Assembly (NCBI RefSeq): GCF_009766105.1 | Contig: NZ_LMUH01000005.1 | Span: 272,315-336,314, forward strand | Length of the DNA: 64,000 nucleotides | Direction: 5' to 3' | Source of the DNA: Granulicella sp. S156 | GTDB taxonomy: Bacteria > Acidobacteriota > Terriglobia > Terriglobales > Acidobacteriaceae | In this document: positions 1 through 64,000 of the stretch, piece after piece | Numbering within the stretch: the first letter of the stretch is position 1 | Layout: every line of letters starts with the position of its first letter | The notes under the pieces: generated by a model | The model's input: the letters and a program-made list of their open reading frames with translations, nothing else | Database searches by the model: none | Told to the model about the DNA's origin: nothing | Translations under genes and position numbers: made by a program

Positions 1-10
1 ATTTCCTGCC

Positions 11-880
11 TTACCCCTGCAGATCATCCTCACGCCGAGCCTCATTCGGCCCCCGCAGATGGTCGTCGATGTCCCCAAGCTTCTCGGTAAGAAAGTGGAT
101 CTTGCGCGAGAGTGCCTGAATCTCCGTTTCAGCGCGGCGATTGACTTCGAAGTCGAGCTCACTGCGCAGGCGGTCCTTGGTGTCCTGCCGGTTCTGGCTC
201 ATCATGATGACCGGCGCCTGAATCGCCGCGAGCATCGAGAGAAACAGGTTGAGCAGGATGAAGGGGTAAGGATCCCACGACTTGCCGTGCATCGCTACGA
301 GCACGATGCTGAGAATGACGTATCCGATCATCGAGCTCAGGAAGAGGATGATAAAGGTCCACGACCCGCCAAAGCTGGCGACGATGTCGGCAATGCGTTC
401 TCCGAAGGTCTCCTGCTCGTCGATCAGCTCATTGGCATTACGCATGGCGCGGGTGCGGATGACGCCCTGTGCGGAGTGGATGTCGCGCGCCAGTACCGTC
501 ATCATATCCAGGCCGGCCATCGGCTTCTTGGTGAGTAGAGCCTCGATGTCGTTGCGGTCGACTTCGAGGCAGGTGGTGGCCTCGGTCGCGATAGCCGTGG
601 TCTGGTGGGTCGTATTTTCCAGCATGGAGGCGAAGCCGAAGAAGTCGCCGTGGTGTGGCTCGGAGAACAGAACTTCCTGACCGTCCTCGTCGATCAGCGT
701 AACCTCGACAGCGCCCGAGAGCATCACGAAGGCACGCGTACTCGGTTCGCCGGCTTTATAGATACGCTGCTTGGCCGTGAAGTCGCGCAGTTCGACCTGC
801 TGGGCGAGCACAGCGATCTCGTCGTCATCGAGCAGGGAGAAGAGTGGAACGTGGCGGAGTTCGTAAGGTTTGCAGGCCAT
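11..880 (-). CDS. Cyclic-nucleotide-binding domain protein with DUF1003 membrane region
   Basis: The 289-residue protein has two parts. Residues about 10-125 form a Crp-type cyclic-nucleotide-binding beta-barrel (GDFFGFASML resembles the phosphate-binding cassette area). Residues about 160-289 match DUF1003: two hydrophobic segments (about 170-192 and 207-226) joined by SWDPYPFILLNLFLSML, the QAPVIMMSQNRQ signature, then a charged probable coiled coil. No HTH is present, so this is not a Crp transcription factor. A nucleotide-gated or sensory inner-membrane role is an inference; DUF1003 has no settled function. It stands alone, about 80 bp downstream (leftward) of the ATG at 880 lies its own coding start and no partner gene is visible in the window. 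The start has no obvious Shine-Dalgarno sequence. Confidence 0.85.
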   Translation of the reverse strand: MACKPYELRHVPLFSLLDDDEIAVLAQQVELRDFTAKQRIYKAGEPSTRAFVMLSGAVEVTLIDEDGQEVLFSEPHHGDFFGFASMLENTTHQTTAIATEATTCLEVDRNDIEALLTKKPMAGLDMMTVLARDIHSAQGVIRTRAMRNANELIDEQETFGERIADIVASFGGSWTFIILFLSSMIGYVILSIVLVAMHGKSWDPYPFILLNLFLSMLAAIQAPVIMMSQNRQDTKDRLRSELDFEVNRRAETEIQALSRKIHFLTEKLGDIDDHLRGPNEARREDDLQG

Positions 881-961
881 AGGTATCGATCAAGGGTGAA
901 ACGTGAAAGCAGAATAAAACAGGAGATAAAAAAGCAGAACAAAACGGAAGATAATTTGAGA

Positions 962-2884
962 CTACCGGTTCGGCTGGTTGCTGACGATCTCCTTCCCGCC
1001 ATTTTTCACGAGAATGTAAACAGGCCCCGGCAGCGCGGGCAGGTTGCGAGGTTCGTCGGTAAGCGACTGCCATAGGAAGATGCGCTGCGACCCCGTCCAC
1101 TTTTGCGCGATGGATTGCGGCGTCTCAAAGATTGGCGGAGCGTCAGGAAAGAAGCTGCCGTACCAGAGGTTGGAGCTGCGGCCCTCGAGGATGTGGAGAT
1201 CGTCCCTCTTGAGATAGAACCCAAGTGTCGATCCGGACTCATACTCTCCGTGGATCGCAATCATGTCCTGCGACCGCACCTGTGGCGCTATAGCCTTCGC
1301 CAGCTCTGCCGAACCGATCACTGGAGCGAAGGTCTGCAAGCCGAGATGAGCGGCAAGCAGGAAGCCAAAGGCTCCCCCAGTCAGTGCGAGGTTCGCGGAA
1401 TGGAACTTGGACTTCTTATGCAGGAGCAGCGCTACGAGTGGCCCCAGGAAGAGACTCAGCGCAGCCAGCGCAAGCGGTATGCGAAACAGCCCAAGCGCCT
1501 GCGTATTGAGGTCGAGAAAGTGACCCATACTGAGAGCGTAATCACCGGGGTTTTGCTGCAGAAGCTGCGCCAGATCGGTGTTGGGCGCGGGCGCTTTCGT
1601 GTGGAACAGAAAGTAGACGCTGGCCGAGGAGAAGATTGCACCCAGGACGAGCAGAGCCGCGAGGCAACGGTTGGCTGAGCGCCGATGAGCCTGAGCCTCT
1701 GGTTTCGTGGGCATCTGATAGGCGAGCCAACCGGCAATGAGCATTGCGACCGCCGGAAGAGCGGGCAGCACGTAGTACTCCTGCCGCGTAGAAAGTGAGA
1801 AGAAGAGCAATACAAAAGCTGCCCACACGGTGCAGAGCAGAAGCCCCCTTCGCCTCAGTGGCAGGTCATGCCTCCGAAGCTGGCTCCGCCATTTGTCGTT
1901 TCGCCAGGGGAGCGCCCATTCGGCAGCCTTGAACACGAACGCCGACCACGGCATCATCCACACGAAGCACAGGCCCCAGAAGAGCCACAGCGGCGCGGTG
2001 TCGTAGTCGTGAGGCACACGCAGGTTCAGATAGCGCAGCACATGCTCGTTCATGAAATAGAACCAGAACCAGCCGCGCACATTGCCGTCCGTAGGCAGCG
2101 GGACCTGCCAGTGACCGTTGACGAAATGAAACGGCGTCGGGTGCCCCTGCGTAGGGTTTGCGAGTCCCGCGAGGATGTGCCACGGCGCGGCGATCAGCAG
2201 AAACGCCTCCAGAGAGGCCCACGGATGCAACTCGCGCAGCCGGCGCAGCGTTCTCCGCACTCCACGCGTCAGCAGCAGGTACACCAGCACGATGCCTACC
2301 GGAAAGACCACGCCGATCAGACCCTTGGTCAGCACATTGAGCGCACAGGCCGCAGCAAAGCCTCCACAGAACAGGCGTAGAGGTTGAGCGTGCGTCGCCT
2401 CGAGCTCCTCGGTGCGCCAGAAGCAGTAGAGCGCGAGCGAGATCCACAAACATACCCCGGCATCGGGGATGGTGATGCGTGTGAAGATGAAGATGCCGAA
2501 GCTCGAAAGCAGAATCAGCGCCGCATACAATCCCGCACGTGCGCTGTGCAACAGCCTCCGCGCAAAAGCCTCGAGGAGCAGTGCCAGTGCCAGCATGGCA
2601 AGCGCCAGCGGCAGCCGTGCGGCAGCGGCTGATACCCCAAAGACCTTCATGCTCGCCGCCATCGACCAGTAGAGCAGCGGAGCCTTTTCCAGATACCGAA
2701 TCCCATTGGCGTAGAGCGTCACATAATCATGGCGCAGCAGCATCTCCCGCGCGACTTCGGCATGTACGGAGTCGGCGTCATCCAGCAGCGGCGGCGCGAA
2801 CAGCGTGAAGCTCGCATAGAACGCCAGCCACAACAGCAGCACGCTGAACAGGGTGGAACGCGGTCGCGGGGTCACCTGAAGCAT
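962..2884 (-). CDS. ArnT-like GT-C glycosyltransferase (PMT/GT83-type), integral membrane
   Basis: This is a polytopic protein of about 640 residues. After the first membrane segment it carries the acidic DDADS/HAEVAREML loop and the YLEKAPLLYWSMA segment, typical of the first periplasmic loop of ArnT/PMT enzymes, where an acidic residue is catalytic. About ten further hydrophobic segments and a soluble periplasmic C-terminal part follow. The family transfers a sugar from a polyprenyl-phosphate carrier to lipid A or protein at the outer face of the inner membrane; the substrate here cannot be read from sequence. The frame is open upstream to 2980, but the ATG at 2884 gives a normal N-terminus (MLQVTPRPRSTLFSVLLLW), and the upstream extension would be encoded by a palindromic repeat (2912-3020). 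No lipid A biosynthesis genes lie nearby. Confidence 0.85.
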   Translation of the reverse strand: MLQVTPRPRSTLFSVLLLWLAFYASFTLFAPPLLDDADSVHAEVAREMLLRHDYVTLYANGIRYLEKAPLLYWSMAASMKVFGVSAAAARLPLALAMLALALLLEAFARRLLHSARAGLYAALILLSSFGIFIFTRITIPDAGVCLWISLALYCFWRTEELEATHAQPLRLFCGGFAAACALNVLTKGLIGVVFPVGIVLVYLLLTRGVRRTLRRLRELHPWASLEAFLLIAAPWHILAGLANPTQGHPTPFHFVNGHWQVPLPTDGNVRGWFWFYFMNEHVLRYLNLRVPHDYDTAPLWLFWGLCFVWMMPWSAFVFKAAEWALPWRNDKWRSQLRRHDLPLRRRGLLLCTVWAAFVLLFFSLSTRQEYYVLPALPAVAMLIAGWLAYQMPTKPEAQAHRRSANRCLAALLVLGAIFSSASVYFLFHTKAPAPNTDLAQLLQQNPGDYALSMGHFLDLNTQALGLFRIPLALAALSLFLGPLVALLLHKKSKFHSANLALTGGAFGFLLAAHLGLQTFAPVIGSAELAKAIAPQVRSQDMIAIHGEYESGSTLGFYLKRDDLHILEGRSSNLWYGSFFPDAPPIFETPQSIAQKWTGSQRIFLWQSLTDEPRNLPALPGPVYILVKNGGKEIVSNQPNR

Positions 2885-2911
2885 CGCCTCAAGTGTAAGC
2901 TGTGGGGCCAC

Positions 2912-3020
2912 AGCATTTCTCCTGAAGGTATATCCGGGGCTGACGGTGTTCGCGCCGTTTTCCTGCGAAGAAAACGGCATTCACGAATCTTTCTGAGGCT
3001 GCAGCATCAGGAGAAATGCT
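2912..3020. repeat. 109-bp nested palindromic element, copy 1
   Basis: Outer ends are a perfect 14-bp inverted repeat, AGCATTTCTCCTGA at 2912-2925 and its complement at 3007-3020. The centre is a separate hairpin, GCCGTTTTC at 2954-2962 and GAAAACGGC at 2970-2978, with the 7-nt loop CTGCGAA. It fills most of the divergent gap between the ArnT-like gene and the Rieske gene. Three other copies or relatives lie at 35959-36071, 54013-54073 and 56192-56300. Confidence 0.8.
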
Positions 3021-3042
3021 TGGTCAGTTAGACTGAGGCCCG

Positions 3043-4170
3043 ATGAGTAATATGCGGCCAATCCGTGCAGGACAACAGTTAGTGCAGCTCGCAGGAGCCC
3101 CAGCCAAAGACGGCCCACCTGCCGAGCTGATCTTTGGCGAGTGGTATCCAGCGCTGCGCGCGGACACGCTCCGGCGTGAAGACACGGCTGTGACGATGCT
3201 GCTAGGCATTCCCCTCCTGCTCGGCCGCAAGAGTGATGGCCAGCTCTTCGCCATGCGCGACCTCTGCCCGCACCGCGGCATACCGCTTTCGGCGGGCTGG
3301 TTCGACGGCGAGACCGTGCAGTGCAAATACCACGGCTGGCGCTTTGAACCCTGTAGCGGCCAGTGCCAGGAGATCCCTTCGCTCACCTCGCACGATTCGC
3401 TCGAGCCGACAAAGATCTACGCGAACTCATTCCCGGTAGCCGAGCGCGACGGTTATGCCTGGGTGTATGTGCCGGAAGCCGGCGCTGGCCGTGTGACCGA
3501 CGAGGCCGCCTTGCCTCCTGTCCCGGAGCTCCCAAAGTTCGGCCCCCGCTTTCGCAGCGCCCATCTGCAGGCCGAACTGCCCTGCAACGTGGACCACGGC
3601 ATCATCGGCCTCATGGACCCGGCACACGGCCCCTTTGTGCATCGCGCGTGGTGGTGGCGCAGCGCGGCGAGCATCCACGAGAAGACCAAAAAGTTTGAGC
3701 CCATAGAGAACGGCTTCAGAATGTCGCCGCACGCGCCGTCCTCCAACAGCGCGCCGTATCGCCTGCTGGGCAAGCCGGTGACGACCATCGACTTCGTCCT
3801 CCCCAACCGCCGCTACGAGACGATCCTCGCAGAGAACGCGCGAGGCAAAAAGCGCTGGTTCGCCTCACTGACGACAGTGACGCCGATCACAGCATCCACC
3901 TGCCGCATTGACGTCATCGCAGCCTGGGACATCGCCTACCACGTACCCTTCATCACGCCGATAGCCCGTTACTTCGGCGCAAGATTCGTCCAGCAGGACC
4001 AGCAGACGATGATCGAACAGGCACGCGGCCTACGCTCCAACCCCGGCCTCATGTTGATCGACGACGCCGACAAACCAGCCAAATGGTACTTCGCTCTCAA
4101 GCAGCGCCGGCTGAAGGGCATCGGCGAGCATCCGCTGCAAGGCCCAGTCGAGCTGCACTGGCGGAGCTGA
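3043..4170 (+). CDS. Rieske [2Fe-2S] aromatic ring-hydroxylating-type oxygenase, terminal component
   Basis: The 375-residue protein carries a complete Rieske motif, C75-x-H77 (LCPHRG) and C94-x2-H97 (CKYHGW), which ligates a [2Fe-2S] cluster. A C-terminal catalytic domain has the mononuclear iron region NVDHGIIGLMDPAH followed by GPFVHRAWWW, consistent with a two-His/one-carboxylate site. Length and layout fit single-subunit-type oxygenases such as the vanillate demethylase oxygenase or pheophorbide a oxygenase group. These enzymes need a separate ferredoxin/reductase, and none lies beside it, so electrons must come from elsewhere. The substrate is unknown. The ATG at 3043 is used; a second ATG at 3052 is possible. 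It is transcribed alone, divergently from the ArnT-like gene. Confidence 0.88.
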   Translation: MSNMRPIRAGQQLVQLAGAPAKDGPPAELIFGEWYPALRADTLRREDTAVTMLLGIPLLLGRKSDGQLFAMRDLCPHRGIPLSAGWFDGETVQCKYHGWRFEPCSGQCQEIPSLTSHDSLEPTKIYANSFPVAERDGYAWVYVPEAGAGRVTDEAALPPVPELPKFGPRFRSAHLQAELPCNVDHGIIGLMDPAHGPFVHRAWWWRSAASIHEKTKKFEPIENGFRMSPHAPSSNSAPYRLLGKPVTTIDFVLPNRRYETILAENARGKKRWFASLTTVTPITASTCRIDVIAAWDIAYHVPFITPIARYFGARFVQQDQQTMIEQARGLRSNPGLMLIDDADKPAKWYFALKQRRLKGIGEHPLQGPVELHWRS

Positions 4171-4529
4171 GGACGGACAGCTCTTGCCGTCGCTCTTGGC
4201 GGGGAGGCCGGCGTTGCTTTTGCTTTTCTTTTTGTCATTCCCGTAGGGAATCTGCTTCTGTAGTTGTCGTTGCTGTTGCTGTTGCTGTTGGGAGTAGCAG
4301 CGGCCTTTAGGCCGCGGAAACAGAGCAAAACTCTCTTGGGCTTCAGCCCCGGGTTTTGCTTTTGTATCACCCCAAAATCGTCATCCTGAGCGAAATAGCC
4401 CGCGCACTTTGCGGGCTATGTAGTCGAAGGACCCCGAAGGACTTTACGTCACCTCAGCGGATTGCACCTTTTCGACCGATGCCTCCGTGGTGCTGGAGCA
4501 GCAAGAGTCTCTTGATTTCGCATAGGCTG
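4171..4529. repeat. 359-bp gene-free stretch of composite intergenic repeats
   Basis: No gene is seen here. It holds a TTTGTCATTCCCGTAGGGAA module (about 4228-4247), a GTTGTC/GTTGCT hexanucleotide tract (about 4261-4291), a GCGGCCTTTAGGCCGC hairpin (about 4300-4315), a TGGGCTTCAGCCCC palindrome (about 4338-4351), and a GTCATCCTGAGCGAA...GAAGGACCCC module (about 4379-4435). The same modules recur at 8390-8499, 31332-31457, 43963-44065 and 51725-51828. It separates convergent genes, so it may also hold their terminators. Confidence 0.7.
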
Positions 4530-5399
4530 TCAGTTCGGCGTGGGTGTCTGGACGTGATCGACAACGAACACGCTGAAGGATTCTTTATGAGGAACAAGCT
4601 TAAGACCAAGCTGCTCTTCTACTGCGCTAAAAATAGGCGGGGCGTCGGAGGGGCTTGAAGACGCATCCCCATCCGCGCGCAGGTCTGTTCGGGCCCACTG
4701 TAGATCGATATCGTACGTTCCCGCTAAACCCGTTTTGTCTAAGACCGGTCGGCCCAACATGGCCTGCAAAGAAGCTGCGAGATCCTGGATTGTTCTCGCT
4801 CCACCTGAAAGCCACGTCCGTGTGGTGAGCAGGTTGCATATAGGCCGTTTCCCCGTGACCGATACGGGGCTCTTCGGTATTCCATCGACCTCTGGACGGC
4901 CATTTGTGGCCCAGGCCGCGCAGTCCATGTTGGACTTATGAAGCTGTGGCCCGAGATGCTCGTCCTTCCTTGCGAGAACAAGGTCGTACGCTGGGATGAC
5001 GCGTTGCTCCGCATGGAGCTTCAGGTCGAATCGCTCGGCGAGCAGTTGTTGCTCCATCAAGTGAACGTCGTGCAGTTGCAGGTTTGCCGTTGGAAACGTG
5101 CCGATGACGTCATAGGACTTGTCCCAAATCCAGTCTGGCGCACCGATGAGCTGATGAGCTTTGATCTCATAAGCATCCAGAATAAGAAAACCTAGGGGTA
5201 CGTTCGATGCGATGAATCGATCCGGAAGCCGATGATTGAGGTTGGAATCGGTCGTCTCTGAAGGGTTCGACTTTACCGAGGCGACCTCGAACTGGGGCGT
5301 TGTGCTGGGGGATCGTGCCTGCGCCCCGCTTGGCAGCGTACTGAACCAAGCGAGCGAGTACACCGCGATGTGAGAAAGAGGGACTAATAGCTTTCGCAT
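4530..5399 (-). CDS. TIGR03435 family exported protein
   Basis: The 289-residue product starts with a signal peptide (MRKLLVPLSHIAVYSLAWFS...PSGAQA) followed by the family opening FEVASVKSN. Other typical elements are ILDAYEIKAHQLIGAPDWIW, a middle LMEQQLLAERFDLKLHAEQR region, and a C-terminal GLAGTYDIDLQW followed by the EEQLGLKLVPHKESFSVFVVDHV ending. This family of unknown function is strongly expanded in Acidobacteriota and is one reason for the taxonomic call. The protein is probably periplasmic or surface-exposed. I chose the ATG at 5399 because the upstream open frame (to 5519) adds 40 residues before the signal peptide. It follows the GH57 gene's end by 141 bp on the opposite side and appears monocistronic. 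Confidence 0.87.
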   Translation of the reverse strand: MRKLLVPLSHIAVYSLAWFSTLPSGAQARSPSTTPQFEVASVKSNPSETTDSNLNHRLPDRFIASNVPLGFLILDAYEIKAHQLIGAPDWIWDKSYDVIGTFPTANLQLHDVHLMEQQLLAERFDLKLHAEQRVIPAYDLVLARKDEHLGPQLHKSNMDCAAWATNGRPEVDGIPKSPVSVTGKRPICNLLTTRTWLSGGARTIQDLAASLQAMLGRPVLDKTGLAGTYDIDLQWARTDLRADGDASSSPSDAPPIFSAVEEQLGLKLVPHKESFSVFVVDHVQTPTPN

Positions 5400-5540
5400 C
5401 GAAGTCTGCTCCAACAAACGTGAAGTTCGCGAAAATGGATGCCGATTTCCACTCGCAATTATCCCATCGGCGAAACTTACTTTTCGGGCAACGGCCACCC
5501 CGAAGACGCATGAGGACATCCATGCGTCTCAGCTCAGAAG

Positions 5541-8084
5541 CTAAAACGCCCGCACACCCTCTTCCACCACAAGATCATCCACGGCGATATTCAGCGCCAG
5601 CCCCAGCTTGCGAAAGCCCTCGCGCCACTCACGCGACCAGTAGTTGCTATCGCTGCGGCGCAGCAGGTCATTCCAGATGTTCTGCGCCTGCCACAGGTTT
5701 ACCTCCATCGGCAGCGTGCGCAGGCTCTCGGCAATCGTGACGGTCTCATTCAGCACCGCCGTCGTCTGCTGCTCGACCGCACCCTCCAGCCGAATCATGG
5801 TGCGCTTCATGCGCTTGTCCGCCGTAAAGCCCAGCAGTTGCGCGTCGAGCTTTACCCCATCGAGCTCCGCGCTGCGCAGCAGCCGTGCAACCTCAGCCGT
5901 ATCGTAGCTCTCCGCTTCGAGCGCCTGCCGCAGCCCTGCATTGAGCGCGAATCTCGCGGTCAATGCCAGCGCCGGCGGTGCGGCTACATTCGACTCCGCG
6001 AGGAAGTGCAGCAGCGTGGCATGTTCCTCGTAGATGCGTGTCAGCGAACTCTCCACCTCCGAGAGTGTCTGATCCAGAATGCTCTTCAGGATGCGGTGCT
6101 GCTCGTCGGCGAACAGCGAAGCCAGGGAGTAGAGCGTCCCGCCGAAGTAGCTGTCCATCAGCCGAATCAACTCCGGCAGATTGGCGCGCTGGACGGTCGC
6201 GCTCCCTTCTTCGACGAACGCCGTCCACGCCGCTTCGTCTTCGGGGACATACCGCTTCACTGCGGCAGAGAGGTTCTGGTCGCCGAGATGCAGCACCGCG
6301 AAGCAAACCTCTTCGGTCTCTTCGGTAATTCTGGAGCGCAACGCAGCCCTGCCCAGTGCGACTCTGCCTCGACCCGAGGTCAACAAGTCGTAGCTGTGGC
6401 GATGGATGTCGAAGCAGAAGAGATCGCCGGTGTCAGGATAGTTGCGGAACATCGAACTGATGGCGTAGTGCGCGCCCACATGTTCGAGATCCAGCCGCGA
6501 GCCGATGACGTAGCGGTTGTAGACCTCGGCACCGTCGCCAATATCCGGCACATTGCTCTTGGCGCGCGCGAGAATGGCAAGGAACTCGGCTTCGAGCGCG
6601 GCGGCGGATTCACCAAACAGCTGAGTGGCGAGCTGAATCACGCGTCCGGCATAGGCGATGATCTGCACGGTTTCAATGCCCGAGATGTCATCGAAGAACC
6701 AGCCGCAACTGGTGTACATCAATTGGGTATGGCGTTCGAGCTCCAGCAGCTCGAACGCGGTAACCCGCTCGGCGACCGTCAACTCGTGTTCGGCATGTTC
6801 GTCGAAGAACCTGTCGATGTTGGCCGAACTGCGCTCCAGCACGACCTTGATGTAGGCATCGCGAGCCTCCCACAGGTCTTTGAACAGCGGCTTCGCGACA
6901 GTCTCGGCGAGCGGCGCGGTCTTGTCGCGCAGCAGGTCGAGCGCTTCGCGCAGTGGGCCGCGCCACTGCTGTTGCCATCCCTGCCTGCCTCCATTGCAGC
7001 CGCAGTTCGAACGCCAGCGCTCGACGCCATGCGCGCAGCTCCACGAGGTGTTATCGACGACCTCGGCCTCCCACTGCGGCGGATACTTCGCGAGAAATTC
7101 GCCGTAGTTGGTGAGCGTGGCGAGCTTGTTCTCCTCGATCCAGTGCAGCGCGTAGCTCAGGGCCATCTCGCCGTGTTTGTGATGGTGGCCGTAGCTCTCG
7201 CCGTCGGTGGCGACATGCGCGAGTTGCGGCTCATTGGGAGCTTTATCTTTGCGCAGACCGCCGGCCAGGCGTCGCCCGAACTCTTCGCCGGAGTTCAGCA
7301 GACCCTCAAAGGCAATGGCGCGCGAACCTGGGCCGTCGTAGAAAAAGACTGCGATGGAACGGCCTTCATCGAGCTGGATCAGGTACGGATGGGTTGGGTC
7401 GACGATGGCGTTGGGCGTTTCGGTCCACGGCACGCCGGTCGCTTTGAAGAGGGCGGCTTCCCCTAACCTCCGCACCCGCGCGCACTGGTGCGGTGCGAGC
7501 ACGGTGTACTTGATGCCCTCCTGCGCCATCAGGTTGAGTACGGAACGGGACACGGCGGTCTCAGCCAGCCACATGCCCTCGGGTTGGCGGCCGAAGCGAT
7601 GCTCAAAGTCGGCGATGCCCCAGCGGATCTGGGTCCGGGCGTCGCGCTCGCTCGCCAGCGGCATGATGATGTGGTTGTAGACCTGCGCCAGGGCGGACCC
7701 GTGGCCCGAGTGGTGCTCGGCGCTGGTGCGGTCGGCGTCCTGGATCATCCGGTAGGTGCGCGGTGCGAAGTCGGCCAGCCAGCTCAGCAGCGTGGGGCCG
7801 AAGTTGAAGCTCATCCGCGCGTAGTTGTTCAGGATGCGAACGATCTCATGCTGTCGATTGGTAATCCGCGAGGCTCCGTTGGGGGCATAACACTCGCTGG
7901 TAATCCGCTCATTCCAATCGTGGTACGGAGCGGCAGAGTCCTGCACCTCGACCGTCTCAAGCCAGGGATTTTCGCGCGGCGGCTGATAGAAGTGGCCGTG
8001 TACGCAGACGTAATGTGGCGGCGGTGTAGAGATCTGGTCCTTGGGGTCGGTGGAACTCTGGATACGAGCCTTTGGCTTGGTCAT
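5541..8084 (-). CDS. Glycoside hydrolase family 57 / DUF3536 protein
   Basis: The 847-residue protein begins its GH57 domain with HGHFYQPPRENPW (residues about 29-41), the standard first motif of the family. PEGMWLAETAVS carries the probable catalytic nucleophile (Glu of GMWLAE) and VATDGESYGHHH the probable acid residue of the GH57 fourth motif. The remainder, from about residue 450, matches the DUF3536 C-terminal region. Characterised GH57 enzymes act on alpha-glucans (amylase, branching, 4-alpha-glucanotransferase); which activity this one has is unclear. No signal peptide is visible, so it is probably cytoplasmic and acts on storage glucan. No glycogen genes are adjacent. Confidence 0.9.
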   Translation of the reverse strand: MTKPKARIQSSTDPKDQISTPPPHYVCVHGHFYQPPRENPWLETVEVQDSAAPYHDWNERITSECYAPNGASRITNRQHEIVRILNNYARMSFNFGPTLLSWLADFAPRTYRMIQDADRTSAEHHSGHGSALAQVYNHIIMPLASERDARTQIRWGIADFEHRFGRQPEGMWLAETAVSRSVLNLMAQEGIKYTVLAPHQCARVRRLGEAALFKATGVPWTETPNAIVDPTHPYLIQLDEGRSIAVFFYDGPGSRAIAFEGLLNSGEEFGRRLAGGLRKDKAPNEPQLAHVATDGESYGHHHKHGEMALSYALHWIEENKLATLTNYGEFLAKYPPQWEAEVVDNTSWSCAHGVERWRSNCGCNGGRQGWQQQWRGPLREALDLLRDKTAPLAETVAKPLFKDLWEARDAYIKVVLERSSANIDRFFDEHAEHELTVAERVTAFELLELERHTQLMYTSCGWFFDDISGIETVQIIAYAGRVIQLATQLFGESAAALEAEFLAILARAKSNVPDIGDGAEVYNRYVIGSRLDLEHVGAHYAISSMFRNYPDTGDLFCFDIHRHSYDLLTSGRGRVALGRAALRSRITEETEEVCFAVLHLGDQNLSAAVKRYVPEDEAAWTAFVEEGSATVQRANLPELIRLMDSYFGGTLYSLASLFADEQHRILKSILDQTLSEVESSLTRIYEEHATLLHFLAESNVAAPPALALTARFALNAGLRQALEAESYDTAEVARLLRSAELDGVKLDAQLLGFTADKRMKRTMIRLEGAVEQQTTAVLNETVTIAESLRTLPMEVNLWQAQNIWNDLLRRSDSNYWSREWREGFRKLGLALNIAVDDLVVEEGVRAF

Positions 8085-8135
8085 GGCTCTGCTAAGGATA
8101 TCGCGGGAACGTGCTCCATTTGTAGAATCAAGCGC

Positions 8136-8360
8136 ATGAATCGTCGCTCGTTTATGGCTACTGGTGCTGCGTTGGTGGGGAATGAATTTGTCCGTCCAGG
8201 AGATGTCTTGGGTGGAATAGCTGTGGAAACAGAAGCCGCTGGGATCCCCATGAAACCGGTAAACCTCCTCGTGTCCACATTTGGGCCGATGGCCTCCTAC
8301 TTGCTTATGGCAAAGACTTGGCGGTCGATTGCAAGCGGTGTGAGTGTTGGTTGTCTGTAA
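8136..8360 (+). pseudogene. Possible remnant of a Tat-exported protein (N-terminal fragment)
   Basis: A 74-codon open frame starts with MNRRSFMATGAALVGNE, which looks like the start of a twin-arginine signal. It continues for about 57 residues without a recognisable domain and stops at 8358-8360. It is too short to be a functional Tat substrate, and the downstream sequence runs straight into intergenic repeats. It may be the 5' end of a gene truncated by deletion or repeat insertion. It could also be chance, so confidence is low. Confidence 0.3.
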
Positions 8361-8389
8361 GGTTTCCAGTGTCGTGACCGGATAAAAGT

Positions 8390-8499
8390 TTTGTCGTTGT
8401 CGTTGTCGTTGCTGTTGCTGTTGCTGTTGCCTTTGTTTTTCTAGTTGTCATTCCGAGCGTAGCGAGCGAACCTGCTTCCTCCCGCTTTTCGCTCGTGCC
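8390..8499. repeat. GTTGTC/GTTGCT tract fused to GTCATTCCGAGC module
   Basis: Three GTTGTC units pass into GTTGCT units (8391-8430). After CTTTGTTTTTCTA comes GTTGTCATTCCGAGCGTAGC and then GAGCGAACCTGCTTCCTCCC. An almost identical module lies at 51770-51828. The right half overlaps the last codons of the DUF2809 gene (8448-8897) and encodes its terminal GRKQVRSLRSE. Confidence 0.7.
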
Positions 8500-8897
8500 A
8501 CCACAAACGCATCGAGACAGACCGCAACGACAATCGCCATCCAATAAACCGCAATATCCTGCACCGAGAAAACCCGCCCCAGCAGCAACTTCCCCGCAAG
8601 CGTAAGCCGAAACGCATCAAGCCCCGGCGAGTGATACAGCTTGAAGCACTCAACCACCGCCGCTACGGCCGCTGCCAGCAATCCCAAAAAACGCGGTGCT
8701 TTTTGAGGCAGCAGAAAAGCAACAAGCCAATAGACCATAACGGCCCACAACGCCGAGCCACCGTACTTAACAAGGACCGCGGGAAGACCAAGCGGCGCCA
8801 TCCTCCAGACCAATCCACAGACGACTGTGACGAGTGCCAAGACCCCGCAAACGACCCGACGATGTGTGACTGGCGTCACGATCTGCTTTCTTCGCAT
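8448..8897 (-). CDS. DUF2809 family small membrane protein
   Basis: The 149-residue protein has four or five membrane segments and the DUF2809 signatures KYGGSALWAVMVYWL, AAVVECFKLYHSPGLDAFR and GKLLLGRVFSVQDIAVYW. Its function is unknown; it resembles VanZ-like small membrane proteins in general architecture. It is the third gene of a leftward operon (Nudix, DUF4406, DUF2809), and its start overlaps the DUF4406 gene by 22 bp. The last 12 or so residues (SGRKQVRSLRSE) are encoded by an intergenic repeat also found at 51770-51828. The original stop codon was therefore probably lost and the tail added secondarily. Confidence 0.82.
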   Translation of the reverse strand: MRRKQIVTPVTHRRVVCGVLALVTVVCGLVWRMAPLGLPAVLVKYGGSALWAVMVYWLVAFLLPQKAPRFLGLLAAAVAAVVECFKLYHSPGLDAFRLTLAGKLLLGRVFSVQDIAVYWMAIVVAVCLDAFVVARAKSGRKQVRSLRSE

Positions 8898-9259
8898 CCC
8901 GGAACGTCAGCCAGACTCTCAAACACCATCAGACCCCGCTCCTTCGCAAGACGAACATCTTCATCGGCTCCCTTCGAGGCGCCTGGAAGTCTCAGCACGG
9001 CATCACACCGGCTCAATAACCGGTTCGCGATCGGATACAGGATCTCATCGTAGACAGCATCCCCAGGCCGTTCCGAACCGGCTTCGCGAAGCAAAGGCAG
9101 AGCAATCCACTCCCCAATCATCGGAATGTGCCCCGCACGATAAAGCGGCAATGCAACAGACTCGAGCGCGCGAAGGTTTTTCGCCATCCGTTCGGGATCG
9201 TCACCAGTACCGGAGCGGTAGGGACCTGCGATGAGAATCATGAGCGAGCGTGCAGCCAT
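8876..9259 (-). CDS. DUF4406 / nucleoside 2-deoxyribosyltransferase-like protein
   Basis: The 127-residue protein opens with MILIAGPYRSGTGDDPERMAKN, the beta-strand plus GPY/S loop typical of the nucleoside 2-deoxyribosyltransferase-like fold. It continues with HIPMIGEWIALPLL and CDAVLRLPGASKGADEDVRLA, matching the substrate-binding GAS.GAD segment of DUF4406 and related proteins. Activity on nucleosides or nucleotides is likely from the fold but not shown. The ATG at 9259 lies 1 bp after the Nudix stop codon, and the end overlaps the DUF2809 gene. The three genes are thus probably co-transcribed and translationally linked, which suggests shared nucleotide or nucleotide-sugar chemistry. Confidence 0.78.
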   Translation of the reverse strand: MAARSLMILIAGPYRSGTGDDPERMAKNLRALESVALPLYRAGHIPMIGEWIALPLLREAGSERPGDAVYDEILYPIANRLLSRCDAVLRLPGASKGADEDVRLAKERGLMVFESLADVPGCEESRS

Positions 9260-9260
9260 G

Positions 9261-9881
9261 TTATGCGGCCTTTCTCGTTGGTTCGAACAGGTGAATGCAG
9301 GCGTACTGCAGTAGCATGATCGTTTTGCCGTCGACGATGTCGCCGCTCTCGATAGCCTTCATCGCGCTCTCCATAGAGAGCTCAAGAACTTCAATGTCCT
9401 CGCCCTCGGCATGTTTGCCTCCACCGAGACTGGTCTTATCGCCGCTGTCGTATTCAGCAACAAAGAAGTAGAGCTTCTCGGTGACAGAGCCAGGACTCAT
9501 GAACGCTTCGAAGACCTTCCGCACGTGGTCCACGCGATAGCCAGTCTCTTCTTCCACCTCGGCCTTGATCCGTTCTTCTGGAGTGGCCTCATCCAGGAGA
9601 CCCGCCGGTGTCTCAATCAGCAGGCCCGGATGACCGTTCGCAAACACCGGAAACCGGAACTGGCGGACAAGGACAACGGTGCGCCGCGTCAGGTTGTAGA
9701 GCAGGATCGTCGCGCCGTTGCCCCTGTCATACGTCTCTCTGCTCTGCTGCTGCCAGGTTCCGTCTCTGCGTTGAATCTCAAACGTAGTTTTCTTGAGTAC
9801 GTACCAATCGTCAGCGAGCGTTTCGACCTTCTTGATTCGCAGGCGCTCTTGCATCGATGGCGGAACTAACGAGTTCGTCAT
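9261..9881 (-). CDS. nudK: NudK-type Nudix hydrolase (GDP-mannose/nucleotide-sugar pyrophosphatase family)
   Basis: The 206-residue protein resembles NudK: WYVLKKTTFEIQRRDGTWQQ, then YDRGNGATILLYN, RQFRFPVFANGHPGLLIETP, and a Nudix box region ending in AEVEEETGY, with conserved metal-binding glutamates. KLYFFVAEYDSG and the end GKTIMLLQYACIHL also fit. The family cleaves GDP-mannose and similar nucleotide diphosphate compounds. In the box the usual Lys/Arg before the first catalytic Glu is Ala (KAEVEEE). The frame is open to an ATG at 9902, but that start lies inside the TCGTGCAA repeats, so I prefer 9881. Neither start has a clear ribosome binding site. First gene of a three-gene operon, divergent from a DeoR regulator. 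Confidence 0.83.
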   Translation of the reverse strand: MTNSLVPPSMQERLRIKKVETLADDWYVLKKTTFEIQRRDGTWQQQSRETYDRGNGATILLYNLTRRTVVLVRQFRFPVFANGHPGLLIETPAGLLDEATPEERIKAEVEEETGYRVDHVRKVFEAFMSPGSVTEKLYFFVAEYDSGDKTSLGGGKHAEGEDIEVLELSMESAMKAIESGDIVDGKTIMLLQYACIHLFEPTRKAA

Positions 9882-9894
9882 GCTGTCGACAATA

Positions 9895-9932
9895 TCGTGC
9901 AATTTCGTGCAAGGTCAAGTATTATCGTGAAT
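9895..9932. promoter_or_regulatory. Helically phased TCGTGCAA repeats, probable operator in divergent promoter region
   Basis: TCGTGCAA occurs at 9895-9902 and 9905-9912, and the variant TCGTGAAT at 9925-9932. Start-to-start distances are 10 and 20 bp, so all three face the same side of the helix. They fill the short space between the Nudix operon and the DeoR-type gene starting at 9940. Binding by that DeoR protein, for autoregulation and control of the operon, is an inference from position and spacing. Confidence 0.55.
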
Positions 9933-9939
9933 AGCGCCT

Positions 9940-10695
9940 ATGTTAACCACTCATCGAAAGCAGCAGATCCTATCGCTCCTCAAGCGAAACGGGCAGGTCA
10001 TCGCGAAGGATGTAAGCCAGTCCATGGGCGTGTCGGAAGACACGATTCGACGCGACTTGCGAGAGCTGGCGCAGGAGGGACTCCTCCAGCGCGTCCACGG
10101 CGGAGCTCTCCCCTCATCCCCCGCCATCGCGGATTTTGCAGGACGTGAGCAGCTCACCCCGGACGGCAAAATCGCGATCGGCCGCGCGGCAGCAAAGATG
10201 ATTCAACCCGGACAGGTGGTGATCCTCGACGGGGGTACGACGGCAAGGCAGGTGGCCCGGCACATCCCGTTGGACTTAAAGGCAACGGTCGTCACGCACA
10301 GCCCGACGATTGCCCTGGAGCTCGTGAATCATCCTGACGTGGAAGTCATCCTCATCGGCGGGCGCATGTTCAAGCATTCTGTCGTTGCGGTCGGAGCGGT
10401 CGCCATCGAGGCCATCGCCCAGATCCACGCCGACACCTACTTCATGGGAGTCACCGGCATACACCCGAAGACCGGCTTGACCACAGGCGACTACGAGGAA
10501 GCCGCCGTGAAGCGAGCCCTGAGCCATGCTGCGGCAGAGACGATCGTGCTGGCATCCTCTGAAAAACTCAACGCCGCCTCGCCGTATGCCGTTATCTCCC
10601 TCGCAGAGATCAGCGGCATCATCACCGAGCAGGGCGCAGCCGCAGCCCTGACACGGCCCTACGAGAAGCTGAAGATTGTTGTCACCCGAGCTTAG
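9940..10695 (+). CDS. DeoR/GlpR family transcriptional regulator
   Basis: The 251-residue protein has an N-terminal winged HTH (residues 1-57: LTTHRKQQILSLLKRNGQV, VSEDTIRRDLRELAQEGLL, RVHGGA). It is followed by the DeoRC sensor domain: DGKIAIGRAAAKMI, the ILDGGTTARQVARH phosphosugar-binding loop, VILIGGRMFKHS, FMGVTGIHPKTGLTTGDYEEAAVKR and the DSSKL-like ASSEKL. This family represses sugar or nucleoside catabolic operons and is released by a phosphorylated sugar. It diverges from the Nudix/DUF4406/DUF2809 operon across a gap with phased TCGTGCAA repeats, so that operon is its most likely target. The ligand is unknown; a sugar phosphate from nucleotide-sugar or nucleoside breakdown would fit. 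Confidence 0.9.
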   Translation: MLTTHRKQQILSLLKRNGQVIAKDVSQSMGVSEDTIRRDLRELAQEGLLQRVHGGALPSSPAIADFAGREQLTPDGKIAIGRAAAKMIQPGQVVILDGGTTARQVARHIPLDLKATVVTHSPTIALELVNHPDVEVILIGGRMFKHSVVAVGAVAIEAIAQIHADTYFMGVTGIHPKTGLTTGDYEEAAVKRALSHAAAETIVLASSEKLNAASPYAVISLAEISGIITEQGAAAALTRPYEKLKIVVTRA

Positions 10696-10719
10696 CGATC
10701 CAGTGATTCCACGTGAGGC

Positions 10720-11436
10720 TTACTCCGGCTGCACCGTCTTGCCTGCCGCAAGGTCGCAAGCTCGATACATATACCAGCTTGCGACCGAGCACCACGGAGC
10801 CCACTTCTTCGCCCGCTTCTCGATCTGCTCATGCGTAGCCAGCAGGTCAGGAGTGACCTTCTGCGCAGGCTTGAGGCCGAGATAGGTCAGCGCATACCCT
10901 TTGCGGATGCCATAGTCGCTCACCGGCAGGACATTGGGACGGCCCAGGCGGAAGATCAGCATCATCTCGACGGTCCACTTCCCGATGCCGCGCACCTGCG
11001 TCAGGTGCTCGATGATGTCCTCGTCGCTCATGCGGCGAATACGAGCCATCGTGGGCACGGTGCCGTCGAGCGTCTTGGCGGCGAGGTCGCGCAGCGCCAG
11101 CGACTTATTGTGCGAGAGTCCCGCCGCGCGAAGCTGCTCATTGGGGCAGTCGAGCAGGTGCTGCGGCTCAGGATGATTGCCGATGCCACAGATCTCCGCA
11201 AACGACGCCAGCAGCCGCGCATGAATCGTCGCCGCCGCTTTCCCGTGCAACTGCTGGTAGATGATGGACTCCGTCAGCGCCTCGAACGGCGACTGCTGTC
11301 CCGCCAGCCGCATCGTAAACGGCCCCGCTTTGGCGATGAGTTTCGCCAGCTTGGGATCGGCAGCCGATAGCGCGGCGACGGCTTCGGCAGGATCGTAAGG
11401 TAGTTTGCGAGTAGGGCCGGAGCGTGGGCGAGGCAT
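10720..11436 (-). CDS. DNA-3-methyladenine glycosylase II-type HhH-GPD glycosylase
   Basis: The protein has 238 residues from the ATG at 11436 (the frame is open to 11478, but MPRPRSGPTRKLPYDP is the natural start). It has the HhH-GPD fold: FEALTESIIYQQLHGKAAATI, the helix-hairpin-helix QVRGIGKWTVEMMLIF, and the catalytic loop LPVSDYGIRKG, whose Asp aligns with AlkA Asp238. It excises alkylated purines in base-excision repair. It lacks the N-terminal AlkA beta-domain seen in E. coli, as is common for short bacterial AlkA-like enzymes. No iron-sulphur cysteine cluster is visible, which argues against EndoIII/MutY. Convergent with the DeoR gene. Confidence 0.88.
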   Translation of the reverse strand: MPRPRSGPTRKLPYDPAEAVAALSAADPKLAKLIAKAGPFTMRLAGQQSPFEALTESIIYQQLHGKAAATIHARLLASFAEICGIGNHPEPQHLLDCPNEQLRAAGLSHNKSLALRDLAAKTLDGTVPTMARIRRMSDEDIIEHLTQVRGIGKWTVEMMLIFRLGRPNVLPVSDYGIRKGYALTYLGLKPAQKVTPDLLATHEQIEKRAKKWAPWCSVASWYMYRACDLAAGKTVQPE

Positions 11437-11476
11437 CCGAGAATCATAATAGTGATTCGCACAGTAAAATCTGCGC

Positions 11477-11740
11477 ATGATCGCCCGAGTGCAGGAAACT
11501 ACAGAAGGGTTCGTGATTGTGATTCCTCAGGCCGAAGCTGAAGCATGGCAACTGAGGGAAAACTTTCCTTTGGAAGTGCATCGTGTTGGGTCAACCTCGG
11601 AAAGAGATACACCAGAGGCGATCAAAGCGAATGTTGAACAAGCGATGCAAGCCTATCAAGACCCCCTGCCTCTTCATGAAGAGGCCTATCGCGAGCTCGC
11701 GAAGGGCCCCGAAGGTCTCGGTCCTCATGACGATCTGTAA
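11477..11740 (+). CDS. Small AbrB/MazE-like protein, orphan antitoxin candidate
   Basis: The 87-residue protein opens with MIARVQETTEGFVIVIPQAEAEAWQL and FPLEVHRV, resembling the swapped-hairpin fold of AbrB/MazE antitoxins (G-x-VIVIP followed by a helix and L-E-V). The C-terminal half is acidic and helical (PEAIKANVEQAMQAYQ). No PIN, MazF or Doc toxin follows. A 61-codon frame starting at 11727 overlaps its stop but resembles nothing known. It is either an orphan antitoxin, a remnant of a decayed module, or a small regulator. It starts 40 bp from the divergent AlkA-type gene. Confidence 0.6.
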   Translation: MIARVQETTEGFVIVIPQAEAEAWQLRENFPLEVHRVGSTSERDTPEAIKANVEQAMQAYQDPLPLHEEAYRELAKGPEGLGPHDDL

Positions 11741-11947
11741 CCAAAAAAATCCTCAACCGAACTCGGACCATTGTGGACGGAATTTAGAAATCTGGTTCCG
11801 CGCGATTAAGCGCGAATCGCCCCGTCATTACTGGAGATTCTGCTCGAATGTAAATCTAAACTGCTCGTTTTCCCGGTCGATAATCGCTGTTTGTTTCGAC
11901 TATCGAACGTAAGTGCCGCGCAGACAACCTTTGCGTAACAATCCGGC

Positions 11948-11956
11948 TGTTATACT
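11948..11956 (+). promoter_or_regulatory. Extended -10 promoter candidate for the respiratory operon
   Basis: TGTTATACT matches the extended -10 consensus TGnTATAAT except for one base. No -35 at standard spacing is convincing (TTGCGT at 11931 is too close). It lies about 155 bp upstream of actA, which would give a long leader. The rest of the 372-bp gap (11741-12112) holds only AT-richer sequence and a purine-rich AGGAAGCAGGAA stretch just before the actA start; I see no riboswitch or RNA gene in it. Confidence 0.45.
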
Positions 11957-12112
11957 CGATTTTTCACAGGCTCGTTTTCACCCTTTGGAAACACCTAGTC
12001 GCGGTATCTTAGTGAGTGAGTGCAAGTTCCGAAGGCGCAGGTCCCCCAGGCAGTCGGTTTGTTAGCTCAAACTCCACAGTTTTTTTGATGCAGAGGAAGC
12101 AGGAACGCACTC

Positions 12113-12978
12113 ATGGCGCAAGTATTTGACCGCAGTTCGAACGCACTGGCTCGCGCGAGCTTGGTGCTGACGGGCTTGATCGTCATCGCGCTCGGTGTGG
12201 CGCTGAACTCCTTGCAGCGGTCGCCCTGGGTGACCAAGCAAGGTCAGCGACCGGACCAGCCCGTCCCTTTTAGCCACAAGCACCACGTTGAGGGTCTTGG
12301 GCTCCAGTGCCAGTACTGCCACGTGTCCGTGGAAAAGAGCTCGTACGCCGGCATCCCGCCGACCAAGACCTGTATGAACTGTCATTCGCAGATCTGGACC
12401 GACGCGCAGCTTCTGGAGCCGGTACGGCACAGCTGGGCTACCGGCGAATCGATCAACTGGATTCGCGTTCACGATCTTCCGGATTACGTGTACTTCAACC
12501 ACGAGATCCACGTGAACAAGGGCATCGGATGCGCAAGCTGTCATGGACGCGTCGATGAGATGCCGCTGATGTATCAGCAGAACACCTTGCAGATGGAGTG
12601 GTGCCTCAACTGCCATCGCAACCCGGGAGTGAATCTCCGGCCCGCCAGCGAGATCTACAACATGGCATGGGCTGGCCCCTCGTCTGACAAGCCAGTTTGG
12701 TGCACTACGACCGGCAAGGGTGGACCGACAGCACAGGGCGTATCCTGCGTCACCAAAGACCCCAACAATTCCAATCCTGAAGTTGCGCAGGTGGAAGCCC
12801 CGAAGGTTGGTGCTTCAGGCCAGTCGCAGGTTGTGTCCGATGCCCCGGCTATGACAGCAATGTCGCCCGCCGTCAGTTATCAGAGGTTCACCAGCCAGGC
12901 TGACCTCGGTCACTTCCTGATGGACAAGTACCACATCCGCACAGCCAACGAACTGTCGAGCTGCGAGGTGTGCCACCG

Positions 12979-12982
<4 letters not shown>
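12113..12982 (+). CDS. actA: Alternative complex III subunit ActA, pentaheme cytochrome c
   Basis: The 289-residue protein has one N-terminal membrane anchor (residues about 14-34) and five CxxCH heme c motifs: CQYCH (66-70), CMNCH (87-91), CASCH (140-144), CLNCH (164-168) and CEVCH (284-288). The heme-bearing part faces the periplasm. The region between hemes 4 and 5 contains a low-complexity alanine/valine-rich linker. ActA passes electrons from the iron-sulphur subunit ActB toward ActE and the terminal oxidase. It is the first gene of the operon, with a purine-rich ribosome binding region upstream, and its TGA overlaps the ATG of actB. Unrelated NrfB-type cytochromes are excluded by the act context. 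Confidence 0.93.
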
Positions 12983-16170
<3,188 letters not shown>

Positions 16171-16171
16171 C

Positions 16172-17620
16172 ATGGCAACCCAAGGTCCTATCCACGATCC
16201 TGGTCATGTAGACCCCATGATCGACCCGCAGACGGGTGAATATGCCGTCATCGCGCCGGGCCACAACTTCACGAGCGTGACGCGGAAGATCGCCGACATC
16301 GTCCTGACGGCCAATACGCCCTGGGCGTGGACGGGCGGCCTGTTCCTCGCCGCGACCGTAGCGCTGGGTGTCGTCATCGGCGTTACCTGGCTCGTCCTCA
16401 AGGGCGTCGGCATCTGGGGTGTCACCATCCCTGGCGCCTGGGGATTCGCCATCATCAACTTCGTCTGGTGGATCGGTATCGGCCACGCCGGAACGTTGAT
16501 CTCGGCCATCTTGCTGCTCTTCAAACAGACCTGGCGCAACTCGATCAACCGCTTCGCCGAAGCGATGACGATCTTTGCCGTCTGTTGCGCGGGTCTCTTT
16601 CCGCTGCTGCACGTCGGTCGTCCGTGGCTCGGTTACTGGCTGCTGCCGTATCCGAACACGATGAACATCTGGCCGCAGTTCCGTTCGCCTCTGGCGTGGG
16701 ACGTCTTCGCGGTCTCGACCTACGCGACGATCTCGGTGGTCTTCTGGTACATCGGTATGATCCCGGACTTCGGCACGCTGCGCGATCGCGCCAAGCTGCC
16801 GCTGGCCAAAGCCTTCTACGGTTTCCTCGCACTGGGCTGGCGCGGTTCGACCCGGCACTGGATCCGTTATGAGTCGGCTTCGCTCCTGTTGGCCGGTCTT
16901 TCAACGCCTCTCGTGCTCTCGGTGCACACCACCATCAGCTTCGACTTCGCGGTCGCAGCCATGGCTGGTTGGCATACGACGATCTTCCCGCCCTACTTCG
17001 TTGCCGGCGCCGTCTACTCAGGCTTTGCGATGGTGCTTACCCTCGCCATCCCGATCCGCAAGTTCTATCACCTGGAAGATCTGGTTACGCTTCGCCATCT
17101 CGATAACATGGCGAAGGTCATGCTCACGACCGGCTCCATCGTGGCCTACGGTTATGGCATGGAAGTCTTCATGAGCTGGTACTCGGCCAGCCACTGGGAG
17201 TTCTTCATGATGTGGAACCGTATGTTCGGCCCCATGGGCTGGGCCTACTGGATCCTCATCCTGACCAACATCGCGATTCCGCTGACCACCCTTTGGTCCC
17301 GCAAGCTGCGCGTCAACGTCGGCTACCTGTTCTTCCTGTCCTTCGTGGTGAACATCGGTATGTGGTTCGAGCGCTTCGTCATCGTCGTGACCTCGCTCTA
17401 CCGCGACTATCTGCCGTCGAGCTGGGGAACGTACCGCGCTACCAAGTGGGATTACATCCTGTTTCTCGGAACATGGGGTATGTTCACCTTCCTGTTCCTG
17501 CTGTTTGCGCGCTTCGCTCCCATGATTCCGATGTCGGAGATCCGCATGATGCTGCCGCAGACCAAGGTCCACCCCCCTGGCGTGCTAACCGCCGATAAAG
17601 TTGTTGAGGAGGCCCTCTGA
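16172..17620 (+). CDS. actC: Alternative complex III subunit ActC, NrfD-like quinol-binding membrane subunit
   Basis: This 482-residue polytopic protein has about ten membrane segments and belongs to the NrfD/PsrC family: WWIGIGHAGTLISAILLLF, the HVGRPWLGYWLLPYPN loop and the GWHTTIFPPYFVAGAVYSG segment. It is predicted to hold the quinol oxidation site together with ActB. The ATG at 16172 is 2 bp after the actB stop; the frame is open to 16163. Its last base overlaps the actD start (TGATG), so translation is likely coupled. Confidence 0.93.
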   Translation: MATQGPIHDPGHVDPMIDPQTGEYAVIAPGHNFTSVTRKIADIVLTANTPWAWTGGLFLAATVALGVVIGVTWLVLKGVGIWGVTIPGAWGFAIINFVWWIGIGHAGTLISAILLLFKQTWRNSINRFAEAMTIFAVCCAGLFPLLHVGRPWLGYWLLPYPNTMNIWPQFRSPLAWDVFAVSTYATISVVFWYIGMIPDFGTLRDRAKLPLAKAFYGFLALGWRGSTRHWIRYESASLLLAGLSTPLVLSVHTTISFDFAVAAMAGWHTTIFPPYFVAGAVYSGFAMVLTLAIPIRKFYHLEDLVTLRHLDNMAKVMLTTGSIVAYGYGMEVFMSWYSASHWEFFMMWNRMFGPMGWAYWILILTNIAIPLTTLWSRKLRVNVGYLFFLSFVVNIGMWFERFVIVVTSLYRDYLPSSWGTYRATKWDYILFLGTWGMFTFLFLLFARFAPMIPMSEIRMMLPQTKVHPPGVLTADKVVEEAL

Positions 17621-18162
17621 TGCCGGTTTACGAGGGAGTTTACGGTCTTATTGCTGAGTTCAATACGCCCACCGAACTGGTGAACGCGACTAAGGCGGCA
17701 CACAACGCCGGCTACCGCCGCATGGAGTGCTACACCCCTTATCCCGTGGAAGAGGCAGCGGAAGCGCTGCACTTTCACAAGACGGGTGTGCCGCTGATGT
17801 GCCTTCTTGGCGGCATCATGGGACTCATCACCGGTTACGGCATGGAGATCTGGGTCAACGTGTGGGGCTATCCGCTCAACATCGCGGGCCGTCCGCTGTT
17901 CAGCTGGCCGGCATTCGTGATTCCAGGCTACGAGTGGACGATTCTGTTCGCGGGTCTCTCGGCAGCGTTCGGCATGCTCGCCCAGAATGGCCTTCCGCAG
18001 CTCTACCATCCGCTCTTCAACGCGGCGAACTTCCGCGATGGCGCGACCACCGATAAGTTCTTCCTCTGCCTCGAGGCACACGATCCGAAGTTTTCGGTGA
18101 CCGAGACCAGGGTGTTTCTCGAAGGGTTCTCTCCTGTCTCCGTTGTGGAGGTGGATCACTAA
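17620..18162 (+). CDS. actD: Alternative complex III subunit ActD (DUF3341)
   Basis: The 180-residue protein carries the DUF3341 features: an N-terminal ferredoxin-like fold (VYGLIAEFNTPTELVNATKAAHNAGYRRMECYTPYPVEE), two membrane helices (about 60-80 and 97-118), and a C-terminal soluble tail with FFLCLEAHDPKFS. It is a structural subunit holding the complex together at the cytoplasmic face. It starts in the overlap TGATG with actC and ends in TAATG with the following frame. Confidence 0.92.
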   Translation: MPVYEGVYGLIAEFNTPTELVNATKAAHNAGYRRMECYTPYPVEEAAEALHFHKTGVPLMCLLGGIMGLITGYGMEIWVNVWGYPLNIAGRPLFSWPAFVIPGYEWTILFAGLSAAFGMLAQNGLPQLYHPLFNAANFRDGATTDKFFLCLEAHDPKFSVTETRVFLEGFSPVSVVEVDH

Positions 18163-18175
18163 TGCAGAGTCACGA

Positions 18176-18201
18176 CACAGCGAACAGGAAACAGGAAACA
18201 G
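18176..18201 (+). repeat. GAAACAG tandem tract at the actD/actE junction
   Basis: A GAACAGGAAACAGGAAACAG run lies between the actD stop and the probable actE start. The same tract occurs at 41582-41665, 43872-43930, 44498-44535 and 54849-54964. It is translated only if actE starts at 18162, in which case it encodes NRKQET. Confidence 0.6.
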
Positions 18202-18203
18202 CG

Positions 18204-18959
18204 ATGCGGGTAGCACGTGCAGTGACGGGGCTTTCGGCGATGGCGGCGATGCTGGTTCTCGCCGGCTGCCGCCAGGACATGCACGATCAGCCCAAGTTCT
18301 TTCCGCAGCGCGGAACGACCTTCTATACGGATGGCCGCTCTGCGCGTCCGCAGGTAGAAAACACCGTGGCGCGTAATCAGCTTCATCAGGATGCCTACTT
18401 CTTCACCGGCCTGCAGGACGGCAAAGAAGGCGATGGCCTTCCGATTCCTCTGACCACCGAAGTCATGCAGCGCGGCCAGGAGCGGTACAACATCTACTGC
18501 ACGCCCTGCCACTCACGTGTAGGCAATGGCGACGGCATGATCGTGCAGCGCGGCTACCGCCCTGCCGGCGACTTCCATACCGATCGTCTCCGCAATGCGC
18601 CGCTCGGCCACTTCTTCAACGTCATGACCAACGGCTACGGTGCGATGCCGGACTATGCCGCACAGTTGACACCCGAAGATCGCTGGGCAGTTGCAGCCTA
18701 CGTTCGGGCGCTGCAGCTCAGCCAGAATGCGAAGCAGGCCGATGTTGCAGCGGGCCAGCACGTGCAGGACCTGCACGATATCGCGAAGGACGAAGGCATG
18801 CAGCCTGGGTTTGCCGATCCATGGGGTCTGCCGTCCACGGCAATCTATGGAACGCCGAACAATCAGGACAACGGTATTCCGGGACAGAACATTGGCACGG
18901 CTCCGGCAGCAGCGGCAAAGACTGCGCCGACAGCACAGCCGAGCGGAACCAAGCAGTAG
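18204..18959 (+). CDS. actE: Alternative complex III subunit ActE, monoheme cytochrome c lipoprotein
   Basis: The protein has 251 residues from the ATG at 18204, which gives a clean lipoprotein signal (MRVARAVTGLSAMAAMLVLAGC). The frame overlaps actD and opens at 18162, but the extra 14 residues are encoded by a GAAACAG repeat tract. One heme motif, CTPCH (residues about 111-115), and an axial Met in the GAMPDY region identify the cytochrome c domain. A Pro/Ala-rich C-terminal tail follows. ActE is the lipid-anchored periplasmic cytochrome that delivers electrons to the caa3 oxidase. Confidence 0.9.
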   Translation: MRVARAVTGLSAMAAMLVLAGCRQDMHDQPKFFPQRGTTFYTDGRSARPQVENTVARNQLHQDAYFFTGLQDGKEGDGLPIPLTTEVMQRGQERYNIYCTPCHSRVGNGDGMIVQRGYRPAGDFHTDRLRNAPLGHFFNVMTNGYGAMPDYAAQLTPEDRWAVAAYVRALQLSQNAKQADVAAGQHVQDLHDIAKDEGMQPGFADPWGLPSTAIYGTPNNQDNGIPGQNIGTAPAAAAKTAPTAQPSGTKQ

Positions 18960-19001
18960 AACAGATTTCGAAACTTCTGGAACTTTGAAGGCGACTGACG
19001 A

Positions 19002-20354
19002 ATGTCACTTGAACACGAACATCACGGAGCGGATTTGACGCACGGAAACTCGGGGCACCACGGCCCTAATGGGCCTAAGCAGCTGCCCAGCGTGTTGGCC
19101 ACGCCTGCCGTCGTGGGCGCCTGGCGCACCCGCGCCGCCATCGTTGCGGTCGTCTTTGGACTTCTCTCACTCGTATTTCTAGGCAGTCATGAAGGCCGCA
19201 ATCACCTCCTGCGCGCCTACCTGATGGGCTACATGACATGCTTCAACTTCTGCGGCGGCGCGTTGGCCTTCCTGATGGTGCAGTATGTGTCCGGCGGTAA
19301 GTGGGGCCAGATCCTGCGTCGCCCGCTCGAAGCCATGACCCGCACCTGGTGGCTACTCGTCGTATTGTTTCTGCCAGTGCTGTTTCTGATGAAGCACCTG
19401 TATGTCTGGGCAGCCTTCCCGAACAAATCGGCTCTCTTGAACGCCTACCATCAAGGCCTCATCACTCACGAACAGCAGCTGACTGCCGCCTCGAAGCTCA
19501 CCATGCTGAGCCCGACAAGCGCCGTGGTCGAATTCTTTATCGTGTTCGCCTTTATGGGCCTGGTCATCACCCTGCTCAACCGCTGGTCGGTGCAGCGCGA
19601 TGCCGACCCGCAAGCCGGAACCGTGGCGAGCTTTGACAAGTGGCGCGTCCGCTTTGAGAACCTCTCCGGCCCGTCGATCCTGCTCTACGTCATCCTGATG
19701 TCGATGTTCGTCATCGTCTTCGTCAAGTCGCTGGACGTCACCTGGTACTCCTCGGTGTACGGTCTCCAGTTCCTCGTCGCACAAGGCTACGCGGTCCTCG
19801 CACTCGGCATCCTGACCCTCATCCTGCTCTCGCGCTACGAGCCGATGAAGACGATGTTCCGCACCACCGAGCAGCACGATATGGGCAAGCTGGCCTTCGC
19901 CTTCGTGATGCTGAACATCTACCTCACCTTTGCGGAGTTCCTCATCATCTGGTCGGGTAACCTGCCGGACGAGATTCCCTGGTACCTGCACCGCATTCAT
20001 GGCGGCTGGTGGTATATCTGCACGGCAGACGTCATCTGCCACTGGGTTATCCCCTTCTGCATCCTGCTCTCGCGCGACATCAAGCGCTCCAAGAGCAAGA
20101 TGATCTGGGTGACCGCGTTCATGATCTTCGCCCGCTTCATCGACATGTTCTGGCTGATCGAGCCAAACTTCAACGATGCCGCCGGCAACCTGCACCTCGC
20201 GGGCAATTTCGGAATTCTGGCCTACGTCACAGTGCCGATCGCGGTCGTCGCGGTCTGGGTGTTCTTCTACCTGACCGAGCTGATGAAGCGGCCGCTGATC
20301 AACGTGAACGACCCGCACACGGAAGAGCTTTTGGAGCCTGAGCATGCACACTAA
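19002..20354 (+). CDS. actF: Alternative complex III subunit ActF, second quinol-binding membrane subunit
   Basis: The 450-residue protein has a His-rich N-terminus (EHEHHGADLTHGNSGHHGP) and about ten membrane segments. It is a shortened NrfD-like homologue of ActC, with GYMTCFNFCGGALAFLMVQY and YLTFAEFLIIWSGNLPDEIPWY typical for ActF. It is thought to form a proton path in the complex. It starts 42 bp after actE with a GAAGG site and overlaps the next gene by 11 bp. Confidence 0.92.
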   Translation: MSLEHEHHGADLTHGNSGHHGPNGPKQLPSVLATPAVVGAWRTRAAIVAVVFGLLSLVFLGSHEGRNHLLRAYLMGYMTCFNFCGGALAFLMVQYVSGGKWGQILRRPLEAMTRTWWLLVVLFLPVLFLMKHLYVWAAFPNKSALLNAYHQGLITHEQQLTAASKLTMLSPTSAVVEFFIVFAFMGLVITLLNRWSVQRDADPQAGTVASFDKWRVRFENLSGPSILLYVILMSMFVIVFVKSLDVTWYSSVYGLQFLVAQGYAVLALGILTLILLSRYEPMKTMFRTTEQHDMGKLAFAFVMLNIYLTFAEFLIIWSGNLPDEIPWYLHRIHGGWWYICTADVICHWVIPFCILLSRDIKRSKSKMIWVTAFMIFARFIDMFWLIEPNFNDAAGNLHLAGNFGILAYVTVPIAVVAVWVFFYLTELMKRPLINVNDPHTEELLEPEHAH

Positions 20355-21033
20355 AGGAAACGATCCAGGTCGCCCGGAGGGCACCAGCCCGCATCCGCCG
20401 CATTCGCGCGATGCGGAACATCCCGGCTACGAAGTACAGGACGTCAACTCCGGCGGTATCGCCACGTTCCTCGCTGGTCTGTTTGGTACGGTGCTGATCT
20501 TCTTCGTCTTCTGCTTCTTCATGGGCAAGGCGATCAACTACTTCCTGTTGGATCAGGACAAGGCACACGGCGCAACGAACAAGTGGCAGGCGAATCTGTC
20601 GCAGCCCGGCGCAACCCCTCACGGTGACAAGCGCGAAGACCTGAGCTCGAATGCTGAGATGGAGCAGAAGGGGTTGCAGAGCATGACCCAGGCCTTCCCG
20701 ACACCGCGGCTGGAGACGGATGACGGAAACCAGGACATCGCCGATCTGCACGCGAAGGAAGACCTGCTGCTGGATCACTACAGCTCATCGACCGATCTGC
20801 CTCAGGGTGCAGTTCGCATTCCTATCGATCGCGCGATGCAGTTGATCGTGCAGCGCGGCCTCGGTTCGGCTCCCGCAGCGCAAACACCACAGTCTCTGAT
20901 GGCTGGCGAGAGTGCGCCGGTCGTTCAGGCTCCGCTAACCAACGGCTTCGCCCGTACCGGCTATGAGCTGGAGACGATTCAAGCCCGCGAAGAGAAGAAC
21001 GACTTCAATCGGGCAGAAGCAAAGAAAGACTAG
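20344..21033 (+). CDS. Small membrane-anchored protein of the act-cox operon, function unknown
   Basis: The 229-residue protein has a hydrophilic Pro/His-rich N-terminus, one membrane helix (residues about 40-62, IATFLAGLFGTVLIFFVFCFFMG) and a periplasmic C-terminal part. A conserved-looking block reads LHAKEDLLLDHYS...QGAVRIPIDRAMQLIVQRGL, resembling segments I recall in proteins beside ACIII and oxidase genes in Acidobacteriota. It has no cysteine or heme motif in its periplasmic part. Position between actF (11-bp overlap) and sco suggests an assembly factor or an extra subunit bridging ACIII and the oxidase. That role is an inference; it is not one of the six Act subunits. Confidence 0.75.
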   Translation: MHTKGNDPGRPEGTSPHPPHSRDAEHPGYEVQDVNSGGIATFLAGLFGTVLIFFVFCFFMGKAINYFLLDQDKAHGATNKWQANLSQPGATPHGDKREDLSSNAEMEQKGLQSMTQAFPTPRLETDDGNQDIADLHAKEDLLLDHYSSSTDLPQGAVRIPIDRAMQLIVQRGLGSAPAAQTPQSLMAGESAPVVQAPLTNGFARTGYELETIQAREEKNDFNRAEAKKD

Positions 21034-21050
21034 CTTCTAGCTAGAAGCTA
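21031..21050. repeat. Perfect 20-bp palindrome at the stop of the act-linked gene
   Basis: TAGCTTCTAGCTAGAAGCTA is fully palindromic and begins with the TAG stop codon of the preceding gene. A related AGCTAAAAGTTAGC follows. It could form a small RNA hairpin for processing or partial termination within the operon, before the sco gene. Confidence 0.5.
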
Positions 21051-21087
21051 AGAGCTAAAAGTTAGCAGTACCGAAAGAGAGCAACGA

Positions 21088-22017
21088 GTGAATGCAGGGC
21101 GCACAATCCGGAAGCAGGCAGGCAACGCAAAGACCTTTGCGTTGATGCTCGCCCTCGCGTGCGCTCCACTCTCGGCGCAGGTTTCGAGTTACGGGGACAA
21201 GTCCACCGGCCAGAACACCGGCGACCAGCTTCCACAGGTCTTGCAGAAGGTGCAGGTTACGCAGCACCTCAACGCGCAGCTCCCGCTGGACGCGCCCTTC
21301 GTCGACGACACCGGCGCTCCTGTAACGCTGGGCAAGTACTTCGACGGCAAGCACCCGGCCATCGTTTCGATGGTGTACTACAACTGCCCGATGCTGTGCT
21401 CGGAAGAGATGGACGGCCTCGTAAGCGCGTTGTTGATGGTGCATCTGGTTCCGGGCAAGGACTTCCAGATCGTCGTGGTCAGCATCGATCCAAGCGAGAC
21501 ACCACAGCTTGCAGCTCAGTACAAGGCGCGCTACGTAAAGCGCTACGGACATCCGGAGACGGCTGACGGCTGGCACTTTCTTACCGGGCAGAAGCCGGCC
21601 ATCGATGCGATGACGGGCATAACTGGCTATGGCTATACCCGCGTCCCCGGTCCCGACGGCACGCTCTCGCAGTTTGCGCATGCCAGTTCTATCGAGATCG
21701 CCACGCCGCAGGGCCGGCTGGCGCAGTACTACCTCGGCGTTGAATACTCGCCCAAAGACATTCTCCTGGGGCTGATCGATGCCTCAGGCAACAAAATCGG
21801 TTCACCTGTCGCCAACATCCTCACCTACTGCTATCACTACGATCCGCAAATCAACAAGCACTCGCTGATGGTGGCGCGGGTCGTGCAGTTGGGCGGCATG
21901 ATGACAGTGGCGGGCTTGGGCGGCTTCATGTTTCTGATGTTCCGGCGCGACCTTCGTCTCGGACGCGACCACGACACACCTCAACCGGATGACAATGACA
22001 ACCGGCGGAACGGATAA
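21088..22017 (+). CDS. SCO1/SenC family copper chaperone
   Basis: The 309-residue protein has a GTG start at 21088, signal peptide (cleavage near LSAQ, residue 31) and thioredoxin-like Sco domain. The copper site is C100-x3-C104 (YNCPMLCSEE) plus H198 (QFAHASS). A C-terminal membrane helix (about 266-286) follows, so the protein may be anchored at its C-terminus. Sco proteins insert copper into the CuA site of oxidase subunit II, whose gene follows directly. A later ATG at 21145 is a possible alternative start but would cut into the signal peptide. Confidence 0.9.
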   Translation: MNAGRTIRKQAGNAKTFALMLALACAPLSAQVSSYGDKSTGQNTGDQLPQVLQKVQVTQHLNAQLPLDAPFVDDTGAPVTLGKYFDGKHPAIVSMVYYNCPMLCSEEMDGLVSALLMVHLVPGKDFQIVVVSIDPSETPQLAAQYKARYVKRYGHPETADGWHFLTGQKPAIDAMTGITGYGYTRVPGPDGTLSQFAHASSIEIATPQGRLAQYYLGVEYSPKDILLGLIDASGNKIGSPVANILTYCYHYDPQINKHSLMVARVVQLGGMMTVAGLGGFMFLMFRRDLRLGRDHDTPQPDDNDNRRNG

Positions 22018-22026
22018 AGGCTAACG

Positions 22027-23084
22027 ATGGGAATTAGTCCAGTACTGTGGCAATTTTTGGTGAAGTGGCTTCACGCCTCGGCCCTCTTTCCGGCTGAAGC
22101 GTCAACCATTTCGCCGTACACTGACGCGCTCTATTTCTTTTTGCTGTTGATGACGATCGTCGGCCTCATTCTCGTCGGCGCCCTCATCTTCGGCTTCTCG
22201 GTTCGCTATCGCCGCGAGAAGAACCCCGTCGCCACGCAGGTCGAAGGTTCGACTCTGCTCGAGGCTACGTGGACGATCATTCCGCTGGCCATCTTCCTCG
22301 TCACCTTTGTGTGGGGCGCGCTGCTGTACTTCCGCATCTACGATCCACCCGCCAATGCGATGAACATCTACGTCGTCGGCAAGCAGTGGATGTGGAAGGC
22401 CGAGCACCCCGGCGGACAGCACGAGATCAACGCGCTGCACGTCCCCATGGGTCGTCCGGTCCAGCTCACCATGATCTCGCAGGACGTGTTCCACAGCTTC
22501 TCGATCCCCGACTTCCGCGTCAAGCGCGAGGTCATCCCGGGCCGTTACACCACGGTCTGGTTTCAAGCCACCACGCCCGGCACCTACCACATCTTCTGCA
22601 CCCAGTACTGCGGCACGCAGCACTCCGGCATGATCGGTGAAGTCACCGTGCTCTCGCCGGATGACTACCAGAAGTGGATTCAGCAGTCGACCAGCGGCAT
22701 GAGCCTGGCGCAGAACGGCGAGCGGCTATTTGCCAGCATGGGTTGCAACGCCTGCCATAGCGGCAACGCCGCAGCTCGCGGTCCGAACCTCGCTGGTGTC
22801 TACGGCTCCAAGCTGACGCTCACCAACGGCAGCCAGGTGCTGGTGAACGATGCCTATCTCCGCGATGCGATCCTGAGTCCGTCACAGCACATCACGGCAG
22901 GATATTCTCCAATCATGCCTACGTACCAGGGGCAGATCAGCGAAGACGGCCTGATCGACCTGGTCGAGTACATCAAGAATTTGCAGTCGAACTTCCGGGT
23001 GCAGCAGACTCTGATGACATCGGAGTCCAATCAGGCAGCGCCCACAACGCCCACCGAGGGCACAACGTCTGAAACGGTGAAGCC

Positions 23085-23088
<4 letters not shown>
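22027..23088 (+). CDS. coxB: Cytochrome c oxidase subunit II fused to cytochrome c (caa3 type)
   Basis: The 353-residue protein has two membrane helices (about 33-58 and 81-102), then a cupredoxin domain with CuA ligands H156, C191, C195, H199 and M202 ([12 protein letters not shown]). A C-terminal cytochrome c domain carries CNACH (240-244) and a Met ligand in the SPIMPTY region. The fused cytochrome marks a caa3 oxidase that can take electrons directly from ActE. Starts 9 bp after sco and overlaps coxA by ATGA. Confidence 0.94.
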
Positions 23089-24759
<1,671 letters not shown>

Positions 24760-24767
<8 letters not shown>

Positions 24768-25521
24768 CGTGATCGCGACCCACCCCCACACGCACGAGAC
24801 CGCGGTCCCAGCCGAGCACGAGCACGTCGTGCTGCCGCAGCACCGTCACCACTTCGAGACGGAAGAGCAGCAGCGCGAGGCCGGCAGCTTCGGCATGTGG
24901 CTCTTCCTGCTGACCGAAATCATGTTCTTCGGCGGCATGTTCTTCGCCTACTTGCTCTACCGCAACTGGTACTACCCGGCCTTCACCGTCGCTTCGAACC
25001 AGTTGAACGTGCCGGAAGGCGCGGCCAACACGGCCATCCTCATCACCTCGGGCTTCTTCATGGCGCTGGGTGTATGGGCCGCCGAGGTTCGCAAAAAGGG
25101 TCTGCTCGTCGTCATGCTCATTCTCACCACGCTCTTCGGCGTCGCCTTCTTAGGCGTCAAGGCAGACGAGTATCACGAGAAGTACGAGAAGCATCACATT
25201 CCGGGTGCCAGCTTCAGCACCGCGATGTTTACCAACCCTGCAGCCTATGGGTTGAAGGAAGAGCCGCTCGCACCGGACATGGCCGAGCACACGCAGATCT
25301 TCTTCTTCCTGTACTTCGCGATGACCGGCATGCACGCCCTGCACATGATCATCGGTATCGTGATCTTGTTCTGGCTCACATGGAGGGCGCATCGAGGCGA
25401 GTTCAGTGCCGGATATGTTGCGCCGATTGAAAACTTCGGGCTGTACTGGCACTTCGTCGATATTGTGTGGCTGTTCCTCTTCCCACTGCTCTATCTGATC
25501 AACCGTCACCCGCTGAAGTAA
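24760..25521 (+). CDS. coxC: Cytochrome c oxidase subunit III
   Basis: The 253-residue protein begins with a His-rich soluble stretch ([27 protein letters not shown]), followed by the family core [24 protein letters not shown] and the C-terminal [16 protein letters not shown] and [19 protein letters not shown] chose the TTG at 24760 because AGAAGAGG at 24743-24750 lies 9 nt upstream, normal Shine-Dalgarno spacing; a GTG at 24769 is 18 nt away. The gene overlaps coxA by 8 bp. Between the second and third blocks is a soluble-looking insert ([20 protein letters not shown]). Confidence 0.92.
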
Positions 25522-25555
25522 CGCCGATCTATTCGAATTGATTAAGGAAAACGCG

Positions 25556-25903
25556 ATGGCACACGAGACCGAGATCTACCACGATCCCTCCAACGTCACC
25601 AACCCGGAGCACTCTGAGCACCATATCGTGTCGCCGCTGCAGTACTGCATGGTCTTCGGCACGCTGCTGGTCGGCACCGCCATCACCGTGATCGCAGCCT
25701 ACATCGATCTGGGCTGGCTGAACCCGGTGATCGCCCTCGCCATCGCCTGCTTCAAGGCGGTGATCGTCATCCTGTTCTTCATGCATGTGAAGTATCAGTC
25801 GAAACTGATCAAGATGACCGTCGGCGCAGGCTTTTTCACCTTCATCGTCCTGATCACCATGACCCTGAGCGACTATATCAGTCGCGCCTGGGGTATGTGG
25901 TAG
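25556..25903 (+). CDS. coxD: Cytochrome c oxidase subunit IV-like protein
   Basis: The 115-residue protein has a hydrophilic His-rich N-terminus and three membrane helices; LNPVIALAIACFKAVIVILFFMHVKYQSKL is typical of the bacterial COX4/CyoD-like family. The ATG at 25556 follows AAGGAAAACGCG. It is the last gene of the operon, 34 bp after coxC and 20 bp before a strong terminator. It stabilises the oxidase and has no cofactor. Confidence 0.9.
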   Translation: MAHETEIYHDPSNVTNPEHSEHHIVSPLQYCMVFGTLLVGTAITVIAAYIDLGWLNPVIALAIACFKAVIVILFFMHVKYQSKLIKMTVGAGFFTFIVLITMTLSDYISRAWGMW

Positions 25904-25923
25904 AAAATAAATAACTTATACGT

Positions 25924-25953
25924 AAAAAGATGCGCCTCTTGGCGCATCTTTTT
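25924..25953 (+). terminator. Rho-independent terminator of the act-cox operon
   Basis: AAAAAGATGCGCC (25924-25936), loop TCTT, GGCGCATCTTTTT (25941-25953): a perfect 13-bp stem ending in a T run. It stands 20 bp after coxD. The A/T run on both sides makes it usable from either strand, so it may also end the converging trmJ transcript. Confidence 0.92.
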
Positions 25954-25989
25954 TATGTTTTGCCGCTCAGAATCGCGCCGGATACTGCA

Positions 25990-26778
25990 TTATCCAACAC
26001 CCTGCTGTTCCCGCCACAGCACCTGCTTTAAAACCCCCATCCAGGTCATCGCCTCCCGATGACTCTCCCCAAGCTGCAGAGCAAGCTGCCGTACCAGCGG
26101 CTCACTCGCATTGGCCGGGAAACGCCGCGAGTAGCCCGTAGCGTGCAAGACATCGAGCAGAAGCTGCGTAAGCCGTTCGCGGTCCTCAGCAGTCGCCGCC
26201 GCCTCGTGCAGTACGGGCAGCTCCTTGGCGCCCTCAAAGCCCTCCCGCGTCAGCTCGTACAGACAGACCGCAACGGCCTGTCCCAGGTTCATCGAAAGAT
26301 GCCGTGCCGCCTCAGGAGCGAACATGGGAATCGTCGTCAGCAGCGAGCAGTAACTTAGCTGTTCCTTGGTGAGGCCGGTCTTCTCCGAGCCAAAGAGCAG
26401 CGCCACCCGCGGCCCGTCCTTCTGCAGCTCGCCGAGCACTCTCGGCGCAGCCTGCTGCAGCGACACGACATCCTGCCGGATGTCCCGTTCCCCGATGGCA
26501 GTAGTACCGGCAACAAGTGTGCAATCCGCCACGGCTTCGGCGAGGTTGGAGAACCTGCGGGCCTCCGCCATAACGGACGCCGCACCCACGGCAGACTTGA
26601 CAGTAAGCTGCGAGTCCTCAAGCTGTGCGGCCTCAAAGGGTGCGGCGTAGTCGTTGACGATACGAAGATCGTGGAACCCGAAGTCCTGCATAGCCCGCGC
26701 CGCCGCCCCAATGTTGCTCGGATTGCGCGCTCCAACCAGCACGACAGTGAGACGAGATCGATAGGCCGCTGAAAGCAT
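25990..26778 (-). CDS. trmJ: SpoU-family RNA 2'-O-methyltransferase, TrmJ type
   Basis: The 262-residue protein has the TrmJ layout: VVLVGARNPSNIGAAARAMQDFG at the N-terminus, VAGTTAIGER in the middle, and LLFGSEKTGLTKEQL plus IPM...LSMNLGQAVAVCLYEL as SPOUT motifs 2 and 3 of the knotted SAM-binding site. A C-terminal helical extension (about 165-262) is also typical. It methylates the 2'-O of nucleotide 32 in tRNAs. TrmJ is favoured over TrmL by length and this extension. Transcribed alone toward the act-cox terminator. Confidence 0.87.
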   Translation of the reverse strand: MLSAAYRSRLTVVLVGARNPSNIGAAARAMQDFGFHDLRIVNDYAAPFEAAQLEDSQLTVKSAVGAASVMAEARRFSNLAEAVADCTLVAGTTAIGERDIRQDVVSLQQAAPRVLGELQKDGPRVALLFGSEKTGLTKEQLSYCSLLTTIPMFAPEAARHLSMNLGQAVAVCLYELTREGFEGAKELPVLHEAAATAEDRERLTQLLLDVLHATGYSRRFPANASEPLVRQLALQLGESHREAMTWMGVLKQVLWREQQGVG

Positions 26779-26830
26779 GACCCAATTTTAGTAGTGGCGC
26801 ATCGGCAACTGCGGATAGGATTGCAAAAGT

Positions 26831-26860
26831 AAAGGGCCAGCCGCATGCGGCTGGCCCTTT
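26831..26860 (-). terminator. Perfect-stem terminator after the WXXGXW-repeat gene
   Basis: AAAGGGCCAGCCGCA (26831-26845) and TGCGGCTGGCCCTTT (26846-26860) form a continuous 15-bp inverted repeat. Read leftward it stands 18 bp after the stop codon of the 26879-27907 gene and ends in a run of T residues, so it terminates that gene. Confidence 0.85.
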
Positions 26861-26878
26861 CGGGTAAAGAGGACAGGG

Positions 26879-27907
26879 TTACTTGCCCTTCTCCTTCTGT
26901 TTGGAGATCTGACGGCTAGCCTTGTTCTGCTCTTTGTTGACCTGTTGATGCTCCTGCTGGGTGAGATGACCTCCATTGGCTGACCGGTCATTGGCGACCT
27001 GATGGTCGATATTGGCCTGGCGCTGGTTGTCATTAGCAGCTTCACGGGAGTTGATCGCCCCGGAATGTTCCCCGTTGGCGATACGCTGGTCCTGATTGCC
27101 CTCACGTTGGTTGACGCTCGGCCTATAGCTCTGGCCCGCCGAGCGGTCCGCGGCCGAGATCGGCTGCGCAGACGAGTGCTGCTGCGCTACCTGGTGGTAC
27201 GAGTTGACGCTCGAGGCAGCCGGAGTTCCTGGGCGGCCATGGTTGACGGAAGCAAGCTGCGAGCGATCCTGCGCTGCGAAGTTCTGGTGCTGCGTCTGGT
27301 TTGCAGTGGGCTGGATGTGGCGTTCGTTGGCGAACTGCTGCTCCTGCGGGCTGGCCTGACGGTTGATGCCGCCGGCTCCGCCGTTATAGGAGACATGAGT
27401 GTTATTGATGATGGTGTTTTGCTGGACGATAGTCCTGTTCACATACACGTTGGTCACGTGAACACCGCCAAAGTTATTCACAGCACCGTTGTAGGCGAAT
27501 ACGCCACCGCGCCACTCACCACCGGCGAAGCCGATACCGCCATAGCCGAACCCGTAGTTGACGCCACCGTAGAAGCCGACGTGAGCACCCCAGTAGCCGC
27601 CGTGCCAGCCATAAACGCCGCCGCCAAAGCCCCAGTAGCCAGGAGTCCAAAGAAAGCCAGGGGTAGGCGGTTCTACCCAGACGCCGGGAACCCAGTAGTA
27701 GCCAGCATCACCGTAGCCCCAGTAGCCAGGCGTCCAGAGGTAGCCGGGAGCGGGTAGAGGGGGCTGAACGTAAACCGGCAACGCCGGGGGCGCGAAACCT
27801 ACCGAGATAAAGATCCCGGCATGAGCCTGTGCGACCGGCAGCATAGCGACCGGAACGGCTAGTGCGGCAGCAATCATGATCTTGCGAAGTATTTTGAAGG
27901 AAGCCAT
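26879..27907 (-). CDS. Exported WXXGXW/YXWGXW-repeat protein with repeated charged tail
   Basis: The 342-residue protein has a signal peptide (about residues 1-31, cleaved near AQAHA-G) followed by a Pro/Trp/Tyr-rich domain with three related units: APGYLWTPGYWGYGDAGYYW, VPGVWVEPP and PGFLWTPGYWGFGGG. These are the YXWGXW-type repeats of small exported proteins. A Gly/Tyr/Phe-rich section (about 95-150) follows, then a long Gln/Asn-rich linker, then two related charged repeats: NQDQRIANGEHSGAINSREA and HQVANDRSANGGHLTQQEHQ. The QRIANG...SG.L/IN..EA repeat unit recurs in other exported Acidobacteriota proteins I recall. Function unknown. Base composition is lower in codon bias in the Q/N part. 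Confidence 0.78.
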   Translation of the reverse strand: MASFKILRKIMIAAALAVPVAMLPVAQAHAGIFISVGFAPPALPVYVQPPLPAPGYLWTPGYWGYGDAGYYWVPGVWVEPPTPGFLWTPGYWGFGGGVYGWHGGYWGAHVGFYGGVNYGFGYGGIGFAGGEWRGGVFAYNGAVNNFGGVHVTNVYVNRTIVQQNTIINNTHVSYNGGAGGINRQASPQEQQFANERHIQPTANQTQHQNFAAQDRSQLASVNHGRPGTPAASSVNSYHQVAQQHSSAQPISAADRSAGQSYRPSVNQREGNQDQRIANGEHSGAINSREAANDNQRQANIDHQVANDRSANGGHLTQQEHQQVNKEQNKASRQISKQKEKGK

Positions 27908-28055
27908 TTCTTATTCTCCTTAGTGCCCGCTTAGCCAAAATTCTAGCCAGAAACCTGCCGGGTGCCCAAATTTGGGGCTCGCTTAAGTGAAACCCAGGTA
28001 TGCGGCGCATGTTGCTGTAAAGTTCGAGGGCTCAGGGCCCAGGGGGACAGAGGAA

Positions 28056-28093
28056 CCTAAACCCTATACCCTAAACCCTGGGCCCTAAACCCT
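28056..28093. repeat. CCCTAAA-like (telomere-like) tract directly before dnaG
   Basis: The sequence contains CCTAAACCCTATACCCTAAA and then a GGGCCC-interrupted CCCTAAACCCT, i.e. three copies of CCTAAACCCT with spacers. It ends six bases before the dnaG ATG, so dnaG has no Shine-Dalgarno sequence. A CAGGGCCCAGGG palindrome lies just upstream (about 28033-28044). Confidence 0.6.
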
Positions 28094-28098
28094 CGCCT

Positions 28099-29892
28099 AT
28101 GGCCGACAACTTTGCCCAGACCGTAAAGCAGCAGACTGACGTCGTTCGCGTCGTCGGCGAGTACATTAAACTGCGCAAATCCGGAGCGAACTGGTCGGCG
28201 CTGTGCCCGTTTCACAAAGAGAAGTCGGGCTCGTTCTATCTCTATCCCGCAACAGTGAGTTACTACTGCTTCGGCTGCCACGAACACGGCGATGTCTTTA
28301 CCTTTGTGATGAAGATGGAGAACCTCAGCTTTCCTGAGGCCGTGCGGTCGGTCGCCACGAAGATGGGCATCCCGCTGCCTCAGCGCGAGTTCAACTCGCC
28401 GCACGAGGCTCAGGCAGCCGGGCTTCGCAAGCAGTTGATCGATGTCCACGAGGCCGCCACGCAGTACTTTCAACAGAGCCTGCACTCCCCCGAAGCTGCC
28501 CGCGCCCGTGAGTACATGACCTCACGCGGAATCACGCCGGATACCATTGCGAAATTCCGCCTCGGCTACGCGCCTGAGAGCTTCAACGATATGCGCGACC
28601 GCCTGGGCAAATTTTTTACAGAAGAAGTGCTTCGTGCCAGCGGCCTATTCAGTTCCAAGGAGCAGGAGGATGGCTCGCCCGGCCCGATGTATGCGCGCTT
28701 TCGCAAGCGCATCACGTTTCCGATCTGCAATGAGCAGGGAAAGCCCATAGCCTTTACGGCTCGCGCCCTCGATTCGGCCGACGCCGATGCAAAGGCCGGG
28801 CCAAAGTATCTGAACTCGCCGGAGACGCCGCTCTATACGAAGGGGCAGGTGCTCTTCAATCTCGATAAGGCAAAGGCCGCCATCAAGAGCAAGGACGCGG
28901 CGCTGCTGGTCGAAGGGCAGATGGATTGCATCTCGCTCTTCATGAACGGTGTCGACAACGTAATTGCAACCAGTGGCACGGCCTTCACCGAGCATCAATT
29001 GCGTATCCTGAGCCGTTTCAGCAAGCGAGTTTGGCTCAACTTCGATCCTGATAACGCGGGAGCCAATGCCGCGGAGAAGACCCTCGGACTGCTCGTGGAA
29101 GAAGACTTCGATGTGCGCGTGATTACGCTGGAAGGCGGCCTCGATCCTGACCGCTTCGTCCGCGAGCGCGGTGTCGCGGAGTATGCGACGGCTGTGCGCG
29201 GCGCAGCTCGCTATCAGGAGTTCCTGATCGAGCGCGCACGTGTGCTCTTTCCCGCGCGAACGGCAGAGGCAAAGGTGAAGTCGCTGAACTTTCTCCTGCC
29301 GCACATCCGCCGCATCCCAAATCCTATTGCCCGCAATGACTTTGCTGAGAACGCTGCACAGAAGCTCGGCATCGAGAGTTCGTTGATGCGTCAGGAGTTG
29401 AAGCAAGCCGCACAACAGCGCCTGGAGAGCGTGCGCGCGCCGCAACAAAAAGCGGTGTCGGAGATTGAGCGCATCCTGCTGTGCGCTCTCGTACTGCCCG
29501 ACGCGGACTCGTCGCGAGCGCTTGCCGCAGATCAGCTTGCGGCGAATCCAGAGTGGTATGCGGAGCTGCCTTCAGCGCCTCTGATCGAGGTGTTCGCAAA
29601 CGCTCCTGCACCGGACAATCCGCTGCAGGCCGCGCCCGACGACGCCTCGCGCCTGCTACTGGCAAGCGTGCTGCATCAAGCCTCGGGGGAGAGCGAGGCC
29701 TCGCGTGAGACGCTGCAGGAACAGGTGCAGAACGCTCTGCATACTCTGCATGAGCGCCGACTCGATAGACGTCTGCGTGAAATTCGGACACTGATTGCCG
29801 AAGCCATGCGTCAGGGAAATCAAGAGATGCTCATGCAGCTGGCGCACGAGAAAATGCAGTTGGAAGCCGAACTGCGCCGCTTGGATGGCTAG
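28099..29892 (+). CDS. dnaG: DNA primase
   Basis: The 597-residue protein has an N-terminal CHC2 zinc ribbon: C36-x2-H39-x17-C57-x2-C60 (ALCPFHKEKS, YYCFGCHEHG). It is followed by the RNA polymerase domain (FRLGYAPESFNDM, RITFPICNEQGKPIAF) and the TOPRIM site with LVEGQMDCISLF and NFDPDNAGANAA. A C-terminal helical domain (about 440-597) is the probable DnaB-binding region. It makes RNA primers at the replication fork; the helicase gene dnaB is in the same window at 59695. The start sits directly behind a repeat tract, so initiation may be leaderless-like or use an unusual site. Standalone here, without rpoD. Confidence 0.94.
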   Translation: MADNFAQTVKQQTDVVRVVGEYIKLRKSGANWSALCPFHKEKSGSFYLYPATVSYYCFGCHEHGDVFTFVMKMENLSFPEAVRSVATKMGIPLPQREFNSPHEAQAAGLRKQLIDVHEAATQYFQQSLHSPEAARAREYMTSRGITPDTIAKFRLGYAPESFNDMRDRLGKFFTEEVLRASGLFSSKEQEDGSPGPMYARFRKRITFPICNEQGKPIAFTARALDSADADAKAGPKYLNSPETPLYTKGQVLFNLDKAKAAIKSKDAALLVEGQMDCISLFMNGVDNVIATSGTAFTEHQLRILSRFSKRVWLNFDPDNAGANAAEKTLGLLVEEDFDVRVITLEGGLDPDRFVRERGVAEYATAVRGAARYQEFLIERARVLFPARTAEAKVKSLNFLLPHIRRIPNPIARNDFAENAAQKLGIESSLMRQELKQAAQQRLESVRAPQQKAVSEIERILLCALVLPDADSSRALAADQLAANPEWYAELPSAPLIEVFANAPAPDNPLQAAPDDASRLLLASVLHQASGESEASRETLQEQVQNALHTLHERRLDRRLREIRTLIAEAMRQGNQEMLMQLAHEKMQLEAELRRLDG

Positions 29893-29924
29893 CTCAAATT
29901 TCTATGACTTGTAGGCAGAGCCCC

Positions 29925-29985
29925 AATCGGGTGCCCCATCCTTTGCCGTACCTTGGCAAAGGGTGGGGTATCGCCCGCAGGGCGA
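29925..29985. repeat. GGGTGCCCCATC hairpin after dnaG
   Basis: AATCGGGTGCCCCATC (29925-29940) followed by CTTTGCC pairs imperfectly with GGCAAAGGGTGGGGTATC (29955-29972), then a small TCGCCCGCAGGGCGA hairpin. It is probably a shorter relative of the 35022-35253 element, which shares AATCCGGGTGCCCCATC. It may act as terminator between convergent dnaG and tsaD. The rest of the gap to 30110 holds only a weak CTCTCTATCTGAGAGAG hairpin near 30089. Confidence 0.55.
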
Positions 29986-30110
29986 CCGCTCCTGCTCATG
30001 TGTGTTTTGTCTCAGCTCTCTATGTTAACTAGACCATTGTTCTCCATTAGGTCACAGTCACGCCTACAGGCTGAAGGCGATCGCTGACTCTCTATCTGAG
30101 AGAGGTAACT

Positions 30111-31289
30111 CTACCCCAGCCGCAACTGCGGCGTAGGCTCCAGCGTCTCCAGCGCGAACTCCTCCGCAAGCAGCTTCGGCCAGGCGGCTGCCGCGATCAT
30201 CGCGGCATTGTCGGTGGACAAGGCAATCGAAGGAAACGCAACCGGCAGATGTCGCCGTGCAGCCTCAGCAGAGATACGCTGACGCAGCTCGCTATTGGCC
30301 GCGACGCCTCCGCTGACTAGCAATCCACGTGCGCCGAAGTGTTCAGCTGCCGCGAATGCCGTGCGTATGAGATATCCGGTCACTGACGCTTGAAAGCTGG
30401 CAATAATGTTCAGTGTCTCTGGTTCGAAGAACGCCAATGCGCGCGCAAGCGTCTCCGGATCGCTGGGCTTGCCCTTGGCAAGGCCGGACTCCTGCAGACT
30501 CCGCGCACGTGCGTCGATGCGTTCGCGCATCGCATGCAGTTCCACGTAACGCCGCACAGCCGTCTTGATGCCACTGAAGGAGAGATCGAATCGCCGCGTG
30601 TCATCCGCAACTTCGCGGGCCAGCTTCGGCGCTGTGTTTCCGGTGGCTTTCGTCTTGATCTGCGCAAAGCTAAAGGGCACAGCCTTTGGGTCGCCATGCT
30701 TTGCGAGTGCGTCCATCCACGGGCCGCCTGGATAGGGTAGGCCCAGCAGCTTGGCAGCTTTGTCATAGGCTTCGCCGGCGGCATCGTCGAGCGTCTTGCC
30801 TACGTTCCGGTAGCGCCATGTATTCTGCGGTGTCTTCGTCGCGAGGTACAGATGGGTATGCCCACCGCTGACGACCAGCGCGAGCAGCGGCGAGGCGTCG
30901 GTGAACGAAGACTCCGAATCCATCAGGACTGCGTGGATGTGTCCCTCAAGATGGTTCACGCCAATCAGCGGAAGCTCCGCCCCAAACGCCAGCGCCTTCG
31001 CGAACGTAAGCCCCACGAGCAGCGCACCTGCCAGCCCCGGGCCTTCGGTGACGGCGACAGCATCAAGGTCGCTATAGACCACACCAGCCCGCTGCATGGC
31101 CTCCTGGACAACCGGAACGATAGCCCGCAAGTGCTCGCGCGACGCAAGCTCAGGAACTACGCCGCCGTAGTCGCCATGCACCAGTTGCGAGGCGACCACG
31201 TTTGACAGCGCCTCGCGTCCGCCACGCACTACAGCTGCAGAGGTTTCGTCACAGGAGCTTTCAATGCCGAGGATGAGGCGGGAACGCAC
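30111..31289 (-). CDS. tsaD: tRNA N6-adenosine threonylcarbamoyltransferase
   Basis: The 392-residue protein carries the Kae1/TsaD signatures: [16 protein letters not shown] at the start, [30 protein letters not shown] and the iron-binding histidines in NHLEGHIHA (H113, H117). Further blocks are [11 protein letters not shown] and the late [11 protein letters not shown]. It transfers the threonylcarbamoyl group to A37 of tRNAs reading ANN codons, with TsaB and TsaE, which are not in this window. Length is somewhat greater than E. coli (337) because of an insertion around residues 245-285 ([16 protein letters not shown]...). Convergent with dnaG. Confidence 0.94.
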
Positions 31290-31346
31290 AAGGTCTATCT
31301 TAGAACTTGTACGAAATTTGTGATGGCTTACGTTATTGTTGCTGTT

Positions 31347-31457
31347 GCCTGTTTTTCGCCGTCATCCTGAGCCATCGGCGAAGGACCCCCGAATTTGGGG
31401 TAGCACCAATGCGGGGGGTCCTTCAGCTACGCTTCAGGATGACGGCGAAAACAGGCA
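31347..31457. repeat. GTCATCCTGAG / GAAGGACCCC inverted-repeat element
   Basis: Left arm 31348-31390 (CCTGTTTTTCGCCGTCATCC... to GAAGGACCCCC) and right arm 31412-31456 (GGGGGGTCCTTC... to GGATGACGGCGAAAACAGG) form a long imperfect hairpin of about 40 bp around a short centre. A GTTGTTGCTGTTG tract precedes it. Single arms occur at 4379-4435 and 44013-44065. It occupies the divergent gap between tsaD and the CCA-adding enzyme gene. Confidence 0.8.
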
Positions 31458-31502
31458 AGAGCATAAGCAGCAACCGCGAATTTTTACAGATACCAATCAT
31501 CT

Positions 31503-32888
31503 ATGCCCAGGCTGAACAATCCACACTACGAAGCAGCCCTCGCTATCACACGCCGCTTGCGCGAACTTGGCCACACAGCCTACTTTGCCGGAGGTTGCGT
31601 GCGAGATCTTCTGCTCGGCGCCGATCCCCACGACTTTGACGTAGCGACCTCCGCCACTCCGGACCAGGTGCAGGCTGCTTTCCCTCGCACCGAGTCGGTT
31701 GGAGCGCACTTTGGCGTGGTGTTGGTGATCGAGATGGTTCTTGGTGAACGTACCGCAACCGAAGTTGCCACCTTCCGCAACGATGGCGCCTACAGCGACG
31801 GCCGCCGTCCGGACGCAGTTCGGTTCTCGCTCGATCCACGCGAAGATGTTCTGCGCCGCGACTTCACCATCAACGGCCTTCTGCTCGACGTGATTGCCTA
31901 TGAAGAAGGCGATCGTCTGCACGATTGCGTGCACGACTTCGTTGGCGGCCAGTTCGATCTGGAGCACAGGCTGGTGCGCGCTATCGGCAGCGCGGCCACA
32001 CGCTTTGCCGAGGACAAGCTGCGCATGTTGCGGGCTATCCGCTTCGCTGCAAGGCTCGACTTCGTCATAGAACATCGCACCATGGCCGCGATTCAGGCGC
32101 AATCCGCCAGCATCGCACAAGTCTCCGCCGAGCGCGTGCGCGATGAGCTGACGAAGATCCTTACCGAAGGCGCAGCGCGGCGAGGCTTCGAACTACTGGA
32201 TGAGAGCGGCTTGTTGAGCCAGGTGCTGCCGGAAGTCGCTCGCATGAAAGGCGTCGAGCAGCCGCCCCAGTATCACCCTGAAGGCGATGTCTGGATCCAT
32301 ACCCTGATGCTCCTCGAGCATTTGCCCAGGAACGCAAGCCCAACCCTGGCCTGGGGCATGCTGCTGCACGACATCGGCAAGCCTGCGACCTTTACGCCAC
32401 CTGATCCCGCCAAACCTGGCGACCGCATCCGCTTCAACGGTCACGTGGAGATAGGGGTCGCCGTCGCGCACTCTATCCTCACCCGCCTACGCTTCAGCAA
32501 CGACGATACGGAGCAGATTCTCGCGCTGGTAAAGCACCACATGCAGTTTGGCGATGTAACGAAGATGAAGCAATCTACGCTGAAGCGTTTTCTGCGGCTG
32601 CCAAAATTCGACGAGCATCTGGCTCTGCATCACGCCGACAGTCTCAGCTCCCATGGGGAGCTCGGCATGTACGGTTTCGCGAAACAACACCTTGAAGAAC
32701 TGGGCGAGGAGCAGATCAAGCCGAAGCTTCTGCTGGATGGCGAAGCCCTGATCGCCGCAGGCTACAAGCCCGGTCCACGCTTCCGCGAGATGCTGGAAGC
32801 CGCGGAGGACGCGCAACTGGAAGGTGTAGTGTCAACGCCTGAAGCAGCTTTGCGATTCATCGAGGACCGATTTGGAGCACCGAAATAA
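31503..32888 (+). CDS. cca: CCA-adding tRNA nucleotidyltransferase with HD domain
   Basis: The 461-residue protein has a class II nucleotidyltransferase head: YFAGGCVRDLLLG, the catalytic DFDVAT (D44, D46), RRDFTINGLL (118-127) and EDKLRMLRAIRFA (170-182). From about residue 255 comes an HD domain (LLHDIGKPA, HD at 289-290; VKHHM), as in E. coli-type enzymes with phosphohydrolase activity. It adds or repairs the 3' CCA end of tRNAs. The alternative, poly(A) polymerase, cannot be fully excluded by motif alone. Its end overlaps an upstream-open frame of the next gene. Confidence 0.87.
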   Translation: MPRLNNPHYEAALAITRRLRELGHTAYFAGGCVRDLLLGADPHDFDVATSATPDQVQAAFPRTESVGAHFGVVLVIEMVLGERTATEVATFRNDGAYSDGRRPDAVRFSLDPREDVLRRDFTINGLLLDVIAYEEGDRLHDCVHDFVGGQFDLEHRLVRAIGSAATRFAEDKLRMLRAIRFAARLDFVIEHRTMAAIQAQSASIAQVSAERVRDELTKILTEGAARRGFELLDESGLLSQVLPEVARMKGVEQPPQYHPEGDVWIHTLMLLEHLPRNASPTLAWGMLLHDIGKPATFTPPDPAKPGDRIRFNGHVEIGVAVAHSILTRLRFSNDDTEQILALVKHHMQFGDVTKMKQSTLKRFLRLPKFDEHLALHHADSLSSHGELGMYGFAKQHLEELGEEQIKPKLLLDGEALIAAGYKPGPRFREMLEAAEDAQLEGVVSTPEAALRFIEDRFGAPK

Positions 32889-32925
32889 CGGAAGAGAGCC
32901 GGCAATTCCAGTAAGATTCGAGTTA

Positions 32926-34485
32926 ATGTCTACTGGCGTGCTCTCCGACCAATCCCTTGCGCGTCTACGCTGGATCGCGAGCGCCGTCTTCGTTGGCCTG
33001 TTCGCCTTCTATGTGGCCAGCACAGTGCATTGGCCGATGGTGTGGGATACCCCCATCATGCACTACGTCAACTTCCTGATGAGTCGCGGACTGCGCCCCT
33101 ACTCCGAGATCACGGACATGAACCTGCCCGGCTGTTATCTCACGGAGAGATGGGGCATGGCCGTCTTTGGCTGGGGCGACCTGTCGTGGCGGATCTATGA
33201 ATTCTTCCTCATGGCGGTGCTCACCGTCAGCGGAATGGTGATTGGCGGATCTCGCCGCTGGTTCGCCGGCATCTATATGGCGACGTTCTTCATCATGATG
33301 CACGGCTCCGAGGGGCCCATCGTGGCGACAGAGCGCGATGAATTGATGATGGTGCTGCTGGTGGCGGCCACGGCCATGCTGTTTCTCTCTCTGCGGCGGC
33401 GCACGCCTGCGCTCATGCTTCCGTTCGGCTTGTTGACTGGGCTTGCGATGTCTCTGAAACCCAGCGCCCTGCTGCTCGATGTGGCGCTGCTGGTGCTGTT
33501 GTTCGTCGTCCTTAAGCGAAGCGGCGAACGCATAGGCAAATACCTGTTGTGGGGACTCGCGGGAAATGTCGCCATTGCGGCGCTTATGGTGGGGTTTCTC
33601 CTGCAGCACCAGGCATGGGGAGCGTTTCTCTTTATCTGCACTAAGATCGTGCCCTCGTATGGGCAGCTCAATCAACGCAGCTATGTCTACATGTTTCGCC
33701 ATCTGATGCCGATGGCGCTGGTCCTTCCGGTGGCTCTTGGCATCGTGGCCGCAGCGTTGGGCAGGCGGCGTGTGGGCTGGGAGCGGTGGGCGCTCTTTTG
33801 CGCTATGGCGATGGGTGCTCTCTCGTACTTCGCGCAGGGCAAAGGATACCTCTACCACCGCTACATGTTCGTGGTGGCCATTCTTCTCTGGGCAGGCTGG
33901 GAGCTGACAGAGGCGATGCACCGTGAGGACAAGCGTTCCCGCATAGTGGGCGTGGCCGGCGTGGCCGCTCTATTCCTGGTGATTGTGCCCTACTACGGAA
34001 GGATCATCCACGGATCTCCACGCGTTGGGGAACAGACGAACGCGCTTCCCCACGCGCTTCAGAGTGATCTTGTACAGCTCGGTGGCGATAGCCTGCAGGA
34101 ACAAGTGCAGTGCATGGACCTGATCCAGGGCTGTATCGGTGCTCTCTATCGAATGCGGCTGGTCCAGAACACGGGGACTACGGGCGATCTGCTCTTGTTC
34201 TCTCCTACAGCAAGCCCAGCCGTCGACTACTACAGGAACTGGTTTCTGGCGCACGACCGGGAGCATCCGGCTAATGTTGTGGTTCTGGGGAATGAGTGGT
34301 TCCAGCACGGCACGGTGACCTTCGACAAGCTGGACGCATGGCCCCAGTATGCCGCCTATCTGCGTTCCACATATGTTCCGGTCATTGAGCGGCACTTCGG
34401 CGACGAGAGCGCGCCGGCTTACCGAATCTATCTGCGCAAGGGCAGCAAGGTGCTGGCAGAGGAAGAGCTCCACCCGCTCCACTGA
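32926..34485 (+). CDS. Polytopic membrane protein, GT-C glycosyltransferase-like
   Basis: The 519-residue protein has about ten hydrophobic segments. The first loop reads WPMVWDTPIMHYVNFLMSRGLRPYSEITDMNLPG, resembling the acidic first periplasmic loop of GT-C enzymes; a soluble C-terminal domain of about 120 residues follows the last helix. I chose the ATG at 32926 (MSTGVLSDQS) rather than the TTG at 32872, which would overlap the cca gene. Sugar substrate and acceptor unknown. It follows cca closely and may be co-transcribed with it by position only. Confidence 0.68.
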   Translation: MSTGVLSDQSLARLRWIASAVFVGLFAFYVASTVHWPMVWDTPIMHYVNFLMSRGLRPYSEITDMNLPGCYLTERWGMAVFGWGDLSWRIYEFFLMAVLTVSGMVIGGSRRWFAGIYMATFFIMMHGSEGPIVATERDELMMVLLVAATAMLFLSLRRRTPALMLPFGLLTGLAMSLKPSALLLDVALLVLLFVVLKRSGERIGKYLLWGLAGNVAIAALMVGFLLQHQAWGAFLFICTKIVPSYGQLNQRSYVYMFRHLMPMALVLPVALGIVAAALGRRRVGWERWALFCAMAMGALSYFAQGKGYLYHRYMFVVAILLWAGWELTEAMHREDKRSRIVGVAGVAALFLVIVPYYGRIIHGSPRVGEQTNALPHALQSDLVQLGGDSLQEQVQCMDLIQGCIGALYRMRLVQNTGTTGDLLLFSPTASPAVDYYRNWFLAHDREHPANVVVLGNEWFQHGTVTFDKLDAWPQYAAYLRSTYVPVIERHFGDESAPAYRIYLRKGSKVLAEEELHPLH

Positions 34486-34506
34486 TTCCGATATGCTGGG
34501 CTGCAT

Positions 34507-34989
34507 ATGTTGAAAGAAACACCACACACAACACCCAATTACGCCGCGATGCTGCAGGTCGCGATCGAAGAGGCTCGCACAGGGTTGGCGGAGGGCGGTA
34601 TCCCCATCGGCGCAGCCATCTTTCGCGCTGACGGCTCGCTGGTCAGCCGCGGCCACAACCGCCGTGTGCAGCAGGACGACCCCTCCATTCACGGCGAGAC
34701 GGACGCCTTTCGCCGCGCCGGGCGACAGAAGAGCTATCGCGACCTCATCATGGTCACCACGCTGGCTCCGTGCTTTTACTGCAGCGGCCTGGTTCGTCAG
34801 TTCGGCTTCCAAACGGTAGTCGTAGGTGAATCGCAAACGTTTCAGGGCGGCATCGATGAGCTGCGCGGGCTCGGTATCAATGTCATCGACCTCCACTCGC
34901 CGGAGTGTGTCGAGATGCTCAACAGCTACATCGCCACGCATCCCGAAGTCTGGAACGAAGACATCGGCGTGGTCGAAGTGGTGGAGTAG
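34507..34989 (+). CDS. Cytosine/guanine deaminase family protein, yeast FCY1-like
   Basis: The 160-residue protein has the zinc-dependent deaminase motifs H62-x-E64 (SIHGETDAF) and P88-C89-x2-C92 (LAPCFYCSG). Beyond these it carries features I associate with the yeast cytosine deaminase FCY1: GRGHN-like SRGHNRRVQQ, CVVGE-like VVVGESQTFQGG, and the C-terminal PEVWNEDIG, which in FCY1 is RPQDWFEDIG. tRNA adenosine deaminase TadA lacks this end. The enzyme probably deaminates cytosine to uracil; the exact base specificity is inferred. A nucleobase permease lies 1 kb downstream. It starts 21 bp after the GT-C-like gene. Confidence 0.82.
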   Translation: MLKETPHTTPNYAAMLQVAIEEARTGLAEGGIPIGAAIFRADGSLVSRGHNRRVQQDDPSIHGETDAFRRAGRQKSYRDLIMVTTLAPCFYCSGLVRQFGFQTVVVGESQTFQGGIDELRGLGINVIDLHSPECVEMLNSYIATHPEVWNEDIGVVEVVE

Positions 34990-35021
34990 ATAGAGGCGAT
35001 AATCCGGGTATCCATCGGTGA

Positions 35022-35253
35022 CAATCCGGGTGCCCCATCTTCGACGCGCGTTCTTTGCGCGGCTAAGGTGGGCATTCGCGAAGCGAACTGCTTCTGCCCA
35101 TCTCTGCTTTGCCTGTGATGTTCGTATCACTACACCGGATGTACTGACGCGAAGAGCCCAGGAAGAGAAAAGATGGGCGGGAGCGGTCACGCATCCGCGC
35201 GATGCCCACCTTAGCAACGATGAAACCGTCGCGAAGATGGGGCACCCGGATTT
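35022..35253. repeat. 230-bp imperfect palindrome with AATCCGGGTGCCCCATCTTCG ends
   Basis: The left end (35023-35043) and right end (35232-35252) are perfect inverted copies of a 20-plus-bp sequence beginning AATCCGGGTGCCCC. The arms continue imperfectly inward (GCTAAGGTGGGCAT, then CCCATCT), so the whole can fold into one long hairpin. A partial extra copy, AATCCGGGT, lies at 35001-35009. No ORF with a recognised product is inside. It resembles a non-autonomous mobile element. Confidence 0.75.
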
Positions 35254-35261
35254 GTAGCTCT

Positions 35262-35777
35262 CTAACCTCGCGTTAGCTTCGCGATCAACTCAGCCTCATG
35301 CGGCCACTTTGCAACCAACTCTTCTCGTGGCACGGCCTGATAATCCACAAACTCAAACCCCGGACTAACCGTACACCCAAGCAGGGCGAAACCCTCAGCA
35401 TGCAGTAATCGAGATCCCTGCCAGACACCGCGCGGAACCAGCACCTGCGGACGCTGGCCTGCTGCGAGGTCCGGGCCGATGAGAAGAGTCTCGCTGCGGC
35501 CATCCGGGTGTAGCTGCAGCATCTCAACCGCGCCGCCAAGATAGTGATGAAACACCTCATCGCTGGCGAGGAGGTGCATCTCGCTGAAGGTATCCGGCTC
35601 GAGCAGATAATAGATGGCCGTTGAGGTGCGCCGTGGGCCATCATAGCGGCCGTCCGCGAACTGATCTGCTGCAACCGTCTCCGTTGCTTCATAGGTCCGA
35701 ACGAACCACCCACCCTCACGCGGATGTGGCGCAAGACCCAGCATTTCTTTCACTTGATTTGCGGTAAGCGAATTCAT
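35262..35777 (-). CDS. Cupin_5 (DUF985) family protein
   Basis: The 171-residue protein matches the DUF985 cupin family: LGLAPHPREGGWFVRTYEA, the IYYLLEPDTFSEMHLLASDEVFHHYLGG core with the H/E metal-ligand-like residues, LVPRGVWQGSRLL and the end CTVSPGFEFVDYQA. The family is widespread and poorly characterised; a sugar-epimerase-like fold is known but no confirmed reaction. It lies between the deaminase and the permease, on the opposite strand. A metal-dependent role is an inference from the conserved histidines. Confidence 0.85.
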   Translation of the reverse strand: MNSLTANQVKEMLGLAPHPREGGWFVRTYEATETVAADQFADGRYDGPRRTSTAIYYLLEPDTFSEMHLLASDEVFHHYLGGAVEMLQLHPDGRSETLLIGPDLAAGQRPQVLVPRGVWQGSRLLHAEGFALLGCTVSPGFEFVDYQAVPREELVAKWPHEAELIAKLTRG

Positions 35778-35958
35778 TCAACAATTCTAAGTGGGCCTCC
35801 AAAACAAAGCCGGTTGCTCCTATCGTCATCCTGGCCGTTTTCGTGACCCACTTAGAATTGCTGGGAGCCATCGAGTCTCCTCCAGCGATTCTCAAGTTAT
35901 GCTGGAGACTAACCATCTTTCATCACAATCTGATCCACGAAGGGGACCCAGCAGCCTC

Positions 35959-36071
35959 AAGTGGTTCTCCTATAGCTGTATCCGGAAGCCAATGCTCTAA
36001 ACGCCGCTTTTTCCCAAGAAAAGCGGCACTCGTTTGAACGTATCCGATATGTAGGAACAGGAGAACTGCTT
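35959..36071. repeat. 113-bp nested palindromic element, copy 2
   Basis: Outer ends AAGTGGTTCTCCT (35959-35971) and AGGAGAACTGCTT (36059-36071) are inverted copies with two mismatches. The inner hairpin is GCCGCTTTT (36003-36011), loop TCCCAAG, AAAAGCGGC (36019-36027). The right end contains AGGAG, 10 nt before the ATG of the permease gene at 36074, so the repeat supplies its ribosome binding site. It belongs with 2912-3020, 54013-54073 and 56192-56300. Confidence 0.78.
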
Positions 36072-36073
36072 TA

Positions 36074-37381
36074 ATGCGCAGCCGTCTGGAGCACTACTTT
36101 CGTTTTGCCGAGCACTCCACCAACTGGCGTACAGAGTTGCTCGCAGGGCTGACCACGTTCATCACGATGGCCTATATCATCTTCGTGAACCCCTCGATCC
36201 TGTCCCAGACCGGGATGCCGCTGGCTGCCGTGACCACATCTACCTGCCTGTGCGCGGCCTTCGGGTCGATCCTGATGGGGGCGCTGGCGAACTATCCGCT
36301 CGCGCTGGCACCAGGCATGGGGTTGAACGCCTACTTCACCTATACCGTCGTAAAGGGCATGGGAGTGCCGTGGCAGACGGCGCTGGGCGCAGTGTTCCTC
36401 TCCGGCGTTATCTTCCTTCTGTTGACCTTCGGCGGTATCCGGCAGAGGCTCGTCGGCGCCATTCCGTATCAACTGCACGCAGCGGTCGCGGGTGGCATTG
36501 GCCTGTTCATCGCCTTCATCGGCCTGCGCAACTCGGGCATCATCGTGCCCAGTGCCGCGACGACCGTAACGCTCGGCAACATGCACTCTCCCGCAGTGCT
36601 GCTGGCGATCTTTGGAATTGTTTTAATCGCTGTGCTGCAAGCCCATCGCGTAAAGGCCTCGATGCTGATCGGCGTGCTAGGGACGATGCTCGTCGGCATC
36701 CTCTGTCATCAGGTCCACTGGCATCCTTCGACCTTCAACCCTCTCGCCATCCGCCAGACAGCGTTCCACCTCGACTTGCGCGGCGCGCTCCGGATGAATG
36801 CGCTCGAGATCATCTTCGTCTTCCTGTTCGTCGACCTCTTCGACAACATCGGCACCCTCGTGGCCGTCACCGAGCGCGCTGGGCTCATCTCCGCAGACCA
36901 TACCATCCCGCGTCTGGACAAGATCTTCTTCGCCGACGCCACCTCAACCGTAGTGGGCTCGCTCGCCGGAACATCCACTGTGACGAGCTATATCGAGAGC
37001 TCCGCCGGCGTAGCCGCAGGAGGACGCACAGGCGTTACCGCAATCACAACGGGCGTGCTCTTCCTCCTCGCAATCTTCGTCGCGCCGGTGGTTGGCGCAA
37101 TCCCCGACTTTGCGACAGCCCCGGCGCTGATCCTGGTCGGCGCGCTCATGGTTGCGGGCTCTGCCCGCATCGACTGGGACGAGCCACGCGTGGCCATCCC
37201 TTCGTTCCTGACGCTCATCACTATCCCGCTGACCTATTCCATCGCCACAGGGCTGTCGTTCGGCATCATCAGCTTCGCCGTGCTGGAGGTGGCGACCGGC
37301 CGGGGCCGCCGTCAGCACTGGATGCTCTATCTGCTTGCGCTGCTCTTCCTGGCGCGCTTTATCTATCTTCACGCGGCATAA
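36074..37381 (+). CDS. NCS2-family (AzgA/PbuG-type) nucleobase permease
   Basis: The 435-residue membrane protein has the AzgA-group sequence: WRTELLAGLTTFITMAYIIFVNP, ALAPGMGLNAYFTY, the EIIFVFLFVDLFDNIGTLVAV block and AGTSTVTSYIESSAGVAAGGRTG. This group imports adenine, hypoxanthine, guanine or xanthine with protons; uracil or cytosine carriers are more distant. The ribosome binding site (AGGAG) lies within a palindromic repeat end. The FCY1-like deaminase gene 1 kb upstream on the same strand suggests nucleobase salvage, although the permease group favours purines. Confidence 0.88.
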   Translation: MRSRLEHYFRFAEHSTNWRTELLAGLTTFITMAYIIFVNPSILSQTGMPLAAVTTSTCLCAAFGSILMGALANYPLALAPGMGLNAYFTYTVVKGMGVPWQTALGAVFLSGVIFLLLTFGGIRQRLVGAIPYQLHAAVAGGIGLFIAFIGLRNSGIIVPSAATTVTLGNMHSPAVLLAIFGIVLIAVLQAHRVKASMLIGVLGTMLVGILCHQVHWHPSTFNPLAIRQTAFHLDLRGALRMNALEIIFVFLFVDLFDNIGTLVAVTERAGLISADHTIPRLDKIFFADATSTVVGSLAGTSTVTSYIESSAGVAAGGRTGVTAITTGVLFLLAIFVAPVVGAIPDFATAPALILVGALMVAGSARIDWDEPRVAIPSFLTLITIPLTYSIATGLSFGIISFAVLEVATGRGRRQHWMLYLLALLFLARFIYLHAA

Positions 37382-37515
37382 AGTAGTCTGAGACCAACCG
37401 AAGCGTACCGTTGATTGTGACTTTTATGTCAATCGGTGTAGCCTTCTGCAGAAATGCGCATCAAACTCATCGAGACAAGCCACCCTCGGGCGGGGCGTCT
37501 CCCCAGGAGAAAGCA

Positions 37516-37941
37516 ATGGATCGTAAAGCAACGGCAATTTGGCACGGCGATTTGAAGGCTGGCAAAGGCAGCATCACCACGCAGAGCACCACCCTCAAAG
37601 ACGCGCAGTACAGCTTCAAGACACGCTTTGAAGATGGCGTAGGCACCAACCCGGAAGAACTGATCGCGGCAGCCCACGCAGGCTGCTTCAGCATGGCGTT
37701 CAGCAACGAACTCGCCACCGCAGGCCACGTCGCTGACACTGTCGATACCACCGCTGTCGTCACCCTTGAGTTCCTCGCCGACGGCCCTACCATCACGAAG
37801 ATCAAGCTCACCACCAAGGCCACGGTTCCCGGCATCGACAAGGAAACCTTCGACACGATCGCGAAGAAAGCCAAAGAGGGTTGCCCAGTCTCGCGCGTTC
37901 TGAAGGGCGCCGAGATCACTCTGGACGCGCAGTTGGTCTAA
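37516..37941 (+). CDS. osmC: OsmC-family peroxiredoxin
   Basis: The 141-residue protein (ATG at 37516, CAGGAGAAAG just before it; the open frame to 37411 is not needed) shows the OsmC fold: ATAIWHGDLKAGKG, YSFKTRFEDGVGTNPEELI, peroxidatic C57 (AAHAGCFSM) and resolving C123 (EGCPVSRVL). It reduces organic and inorganic hydroperoxides. It fits the OsmC subfamily rather than Ohr by the GVGTNPEEL and the SRVLK segments. Ends at a perfect 26-bp stem terminator shared with the convergent YIP1 gene. Confidence 0.9.
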   Translation: MDRKATAIWHGDLKAGKGSITTQSTTLKDAQYSFKTRFEDGVGTNPEELIAAAHAGCFSMAFSNELATAGHVADTVDTTAVVTLEFLADGPTITKIKLTTKATVPGIDKETFDTIAKKAKEGCPVSRVLKGAEITLDAQLV

Positions 37942-37969
37942 CTCTGTACACAGCTTTCTAAAGTGCTTG

Positions 37970-38026
37970 TTGATTACAAAAGTGAAGGGCTCGGCACATA
38001 GCCGAGCCCTTCACTTTTGTAATCAA
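37970..38026. terminator. Bidirectional terminator, perfect 26-bp stem
   Basis: TTGATTACAAAAGTGAAGGG and following bases to 37995 are perfectly complementary to 38001-38026, with loop ACATA. The arms start 29 bp after osmC and the right one ends 7 bp before the YIP1 stop codon. Each strand ends in T-rich sequence, so both converging genes should terminate here. Confidence 0.88.
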
Positions 38027-38032
38027 TCTTTT

Positions 38033-38776
38033 TCAGCCGAACGCGGCCGCGACTCCTGTGAAGATCAGCAGGAAAATGACCCACCAGCCGACGATGATTG
38101 CCGCGGCCTGCCCTATGCTCTTGCGCGAAATGATGGCCATGCCGATGACCAGCAGCGCCAGCGACCAAAGGCCGAAGACATCGAAAAAGGCGCCCGCGGC
38201 CTTCACTGCCGCCGAGGAGTCCTGAAGGAAGTAACCAATGTTGGTGCCGACAGGGTTGTTGATATCGAAGCCGTCCGTACCCACTCCGGCAAAGAGCAGG
38301 ATGATAGTCAGCAACGAAATAAAGAGGCGTGGCAGACCCGCGTACATGATGACGGCGAAGACCTGGCCGAAGGTGGTTCGGGCACCAAGTCCAAAGTTGA
38401 AGCATCCCCAAAGCACCAGCGCTTCAATCGCGATAATGATGAGAAATGGAATAGCAGCGCCATAGGTGAAGATGCGAGTGAATTTAGCAGCTCCGTGCAG
38501 CCTGGCAGCCCGTTGATCTGGCGGCAATTGCTGCAGTTGTTCCGCGGCTGCGGGAGTTTTCGTCATCTGGTGCTCGGCAATGCTGTCGAAGCCGACCTTC
38601 TTGTCGATAGCGAAGCAGGAGCCGATAGTGGCAACGACCAGCAGAATAAACGGCAGCCACCAACTGGTGTTGCGCAAAATATCGTTAAACGTCTTGGAGG
38701 GGGCGAGGAAGGTATCCACCACACGCTCGGTTTGAGTAAGCCCTGGGGTTTCAGGCAGGCTAGCAGCATCAGTCAT
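38033..38776 (-). CDS. YIP1 domain membrane protein
   Basis: The 247-residue protein starts at the ATG at 38776 (MTDAASLPETPG); the upstream open frame is a shadow. It has the YIP1-type opening ERVVDTFLAPSKTFNDILRNTSWWLPFILLV, five membrane segments and an R/K-rich loop with LHGAAKFTRIFTYG. The bacterial family function is unknown. Convergent with osmC. Its only neighbour on the same strand is the amine oxidase, 75 bp upstream. Confidence 0.82.
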   Translation of the reverse strand: MTDAASLPETPGLTQTERVVDTFLAPSKTFNDILRNTSWWLPFILLVVATIGSCFAIDKKVGFDSIAEHQMTKTPAAAEQLQQLPPDQRAARLHGAAKFTRIFTYGAAIPFLIIIAIEALVLWGCFNFGLGARTTFGQVFAVIMYAGLPRLFISLLTIILLFAGVGTDGFDINNPVGTNIGYFLQDSSAAVKAAGAFFDVFGLWSLALLVIGMAIISRKSIGQAAAIIVGWWVIFLLIFTGVAAAFG

Positions 38777-38850
38777 GAGACAGGCTCCTTCGGGGTCGCT
38801 GAACGATTGACCGCAGTGTATCGCGAAGGAACGGATATAGGGAAAATCCT

Positions 38851-40164
38851 TCAGTTTTCGCCGAGTACCTGTTGTGCCGCGCGCAGTCCGCTGCGAAGAG
38901 CTGCATGCACCGTGCCCCAATGTCCGGTCGTATCGGTATGTTCCCCCGCAAAGAAGAGCGTCTCGTCCTCCGGCTGCGTCATCGCCGCAGGAGCGTCCAT
39001 CGCACCGGCAGGAACGTAACTATAGGCGCCGCGCGCGAATGGGTCGCTTGACCAGTCGTGGCTGTGGGTTTCCAGGAGCGAGGCGCGTACCAGGCTTTCG
39101 TCTACCGAGAAGACCTGTGCGAGCGTGGCACAGGCTTCGCGCCCCAGTTCACCCGCGCTCCTGCCTTCGAGCGCTTTTGCGCGCGGGCCGCCGATCCAGC
39201 CGGTAAGGGTGGGTGCGGCCTCCGCTTCCGGGTGCATCGTCCACCAGACGGGAGGCAGGTGTTGTGCGGTGAAGAGAAAGCTCATCGCCCGCAGCGTCTC
39301 TGCAGGCAATGCGCGCAATTGCTCCCACCAGCGCTCGCGAAAGACCATCGTAAAGCGGACGGCATGACCCATCGCCAGGCGCCGCGCCTGCACGATCGCA
39401 GCAGGTTCGGGAGTGATCTTTAGCCCAGCCTTACTGTTGACGCGCTGCAGAACTCCGAGTGGCAACGTGATGATGCATCGCTTTGCCCGCAAAATCCCCT
39501 GATTCGTCTCGACCTCAACGTTGCTCGTGCTCCAGCGTACGGCGAGGACTTCAGCGTTAAGAAGCACATTGCCGCCGTGCTCTTTGACGCGCCCGGCAAG
39601 GTGCTCTGCGATCTGCGCATAGCCTCCGTGAACATGCCACGAGCGGTCGCCTTCGGTGGCCTCTTCGGCCTTCTGCTGCACACCCAGCGAGCGCACACCG
39701 ATCGTGTGCGCATCGGCGGCGTTGAAGCCTTCGACGTACCCCAGCAACGCCGGGCGGTCTTCCTCTGGAACATCGCTCGTTGCGAGCCAGTCGGCAAAGG
39801 AAACATCCTCACCCGTAAAGTCTTCGAGGTCTTCCAGCGGCGCAAACCTCTCCTCATCCTGCGGGTCGTCCTCGACGAGGCCTCCGTTCCCGTCCTCGCG
39901 CAACATAGTGCCTTCGCGTTCCGTAGTCTGGGCCTCGCACTCCGCGAGCAGAGCCCACAACTCCTGCGCCCGCCCGTGAACGAACTCCGCGCCGAGTTCC
40001 ACGACGTCTCCCCCTGCGGCCACGCGCGAGAGCAAGCGGCCACCCACGCGATCACGAGCCTCCACCACAGTGACCCGCACCCCGCGTTCACTCAGCGCAC
40101 GCGCCGCCGTCAACCCGGCTATGCCGGCCCCAAGAATCAGAACGTCGATGTTGTCGTCAGTCAT
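38851..40164 (-). CDS. Flavin-dependent amine oxidase
   Basis: The protein has 437 residues from the ATG at 40164. The FAD dinucleotide fold is at the N-terminus: VLILGAGIAGLTAARALSERG and VVEARDRVGGRL. The substrate domain follows, and the C-terminal FAD-contact motif is LFFAGEHTDTTGHWGTVHAALRSGLRAA. This is the monoamine/polyamine oxidase superfamily; the substrate is not evident. An alternative start at 40176 is possible. It lies 28 bp after the pectate lyase stop codon, so the two may be co-transcribed, though their functions do not obviously fit. Confidence 0.86.
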   Translation of the reverse strand: MTDDNIDVLILGAGIAGLTAARALSERGVRVTVVEARDRVGGRLLSRVAAGGDVVELGAEFVHGRAQELWALLAECEAQTTEREGTMLREDGNGGLVEDDPQDEERFAPLEDLEDFTGEDVSFADWLATSDVPEEDRPALLGYVEGFNAADAHTIGVRSLGVQQKAEEATEGDRSWHVHGGYAQIAEHLAGRVKEHGGNVLLNAEVLAVRWSTSNVEVETNQGILRAKRCIITLPLGVLQRVNSKAGLKITPEPAAIVQARRLAMGHAVRFTMVFRERWWEQLRALPAETLRAMSFLFTAQHLPPVWWTMHPEAEAAPTLTGWIGGPRAKALEGRSAGELGREACATLAQVFSVDESLVRASLLETHSHDWSSDPFARGAYSYVPAGAMDAPAAMTQPEDETLFFAGEHTDTTGHWGTVHAALRSGLRAAQQVLGEN

Positions 40165-40192
40165 TGCATCCCGCATGAACGATTGGATGCGC

Positions 40193-41548
40193 TCACTTCG
40201 CCGTGTGTGCAGACTTCCATGCGGCATAGGCCTTCAGCGTCTTCTCTGGTCCGCGACCGTACCACGCATAGCCATTGCGGCGTTCGACCGAGAGCTCCAT
40301 CACGTCGTCATGAATCGTCTTGTCGCGGTCCCCGAAGATCGGCTTACCGGTCGTCAGAGAATAGTAGCGAGCCCACAGCGGCCCCGCACCTGGCGAGCTC
40401 GTCAGCTTGCGCCCGCCCGCAGTGTCACGTCCTCCGCTCCACGTATAGCCCATGATCCTGTGGGCCTCGAACCACGCAGCAGCAGCATCCACGGAGCGCA
40501 CCACAGCAGGCGAAGGATGGTCGAGCGACATCAGATACTCCATCACGCTGGCCGATTCGCCCGAACTGAGCGCAGCTGGCTCGAAGTTGCGCGCCGCGAC
40601 GGGAGCCAGCGTCAGTGGATCATGCTGCTGTGCCCACACCGTGAGCACCGTGCCTTTGCCATCCTCTGCGGGTACGCGAATCTGCGTCGCCAGAATGCAC
40701 TCCAGCGCCTTCGCCGCCGCCGTCCTTGCTCGCATGCGCAACGTCGCAGGAACGAAGCTGTAGTCTTCTATCGGCTGCTGCGACTCCACTGCTCCCGCAA
40801 CGCGTTCGCCCTTCACCGCCAGCGTCAGTATCTTGGCCGACTCCGTCACAGCGTCGTCATTGAAGGTAATCGCGTCATGATAGCCTCCCTCCAACGGCCA
40901 CACCTGCGGCCATCCGCCGTTCGGAAACTGTGCATGCAGCAGATACTCGAGGCCGCGCAAAAAGCTGGCACGATACGCATCGCCTTCGTGCCCAGGTAGC
41001 GCCGCGGAGAGCTCCGCAAGAAAGTGCAGCTCCGTGTTGGTAGCGTCGTTGTCCAGCGTGCCGACGTAGTGCCAGCTCTCGTCCCCGGCTTCGTCGAAGT
41101 CCCCAGGCCCGCTGCTCACCGGCGCAAGATTCGCTGTGGCATAGCTCTGCCCACGCATTCGCGCCGGGCCACTCATGTCGAGGTTCTTCGACCACCCACC
41201 GGCAGCCGTCTGGAACGACAGAATCACATCGCCGATATGTCGCGCCTCGTCGCTCTTGTAGAACTCCGGCGTACTGTGCAGTGGAATTGACCGTGCAGAA
41301 AAATGCTGCTTAGGCAGCGGAAGAATCTCTTTCACCCCCATACGCTCGACAGACAGCACAGCTTTGTCGGTGCGCATCTGCTCTGCGGAGCGCCTCAGGT
41401 AGTCGAGCCACGGCCCCCGCTGTGCCACCGGCAACGCCATCACGCGTGCCTCGGTCAGCGATTCGGCGGGCTTGCTTACACCAATCACGGAAGCATGCAG
41501 GGGAAGCAGGACAAAGAGAGAAAAAGCAAAGGCGCGCACGGACAACAT
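40193..41548 (-). CDS. Exported pectate lyase, PL10 family
   Basis: The 451-residue protein has a signal peptide (MLSVRAFAFSLFVLLPLHAS) and PL10 signatures: SFQTAAGGWSKNLDM, GTLDNDATNTELHFLAEL and NGGWPQVWPLEGGYHDAITFNDDAVT, with acidic residues that bind calcium and pectate, and a basic region R...GRDTAGG near the end. It cleaves polygalacturonate by beta-elimination in the periplasm or outside the cell, fitting a soil bacterium that uses plant polymers. The amine oxidase gene follows immediately. Confidence 0.9.
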   Translation of the reverse strand: MLSVRAFAFSLFVLLPLHASVIGVSKPAESLTEARVMALPVAQRGPWLDYLRRSAEQMRTDKAVLSVERMGVKEILPLPKQHFSARSIPLHSTPEFYKSDEARHIGDVILSFQTAAGGWSKNLDMSGPARMRGQSYATANLAPVSSGPGDFDEAGDESWHYVGTLDNDATNTELHFLAELSAALPGHEGDAYRASFLRGLEYLLHAQFPNGGWPQVWPLEGGYHDAITFNDDAVTESAKILTLAVKGERVAGAVESQQPIEDYSFVPATLRMRARTAAAKALECILATQIRVPAEDGKGTVLTVWAQQHDPLTLAPVAARNFEPAALSSGESASVMEYLMSLDHPSPAVVRSVDAAAAWFEAHRIMGYTWSGGRDTAGGRKLTSSPGAGPLWARYYSLTTGKPIFGDRDKTIHDDVMELSVERRNGYAWYGRGPEKTLKAYAAWKSAHTAK

Positions 41549-41581
41549 CGTACACCTGTCTTACAGGATTAAGCCAAGGCA

Positions 41582-41665
41582 GCAAACAGGAAACGGGGAT
41601 ACTCCACACCCGTCCTAGCTGCAGGTCTTTTCTGTTTGCTGTTACCTGTTTGCTGTTTCCTGCTC
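41582..41665. repeat. GCAAACAGGAAAC / TGTTTGCTGTTACC repeat after rlpA
   Basis: GCAAACAGGAAAC (41582-41594) faces CTGTTTGCTGTTACC, CTGTTTGC and TGTTTCCTG to 41663, ending just before the rlpA stop codon (41666). Opposite-strand copies are potential hairpin arms. It is a member of the GAAACAG family and could terminate rlpA. Confidence 0.55.
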
Positions 41666-42451
41666 CTAATCAAGTCGCACAAGATAAGGCAGCGCTGCCG
41701 GATCCGGCGTACCGATCCAGTCGGCAATCTCTGCGGCCTGGGTCTTGCTATGTTGCGCGGGGTCGATCCGTACCCAGAAGCCGGTCGGCCCGGAGAACTC
41801 GATGACCTTCGCCGTGCTGTAACGTTGCAGCAGTCCAGCCTTCAACGCGAGCGCGTCGTCCTCGTTCTTGAATGCGCCCGTCTGTACACACCACTTGCCC
41901 TCTGGGTCGGAGCTCGTGTGGGCAAAGGCTTCAACCTTCACCTTCGCCACGCCCGCGCGGTAGATGCCCACTGCTTTCGCGGCGCCCATCGAAAGGTCCA
42001 GCACGCGGCCGGGGGCAAACGGTCCGCGGTCGGTGATCCGCACCAGCACCTGCTGACCGGTGGCGAGGTTGGTCACGCGCACCGTCGAGCCCATCGGCAG
42101 CGTGCGATGAGCGGCGGTCATCTCGTTCTGGTCGAAGATCGTGCCATCAGCCGCCGCATGATGGTGATAGACCGTGCCGTACCAGCTGGCGGTGCCCTCT
42201 TCGGTAAAAACGGGTTTGCCTCTGGTGTCGTCAAAGAAGCCCGGTGGCGCGTTGGCAGCCTCTTCGCCTAAATCAATGGGTGGCGTTGCGGTTGCAGTGT
42301 TCGCGGTCGAGTGATGTTCCCCTGCAGGAGGTGGAGGCGGTTGGTAGGCAACAGCCGTCCGATGATGACAGCCCGTCAGGGTGAGAGCGGAAAACCCTAT
42401 CGCTAATAATGCCGCAGTATGGCAACCAAGGCGTTTGCTGAGCCTGTTCAT
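41666..42451 (-). CDS. rlpA: RlpA family lipoprotein with SPOR domain
   Basis: The 261-residue protein has a lipoprotein signal (LTLTGC, Cys28). A Pro/Thr-rich linker follows, then a double-psi beta-barrel: GTASWYGTVYHHHAAADGTIFDQNEMTAAH, LPMGSTVRVTNLATGQQVLVRITDRGPF with the catalytic Asp (TDRG, about 141). A SPOR domain (about 185-260: CVQTGAFKNEDDALALKAGL) binds denuded peptidoglycan. RlpA is a lytic transglycosylase acting on glycan strands lacking stem peptides. It is coupled by ATGA to a small upstream gene. Confidence 0.92.
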   Translation of the reverse strand: MNRLSKRLGCHTAALLAIGFSALTLTGCHHRTAVAYQPPPPPAGEHHSTANTATATPPIDLGEEAANAPPGFFDDTRGKPVFTEEGTASWYGTVYHHHAAADGTIFDQNEMTAAHRTLPMGSTVRVTNLATGQQVLVRITDRGPFAPGRVLDLSMGAAKAVGIYRAGVAKVKVEAFAHTSSDPEGKWCVQTGAFKNEDDALALKAGLLQRYSTAKVIEFSGPTGFWVRIDPAQHSKTQAAEIADWIGTPDPAALPYLVRLD

Positions 42452-42702
42452 CGTGCCTCTCCATCGGATTTGCCGTCCGGGCTGGAGTGCTTCGCGTCGT
42501 CCATGTGTTCTGCGAGTTGTTGCAGCCGTGTAGCAGCAGCTCTCAGGGCCGTAGACCCATGCCGCCGCACCTCGGGAGCGACCTCGGTATCGATAAAGCT
42601 CACGACGCGTTGCAACTCATCCTGAAACTCATTGCGAAGCCGCGCGCCAGCCTCGCTCACACGCTCTTCCCAGGGACGCTTCGTTCCACTCTGCTGATCC
42701 AT
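42448..42702 (-). CDS. Small charged helical protein coupled to rlpA
   Basis: The 84-residue frame begins at the ATG at 42702 (MDQQSGTKRPWEER), with AGGGTG upstream. It is rich in charged and Gln residues and mostly helical (RVSEAGARLRNEFQDELQRVVSFIDTEVAPEVRRHG, ALRAAATRLQQLAEHM). Its TGA overlaps the rlpA ATG, a strong sign of a real gene. No domain is recognised; a coiled-coil partner of the cell wall machinery is an inference from position. Confidence 0.6.
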   Translation of the reverse strand: MDQQSGTKRPWEERVSEAGARLRNEFQDELQRVVSFIDTEVAPEVRRHGSTALRAAATRLQQLAEHMDDAKHSSPDGKSDGEAR

Positions 42703-42995
42703 TGGCGACACCCTTTCGAGAATTCGTTTGTGCTTCAGCCTGCAACGATCGTCAATCCGCGCAACTGCCAACGCTCTTCTTTCGATGATTCGTTCGTGAA
42801 GGCCGCTAGTCAATGGACATTGCAGCGTGCAGTGCCCAGCTGGTAACGGCCCTTGCCTCATGCGGGCTAACTTCTCTGAATACAACCGCAGGGACGCGGC
42901 AGGCGTCCTTTACAGAGGGGCCCCATTCCCGGCGGGGCAGAGTTCAGCGCCATAGCAGCGCAATCGGTTGCCGGAAGAATGGAATAGAAGGCTCG

Positions 42996-43871
42996 ATGAC
43001 TTTAAAAAATCTGCGTATGCAAGGCACCTCATTTTTTTTCCCCGTGATATTCGGGTTCACTCTGCTCTCGATCAGCGCACAGGGCCAGGAACAGCTAGGC
43101 CAGCTATCCACGCCTGACACGACCCAGGCCAATCCAATGTTGCTGGCTTCGACGGCTTCTGCGGAGGAGTTTTTCAAGCCCGCAGAGTCTTCCGCTGCTG
43201 TCTCAAGCAGCGCGGACGAGTTGCCCGACGCGCCCAGTGCGATAGCCTCTCGAGAATCGGCACTCGAAACAAGCCATGGTCCGGCAGCGCGCGCGCACAT
43301 TGCGCCAGCGCTGATGAAAAGAATTCCCGATGGGTGGACGGCGCAACCCATCACGTCGCACCAAAAATTTCTCCTCGGCCTGCGCGAGCTCGCCTCACCG
43401 ATAGGTATTGCCGGGATGGTGGGTGCCGCAGGCTTCTCACACATCACAAACGGACAGCCGAACTATGGCACGGACAGCGGAGCCTTTGAGCAGCGCCTGG
43501 GAGCGGTGCTTCTCCGTGATACGACGGAAGCGGTCTTCTCCGATGCCGTCTTCGCTCCGATCATGCATGAAGATCCGCGCTACTACGTGCAGGGCCCGCA
43601 GCACAATCTCTTCTATCGCGTAGCCTATGCGGTTTCGCGACCGATCATTACGCGTACGGATAGCGGAAACTCCACCGTAAATGGTTCCCTGTTGGTCGGC
43701 TATGCCGCGTCCAGTGTCTTGACCAATGCCTACTACCCGCAGAGCAATAGGAACTTCCATGACACCGCGGCGACTTTTGGAGGCTCTATCGGCGGTGCAG
43801 CGGTCGGTTTTTTCATCAGCGAATTTCGCGATGAGGTGCTGCAGGCCATTCATCTCGAAAAGAAACAGTAG
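42996..43871 (+). CDS. Exported protein with LPDAPS motif, function unknown
   Basis: The 291-residue protein (ATG at 42996 after AGAAGG) has a signal peptide (MTLKNLRMQGTSFFFPVIFGFTLLSISAQ), an alanine/serine-rich linker with ELPDAPSAIA, and a domain of about 170 residues: FLLGLRELASPIGIAGMVGAAG, LRDTTEAVFSDAVFAPIMHEDPRYYVQ and a C-terminal glycine-rich GSLLVGYAASSVLTNAYYP and FGGSIGGAAVGFFISEFRDEV. LPDAPS motifs occur in many exported Acidobacteriota proteins that I recall. The glycine-rich amphipathic segments suggest outer-membrane association, by inference. Divergent from rlpA. Confidence 0.68.
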   Translation: MTLKNLRMQGTSFFFPVIFGFTLLSISAQGQEQLGQLSTPDTTQANPMLLASTASAEEFFKPAESSAAVSSSADELPDAPSAIASRESALETSHGPAARAHIAPALMKRIPDGWTAQPITSHQKFLLGLRELASPIGIAGMVGAAGFSHITNGQPNYGTDSGAFEQRLGAVLLRDTTEAVFSDAVFAPIMHEDPRYYVQGPQHNLFYRVAYAVSRPIITRTDSGNSTVNGSLLVGYAASSVLTNAYYPQSNRNFHDTAATFGGSIGGAAVGFFISEFRDEVLQAIHLEKKQ

Positions 43872-44169
43872 AGCAGGAACCAGGAACCAGGAACCAGAGA
43901 ACAGAGAACAGAAAACAGAAAACAGAGAACGCCGCGAGCCGGCAACTCTTTGCAACTGCCTTTCTTTTTGTCATTCCGCAGGGAATCTGCTTTTGTTGCC
44001 GTTGCTGTTGCTTGTTTTTCGCCGTCATCCTGAGCCGTACCGGGGTGGTTTGGCGAAGGACCCCCGCATTGTCGCCACCACCGCCGTTGTCTTTGCCGTT
44101 GCTGTTGTTTCTGAGATAGGTCCGGGCTTTAGCCCGGACATTAAGGGCCACCACAGAATGGGCTTCAGA
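43872..44169. repeat. Mosaic of intergenic repeat modules after the LPDAPS gene
   Basis: In order: a GGAACCA/GAACAGA/GAAAACA short tandem tract (43872-43930), a TTTGTCATTCCGCAGGGAAT module (about 43968-43987), a GTTGCTGTTGC tract, a GCCGTCATCCTGAGCC...GAAGGACCCCC module (about 44022-44065), another GTTGCTGTTG tract (44097-44108), and a GGTCCGGGCTTTAGCCCGGA hairpin (44118-44137). No gene is seen. With the inverted-repeat element that follows it accounts for the 665-bp gap to bamA. Confidence 0.65.
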
Positions 44170-44333
44170 GGTTGCTGAAAAAGTCGATGACTTCACTGAA
44201 GACGATTTTTGCTGTGTACTTTGCGTATGTAAAACCCTCAAAGATTTCGCAAACGTCGTTTGTAGGGCCTTCTGGAGAGTCGTTATTTCGAAGCAATTTC
44301 TAACTGCTCACAAAGCTAGACTTTTTCAGCACC
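44170..44333. mobile_element. 164-bp element with inverted ends, MITE-like, no transposase
   Basis: The ends are GGTTGCTGAAAAAGTC (44170-44185) and GACTTTTTCAGCACC (44319-44333), inverted copies differing by one base insertion. Such TGCTGAAAAAGTC ends are typical of several insertion sequence families. The inside has no transposase and no meaningful ORF. It is inserted in a repeat-rich gap; the flanks (CTTCAGA on the left and CTCTTCAG on the right) could be remnants of a target duplication but are not exact. Confidence 0.72.
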
Positions 44334-44497
44334 CTCTTCAGCCCCTGGGACATGCTCTCCTGCCCGCAAACCGGAATGCCATCAAGCAAGAAGGCATACT
44401 CGAGCCGACGGAGGCCTGTTTCAGTTGATGCCGGAGACGCCTGACTCCACGCGAGTTCTTTGACGCAACGCAGCGAAGCCCGGTCTCTCGACCGGGC

Positions 44498-44536
44498 CTC
44501 GCTGTTTCCTGTTTTCCTACTTGTTGTTTCCTGCTC
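44498..44536. repeat. TGTTTCCTG repeat tract just after bamA
   Basis: CTGTTTCCTGTTTTCC, then TTGTTTCCTGCTCTTAG, ends at the bamA stop codon. GCCCGGTCTCTCGACCGGGC (44478-44497) just beyond it is a stem with a small loop and, read leftward, is the likely bamA terminator. Confidence 0.55.
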
Positions 44537-47530
44537 TTAGAACGTCGTCGCGACCGTAAAGCGGAACGTCTTACGCGGTTCGCGCAGCTCGTAGTTTGCA
44601 CCGTAGAGCTGTATTGCTTGCTGGTAGCTGTACTGGCCGGCACCCGTGGTGGGGAAGAAACCCTGGAACTCCGACGATGACACAGCCAACTGTGGCGGCA
44701 GGTTTCTGTAGAGACGTAGCGGGTTGTACGCGTAGTAGATGCGGAACGGTGCGTTTACGATCGGCAGAATGACCTGCAGCTCGGCGCCGCTCGACATACG
44801 CGGAACGAAGTTCGTATGAGGTACCGTGCCCAGGTCGAGCGGGAAAGTCACCTTCTGTCCGCCGAAGCATGCGCCGTTGGTGATTGTCGGGCAGCCATAG
44901 AGCGGCGTGTTGAGAATCGACTGGCCAAGGATGCTCTGGCGCAGCTGTGACTTTTCCGTGTCGAAGGTCATGCCGAAGTCTGTGAAGACCGCAAACGTTA
45001 CCTGGTTGACGATCGGGATACGGTACTCGAGGTTCGACGTGATAGCCGTGTCGCCGCCGATGGGGGCCAAGCGATAGATCGGCAGTGGAATTTGAACGTT
45101 GCCCAGCGTGGAGTTGGTCGGATCGCGCGGAACCAGTGTGCCGTCGGGATTTGTAAGGTTGAACAACACGCGCGTCGGAATGAAGCTGTACGGCGAGTTC
45201 GAACGGATATCGAAGCCGCGTACTTCGCTTTCACCACCGCCGTAGATACGATCGAAGGGCGGTGCAACCTGCCCGCCAAAGCCGGCGACGTTTTGGAGCT
45301 GGATGCGATAGCCCAGGACGTTGTGTCCTTCACGATCGACCTTCAGGCCTTTCATCGGGAAGTATTGGCGCCAGGTTGCCGTCGGAGCGTAGTACTTGGT
45401 GTTGCCACCTACACCCGCAACCTGGAAAACAATGTTGAAGTCCTTGCCGTGGTGCGGACCCACAGCGCGATCCAGCGTCGAGAAGCTGAAGCTCGGGGAC
45501 ACGATGGAGGTGATGATGCCGGAGAGCTGGCTCGACCCCGCAACACCCGAACGGAACGCCAGTGATTGGAAGACGTTGCGTGTGGTGTCGCTAAAGGTTG
45601 TGACGCCCGACCGCGACAGCGAGTACGAGATGCCGATCCTGGCTACGCCCGACCGCCGGAACAACTTGCGCAGCGGCGTGCCGGTCGAAATCGTCAAGCC
45701 GGTTGAGGACTGGTTGTAGTTGCTCGACAGCGACTGTTGCTGGGCGGCCTGATTCGAACCTGCCGTTGTCCCGGTAATCGAGTAGCTCTTGGCCGGGTTG
45801 TAGTCGTACTTGCTGGTGAACACCTGCACGCCCAGCGAAACGGGCTTGTTGCGCAGATACGGCTCGTTGAAGCCCGCGCTCAGGGTGCGCGAGAGATCGC
45901 CGATGTTGGCGGTCACGTTCAGGGTCTCGCCCAGGCCGAGGAAGTTGTTGGTCTGATAGTTGAGTCCGATGAAAGAACCCGAAAGACCGCTGATACCGCC
46001 GTTCAGTCCGATGGAGTTCTTGCCCTTTTCCTTCAGCTTCAGCAACAGGTCGACCGTGCCGGCATCACTGTTCTGCCGCGTCTCCACGGACTCTTCGGTC
46101 TTCAGCGTGTCGAAGTAGTTGAGCTGGTTCAAGCGCAGCAGCGAGAGATCGACGAGGCGGCTGTTATAGACCTGGCCTTCTTCGACGAGGATCTCGCGGC
46201 GGATGACTTTGTCGCGGGTGATGGTGTTGCCTGAAAATTCGATGCGCGAGATATAGAACTTCTTGCCCTCGTCGATGTCGATGTCGAAATAGACAAGCTT
46301 CTTGGCTTCGTCGAAGCGGGGCGTCGGAGTGCCGATCATGTTGATGAAGCCGCCCTCACCGTAAGCCTTACGCAGTGCATCAACGCCTTTGCCGAAGAGC
46401 GTTGCATTGAACCAGTCGCCGTCCTTCACCGCGAATTGTGCGCGCAAGGCCTTGACGTTGCTGTATTCCTTGTTGCCGCTAAACGTGATGCCGCCCAGGC
46501 GGTAGCGTTCGCCCTCTTCGACCGGGATCAGGATGTCGACGCGCTTGCCGGTTGAAGGGCGCAGCGTGAACGGGTTGATGCCGCCGGCGTTGCGAACATT
46601 GGTCTCCGGCTCGGCGGTCAGCGCTTTGATGTAGCCCCTGTTGCGATACTCCTGGCGCACCAGATCGGCATCTTCATCCAGCTTGCTGGCATCGAAGGTG
46701 CGTGGAAGAAGATCCTCTAAGAAGATCGAGTGGGGAATGCCAATCGGCTTGGAGAAGTGCATCGCGGCGCGCAGATCGCGCGAGGGAATCTTCGTGTTGC
46801 CCTGGAAGGCAATCTTGCCCACCTTTACGGTCGGGCCTTCCTTGATGTTGAATGTCAGCGCTACGGCAGCAGGAGGAATCGTCTTGACTTCTTCCTTGAT
46901 GGTCGCGAACTGGTGGCCATGCTCGCCGAGCATCTCCTGCAGTACGACCTCGGCGCGCTTGATGCGCGTCTCGTCGAACTGGCTCTCCACGGAGAGGCCG
47001 ACCTTTTCCTTCTTGAAACGATCGAGCACGTCGGAGACGGTGACCGCGTTCAAGCCCTTGTAGTTGATCTCACGGATGGTGGGCTTTTCGCGCACGTACA
47101 CGATGAGTTGGACGCAGGTCGCCTCATCGACGCGCTCAATGCGCACGTCGTCGAAGTAGCTGGTGTTCCAGAGCGAGTTGAAATCGCGCTCCACCACCGC
47201 CGGATCGAAAGCATCTCCGGGCCGCGAGAATAGTCGCGCAAGGATGGACTCCTTGGGGATGCGGCGATTGCCGATGACCTGTGTCTGGCACAGAATCTGC
47301 GGTCCCGCTGCAGCCGCAGTGAACTGCGGCTGGGCCTGCACCTGCGCTCGAAGCGCGGGTGTGAGAACTGGAGTCAATGCCATTGTCGTCAGCGCCAAAA
47401 ACGCGTTGACTGGAATGCGGATGCGCCTCGAGCGCGCGCGCACAGGCTGGGGCGTACTGTTCAGGGAGCTTGCGCTCACTCGCGTTCCGGTAAAGATAAC
47501 CACACCCTCACTGCTCTTTGAATCTCTCAA
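44537..47530 (-). CDS. bamA: Outer membrane protein assembly factor BamA
   Basis: The 997-residue protein has a signal region, five POTRA domains (about residues 75-495; e.g. REINYKGLNAVTVSDVL, VGKIAFQGNTKIPSRDL, LGGITFSGNKEYSNVKAL, ISRIEFSGNTITRDKVI) and a 16-stranded barrel with GINGGISGLSG-like SIGLNGGISGLSG and PYLRNKPVSLGV. The C-terminal residue is Phe (FTVATTF), the outer-membrane insertion signal. It folds other barrel proteins into the outer membrane. It is about 190 residues longer than E. coli BamA, with a Gln/Ser-rich insertion (AQQQSLSSNYNQSS). The frame starts with TTG at 47530, with no clear ribosome site, so the exact start is unsure. Confidence 0.92.
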   Translation of the reverse strand: MRDSKSSEGVVIFTGTRVSASSLNSTPQPVRARSRRIRIPVNAFLALTTMALTPVLTPALRAQVQAQPQFTAAAAGPQILCQTQVIGNRRIPKESILARLFSRPGDAFDPAVVERDFNSLWNTSYFDDVRIERVDEATCVQLIVYVREKPTIREINYKGLNAVTVSDVLDRFKKEKVGLSVESQFDETRIKRAEVVLQEMLGEHGHQFATIKEEVKTIPPAAVALTFNIKEGPTVKVGKIAFQGNTKIPSRDLRAAMHFSKPIGIPHSIFLEDLLPRTFDASKLDEDADLVRQEYRNRGYIKALTAEPETNVRNAGGINPFTLRPSTGKRVDILIPVEEGERYRLGGITFSGNKEYSNVKALRAQFAVKDGDWFNATLFGKGVDALRKAYGEGGFINMIGTPTPRFDEAKKLVYFDIDIDEGKKFYISRIEFSGNTITRDKVIRREILVEEGQVYNSRLVDLSLLRLNQLNYFDTLKTEESVETRQNSDAGTVDLLLKLKEKGKNSIGLNGGISGLSGSFIGLNYQTNNFLGLGETLNVTANIGDLSRTLSAGFNEPYLRNKPVSLGVQVFTSKYDYNPAKSYSITGTTAGSNQAAQQQSLSSNYNQSSTGLTISTGTPLRKLFRRSGVARIGISYSLSRSGVTTFSDTTRNVFQSLAFRSGVAGSSQLSGIITSIVSPSFSFSTLDRAVGPHHGKDFNIVFQVAGVGGNTKYYAPTATWRQYFPMKGLKVDREGHNVLGYRIQLQNVAGFGGQVAPPFDRIYGGGESEVRGFDIRSNSPYSFIPTRVLFNLTNPDGTLVPRDPTNSTLGNVQIPLPIYRLAPIGGDTAITSNLEYRIPIVNQVTFAVFTDFGMTFDTEKSQLRQSILGQSILNTPLYGCPTITNGACFGGQKVTFPLDLGTVPHTNFVPRMSSGAELQVILPIVNAPFRIYYAYNPLRLYRNLPPQLAVSSSEFQGFFPTTGAGQYSYQQAIQLYGANYELREPRKTFRFTVATTF

Positions 47531-47878
47531 AGCTTTTTGAATACCAAGCCCCGCGCGAACGTAGGGGAATCTTGATTATAGGGGATGCGCCGCAACTCGG
47601 GAGAAGCGAAGTTCGATGGGTGACTCTTCGGTGTATATAAATCCCGCCTGCTCCAGGAGAGACTTGCCGTTTCGCCCTATCCGAATCTCTCATCTCGACC
47701 GGCGATCCGTGTTTGCCCGTAGCTGCAATGGTGCTATGGGCAGCCGCAAAAGCCTGGACGCAAGGCGCGCAAAAGGAGCAAAGTTTCGCCACGGATGCCT
47801 TTGCGAAACTTGGCGTTTCTCCTTGGCGCGCTTTGCGTCCAGGCTTTTGCTTGTTCTTCGTCTGTGCTCGAAACCGCT
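47531..47878. other. 348-bp gap between exosortase and bamA, with a 105-bp palindrome
   Basis: The stretch must hold the bamA promoter and the exosortase terminator. Its main feature is an imperfect inverted repeat (47746-47850): GCAAAAGCCTGGACGCAAGG with following bases pairs with GCGCTTTGCGTCCAGGCTTT and preceding bases around the centre ACGGATGCCTTT. A CATCTCGACCGG motif at 47691-47702 resembles one end of the 59487-59636 element. No ORF of interest is seen. Confidence 0.6.
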
Positions 47879-49489
47879 CTAGCGCCTGCTATAAGGAACG
47901 GTCAGGCCCACAAGATCCGCGTTCTTCAGAAACTCCTGCAGCCCTGCTGCCAGCTTTGGTTCGACCTCGCTCACCGGAGATTCTGTGTCGGCGGTCTCAA
48001 CCTTCAGCAGCACTGGAACAGGCCGTGTCGTATCGGATTGCAGGGGAAGAGTACGGTGCGGCTTGGCATATACCACGGTGAAGCGTTGATTTGTCTGTGA
48101 ATACTGTCTGCATATTCCGCCGTCGCATACCGTGGAGGCTTCCAGCTTCTGCGTCTGGCCATCGTTGTAGGTCGCGGCCGTCAACGCAACCGCTCCCACC
48201 GCTCCCTGGGACGAGGGTACTTCGATCTGTCCGTGCCAGGTTGGATTCTCACCGCGAGCGATGTGGCAGACCTCGGCATCGTGCACGCCCAGCTCTGGAG
48301 AGATTCCGAGCGATACATGCGTTCCATCGGGAGTCTCGTACTCGCCCCACACGTAGACTACAGTTCCGTCGACCAGGCCCTCAGACCACGTGCGTACCAG
48401 TGAGAAATTGCCAATGTGCTGCGGCATGGGAGGAGGCGTAGCTGCTGCCGTCGCGGACTTTGCCTCGACATGCGCGGCATGCACGGCTTCAATGCCAAAG
48501 ACCGTCGAAAGCAGGAGAATCGCCATTACCTTTGCAAGGTAGGGCACTGCGACTGGGCCGAGGGATGGTTTTTCTTCCGCGGGTGCGGCATTCACGTCTT
48601 CAGGATCGCGGCGCAGCTTTTCAATCATCGTAAAGAACAGGAATGCCGCCAGTAAAAACAGGCAGCCCCCGACGATGTGATCGGCCAACTGCTCGTGGGC
48701 CTGTAGTCCTGGGAAGAAAACCGCAATCCTGTCGTAGATCACCAGGCTGCACAGCCGCAGCAGATTGAAGACATAGCCCAGCAGCACCGCGCCGGCAACC
48801 AGAGGCGCAAATATAAACCAGCGAAAACGGTACACATAGCTGACCACAATCGCGGTGAGCCCGAGGGTGATCGATCCGCGCAGTCCATCGCAGCCTGGCG
48901 CAATGAACATCCCAAACTTGGGAGTGAACAGGATGGTGAGGTCCTGCGCGCTAAGCTTCGCCCCAATGAGATGGGCAAAGCCACGTGCTACGGTCGCCCC
49001 GGCATGTTGAAGAGGAAGGTCGACGTAGTGGCTGAAGGTCTGTGGAACAGGGATAACGGCCCACATCAGAAGGACGGGGAACCATGCGGCCCGCAGAAGG
49101 CGCTTGCCGCCGAAGAGCAGAACCATGGCGGTTGCATAAATTACGGCTACCAGCGGAAGCGGTGGTAGCTGCAGCAGCCAGTCTTTGTTGACGGTCACGA
49201 TCAGGAGCATCTGATCGCGCAGAAACATCAGAATGGACGAGATTGCCAGGACTGCGAAGCCCCACCAGGAGCCTTCAGTCTCCCATCCTATGGAACGCCA
49301 GGCTCTCAAAATGAGAGCGAAGCAAATGATAGGAACCACCATTCCTATCTGCTTGAGGGCGTCCGTCCTCCAGATGCCTAGAAGAGATTGGACAGAATCA
49401 TAAATGGTAAGCAGGCCGACCGCTGCGCACGCCGAAGCGAACGCGACGGCAGCCTGCGGCCTAAATCGCTCTGGAAGCATGCTCGACAC
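47879..49489 (-). CDS. xrtJ: Exosortase (J-like) fused to an EpsI-type C-terminal domain
   Basis: The 536-residue protein has about eight membrane segments (to about 290), with the exosortase triad: C200 (FIAPGCDGLRGS), R245 (FNLLRLCSL) and H271 (LADHIVGG). The remainder (about 310-536) is a periplasmic EpsI/DUF3485-like domain (WSEGLVDGTVVYVWGEYETP, HDAEVCHIARGENPTWHG). Exosortases cleave and anchor proteins carrying a C-terminal PEP-type sorting signal. The immediately upstream gene encodes such a signal. The start is GTG at 49489 (AGGTAA 9 nt before); an ATG at 49480 is the alternative. The J label is from family memory and not tested. Confidence 0.87.
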   Translation of the reverse strand: MSSMLPERFRPQAAVAFASACAAVGLLTIYDSVQSLLGIWRTDALKQIGMVVPIICFALILRAWRSIGWETEGSWWGFAVLAISSILMFLRDQMLLIVTVNKDWLLQLPPLPLVAVIYATAMVLLFGGKRLLRAAWFPVLLMWAVIPVPQTFSHYVDLPLQHAGATVARGFAHLIGAKLSAQDLTILFTPKFGMFIAPGCDGLRGSITLGLTAIVVSYVYRFRWFIFAPLVAGAVLLGYVFNLLRLCSLVIYDRIAVFFPGLQAHEQLADHIVGGCLFLLAAFLFFTMIEKLRRDPEDVNAAPAEEKPSLGPVAVPYLAKVMAILLLSTVFGIEAVHAAHVEAKSATAAATPPPMPQHIGNFSLVRTWSEGLVDGTVVYVWGEYETPDGTHVSLGISPELGVHDAEVCHIARGENPTWHGQIEVPSSQGAVGAVALTAATYNDGQTQKLEASTVCDGGICRQYSQTNQRFTVVYAKPHRTLPLQSDTTRPVPVLLKVETADTESPVSEVEPKLAAGLQEFLKNADLVGLTVPYSRR

Positions 49490-49532
49490 AGAAAATTACC
49501 TGCAGCGTTCGAGCTGCACCCCGTTCGGAACT

Positions 49533-49727
49533 TTACTTGTTGTCTGTCTTCCGGCGGGCCCGAAGACGCGTCCTGAGTGCGGACACAGCGTACGCGCCAC
49601 CGGAGAGGCCTGCCAGAATCAGGGTCGGGTTCTCTGGAGTGTCAGTGCAGCCGGCAACCTGCGCATGCGCAGAGCGGACCGCTACAAGGGCGAGGGCGAG
49701 GGTCGCGAACAAGAAGGTCTTCTTCAT
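49533..49727 (-). CDS. 64-residue PExPT-CTERM protein, probable exosortase substrate
   Basis: The whole protein is two signals: an N-terminal signal peptide (MKKTFLFATLALALVAVRSAHA) and a C-terminal sorting tail made of PENPT (31-35), a hydrophobic segment (LILAGLSGGAYAVSAL) and a basic end (RTRLRARRK). Between them is only QVAGCTDT with one Cys. If both are cleaved, the mature peptide is about 8-13 residues. It starts with ATG after AGGGAC and ends 43 bp before the exosortase gene, so the two form an operon. The tail order PEP-like motif/hydrophobic/basic is diagnostic of an exosortase target. Confidence 0.82.
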   Translation of the reverse strand: MKKTFLFATLALALVAVRSAHAQVAGCTDTPENPTLILAGLSGGAYAVSALRTRLRARRKTDNK

Positions 49728-50060
49728 AAGTAATATGTCCCTATTCGTTGTGTGTGCGTTCAGTTTTAAAGATGCCGTTAGCGCTCAGTTTAGATGCTTC
49801 AGGCCCTCAAAAACGTTCGGGATAAACTGCTCAGAACATTATTGCTTAGGAATCTTATAGTTCTGGCGATTGGTCCTATCGTATTCGAGCAGCCGGTCTC
49901 AAGTCAATCGTAAAGCGAATCCCTGAAGATACGGACGCTGAATCTCCGAATATTCCGCATCCAGCGTTTCCTACCCCTTGAGTTTAGCTCATAACTGGCA
50001 GAGAGCAGGACATTTCGCCACTTTTTCACATTGAGCCGCCAACGTCTGTAAAATCAGGCG
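49728..50060. other. Upstream region of the exosortase operon and of frr
   Basis: About 330 bp separate the divergent 64-residue gene and frr. I see no ORF, tRNA or strong hairpin. No convincing sigma-54 (GG-N10-GC) or sigma-70 pair stands out. Only an AT-richer region around 49836-49862 suggests a promoter. Confidence 0.4.
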
Positions 50061-50087
50061 TTGTATTCAATGGAGGGCAGCACCACA

Positions 50088-50672
50088 ATGGCATCGGCAA
50101 TGACGAGCATAGTTGCACTGAAGGGCGTGTACGAGGAGTTGAAGTCGCGCATGGATAAAACCGTGGAAGACTTCCGCGCCAACCTGTTGAGTGTCCGCAC
50201 CGGACGGGCTTCGGTCCATATGCTCGACAACGTGAAGGTTGACTACTATGGTACGGAGACGGCGATTGCACAGGTCGCCCAGGTCACCACGCCAGAGGCC
50301 AACCTCATCGTCGTTCAGCCGTGGGAGCAGTCCCTGGTGCAGGCGATCGAAAAGGCCATCCGCACCAGCGGACAGGGCTTCAATCCCATGCACGACGGCA
50401 AGATCATCCGCGTGCCCATCCCCCCCATGACCGAAGAGCGCCGCCGCGAGGGCATTAAGCAGCTTGCCGGCGTCCTCGAAGACCACAAGACCTCCATCCG
50501 CAACATCCGCCGCGATGGCAATGAGTCGGTGAAGAAGGCCGCGAAGGAAAAGCTGATCTCCGCTGACGATGAAAAACGCGCCAACGACGATATTCAGCAG
50601 CTCACGGACTCCGAGATCAAGCGCGTCGAAGACCTCTTCAAGGCCAAGGAAAAAGAAGTAATGACGCTGTAA
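50088..50672 (+). CDS. frr: Ribosome recycling factor
   Basis: The protein has 194 residues from the ATG at 50088, placed 10 nt after GGAGGG (50072-50077); the frame opens at 50061. Family motifs: SRMDKTVEDFRANLLSVRTGRAS, VDYYGTETAIAQVAQVTTPEAN, PWEQSLVQAIEKAI and PIPPMTEERRREGIKQL, then the C-terminal helix KRVEDLFKAKEKEVMTL. It splits post-termination ribosomes with EF-G. Unlike many bacteria, pyrH is not directly upstream. The end runs into the palindromic tract it shares with folP. Confidence 0.95.
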   Translation: MASAMTSIVALKGVYEELKSRMDKTVEDFRANLLSVRTGRASVHMLDNVKVDYYGTETAIAQVAQVTTPEANLIVVQPWEQSLVQAIEKAIRTSGQGFNPMHDGKIIRVPIPPMTEERRREGIKQLAGVLEDHKTSIRNIRRDGNESVKKAAKEKLISADDEKRANDDIQQLTDSEIKRVEDLFKAKEKEVMTL

Positions 50673-50676
50673 AAGC

Positions 50677-50773
50677 GAAAAGCGAGTGATAAGTGGCAAG
50701 TGATAAGTGACCAGTGAGGCAATTGGTGACCTGTCACTTGCCACTTATCACTCGCCACTTATCACTCGCTTTT
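50677..50773. repeat. Long palindrome of AGTGATAAGTGGC units between frr and folP
   Basis: Left arm 50677-50719 and right arm 50731-50773 are inverted copies over about 40 bp with a few mismatches. Each arm holds two AGTGATAAGTG units. It can act as a terminator for both converging genes. The right arm encodes the last 13 codons and stop of folP (DKWRVISGK), so the repeat has entered that gene. Confidence 0.75.
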
Positions 50774-51642
50774 ACAGCATCTGCCACTGCCGCCGCCTCT
50801 CTCGCGGCCTGCACCTCATGGACGCGCAGAATATGCGCTCCATTCAGCACTGCCGCGACGTTCGCAGCAATTGTCGCCGTGCGGCGTGCCTCTGCGATTG
50901 GCAAGCCCTCCGGCTGGACCCTCCGTACCGCCTCCCCGAGAAAGCTTTTGCGCGAAACTCCGGCCAGTACCGGATAGCCAAGCTCCCCCAGCTGTTGCAG
51001 GCCTGCCAGCAGTGCGAAGTTCTCCTGCCCCATCTTGCCGAATCCGAATCCCGGGTCCACAACGATGCTTGCGCGGGCGATGCCGGCGGTCTGGGCAACT
51101 GCGATCCGCTCGCGCAGCCCCTCCAGCACCAGTGGAACAACTTCTTCGCCGCCCAGTGCGGGCAGTGAGCGCCAATCCTGTGGGCGCCCCCGGGTATGCA
51201 TCAGCACCAGGCCGCAGCCCCCGAATGCGACGGCGCTAGGCATCTGCTCGTCCCACAGCAAACCGGAGACATCGTTGATGATCTCTGCCCCTGCGCGGAT
51301 TGCCTTTTGCGCGGTAGCCGCATGGTAGGTATCGACCGAGACAATCGCCTTCGGCCGTTCGCGCAGTAGACCTTCGAGAACGGGGAGCAGGCGCAACTGC
51401 TCCTGGTCGGGCGTGAGCGGCTGGGAGCCAGGCCGCGTCGACTCCGCGCCCAGGTCAACGATGTCCGCGCCCCCGTCGATTGCGGCGATGGCTGCGGCAA
51501 GGCCTGCGGTCGTCGCCTGGCCGTCGCCGGAGAAGCTATCGGGCGTCAGGTTGACGATGGCCATAACCAGCGTTCGCTCCCCCAGCGCGAGCGTTCGTGT
51601 GCGAAGCTTCCAGTCGAAGCGCGGGCGTGGAGCAAAGGCCAT
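50734..51642 (-). CDS. folP: Dihydropteroate synthase
   Basis: The protein has about 302 residues from the ATG at 51642. DHPS signatures: VMAIVNLTPDSFSGDGQ, DIVDLGAESTRPGS, IVSVDTYHAATAQKAIRAGAEIINDVSG, and GLVLMHTRGRPQDW, DPGFGFGKMGQENFALL, PVLAGVSRKSFLG and TAANVAAVLNGAHILRVH. It joins p-aminobenzoate to pterin pyrophosphate in folate synthesis. The frame is open to 51711. The last 13 codons come from a palindromic repeat, so the original C-terminus has been replaced or extended. Confidence 0.93.
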   Translation of the reverse strand: MAFAPRPRFDWKLRTRTLALGERTLVMAIVNLTPDSFSGDGQATTAGLAAAIAAIDGGADIVDLGAESTRPGSQPLTPDQEQLRLLPVLEGLLRERPKAIVSVDTYHAATAQKAIRAGAEIINDVSGLLWDEQMPSAVAFGGCGLVLMHTRGRPQDWRSLPALGGEEVVPLVLEGLRERIAVAQTAGIARASIVVDPGFGFGKMGQENFALLAGLQQLGELGYPVLAGVSRKSFLGEAVRRVQPEGLPIAEARRTATIAANVAAVLNGAHILRVHEVQAAREAAAVADAVKASDKWRVISGK

Positions 51643-51724
51643 TCGCGAATTGTAGACTCGCGCTTCGGTGTACTTGTTCTTCGTACGCTCCAGCACTGTC
51701 AACTCGACCAAAAGTGAAGCTAAA

Positions 51725-51828
51725 GGTGCTGCTTTTGCCTTTGCTTTTTGAATTTGCCCTTGTTTTTCTGGTTGTCATTCCGAGCGGAGCGAGCGAACCT
51801 GCTTCCTCCCGTTTTTCGCTCGTACCAT
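51725..51828. repeat. GTCATTCCGAGC repeat module upstream of dacB
   Basis: A GCTGCTTTTGCCTTTGCTTT tract and CTTGTTTTTCTG are followed by GTTGTCATTCCGAGCGGAGC and GAGCGAACCTGCTTCCTCCC. This is nearly identical to 8430-8499, including the ends. It lies 60 bp upstream of dacB. Confidence 0.65.
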
Positions 51829-51888
51829 CAGCGAATCGTGTAGTGCTCGCCCCGCAGTGAGCGGACGCATAGATGTAAACTTGCCGCC

Positions 51889-53553
51889 ATGCGTGCCTCT
51901 TTCGGTCGTTTGCCTGTCTTCGTACTTGCCGTCGGCCTTGCAGCCTCCGCACAAACGCCCACTACCGCGCCGCCGCCCATCGTCCATCTCCCATTCCCGA
52001 CAGGCGCGAACACCCCGCTGGGCGCGAAGATTGAGACCCTGCTGGCGGACCCAACCGTCTCCCGCGCACACTGGGGCATTGCCGTCACAACACTCGATGG
52101 CGAGCCCCTCTATGGCCTCGACGAGGGCAAGCTGTTTCGTCCGGCATCGAACGCGAAGCTGTTTACGACGGCAACGGCCATGGCTCTGCTGGGGCCGCAC
52201 AAACGTTTTGAAACGCAGGTCGTCGCCGAAGGAGACCTGAACGCGAAGGGTGTCTTACGTGGAGACCTCGTCCTCGTTGGCGGCGGGGATGCGAACTTTG
52301 CAGGTCACACCTTGCCCTATCTCCCACCGTCGAAGCGCCCCGCCCAGACCGGAGTGACACCGAATCCGCTGCAAGCCGTCGAGGACCTGGCCGACGCCGT
52401 CGTAGCCAAAGGGCTCAAAGTGGTGGAAGGCGATGTCATCGGGGATGACACCTACTTTGCCTGGGATCCCTACCCTCAGGATTGGTCGGCTGACGATCTG
52501 CTCTGGGGCTATGGCGCTCCGGTCAGCGCACTCACCATTCACGATAACCAGATCAATGTGACGATTACGCCCACCGCCAAAGACAGCAATACTGCGGAGT
52601 TGAGTCTGAGCCCTGACTTGCCCTACTACCATCTCACCGCCGATTCAGCGCTCCTGCGGACACAGGATGTTGGCGATGGCAACTCGGTGCTGTTCGAACG
52701 CGCGCCCGGATCGAGAGAGTTGAGCATCACAGGCCGCGTCTCCTCGAAGGCTGGCCCCGAACAGGAAGAGATCGCCATAGAAGACCCTGCGGAGTATGCC
52801 GCACTGGCTTTGAAGGCAGCGCTGGAGCGCCGAGGTGTGCGCGTTGCCGGCAAGGTGAGCGTGCGGCACTGGGACCCCAAGAATAGTGCGCCGTTTCTGT
52901 CCAATCCCGATCCACAGATACCGGTCCCGTTCTTCGAGCGCATGCTGAAAGCAGGGCCCGCCGACTGCGTTGCGGAGTCGGCGGGAGGTACGACAAAGCC
53001 CCAAACGATCCTGGCGACCCATCTTTCGCCTCCGCTCAGCGAAGATCTTGTGCTCACCAACAAGATCAGTCAGAACCTGCATGCCGAGATCATGCTGCGC
53101 AACATCGCTGCCCAAAAGGAGTGCGAGCATACCGCCCGCAAAGGCGTCCAGTGGATCCGGCAGTACCTGCTCTATGCAGGACTGGATGGTGATGATTTCG
53201 TCTTCTTCGATGGTTCCGGCCTCAGCGGACATGACCTGGTCACGCCACGCGTTGCGGCGCAGTTGTTGGCTTTTGCCGTAAAGCAGCCGTGGTTCTCCAC
53301 ATGGAAGGCCTCGCTCCCAGTGGGGGGCGAGGATGGAACGCTGGCCTCGCGCTTTCCCGCCCCTCCGCTCAAGGATCATCTCTTCGCGAAGACAGGAACA
53401 CTGGGCGAAGCGCGAGCCCTCTCGGGCTACCTCGACTGTGCCAGCGGGCGGCAGGTGATCTTTTCAATTCTGGTGGATGACCACTCCCCGCGAACTTCAG
53501 CGGACAGGCTTGCGATGGATAAAATTGTCGCGGCCATTGCGGCAGCGGAGTAA
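51889..53553 (+). CDS. dacB: D-alanyl-D-alanine carboxypeptidase/endopeptidase, PBP4 type
   Basis: The 554-residue protein has a signal peptide (about 1-21) and the S13 peptidase motifs: S87-x-x-K90 (RPASNAKLF), a SxN-type S-Q-N in LTNKISQNLHAEIMLR, and KTG in LFAKTGTLGEARALSGYL. A long insertion between SxxK and SxN is normal for PBP4. It trims D-Ala or cuts cross-links in periplasmic peptidoglycan. The start ATG at 51889 has no obvious ribosome site. Ends 93 bp before an isolated small gene on the other strand. Confidence 0.93.
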   Translation: MRASFGRLPVFVLAVGLAASAQTPTTAPPPIVHLPFPTGANTPLGAKIETLLADPTVSRAHWGIAVTTLDGEPLYGLDEGKLFRPASNAKLFTTATAMALLGPHKRFETQVVAEGDLNAKGVLRGDLVLVGGGDANFAGHTLPYLPPSKRPAQTGVTPNPLQAVEDLADAVVAKGLKVVEGDVIGDDTYFAWDPYPQDWSADDLLWGYGAPVSALTIHDNQINVTITPTAKDSNTAELSLSPDLPYYHLTADSALLRTQDVGDGNSVLFERAPGSRELSITGRVSSKAGPEQEEIAIEDPAEYAALALKAALERRGVRVAGKVSVRHWDPKNSAPFLSNPDPQIPVPFFERMLKAGPADCVAESAGGTTKPQTILATHLSPPLSEDLVLTNKISQNLHAEIMLRNIAAQKECEHTARKGVQWIRQYLLYAGLDGDDFVFFDGSGLSGHDLVTPRVAAQLLAFAVKQPWFSTWKASLPVGGEDGTLASRFPAPPLKDHLFAKTGTLGEARALSGYLDCASGRQVIFSILVDDHSPRTSADRLAMDKIVAAIAAAE

Positions 53554-53646
53554 TGAACGTGCGATAATCGCCCACATGTCGGACCGAACTTAATCGTCTT
53601 TTACGGCATTCTCCAACACCGCAAACCACCTGGAACGGCTGCCTTT

Positions 53647-53901
53647 TTATTGCGGCGTATTCTTCTTCACGTATTCGCGCAGTTCCAGGTTGAGGCCGAG
53701 CGCCTTCTGTACGCCGGAGTCGAGCATCCTCAACCAACTGCTGGCTGGTTCTTTGAGTTCGGCCATGCTCAGCAGATAGCTGGTCTGCACGATGATCTCG
53801 AGCGAATTCGAGAGATCGTGCGCCAGTCGCCGGATCTCGATGGCAACTTCCTCGGGGATCTGCTGCTGGCTGGACAACGTGTTCGTTGTGGACTGACTCA
53901 T
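53647..53901 (-). CDS. Stand-alone histidine-kinase-like dimerisation domain protein
   Basis: The 84-residue protein is nearly all helical. It contains an H-box-like IRRLAHDLSNSLEIIVQTSYLL, similar to the phosphoacceptor helix of histidine kinases (HDLxNxL). The second helix SWLRMLDSGVQKALGLNLELREYVKK fits the other half of a DHp hairpin. There is no ATPase domain, no sensor and no receiver. It could act as a phosphotransfer protein, a dominant partner, or a decayed kinase. The ORF is intact with a normal start at 53901, so a real small gene is likely. Confidence 0.62.
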   Translation of the reverse strand: MSQSTTNTLSSQQQIPEEVAIEIRRLAHDLSNSLEIIVQTSYLLSMAELKEPASSWLRMLDSGVQKALGLNLELREYVKKNTPQ

Positions 53902-54012
53902 CAGGCTGTCGACCGCCCCTCCTGCATTGGAATCGGTAGTGGTTAGTTCGACGGGTACCGTGTGGGAAACGATTCGCCAAGTGTAACGCTAGACCGGTTT
54001 CAACGTACGGCT

Positions 54013-54073
54013 TTTCCTATAGATCATGTGATGCGGTTTTTAGCCAGAAAACCGCACAAAAATCTTATAGGTA
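54013..54073. repeat. Nested palindrome, short relative (copy 4)
   Basis: TTTCCTATAGAT (54013-54024) faces ATCTTATAGGTA (54062-54073), imperfectly inverted. Inside, TGCGGTTTT (54032-54040), loop TAGCCAG, AAAACCGCA (54048-54056) is a perfect 9-bp stem. The loop length (7 nt) and the TTTT/AAAA edge match the copies at 2912-3020 and 35959-36071. Confidence 0.6.
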
Positions 54074-54179
54074 TCCAGACGTGTCCTGAACCTACTCGAG
54101 CCGTGCAGATTGACACCCGGTGCAGGCTCTGGGAAACTAAGAGTTCACGCAGTTGGCGCAACGCGCCCGGCTGAAGTGA

Positions 54180-54266
54180 GCCGAAATGGCGGAATTGGCA
54201 GACGCGCATGGTTCAGGTCCATGTACTCGCAAGGGTGTGGAGGTTCGAGTCCTCTTTTCGGCACCA
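54180..54266 (+). tRNA. tRNA-Leu (anticodon CAG)
   Basis: Acceptor stem GCCGAAA (54180-54186) pairs with TTTCGGC (54256-54262), followed by discriminator A and an encoded CCA (54264-54266). The anticodon loop TTCAGGT lies between GCATGG and CCATGT, giving anticodon CAG. The variable arm is long and stem-like (ACTCGCAAGGGT), as expected for Leu. T-arm: GGAGGTTCGAGTCCTC. Length 87 nt. Confidence 0.95.
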
Positions 54267-54267
54267 A
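54237..54267 (+). repeat. Direct repeat, copy in tRNA-Leu 3' end
   Basis: A 31-bp sequence starting GTGGAGGTTCGAGTCCTC and ending CGGCACCAA, covering the T-arm and acceptor end of the tRNA. It is repeated exactly at 54294-54324. Confidence 0.9.
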
Positions 54268-54293
54268 GTTTTAGGAATCAACGCGCAAGCAGC

Positions 54294-54324
54294 GTGGAGG
54301 TTCGAGTCCTCTTTTCGGCACCAA
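54294..54324 (+). repeat. Second copy of the tRNA-Leu 3' end (att-like)
   Basis: An exact second copy of the 31-bp tRNA-Leu 3' end, 57 bp downstream of the first and separated from it by 26 bp (54268-54293). It has no matching 5' half, so it is not a tRNA. tRNA 3' ends duplicated in this way are the usual scar of a site-specific integrating element; none is present between them now. Confidence 0.85.
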
Positions 54325-54337
54325 ATTTCAGGTAACA

Positions 54338-54385
54338 GAAAACAGAGATCAGATTCGAGGTTACGACCTCTCTGATCTCTGTTTT
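54338..54385. terminator. GAAAACAGAGATCAGA hairpin after the tRNA region
   Basis: GAAAACAGAGATCAGA (54338-54353) and TCTGATCTCTGTTTTC (54370-54385) form a perfect 16-bp stem with T-rich 3' end, in the gap between tRNA-Leu and the DUF2251 gene. It may terminate either transcript; part of the GAAACAG repeat family. Confidence 0.6.
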
Positions 54386-54403
54386 CTTTTCTCTGTTCTC
54401 TCG

Positions 54404-54820
54404 CTAAGCGTAGATTGCTGCTTCAAACCGCCGAATCGCCTCTTCATCCCAGGCGTGCGAATTCTTTCTCCAGGTCTCGCCTTGCCCCTCTAAAAAGTTG
54501 GGAAAATTAGACCGGCAGAAGCTCTGTTTCGTGCTGAAGTCGGCCAGGGCCTGCGCACTGCCGTCCAGGTACAGCACGGCCTGCTGTCCATCGCGCGACC
54601 ACTGTATGCTGGCCAGGCGCTCGCGGGTCCGGTCGTCAAGTGCTGCGCCGTTATAGATCAGCATGGAGTCAAGAATGCTTGCCTCCTGAGTCTCTTGCGA
54701 ACGGTCGCACGCATAGAAGTAGCCTGCGGGGCCCTCATCCTCAAACACCACAGTCCACGGGACCGTCGGAGAGTTTGAGGAAAGAAAGGCGCGACCGGGG
54801 GTGAAGTTGAGGGAATCCAT
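54404..54820 (-). CDS. DUF2251 family protein
   Basis: The 138-residue protein matches DUF2251: WTVVFEDEGPAGYFYACD, ILDSMLIYNGAALDD, and SIQWSRDGQQAVLYLDGSAQALADF, SFCRSNFP. Cytoplasmic, function unknown. The frame extends to 54880 (MHFLFPVSCLLISVGCNL), but that extension is encoded by a GAAACAG repeat and is a false signal peptide, so I place the start at 54820. Confidence 0.82.
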   Translation of the reverse strand: MDSLNFTPGRAFLSSNSPTVPWTVVFEDEGPAGYFYACDRSQETQEASILDSMLIYNGAALDDRTRERLASIQWSRDGQQAVLYLDGSAQALADFSTKQSFCRSNFPNFLEGQGETWRKNSHAWDEEAIRRFEAAIYA

Positions 54821-54848
54821 ATAAAGCAGGTTACAACCAACAGAAATT

Positions 54849-54964
54849 AGCAAACAGGAAACAGGAAACAGGAAGTGCAAAAGGCAGGAGCTGCAGGCAA
54901 ATGCCGGCGCGATTAAGGCTCATTGGCGGTCTTTCTGTTTCCTGTTTGCTGTTTCCTGTTTGCT
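54849..54964. repeat. Inverted GAAACAGG / CCTGTTTC tracts between DUF2251 and GT-C-like genes
   Basis: Left tract 54849-54873 (AGCAAACAGGAAACAGGAAA onward) and right tract 54933-54964 (CTGTTTCCTGTTTGCTGTTT onward) are inverted, with about 60 bp between. They fill the divergent gap and generate false N-terminal extensions on both flanking genes. Confidence 0.65.
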
Positions 54965-54988
54965 CCCCTAGTACACTTCATCCAGACG

Positions 54989-56191
54989 ATGCGATTGAAA
55001 GGCTTCTACATTGGGCGTGGGCAGAGGGTCGCCGCGCTATTGCTGTTTGTACTCCTGGGCGAGTGTCTCTGGTCGATCGCGCACCGGCCGCTCGACGCCA
55101 ACGACTACCGCTACGCGCGCTGCGGCCGCGAGATCTGGGAGCGGCCCTCGCCGGTCGCCGGCTACTTCACCACCTGCGGCAATCTGAATGGCGATGGAAC
55201 CCTTGCCTACCGGCTTGCCGGCGCGCCACTGACCGCCCAGCGATTGGTGATGCTTGCAGTCGACCACTTCCGCAAGCCTGAGAATCGGCTCTATGCGAAC
55301 GGCGGTCTAAGCGGAACCACCTGGGAGACTCGTCATGAGCTCCTGTGGGTGAAGTATCTGCTGCGACTGCCATTCTGCCTGTTTGCGGTATGGCTCGGTG
55401 GAGGCCTGTGGTGGGTCGCGAAGCGGCTCTTCGGCAATGAGGGCGGCGCACTGGCACTGGCGCTCTACTGTTTCTGCCCGGTGATCGTGCGTTACGCGAC
55501 CACCCCCAACAACGAGATTCTTGCCCTGTGGGGGCTTTACGGGCTCGTCTATACGGCGATGGGCGTCGCCCACGCGCTGCAGGGGCCCAGGCGTAAGTGG
55601 CGTCCACGGATTCTGCTGCTGACGGTCGCTCTGGGGCTCACGGCGGCGGCACATCTGCTGGCTGGCATGGTGGGGTTTGTCTCCGGTCTTGTGTTCTTCT
55701 TCTATCTCGCGGAGCGGCGACGCAGCCATGTGTCGCAGATTATGGTCTTCGCGGGACTCGGCGCACTGGCGATTGTGTTTGCGTCGTTCGGGTTCCACCC
55801 CGCGCCGTTCAGTTATGTCTTTACCGGCGGTAGTGGGCGATTCTGGTTTTCGCTGGAGAGCGCATGGCACTTTGCGACGACTCCGGCGAATGCGGGGATT
55901 CTCGTTGCCACGGTCGTAGCGCTGGCAGTCTATGCAACGTCACGCCGCAGCCGCTACTTTGGCAACACCGCACCGCTGTTGATGACTTTGGCGCTCCTTC
56001 CTCTGTACACAACTCAGGTCGTGAGTGCCCCGTGGCTGTGGGCGCTCCCTTTCCTCTTTACGTTTATCGGCGGCGTCTTTGCGGATGCTCTGGAGACGCG
56101 GCAGCGCAAGCTGTTTCTGTTCTTGTCGGGGGCGGTGATACTGACACAAGCGGTCTTCTGCTGGATGTCCCTGGCTGGGCTGCTGGCCTAA
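54989..56191 (+). CDS. Polytopic membrane protein, GT-C glycosyltransferase-like
   Basis: The 400-residue protein starts at the ATG at 54989 (MRLKGFYIGRGQ); the frame extends to 54923 only through repeat sequence (VFLFPVCCFLF). It has about ten hydrophobic segments. The first loop reads RPLDANDYRYARCGREIWERPSPV, the place where GT-C enzymes keep an acidic site. Otherwise unlike named families. It could transfer a sugar from a lipid carrier at the membrane; substrate unknown. Followed directly by a 109-bp palindrome. Confidence 0.62.
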   Translation: MRLKGFYIGRGQRVAALLLFVLLGECLWSIAHRPLDANDYRYARCGREIWERPSPVAGYFTTCGNLNGDGTLAYRLAGAPLTAQRLVMLAVDHFRKPENRLYANGGLSGTTWETRHELLWVKYLLRLPFCLFAVWLGGGLWWVAKRLFGNEGGALALALYCFCPVIVRYATTPNNEILALWGLYGLVYTAMGVAHALQGPRRKWRPRILLLTVALGLTAAAHLLAGMVGFVSGLVFFFYLAERRRSHVSQIMVFAGLGALAIVFASFGFHPAPFSYVFTGGSGRFWFSLESAWHFATTPANAGILVATVVALAVYATSRRSRYFGNTAPLLMTLALLPLYTTQVVSAPWLWALPFLFTFIGGVFADALETRQRKLFLFLSGAVILTQAVFCWMSLAGLLA

Positions 56192-56300
56192 AGCAGAATT
56201 CCTATAGCTGCACCCAGTGGCGATCCTTTCAAGGGCATTTTCCCCCAAGAAAAATGTCGCTGCTAAGCTCTCTCCAGGGGATAGTCATAGGGATTCTGCT
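56192..56300. repeat. 109-bp nested palindromic element, copy 3
   Basis: AGCAGAATTCCTATA (56192-56206) and CATAGGGATTCTGCT (56286-56300) are inverted ends with two mismatches. The inner hairpin is GGCATTTT (56234-56241), loop CCCCCAAGA, AAAATGTC (56251-56258). Same 109-bp length as copy 1. It begins one base after the preceding stop codon. Confidence 0.78.
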
Positions 56301-56392
56301 CTAGCGAGCCGTTCGAAAGCAGAGCATCGTGAGATAGAAATAAAATTAGTGGATACTGCTAGCCAAATCCTGTTCTACTCAGCATCATCAAG

Positions 56393-58240
56393 ATGCATTC
56401 TGAGGCACCTTCCGTGACGAAGTTTCGTTCGACTACCGTCCGCGCCGGCCTGGCGCTTTCGTTTGTTACCCTGACGCTTCTCGCCATGTCCGGCTGCAGG
56501 GGATGCCAGTCGGCCCACGTCTCTCCCGCTCATCCCGGTGTTGTGCTCCCGCAGCCCAAAGGCGACGCAGGCGCTGAGGTACAAAAACTGCTCGACTCGC
56601 CGCAGCTTGCGGTTCTTAACAGCGCCAACTATGCCGATTATCAACCGCAAGTGGAGAAGTTCTACATCGCCCGCAGCTACGATCCTGCGTGGCTGCGCGA
56701 TGGCAAGCCGACACCACAGGCCACAGCGCTGATTGCGCTCTTTGGCGATGCCGTGAAGAAGGGCCTCAAACCGGAGGACTACGACGCTTCGCGCTGGCCA
56801 CAGCGTGTGCAGCAGTTTGCAGCGGGCCATGCGTCTGCGGACAAGGAGGCAGAGTTCGACTTAGCAATGACGATTTCGGCGATGCGCTATATCTCCGACC
56901 TGCATGTCGGTCGCGTAAATCCGCAGTCGTTGAACTTCGACATCGATGTTCCGGCGAAACGCGCTGCGTTCGATCTGCCGGACTTCCTGAGTGGCCAGAT
57001 CATCGATGCCGCCGATGTGTCGGCTGCGATCGACACGGTCGAGCCGCAGAACGCGATGTATGCCGACCTGGAGAAGGCTCTGGTTCAGTATCTCGATCTG
57101 GCCAAGCAGCAGGCTGACAACCCACAACCGCCTCTGCCTTCCATCGGGGAGACGGGCGCGAAGCCGATCGGATTGGGCGGATCGTATGCCGCGTTGCCAG
57201 AACTATTGGCGAGACTGCAGCTAGAAGGCGATGTGCCTGCGCCTGCGGCTGATACGACGGGTACGACAGATGCTCCTACGCCAACAGTTCCGAAGAGCTA
57301 TAACGCGAATCTCGTGGCGGCGGTGAAGCACTATCAGCAGCGTCACGGCCTTACGCCCGATGGCAGACTCACGCAGTCCACAGTCGACTCGTTGAATGTG
57401 CCGATGGCCACACGAGTTCAGCAACTCGGCAACTCGCTCGAGCGCTGGCGCTGGATGCCGGAAAACTTTGTGAACCCACGCCTGATGGTCAACCTGCCGG
57501 AGTTTATCGTGCGGGCGTACGACCCCGACCACACGCTTGCTTTCAAGATGAAGATCGTCGACGGTCAGGCCAAGGGCAACCACGACACGCCGATGTTTGT
57601 TCGCACGATGCGCTATGTGGTCTTTCGTCCGTACTGGAATGTGCCGCCATCGATCATCAAGAAGGAGCTGGTCCCACACATTCAGAGCAGTGGCATCGGC
57701 TATCTCGCGGCCAAGGGTTACGAAGTGGCAAAGGGGGATGGCACGGTCGTCACAGGCTATACCGCACACGATATCGAGCATCTGCGCTACATCGTGCGGC
57801 AGAAACCTGGACCGCAGAATTCGCTGGGCCTGGTGAAGTTCCTGTTTCCGAATGAGTACGACGTCTACATGCACTCCACACCGGAACTGCCGCTCTTCAA
57901 CCTGACCCGCCGCGACCGTTCGCACGGCTGCGTGCGTCTGGAGCACGCCGACCAGATGGCTGAGTGGGTGTTGCAGGGCCAGGGCGATTGGGACGCGGAC
58001 AAGATATCCGAGGCGATGAACGGCGACAAGAATAACAAGACCGTCAACCTGAAGACGACGCTGCCAGTGATCATCGGCTACTTCACTGCGATAGCGGATG
58101 ATGACGATGGTTCCATCCACTTCTTCAACGATATCTACGGCTATGACAAGGCGCTCGATGCAGCGCTGGACAAGGGCATACCGTATGAGTCGACGCCCAA
58201 GAAGATCAATCCGACGCTGGTTCCGGGCGAGACGGAGTAG
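56393..58240 (+). CDS. L,D-transpeptidase of the YcbB type, lipoprotein
   Basis: The 615-residue protein has a lipoprotein-like signal (LLAMSGC, Cys35), an N-terminal region typical of YcbB-like enzymes (ARSYDPAWLRDGKPTPQA), a peptidoglycan-binding domain (about 305-340: VKHYQQRHGLTPDGRLTQSTVDSLN) and a YkuD catalytic domain with H494 and the S510-H-G-C513-x-R515 motif (RSHGCVRL). It makes 3-3 cross-links or attaches stems in peptidoglycan. The Pro/Thr-rich linker (about 283-303) separates the parts. It overlaps the converging WYL gene by 35 bp. Confidence 0.9.
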   Translation: MHSEAPSVTKFRSTTVRAGLALSFVTLTLLAMSGCRGCQSAHVSPAHPGVVLPQPKGDAGAEVQKLLDSPQLAVLNSANYADYQPQVEKFYIARSYDPAWLRDGKPTPQATALIALFGDAVKKGLKPEDYDASRWPQRVQQFAAGHASADKEAEFDLAMTISAMRYISDLHVGRVNPQSLNFDIDVPAKRAAFDLPDFLSGQIIDAADVSAAIDTVEPQNAMYADLEKALVQYLDLAKQQADNPQPPLPSIGETGAKPIGLGGSYAALPELLARLQLEGDVPAPAADTTGTTDAPTPTVPKSYNANLVAAVKHYQQRHGLTPDGRLTQSTVDSLNVPMATRVQQLGNSLERWRWMPENFVNPRLMVNLPEFIVRAYDPDHTLAFKMKIVDGQAKGNHDTPMFVRTMRYVVFRPYWNVPPSIIKKELVPHIQSSGIGYLAAKGYEVAKGDGTVVTGYTAHDIEHLRYIVRQKPGPQNSLGLVKFLFPNEYDVYMHSTPELPLFNLTRRDRSHGCVRLEHADQMAEWVLQGQGDWDADKISEAMNGDKNNKTVNLKTTLPVIIGYFTAIADDDDGSIHFFNDIYGYDKALDAALDKGIPYESTPKKINPTLVPGETE

Positions 58241-58961
58241 TCTTTGCTTCCGGCGCGAGGTTATCCGCGATCCAGGTGTCGGACTCGGCTTTCACCTGTT
58301 TCAGAAAGTCGCTGAGCCGCTGTCCGCGGTGCTGCTCGAAGGTTCGGTCGAGCACCTCGCACTGCGCGATGCGGTCGAGCCGAAAGACGCGAAAGTCGTT
58401 GCGTAGCTCGCACCATGCCACAACTGTCCAGGTGCCGCTCCAGCAGTAGAGCGCCAGCGGCCGCACAGTGCGCTCGGAGGGCTCGCCGTTCAGGCGTGTA
58501 TAGGCGAAACGGATGGGGTGACACTCCAGGCACGCTGCGTGCACGCGGTCGAGCAGGCGACGCTGAGGTTGCTGCATCCGATAACCAGGCGCATAGAGCA
58601 GAATCTTGTCGAGCCGGTCGGCGAGCGTAGCTGGAAGCACCGCCTCAATGCGCGCCAAGGCTGAATCCGCAGCGGCCGCATTCTCCACGCCGCCCCAGGC
58701 CTTCACCAGCCGCGCGCCGAGCACCAGTGCCGTTAATTCTTCGGGAGTAAACATGAGCGGTGGGAGGTCGAACTCGCGGCGTAGCGTATAGCCCACGCCG
58801 GCTTCGCCTTCAATCGGCTGGCCGGCAAGCTGCAGGTCGCGCACGTCGCGATAGATAGTGCGTTCGGAGACCTGAAGCCGTTCGGCTAGGGCACTAGCGG
58901 TCTTCAGGCGTCCGGAGCGGAGCATCTGCACGATGCGAAAGAGGCGGTCACTGCGTCTCAA
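58206..58961 (-). CDS. YafY-type WYL-domain transcriptional regulator
   Basis: The 251-residue protein has an N-terminal HTH_11 (RRSDRLFRIVQMLRSGRLKTASALAERLQVSERTIYRDVRDL), then GEAGVGYTLRREFDLPPLMFTPEEL and a WYL domain ending in GTWTVVAWCELRNDFRVFRLDRI. The WYL ligand position reads YCWSGTWTVVAWCELR. These proteins respond to nucleic-acid or small-ligand signals. It lies 21 bp behind the VOC gene on the same strand, so the two probably form an operon. Its end overlaps the L,D-transpeptidase gene by 35 bp. Confidence 0.87.
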   Translation of the reverse strand: MRRSDRLFRIVQMLRSGRLKTASALAERLQVSERTIYRDVRDLQLAGQPIEGEAGVGYTLRREFDLPPLMFTPEELTALVLGARLVKAWGGVENAAAADSALARIEAVLPATLADRLDKILLYAPGYRMQQPQRRLLDRVHAACLECHPIRFAYTRLNGEPSERTVRPLALYCWSGTWTVVAWCELRNDFRVFRLDRIAQCEVLDRTFEQHRGQRLSDFLKQVKAESDTWIADNLAPEAKTTPSRPEPASD

Positions 58962-58982
58962 TGTGCGCCTCCGTGTTGCAGA

Positions 58983-59357
58983 TTAACGGCTGTGCAACCC
59001 AACATGATTCCCCTCGGAGTCCAGCAGGCAGGCATAGGAGCCGAAGCCTCCGGGGATCTCCGTGCGCGGCACGAGCACCGTGGCGCCGAGTGCGGTGGCA
59101 CGGTCGAGTGTGGCATCGAGTTGGCCATCGACGTTGTGATAGACCATCGTACCGTCCGCAGTAGGCTTTTGCAGCGGGCTATGAATGAGAGCTCCGGCTA
59201 CGGCACCAGACTCGGCCGGGAACATGAAGTACGGCACGGAGCCGGGAAATTCGCTGAGCTTCTTATCAAGCAGTGTCTCGTAGAAACGGACAGCACGCTT
59301 CATGTCGGTGGCTGGAACTTCGAACCAGGTAATGGCGTTGCCTTCAAACTTGCTCAT
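58983..59357 (-). CDS. VOC (glyoxalase/bleomycin resistance) family protein
   Basis: The 124-residue protein has one VOC fold: ITWFEVPATDMKRAVRFYETLL at the N-terminus, then GALIHSPLQKP and the C-terminal IPGGFGSYACLLDSEGNHVGLHS, with the expected metal-ligand Glu/His positions. Substrate unknown. The WYL regulator follows directly and may control it. Confidence 0.86.
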   Translation of the reverse strand: MSKFEGNAITWFEVPATDMKRAVRFYETLLDKKLSEFPGSVPYFMFPAESGAVAGALIHSPLQKPTADGTMVYHNVDGQLDATLDRATALGATVLVPRTEIPGGFGSYACLLDSEGNHVGLHSR

Positions 59358-59486
59358 GGGAGTGTCTCCTGTGCGATATGAATATCGACTACATTCGCAG
59401 AGTAGAAGAAGGCTACTGACAGCATTGTGTCAGTAGGTTGGCAGGAGGTTGTAAAAGCTCTTCCACTGTAAGGTGTACCCCAAAAT

Positions 59487-59636
59487 CTGTCATCTCGACC
59501 GAAGGCGGCGTTCTTTGCCGCCGTAGTGGAGAGACCTGCAGTTTGTTTGTACTGGCACTATCGCCTGCGCGAACAAGCTGCAGGTCTCTCCGCTACGCAT
59601 GACGATAAAACCGTCACGCTCCGGTCGAGATGACAG
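59487..59636. repeat. 150-bp palindromic element CTGTCATCTCGACCG ... GGAGAGACCTGCAG
   Basis: The ends are perfect inverted 15-mers CTGTCATCTCGACCG (59487-59501) and CGGTCGAGATGACAG (59622-59636). Inside, GTGGAGAGACCTGCAG (about 59526-59541) pairs with CTGCAGGTCTCTCC (about 59578-59591). It fills most of the 337-bp gap between dnaB (59695) and the VOC gene (59357). No gene is seen in that gap. Confidence 0.8.
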
Positions 59637-59694
59637 GCTTTTGTGGGTGATTCGGGCGAAAAGCACCTGTACAGACACTTAGGTGGAAACCGCT

Positions 59695-61089
59695 CTAATA
59701 CGCGTCGCCACCGGTCTCGCCATGCATGGTGTCGAGGTTCTCAAAGCGTGTAAAGTCGGCGAGATACGCCATCTTCACCGTGCCGGTGGGACCATTACGC
59801 TGCTTGGCGATGATGATCTCGGCCTGGCCCTTGATGTCTTCGTTCTCGCGATCGTAGTACTCCTCGCGATGAATGAACGCGACCACGTCGGCGTCCTGCT
59901 CGATCGAACCCGACTCACGCAGATCTGAGAGCAAGGGTTTCTTATCGCCAGTACGCTGTTCACTGCCACGCGAGAGCTGCGATAGCGCAACGACGGGAAC
60001 CTGCAGCTCTTTTGCCAGAGCTTTCAGTCCGCGCGAGATTGAGCTGACCTCCTGCGTGCGGTTCTCAAACTTCTTCTGCGAGCTGCCCGCCGAGCCGGTC
60101 ATCAACTGCAGGTAGTCGATAACGATCAGATCGAGCGCACCTTCCTGCTGGCGCAGGCGACGGGCTTTGGCGCGCATCTCGGCCAGCGTGATGCCGGGCG
60201 TGTCATCGACAAACATCTTGGAGGTCATCAGTCGGTCGAGCGCGGCGATCAGCTTGCCTTTGTCTTCGCGTGGAATAAAGCCGGTCTGCAGCTTGCGCGA
60301 ACTAACCGCGGACTCACTGGCCAACATACGTCGCAGCAGCGACTCCTTGGACATTTCGAGCGAGAAGATCGCGACGACCTTACCGTCTTTGACCGCGCAG
60401 TTCTGCGCGATGTTGATGGCCCAGGCGGTCTTGCCCATCGAGGGTCGCGCGGCGATGATGATGAGCTCGCTGGCTTGCAGCCCGCTGGTCATCTTGTCGA
60501 ACTCGATGTAATGCGTCGCGAGACCGGTGACCTCACGACCCTGCTCGTAGAGCGCGTCGATGCTTCCGAAGGAACTCGCGACGATGTCCGCAATCCCCGA
60601 AAAGCCACGCTGAATAGCCGAATCCGCCACCTCGGCGAGGCGTACTTCGACATCGTTCAGAACCTTGGTGGCCTCTTCGTTCTGGTCCGAGGCCAACACC
60701 ATGCCATCGTTGAAGATGCCGAGGAGCTGGCGCAGCAGACTCTTGTCCTTGATGATGCGGACGTAGTCTTCAACTTTTGGGTGGCGTGGAACGCCCTCGC
60801 TGAGATACGCAAGATACGCTGGCCCACCGATAGCGTCGAGCTCGCGGCGCTTGGAGAGCGCATCCATCACAGTGATGTAGTCGATCGCATGGCCGACGGC
60901 CAACAACTCGATCATGACGCGATAGATGCGCTGGTGCGAGTCGAGCGAGAAATCCTCGGGCCGCAGCTTGGCCGTAGCGTCGGTGACGGCCACGGAGTCG
61001 AGCAGCATCGCGCCCAGCACCGTAATCTCGGTGTGGACCGAGGACGGAAGACCGTCGTTCATAGGTGCGGGCATGGTGAGAGAGGCCAT
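59695..61089 (-). CDS. dnaB: Replicative DNA helicase
   Basis: The 464-residue protein has an N-terminal helical domain (AMLLDSVAVTDATAKLRPEDFSLDSHQRIY) and a RecA-like helicase domain: Walker A A-R-P-S-M-G-K-T (about 214-221), MSKESLLRRM, the Walker B LIVIDYLQLM, LSQLSRGSEQR and SGSIEQDADVVAFIHREEYY. No intein is inserted. It unwinds DNA at the fork and binds DnaG. The ATG at 61089 is used. Confidence 0.95.
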   Translation of the reverse strand: MASLTMPAPMNDGLPSSVHTEITVLGAMLLDSVAVTDATAKLRPEDFSLDSHQRIYRVMIELLAVGHAIDYITVMDALSKRRELDAIGGPAYLAYLSEGVPRHPKVEDYVRIIKDKSLLRQLLGIFNDGMVLASDQNEEATKVLNDVEVRLAEVADSAIQRGFSGIADIVASSFGSIDALYEQGREVTGLATHYIEFDKMTSGLQASELIIIAARPSMGKTAWAINIAQNCAVKDGKVVAIFSLEMSKESLLRRMLASESAVSSRKLQTGFIPREDKGKLIAALDRLMTSKMFVDDTPGITLAEMRAKARRLRQQEGALDLIVIDYLQLMTGSAGSSQKKFENRTQEVSSISRGLKALAKELQVPVVALSQLSRGSEQRTGDKKPLLSDLRESGSIEQDADVVAFIHREEYYDRENEDIKGQAEIIIAKQRNGPTGTVKMAYLADFTRFENLDTMHGETGGDAY

Positions 61090-61136
61090 TCTGTCGGCGG
61101 GTACTCCAGATTCGTCTTGTCGAGGGCGTGGCTGTT

Positions 61137-61164
61137 GAATTTGCTTCGTGAAAGAAGCAAATTC
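61137..61164. repeat. Perfect 11-bp hairpin upstream of dnaB
   Basis: GAATTTGCTTC (61137-61147), loop GTGAAA, GAAGCAAATTC (61154-61164), 48 bp upstream of the dnaB start on the coding strand. It resembles the inner hairpin of the nested palindromes, without the outer ends. Confidence 0.55.
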
Positions 61165-61210
61165 CAGCCTACGCGGGGGTTCAATTGTGGAGAGATGGAC
61201 GAGATGTCTA

Positions 61211-61276
61211 AATCAAGGAAATCTCAGTACGAAATTGGCGGCCCGAAGGCCGCCAATTTCTGCCAATTCCTTGATT
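61211..61276 (-). terminator. Nested hairpin terminator after the aminotransferase gene
   Basis: A core hairpin GAAATTGGCGGCC / CGAA / GGCCGCCAATTTC (61231-61260) sits inside an outer perfect 10-bp inverted repeat AATCAAGGAA (61211-61220) and TTCCTTGATT (61267-61276). It follows the aminotransferase stop codon (61280) by 3 bp, so it is the probable terminator. Confidence 0.75.
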
Positions 61277-61279
61277 CAA

Positions 61280-62476
61280 TTACGCTTTGGTTGTGCGCTC
61301 GACATAAACCTTTTGCGCAGCGATCAACCCATCGCCAAACTTCGCTCCAAGCTGTGGCAGCGACTTCACCACCACCTGCTCCAGCGCGCCGATCAGCGCA
61401 ATCGTGTCCATGTAGTCGAAGAAGCCAAGGTGCGCGATGCGGAAGATCTGACCCTTCATCTCGCCCTGGCCGTTGGTGATGACCGCCGCAAAGCGCGACT
61501 TCAGCTCCTTGACGATCACACCGGAGTCGACGCCTTCGGGCGCGAACACCGCCGTAGCCGCTGCGCCAGGAGCGTCGCTGAAGAGCTTGAATCCCAGCGC
61601 TTCGACAGCCGCACGGGTCATCGCGGCGATAGTCTCGGCGTTGTCGACCAGCTTCTTGCGGCCCTCCGCGAGGTTACCCGCCGGATTATCGGGCGTCGCG
61701 GCCTGCGCGGCGATCCAGTCGAGTGCCGCACCGAGTGCCGCGATCAACGCGACAGCCGGCGTGTAGGCGCTCTCGCCGTTTTTCGCGTTCTTCCGCTCCT
61801 TGCGTAGATCGAAGTAGTAGCGCGGGTTGTAAGTGGCCTCCATGCGGTCCCACGCCCTCTGGCTCACGGCCAGGTAGCTGAGTCCCGGTGGGATCATCAC
61901 GGCCTTCTGTGAGCCGCCGATCAGCACATCGATACCGGTAGCATCCATGTCGAGGTGCGTGGTGCCCAGCCCGGTAATGCCGTCCACGATGAGCAGAGCT
62001 TCGGAGTGTGCATCCTTCAGCAGCTTCGCCAGTGCTTCCATGTCGTGGCGCGCGCCGGTGGAGGTCTCATTGGCCTGCACGAAGACAGCGCGGGTCTCGA
62101 GCTTGAGCGCAGCCTTTACCTTGTCCAGGTCGAAGGTCTTGCCATAGGGTTCGGAGACGAGATCGACCTCGCAGCCGAAGGCCTTGGCCAGCGCCGACCA
62201 GCGCTCGCCGAACTTGCCGGCCGAGAGCACCAGCACGCGGTCGCCGGGCGAGGTGAGGTTGGAGACTGCGGCCTCCATCGCTCCGGTGCCGGAGCTGGAG
62301 AGGATGATGACGTCGTTTTTGGTCCCGACAAATTCCTTGAGCTGCGCCAGAACGCGCAGGTAGAGCGCACGGAACTCCGGGGTGCGGTGGTGGATGTCGG
62401 CAGCGGCCATGGCGAACTGCGCGGCCGGAAGAAGAGGGGTCGGACCAGGAGTGAAGAGACGCGTCTTGCGGATCAT
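61280..62476 (-). CDS. Class V PLP-dependent aminotransferase (alanine/serine-glyoxylate type)
   Basis: The 398-residue protein has the fold-type I class V layout: FTPGPTPLLP at the N-terminus, SSGTGAMEAAV, IVDGITGLGTTHLDMDATGIDVL and the PLP-binding K191 in IGGSQKAVMIPPG. Asp165 binds the pyridine nitrogen. It resembles serine-glyoxylate and alanine-glyoxylate transaminases; phosphoserine aminotransferase is less likely by the GSQK motif. The donor and acceptor are not fixed from sequence. Start ATG at 62476. Confidence 0.87.
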   Translation of the reverse strand: MIRKTRLFTPGPTPLLPAAQFAMAAADIHHRTPEFRALYLRVLAQLKEFVGTKNDVIILSSSGTGAMEAAVSNLTSPGDRVLVLSAGKFGERWSALAKAFGCEVDLVSEPYGKTFDLDKVKAALKLETRAVFVQANETSTGARHDMEALAKLLKDAHSEALLIVDGITGLGTTHLDMDATGIDVLIGGSQKAVMIPPGLSYLAVSQRAWDRMEATYNPRYYFDLRKERKNAKNGESAYTPAVALIAALGAALDWIAAQAATPDNPAGNLAEGRKKLVDNAETIAAMTRAAVEALGFKLFSDAPGAAATAVFAPEGVDSGVIVKELKSRFAAVITNGQGEMKGQIFRIAHLGFFDYMDTIALIGALEQVVVKSLPQLGAKFGDGLIAAQKVYVERTTKA

Positions 62477-62580
62477 ATGTCCTTATTTTAGCGATAGAGA
62501 GAGATTCCCCCGAAGCAATGTCGCAACCAGTCGGGCTTCAGGGCCATAAACCCTCCTGTAGAACCATGAATAATAGGGAT

Positions 62581-63345
62581 ATGTCTGAGAATGTTGAGAA
62601 ATTCACCGGCCGGGTGGCGGCATACGCTGAGTATCGGGAACGCTACGATCCCGGGATTGTGTTGCCCCTGCTAAGAGACTGGTGCGGCTTGCTGCCAGAG
62701 TGGACTGTGGCCGATGTCGGCGCTGGAACCGGCATGTTGAGTGATGTGTTCCTGGCAGGCGGCAATCGTGTGATTGCAGTAGAACCCAATGTCGAAATGC
62801 GACAGGCGTGTGCTGAGCTTCACGAGGGCAATGCGCAACTATCCCTCATCGACGGAACCGCTGAGTCGACGGGGCTGGAAGACGCATCGGTAGAGATGGT
62901 GAGCGTGGGGCGGGCCCTCCATTGGTTCGATATCGAATTGGCAATGCGCGAGTTCCGGCGGGTTTTGAAGCCGAATGGATGGGTTGCCGTGGTTGCCTTC
63001 GGGCGTTCCAAAGACGGCCGGGAAGAAAATGAGGCCTATGAAGAGTTTCTTCGACCGTACACGGTAAACGGCCTGGGCACGCGCGCTCAATATACCAAGT
63101 ACGAGCGATTGAAAGATCTTTTCGCAGGTTATGAATTTCGGAATATGGAAGTTCGAGGAGAGATCCAGATCGGGTGGGAGGCGCTTCGTGGTCTTACGCT
63201 ATCGCTTTCCCATGCTCCCCTGCCCGAAACGCCTGAGTTTGGGGCTTTTGAGGAAGCGCTGCAAAGATACTTTGCACACCACGAGAAGAACGGTTGCGTG
63301 ACACTCGCTACGGGGTACTGGATAAACGCAGGAAGATTTGGGTGA
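62581..63345 (+). CDS. Class I SAM-dependent methyltransferase (Methyltransf_11-like)
   Basis: The 254-residue protein starts MSENVEKFTGRVAAYAEYRERY, typical for this family, followed by motif I VADVGAGTGMLSDVFL, AVEPNVEMRQAC and MVSVGRALHWFDIELAMREFRRVLKPNGWVAVV. The substrate is unknown. Upstream in-frame ATGs at 62518 and 62566 exist, but the start at 62581 has ATAGGG in front and gives the normal N-terminus. Confidence 0.85.
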   Translation: MSENVEKFTGRVAAYAEYRERYDPGIVLPLLRDWCGLLPEWTVADVGAGTGMLSDVFLAGGNRVIAVEPNVEMRQACAELHEGNAQLSLIDGTAESTGLEDASVEMVSVGRALHWFDIELAMREFRRVLKPNGWVAVVAFGRSKDGREENEAYEEFLRPYTVNGLGTRAQYTKYERLKDLFAGYEFRNMEVRGEIQIGWEALRGLTLSLSHAPLPETPEFGAFEEALQRYFAHHEKNGCVTLATGYWINAGRFG

Positions 63346-63473
63346 TCTGCTTAGGGTGTCATCAAATTCGCGATCGGAGCGCGCAGACAGCCTGTTGTGG
63401 CAGCGGTGAAGGTTCTATTGCGACAGGTTCCCCGCCGATTGGTACTCTTGACTACGACAAGAGAGGTGAAGCA

Positions 63474-63956
63474 ATGGCAAAGATAGGCGAGCGTCTTGGC
63501 GTAGACATTATTTCGGCGATGAAGGCGAAAGAGCAGGACAAACTGACGACCCTGCGCATGGTGAAGTCGGCATTCAAGTCCAGGGAGATCGATAAGCGCG
63601 AGCCGCTGACTGACGCGGAAGAGCAGTCCATCATCACCACGCTGCTCAAGCAACGTCGTGAATCGATAGAACAATTCACCAAGGGCAACCGCCCGGAGCT
63701 TGCAGCCAAAGAGCAGGTGGAGATCGAACTGATCGACGCCTACATGCCGAAGGCTGCGAGTGCGGAAGACATTCTCGCCACGGTGCAGGGTGCGGTGGAG
63801 CAGATCACCAAAGACAACGGCGGCACACGCCCCGGCCCGCGCGACATGGGTGCGGTGATGAAGGTCGCACAGCAGCGAATCCTTGCTGACGGCATTCGTG
63901 CCGACGGCAAGCTTGTCAGCGAACTGATAAAGGCCGAGTTAGCCAAGGGAGCCTAG
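63474..63956 (+). CDS. GatB/YqeY domain protein
   Basis: The 160-residue protein (ATG at 63474 after GAGAGGTG) matches YqeY: DIISAMKAKEQDKLTTLRMVKSAFKSREID, QSIITTLLKQRRESIEQFTKGNRPELAAKEQVE, ILATVQGAVEQITKDNG and RDMGAVMKVAQQRI. The domain is shared with the C-terminus of GatB and probably binds tRNA. The free protein's role is unknown. Confidence 0.9.
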   Translation: MAKIGERLGVDIISAMKAKEQDKLTTLRMVKSAFKSREIDKREPLTDAEEQSIITTLLKQRRESIEQFTKGNRPELAAKEQVEIELIDAYMPKAASAEDILATVQGAVEQITKDNGGTRPGPRDMGAVMKVAQQRILADGIRADGKLVSELIKAELAKGA

Positions 63957-63959
63957 TTT

Positions 63960-63997
63960 CGCGAAGGGAGCCGTCGCGAAACGTGGCTCCCTTCGCG
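63960..63997 (+). terminator. Hairpin after the YqeY gene
   Basis: CGCGAAGGGAGCC (63960-63972) and GGCTCCCTTCGCG (63985-63997) form a 13-bp stem with a 12-nt loop, 3 bp after the stop codon. The window ends too soon to see a T run. Confidence 0.65.
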
Positions 63998-64000
63998 CCC

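Follow-up and report, generated by a model that had tools for sequence, protein, structure and literature searches.

The 64,000-nt stretch of Granulicella DNA analyzed here (the window) carries, side by side on the minus strand, an exosortase J (XrtJ) gene and a gene for a PExPT-CTERM protein of only 64 residues. Because NCBIfam models name both genes, the pair is a curated and already named kind of enzyme and target rather than a new one. We consider it probable (roughly 0.7) that the two form a dedicated pair, in which the tail of the small protein is cleaved and a short Cys-containing peptide is passed to a cell-envelope acceptor. What is new here is that a lipoprotein gene lies adjacent to XrtJ, on the same strand, in 30 of about 70 XrtJ loci. 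Bacterial exosortases were reportedly named in 2006, and to our knowledge neither the acceptor nor the exact chemistry of their cleavage has been settled.

The small gene occupies positions 49533..49727 (minus strand), and its product reads, part by part, MKKTFLFATLALALVAVRSAHA, QVAGCTDTPENPT, LILAGLSGGAYAVSAL and RTRLRARRKTDNK. Residues 1 to 22 (49662..49727, minus) are a predicted Sec signal peptide that ends in AHA; most relatives have A-x-A|Q at this point. The segment QVAGCTDTPENPT follows the AHA and is itself followed by a hydrophobic helix and then a tail rich in Arg. Conservation and the lowest pN/pS of the gene mark QVAGCTDTPE, residues 23 to 32 (49632..49661, minus), as the predicted mature segment, with a nearly invariant Cys27. 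The PENPT motif, residues 31 to 35 (49623..49637, minus), is the presumed region of exosortase recognition or cleavage, and its P and E are invariant in the tail alignment. The helix (residues 36 to 51) and the presumably cytoplasmic tail (52 to 64) lie at 49536..49622 (minus), and relatives share this layout. Against TIGR04200 ("targ_of_XrtJ"), whose curated cut-off is 40 bits, the protein scored 76.0 bits over positions 1 to 57 of 57. It thus has a score above the cut-off, a signal peptide and the PExPT, helix and basic tail that characterize PExPT-CTERM proteins. Scores far above chance, together with selection on the small gene that backs coding (below), confirm that both genes of the pair are real and lie where they had been placed. 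No plasmid homologue of the protein was found. Promoter and terminator scans gave values at or near shuffle levels and were given no weight, and Rfam listed no family within 47000-50200.

The gene for XrtJ (536 residues; 47879..49489, minus) begins 43 nucleotides downstream of the small gene and on its strand, with a GTG start codon and a possible ATG at 49480. XrtJ scored 808.4 bits against TIGR04199 (curated cut-off, 200 bits), residues 19 to 533 matching positions 2 to 522 of 522, and 126 bits against Pfam Exosortase_EpsH (PF09721). It also carries the TIGR04178 signature and the Cys and Arg of the exosortase/archaeosortase superfamily. The window genome belongs to a Granulicella that stands close to G. 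mallensis, and its XrtJ shares 86% identity with the nearest named one. XrtJ was not mentioned in the literature searched, which lay outside the exosortase review of Haft et al. 2012. An AlphaFold2 model of XrtJ (pLDDT, 82; pTM, 0.81; low confidence in the catalytic loop, residues 190 to 199) predicts a helical membrane core up to residue 292, a long helix at 314 to 348 and a C-terminal alpha/beta domain.

In EpsH, a Cys, an Arg and a His are absolutely conserved (Haft et al. 2006, PMC1569441). The earlier note had suggested aligning C200, R245 and H271 with known exosortases, and we compared these residues in an alignment of 90 exosortases, four of which, of the XrtA type, came from the same family. 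C200, N242, R245 and G274 were invariant, XrtA-type rows included, which leaves Cys200 (48890..48892, minus) as the presumed nucleophile and Arg245 (48755..48757, minus) as a presumed catalytic residue. H271 did not hold up: position 271 is His in just 3 of the 90 rows and Tyr in 83. Conservation lies instead with its neighbor, Asp270 (48680..48682, minus), four positions before G274; it is Asp in every XrtJ row and also in one exosortase that lies nearer XrtA/XrtW (locus L106). XrtA rows read FHEFSG and XrtJ rows D-[YH]-x-x-G; by this alignment, the third residue of XrtJ is not the His of the EpsH family. Asp270 appears to stand where XrtA-type enzymes have His, a match that relies on spacing from the invariant G274, since a gap in the alignment adjoins the position.

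The C-terminal periplasmic alpha/beta domain (about residues 350 to 536; 47882..48442, minus) has an invariant H403, C455 and C460. It had been called EpsI-like. XrtJ had no listed match to the EpsI model TIGR02914 at E ≤ 1, no EpsI match was found in the window genome, and hhalign against five EpsI proteins gave a probability of 0.8%, yet with a co-linear alignment and a shared H-x4-C. We therefore regard the EpsI identity as unsupported. XrtJ has no relative of solved structure by sequence, and Foldseek with the whole model returned none at E ≤ 0.001. VIA-align placed the domain nearest DcrB (104 residues aligned at an rmsd of 3.2; Z, 9.1), SciW (Z, 8.3), Mog1 and PsbP, its top rows being mostly of the Mog1p/PsbP-like fold, although a Z near 8 can be background and Foldseek gave none at E ≤ 0.001. 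The domain is tentatively predicted to have a Mog1p/PsbP-like fold. Its likeness to SciW, EagT6, DcrB, PsbP and Mog1, at 3 to 12% identity and Z of 8 to 9 (near background), shows no function. SciW binds a transmembrane segment of its own cargo, and on that analogy it is thinkable that the XrtJ domain may hold the substrate. Five XrtJ-like exosortases consist of the core without the C-terminal domain (L194, L195, L196, L197 and L198); several come from metagenome-assembled genomes (MAGs) labeled Nevskia, Gammaproteobacteria or Deltaproteobacteria, and some lie near PExPT and lipoprotein genes.

How general is so small a substrate? A profile search over loci fetched from searched genomes and contigs yielded 92 distinct PExPT proteins, nearly all of them tiny (about 55 to 75 residues). 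A recognizable [AGS]-Q cleavage site is present in 81, and in 58 of these the stretch that runs from Q through the E of SPE is exactly 9 residues long. Usually the mature part reads QxGCx[DN]SPE, with 9 residues as the mode; the window protein has 10. The very short mature product that had been proposed is therefore borne out, and across the family. It had also been called unusual, which is right in comparison with exosortase substrates in general, but within this already named family a tiny substrate is the rule. Eighteen PExPT genes of the window's locus type gave a median dN/dS of 0.18, and pooled pN/pS was 0.16 for the mature segment, compared with 0.39 for the signal peptide and 0.36 for the helix and tail. 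The gene is under purifying selection, which is strongest in the short mature segment.

We then asked whether enzyme and substrate occur together. Among 297 genomes drawn from the phylum, XrtJ and PExPT proteins exceeded their cut-offs in the same 13. A draw of 300 genomes from the family contained 34 with both, 3 with PExPT only, 2 with XrtJ only and 261 with neither (Fisher, 6e-39, relatedness ignored). In one of the XrtJ-only genomes (G517), a long PExPT protein below the cut-off adjoins XrtJ; in the other (G419), only the C-terminal portion of the XrtJ model is matched. A tail-only profile found exactly one PExPT tail in the window genome, the one described here, and a handful in other genomes; at E ≤ 0.5 it revealed no hidden long PExPT substrate in the window genome. 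With one tail, the pair is one to one there, and the claim that the small gene is dedicated to the adjacent exosortase is upheld by this and by the nearly perfect co-occurrence. Two genomes count against a dedicated pair: G559, with seven PExPT genes (L084-L090), and G373, with one (L064), have no exosortase by PF09721. Both assemblies are fragmented; either they are incomplete or the small proteins are able to act without an exosortase.

Could the small protein instead be a regulator or subunit that is retained in the membrane and gates XrtJ, the real cargo being something else, such as a lipoprotein that lacks the PExPT tail? The lack of a cargo domain, the single copy beside a single enzyme in the window genome and the adjacency in most loci would all suit such a role, as would a multi-copy lipoprotein family that is enriched in XrtJ genomes (see below). 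Against it, some genomes hold 3 to 7 PExPT genes, many of them far from any XrtJ. Moreover, rare long family members from two other lineages, L109 (232 residues, Gly-rich) and L111/L200 (144 residues), bear the same tail on mature parts of about 95 to 110 residues, as substrates would. We consider a gating role improbable.

A dedicated pair could also produce a secreted signal, the mature peptide being matured by XrtJ as AgrD is by AgrB. The small protein does have a leader, a short Cys-containing core and a charged tail; the core is its most conserved part, and genomes contain 1 to 7 copies. Strain-specific pheromones diverge fast, whereas distant species share almost the same core (QxGCx[DN]SPE), and the loci have no conserved receptor kinase as a neighbor. 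A signaling role thus seems very improbable.

The conserved Cys raises a further question: is the small protein a lipoprotein, cut by signal peptidase II before the Cys (VAGC) and anchored by a lipid on it? V-A-G-C in the window protein fits a loose lipobox, and in 84 of 90 relatives the residue just before the Cys is Gly. Across the family, a lipobox-like -3/-2/-1 is present in only 18 of 92, with Gln at -3 in 59, and most relatives have the conserved type I site AxA|Q. In L109 and L111 the Cys adjoins SPE, far from the leader. We rejected the lipoprotein interpretation of the Cys as a family rule, and there is little chance that it accounts for the window protein. The Cys itself is present in 90 of the 92 distinct relatives and missing in 2. 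Since the rare long relatives (L109 and L111/L200) keep it just before SPE, the Cys looks like a part of the sorting signal. A PExPT-like protein without Cys (RRRRSPENPT; L106:5027-6128) adjoins the exosortase nearer XrtA/XrtW mentioned above; as the only one paired with a non-XrtJ exosortase, it offers a weak hint in the same direction.

The idea that a larger exosortase substrate was frameshifted or truncated and left this gene as a remnant, for which the absent cargo domain alone speaks, can be dismissed, given relatives that are tiny in nearly all 92 cases, a median dN/dS indicative of purifying selection and a position beside XrtJ that is conserved in three main locus types; the two grounds for doubt that the earlier note had itself named, long homologues elsewhere and a frameshifted remnant, were tested and did not materialize.

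We return to the dedicated pair and to where it might act. Parsing of 71 named loci gave three main types. In the first, the order is PExPT-XrtJ-lipoprotein: the 30 lipoprotein (A1-domain) genes lie within 500 nt of XrtJ, mostly downstream. The second, to which the window belongs, has frr on the opposite strand and then PExPT-XrtJ-BamA; its roughly 16 to 18 loci all come from Granulicella, Bryocella or MAGs that belong with them. In the third, XrtJ stands alone, and some of these genomes have an orphan PExPT gene elsewhere. A quick tree resolved the BamA type as one clade (SH-aLRT, 100) beside a clade of the lipoprotein type (98), with the core-only exosortases at the base. BamA, the next gene downstream of XrtJ in the window (44537..47530, minus; TIGR03303, 443 bits), is a conserved neighbor in the Granulicella/Bryocella clade, where it takes the lipoprotein's place; we regard it as a candidate association only. 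The description of the pair as a self-contained module fits the window locus but not the many relatives that add an adjacent beta-propeller lipoprotein gene.

Between XrtJ and BamA lies a palindromic element of about 105 to 117 bp (47746-47850), in which outer arms of 28 nt, 93% complementary, enclose inner arms of 17 nt. The window genome has some 20 or more similar copies at other places, which likens the element to a REP/MITE repeat. Three XrtJ loci from records labeled Rhodanobacteraceae or Verrucomicrobia (L159, L181 and L165) fall within the Granulicella/Edaphobacter group, and these records are probably mislabeled or mixed bins.

The lipoprotein of the first locus type is about 650 residues long. 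It has a lipobox, a domain with four invariant Cys and an HGGQQP motif, a beta-propeller of the NHL type and a conserved C terminus (G-x-A-x-P-V-x-T-P ... P). Its model is confident (pLDDT, 89; pTM, 0.88) and matches virginiamycin B lyase as well as NHL propellers. No Pfam or NCBIfam model covers the whole protein, and no description of this neighbor of XrtJ was found in the literature searched. The family occurs in 33 of 36 XrtJ genomes compared with 30 of 264 others, and it also adjoins many orphan PExPT genes. One member (L165:9570-11504) and about 50 relatives make up a multi-copy GGQQP lipoprotein family with up to 41 matches per genome, and in G434 such genes form tandem arrays around C1:5134961-5149580. 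The window genome has 24 matches to one member, none adjoining XrtJ; two genes of the family lie on the same contig upstream of the window, 4 to 11 kb before its start (G000:C20:260860-268004).

Orphan PExPT genes of the SPECPT kind have envelope neighbors of another sort. Five of them (L095, L096, L097, L104 and L105) adjoin SLBB/Poly_export (Wza-like) and GNVR (Wzz-like) genes, L096 having an O-antigen-ligase-like gene as well, while L102 and L103 adjoin genes for a nucleotidyl transferase and a hexapeptide transferase. The neighbors, from the lipoprotein and the Wza/Wzz-type genes to BamA in the window's clade, are envelope genes, and by gene neighborhood they point to the outer envelope and exopolysaccharide as the place where XrtJ and the PExPT protein may act.

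For the dedicated pair we propose the following course. The 64-residue protein would be exported by Sec, and signal peptidase I would take off its leader; the C-terminal helix would keep the leader-free protein in the inner membrane. XrtJ, through Cys200 and Arg245 and probably aided by Asp270, would attack the PExPT region from the periplasmic side and remove the helix and the Arg tail. QVAGCTDTPE(NP) would then be handed on to an acceptor in the envelope. Both cleavage and transfer are ascribed to XrtJ by analogy with the exosortase and archaeosortase families. The product would resemble a tag or handle, a peptide with one conserved Cys and no protein domain. As far as gene neighborhood indicates, it may serve an outer-membrane or exopolysaccharide structure together with the beta-propeller lipoproteins. 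A bolder version casts XrtJ as a peptide transferase and not a cargo sorter, one with Asp in place of His, to which the PExPT protein donates QxGCx[DN]SPE for an outer-membrane or exopolysaccharide acceptor that is served by the adjacent lipoproteins. We regard this version as doubtful.

As a TIGR04199/TIGR04200 pair, the window genes, neighbors that both score well over their cut-offs, do not differ from what is curated. These names do not cover the lipoprotein or BamA neighbor, the Asp at the His position or the orphans beside export genes. With the exosortase A/PEP-CTERM system (EpsH; PMC1569441), the pair shares a polytopic enzyme with a conserved Cys and Arg, a tail made of motif, helix and basic residues, and a link to exopolysaccharide genes. 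In contrast to PEP-CTERM genomes, where the substrates are usually numerous and diverse and have large mature domains, XrtJ in the window genome has one tiny substrate. The motif of the PExPT family, unlike PEP-CTERM, is PExPT after GCx[DN]S; XrtJ also has Asp where XrtA has His. Archaeosortase A (ArtA), which acts on PGF-CTERM, belongs to the same homologous superfamily; its C-terminal processing and lipid attachment are established (PMC9263693), but its substrate is a large S-layer glycoprotein. The MYXO-CTERM signal resembles the PExPT tail in having an invariant Cys before the helix (PMC11980579). Its partner, the myxosortase MrtX, is an unrelated protease of the CPBP family, whereas the PExPT partner is an exosortase; MrtX has large receptor substrates such as TraA, and Cys lipidation has been proposed there (PMC11980579).

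A one-to-one pair with an almost cargo-free substrate comes close to a minimal exosortase system. Because the predicted mature product has about ten residues and can be synthesized, a direct enzyme assay is feasible, and Asp in place of His offers a testable active-site variant. The lipoprotein gene and the Wza/Wzz export genes indicate where to seek the acceptor, the conserved lipoprotein neighbor being a handle on what exosortases attach to. If XrtJ does use the PExPT protein as a peptide donor, then Acidobacteriaceae would possess a small surface peptide-modification system built on a sorting enzyme.
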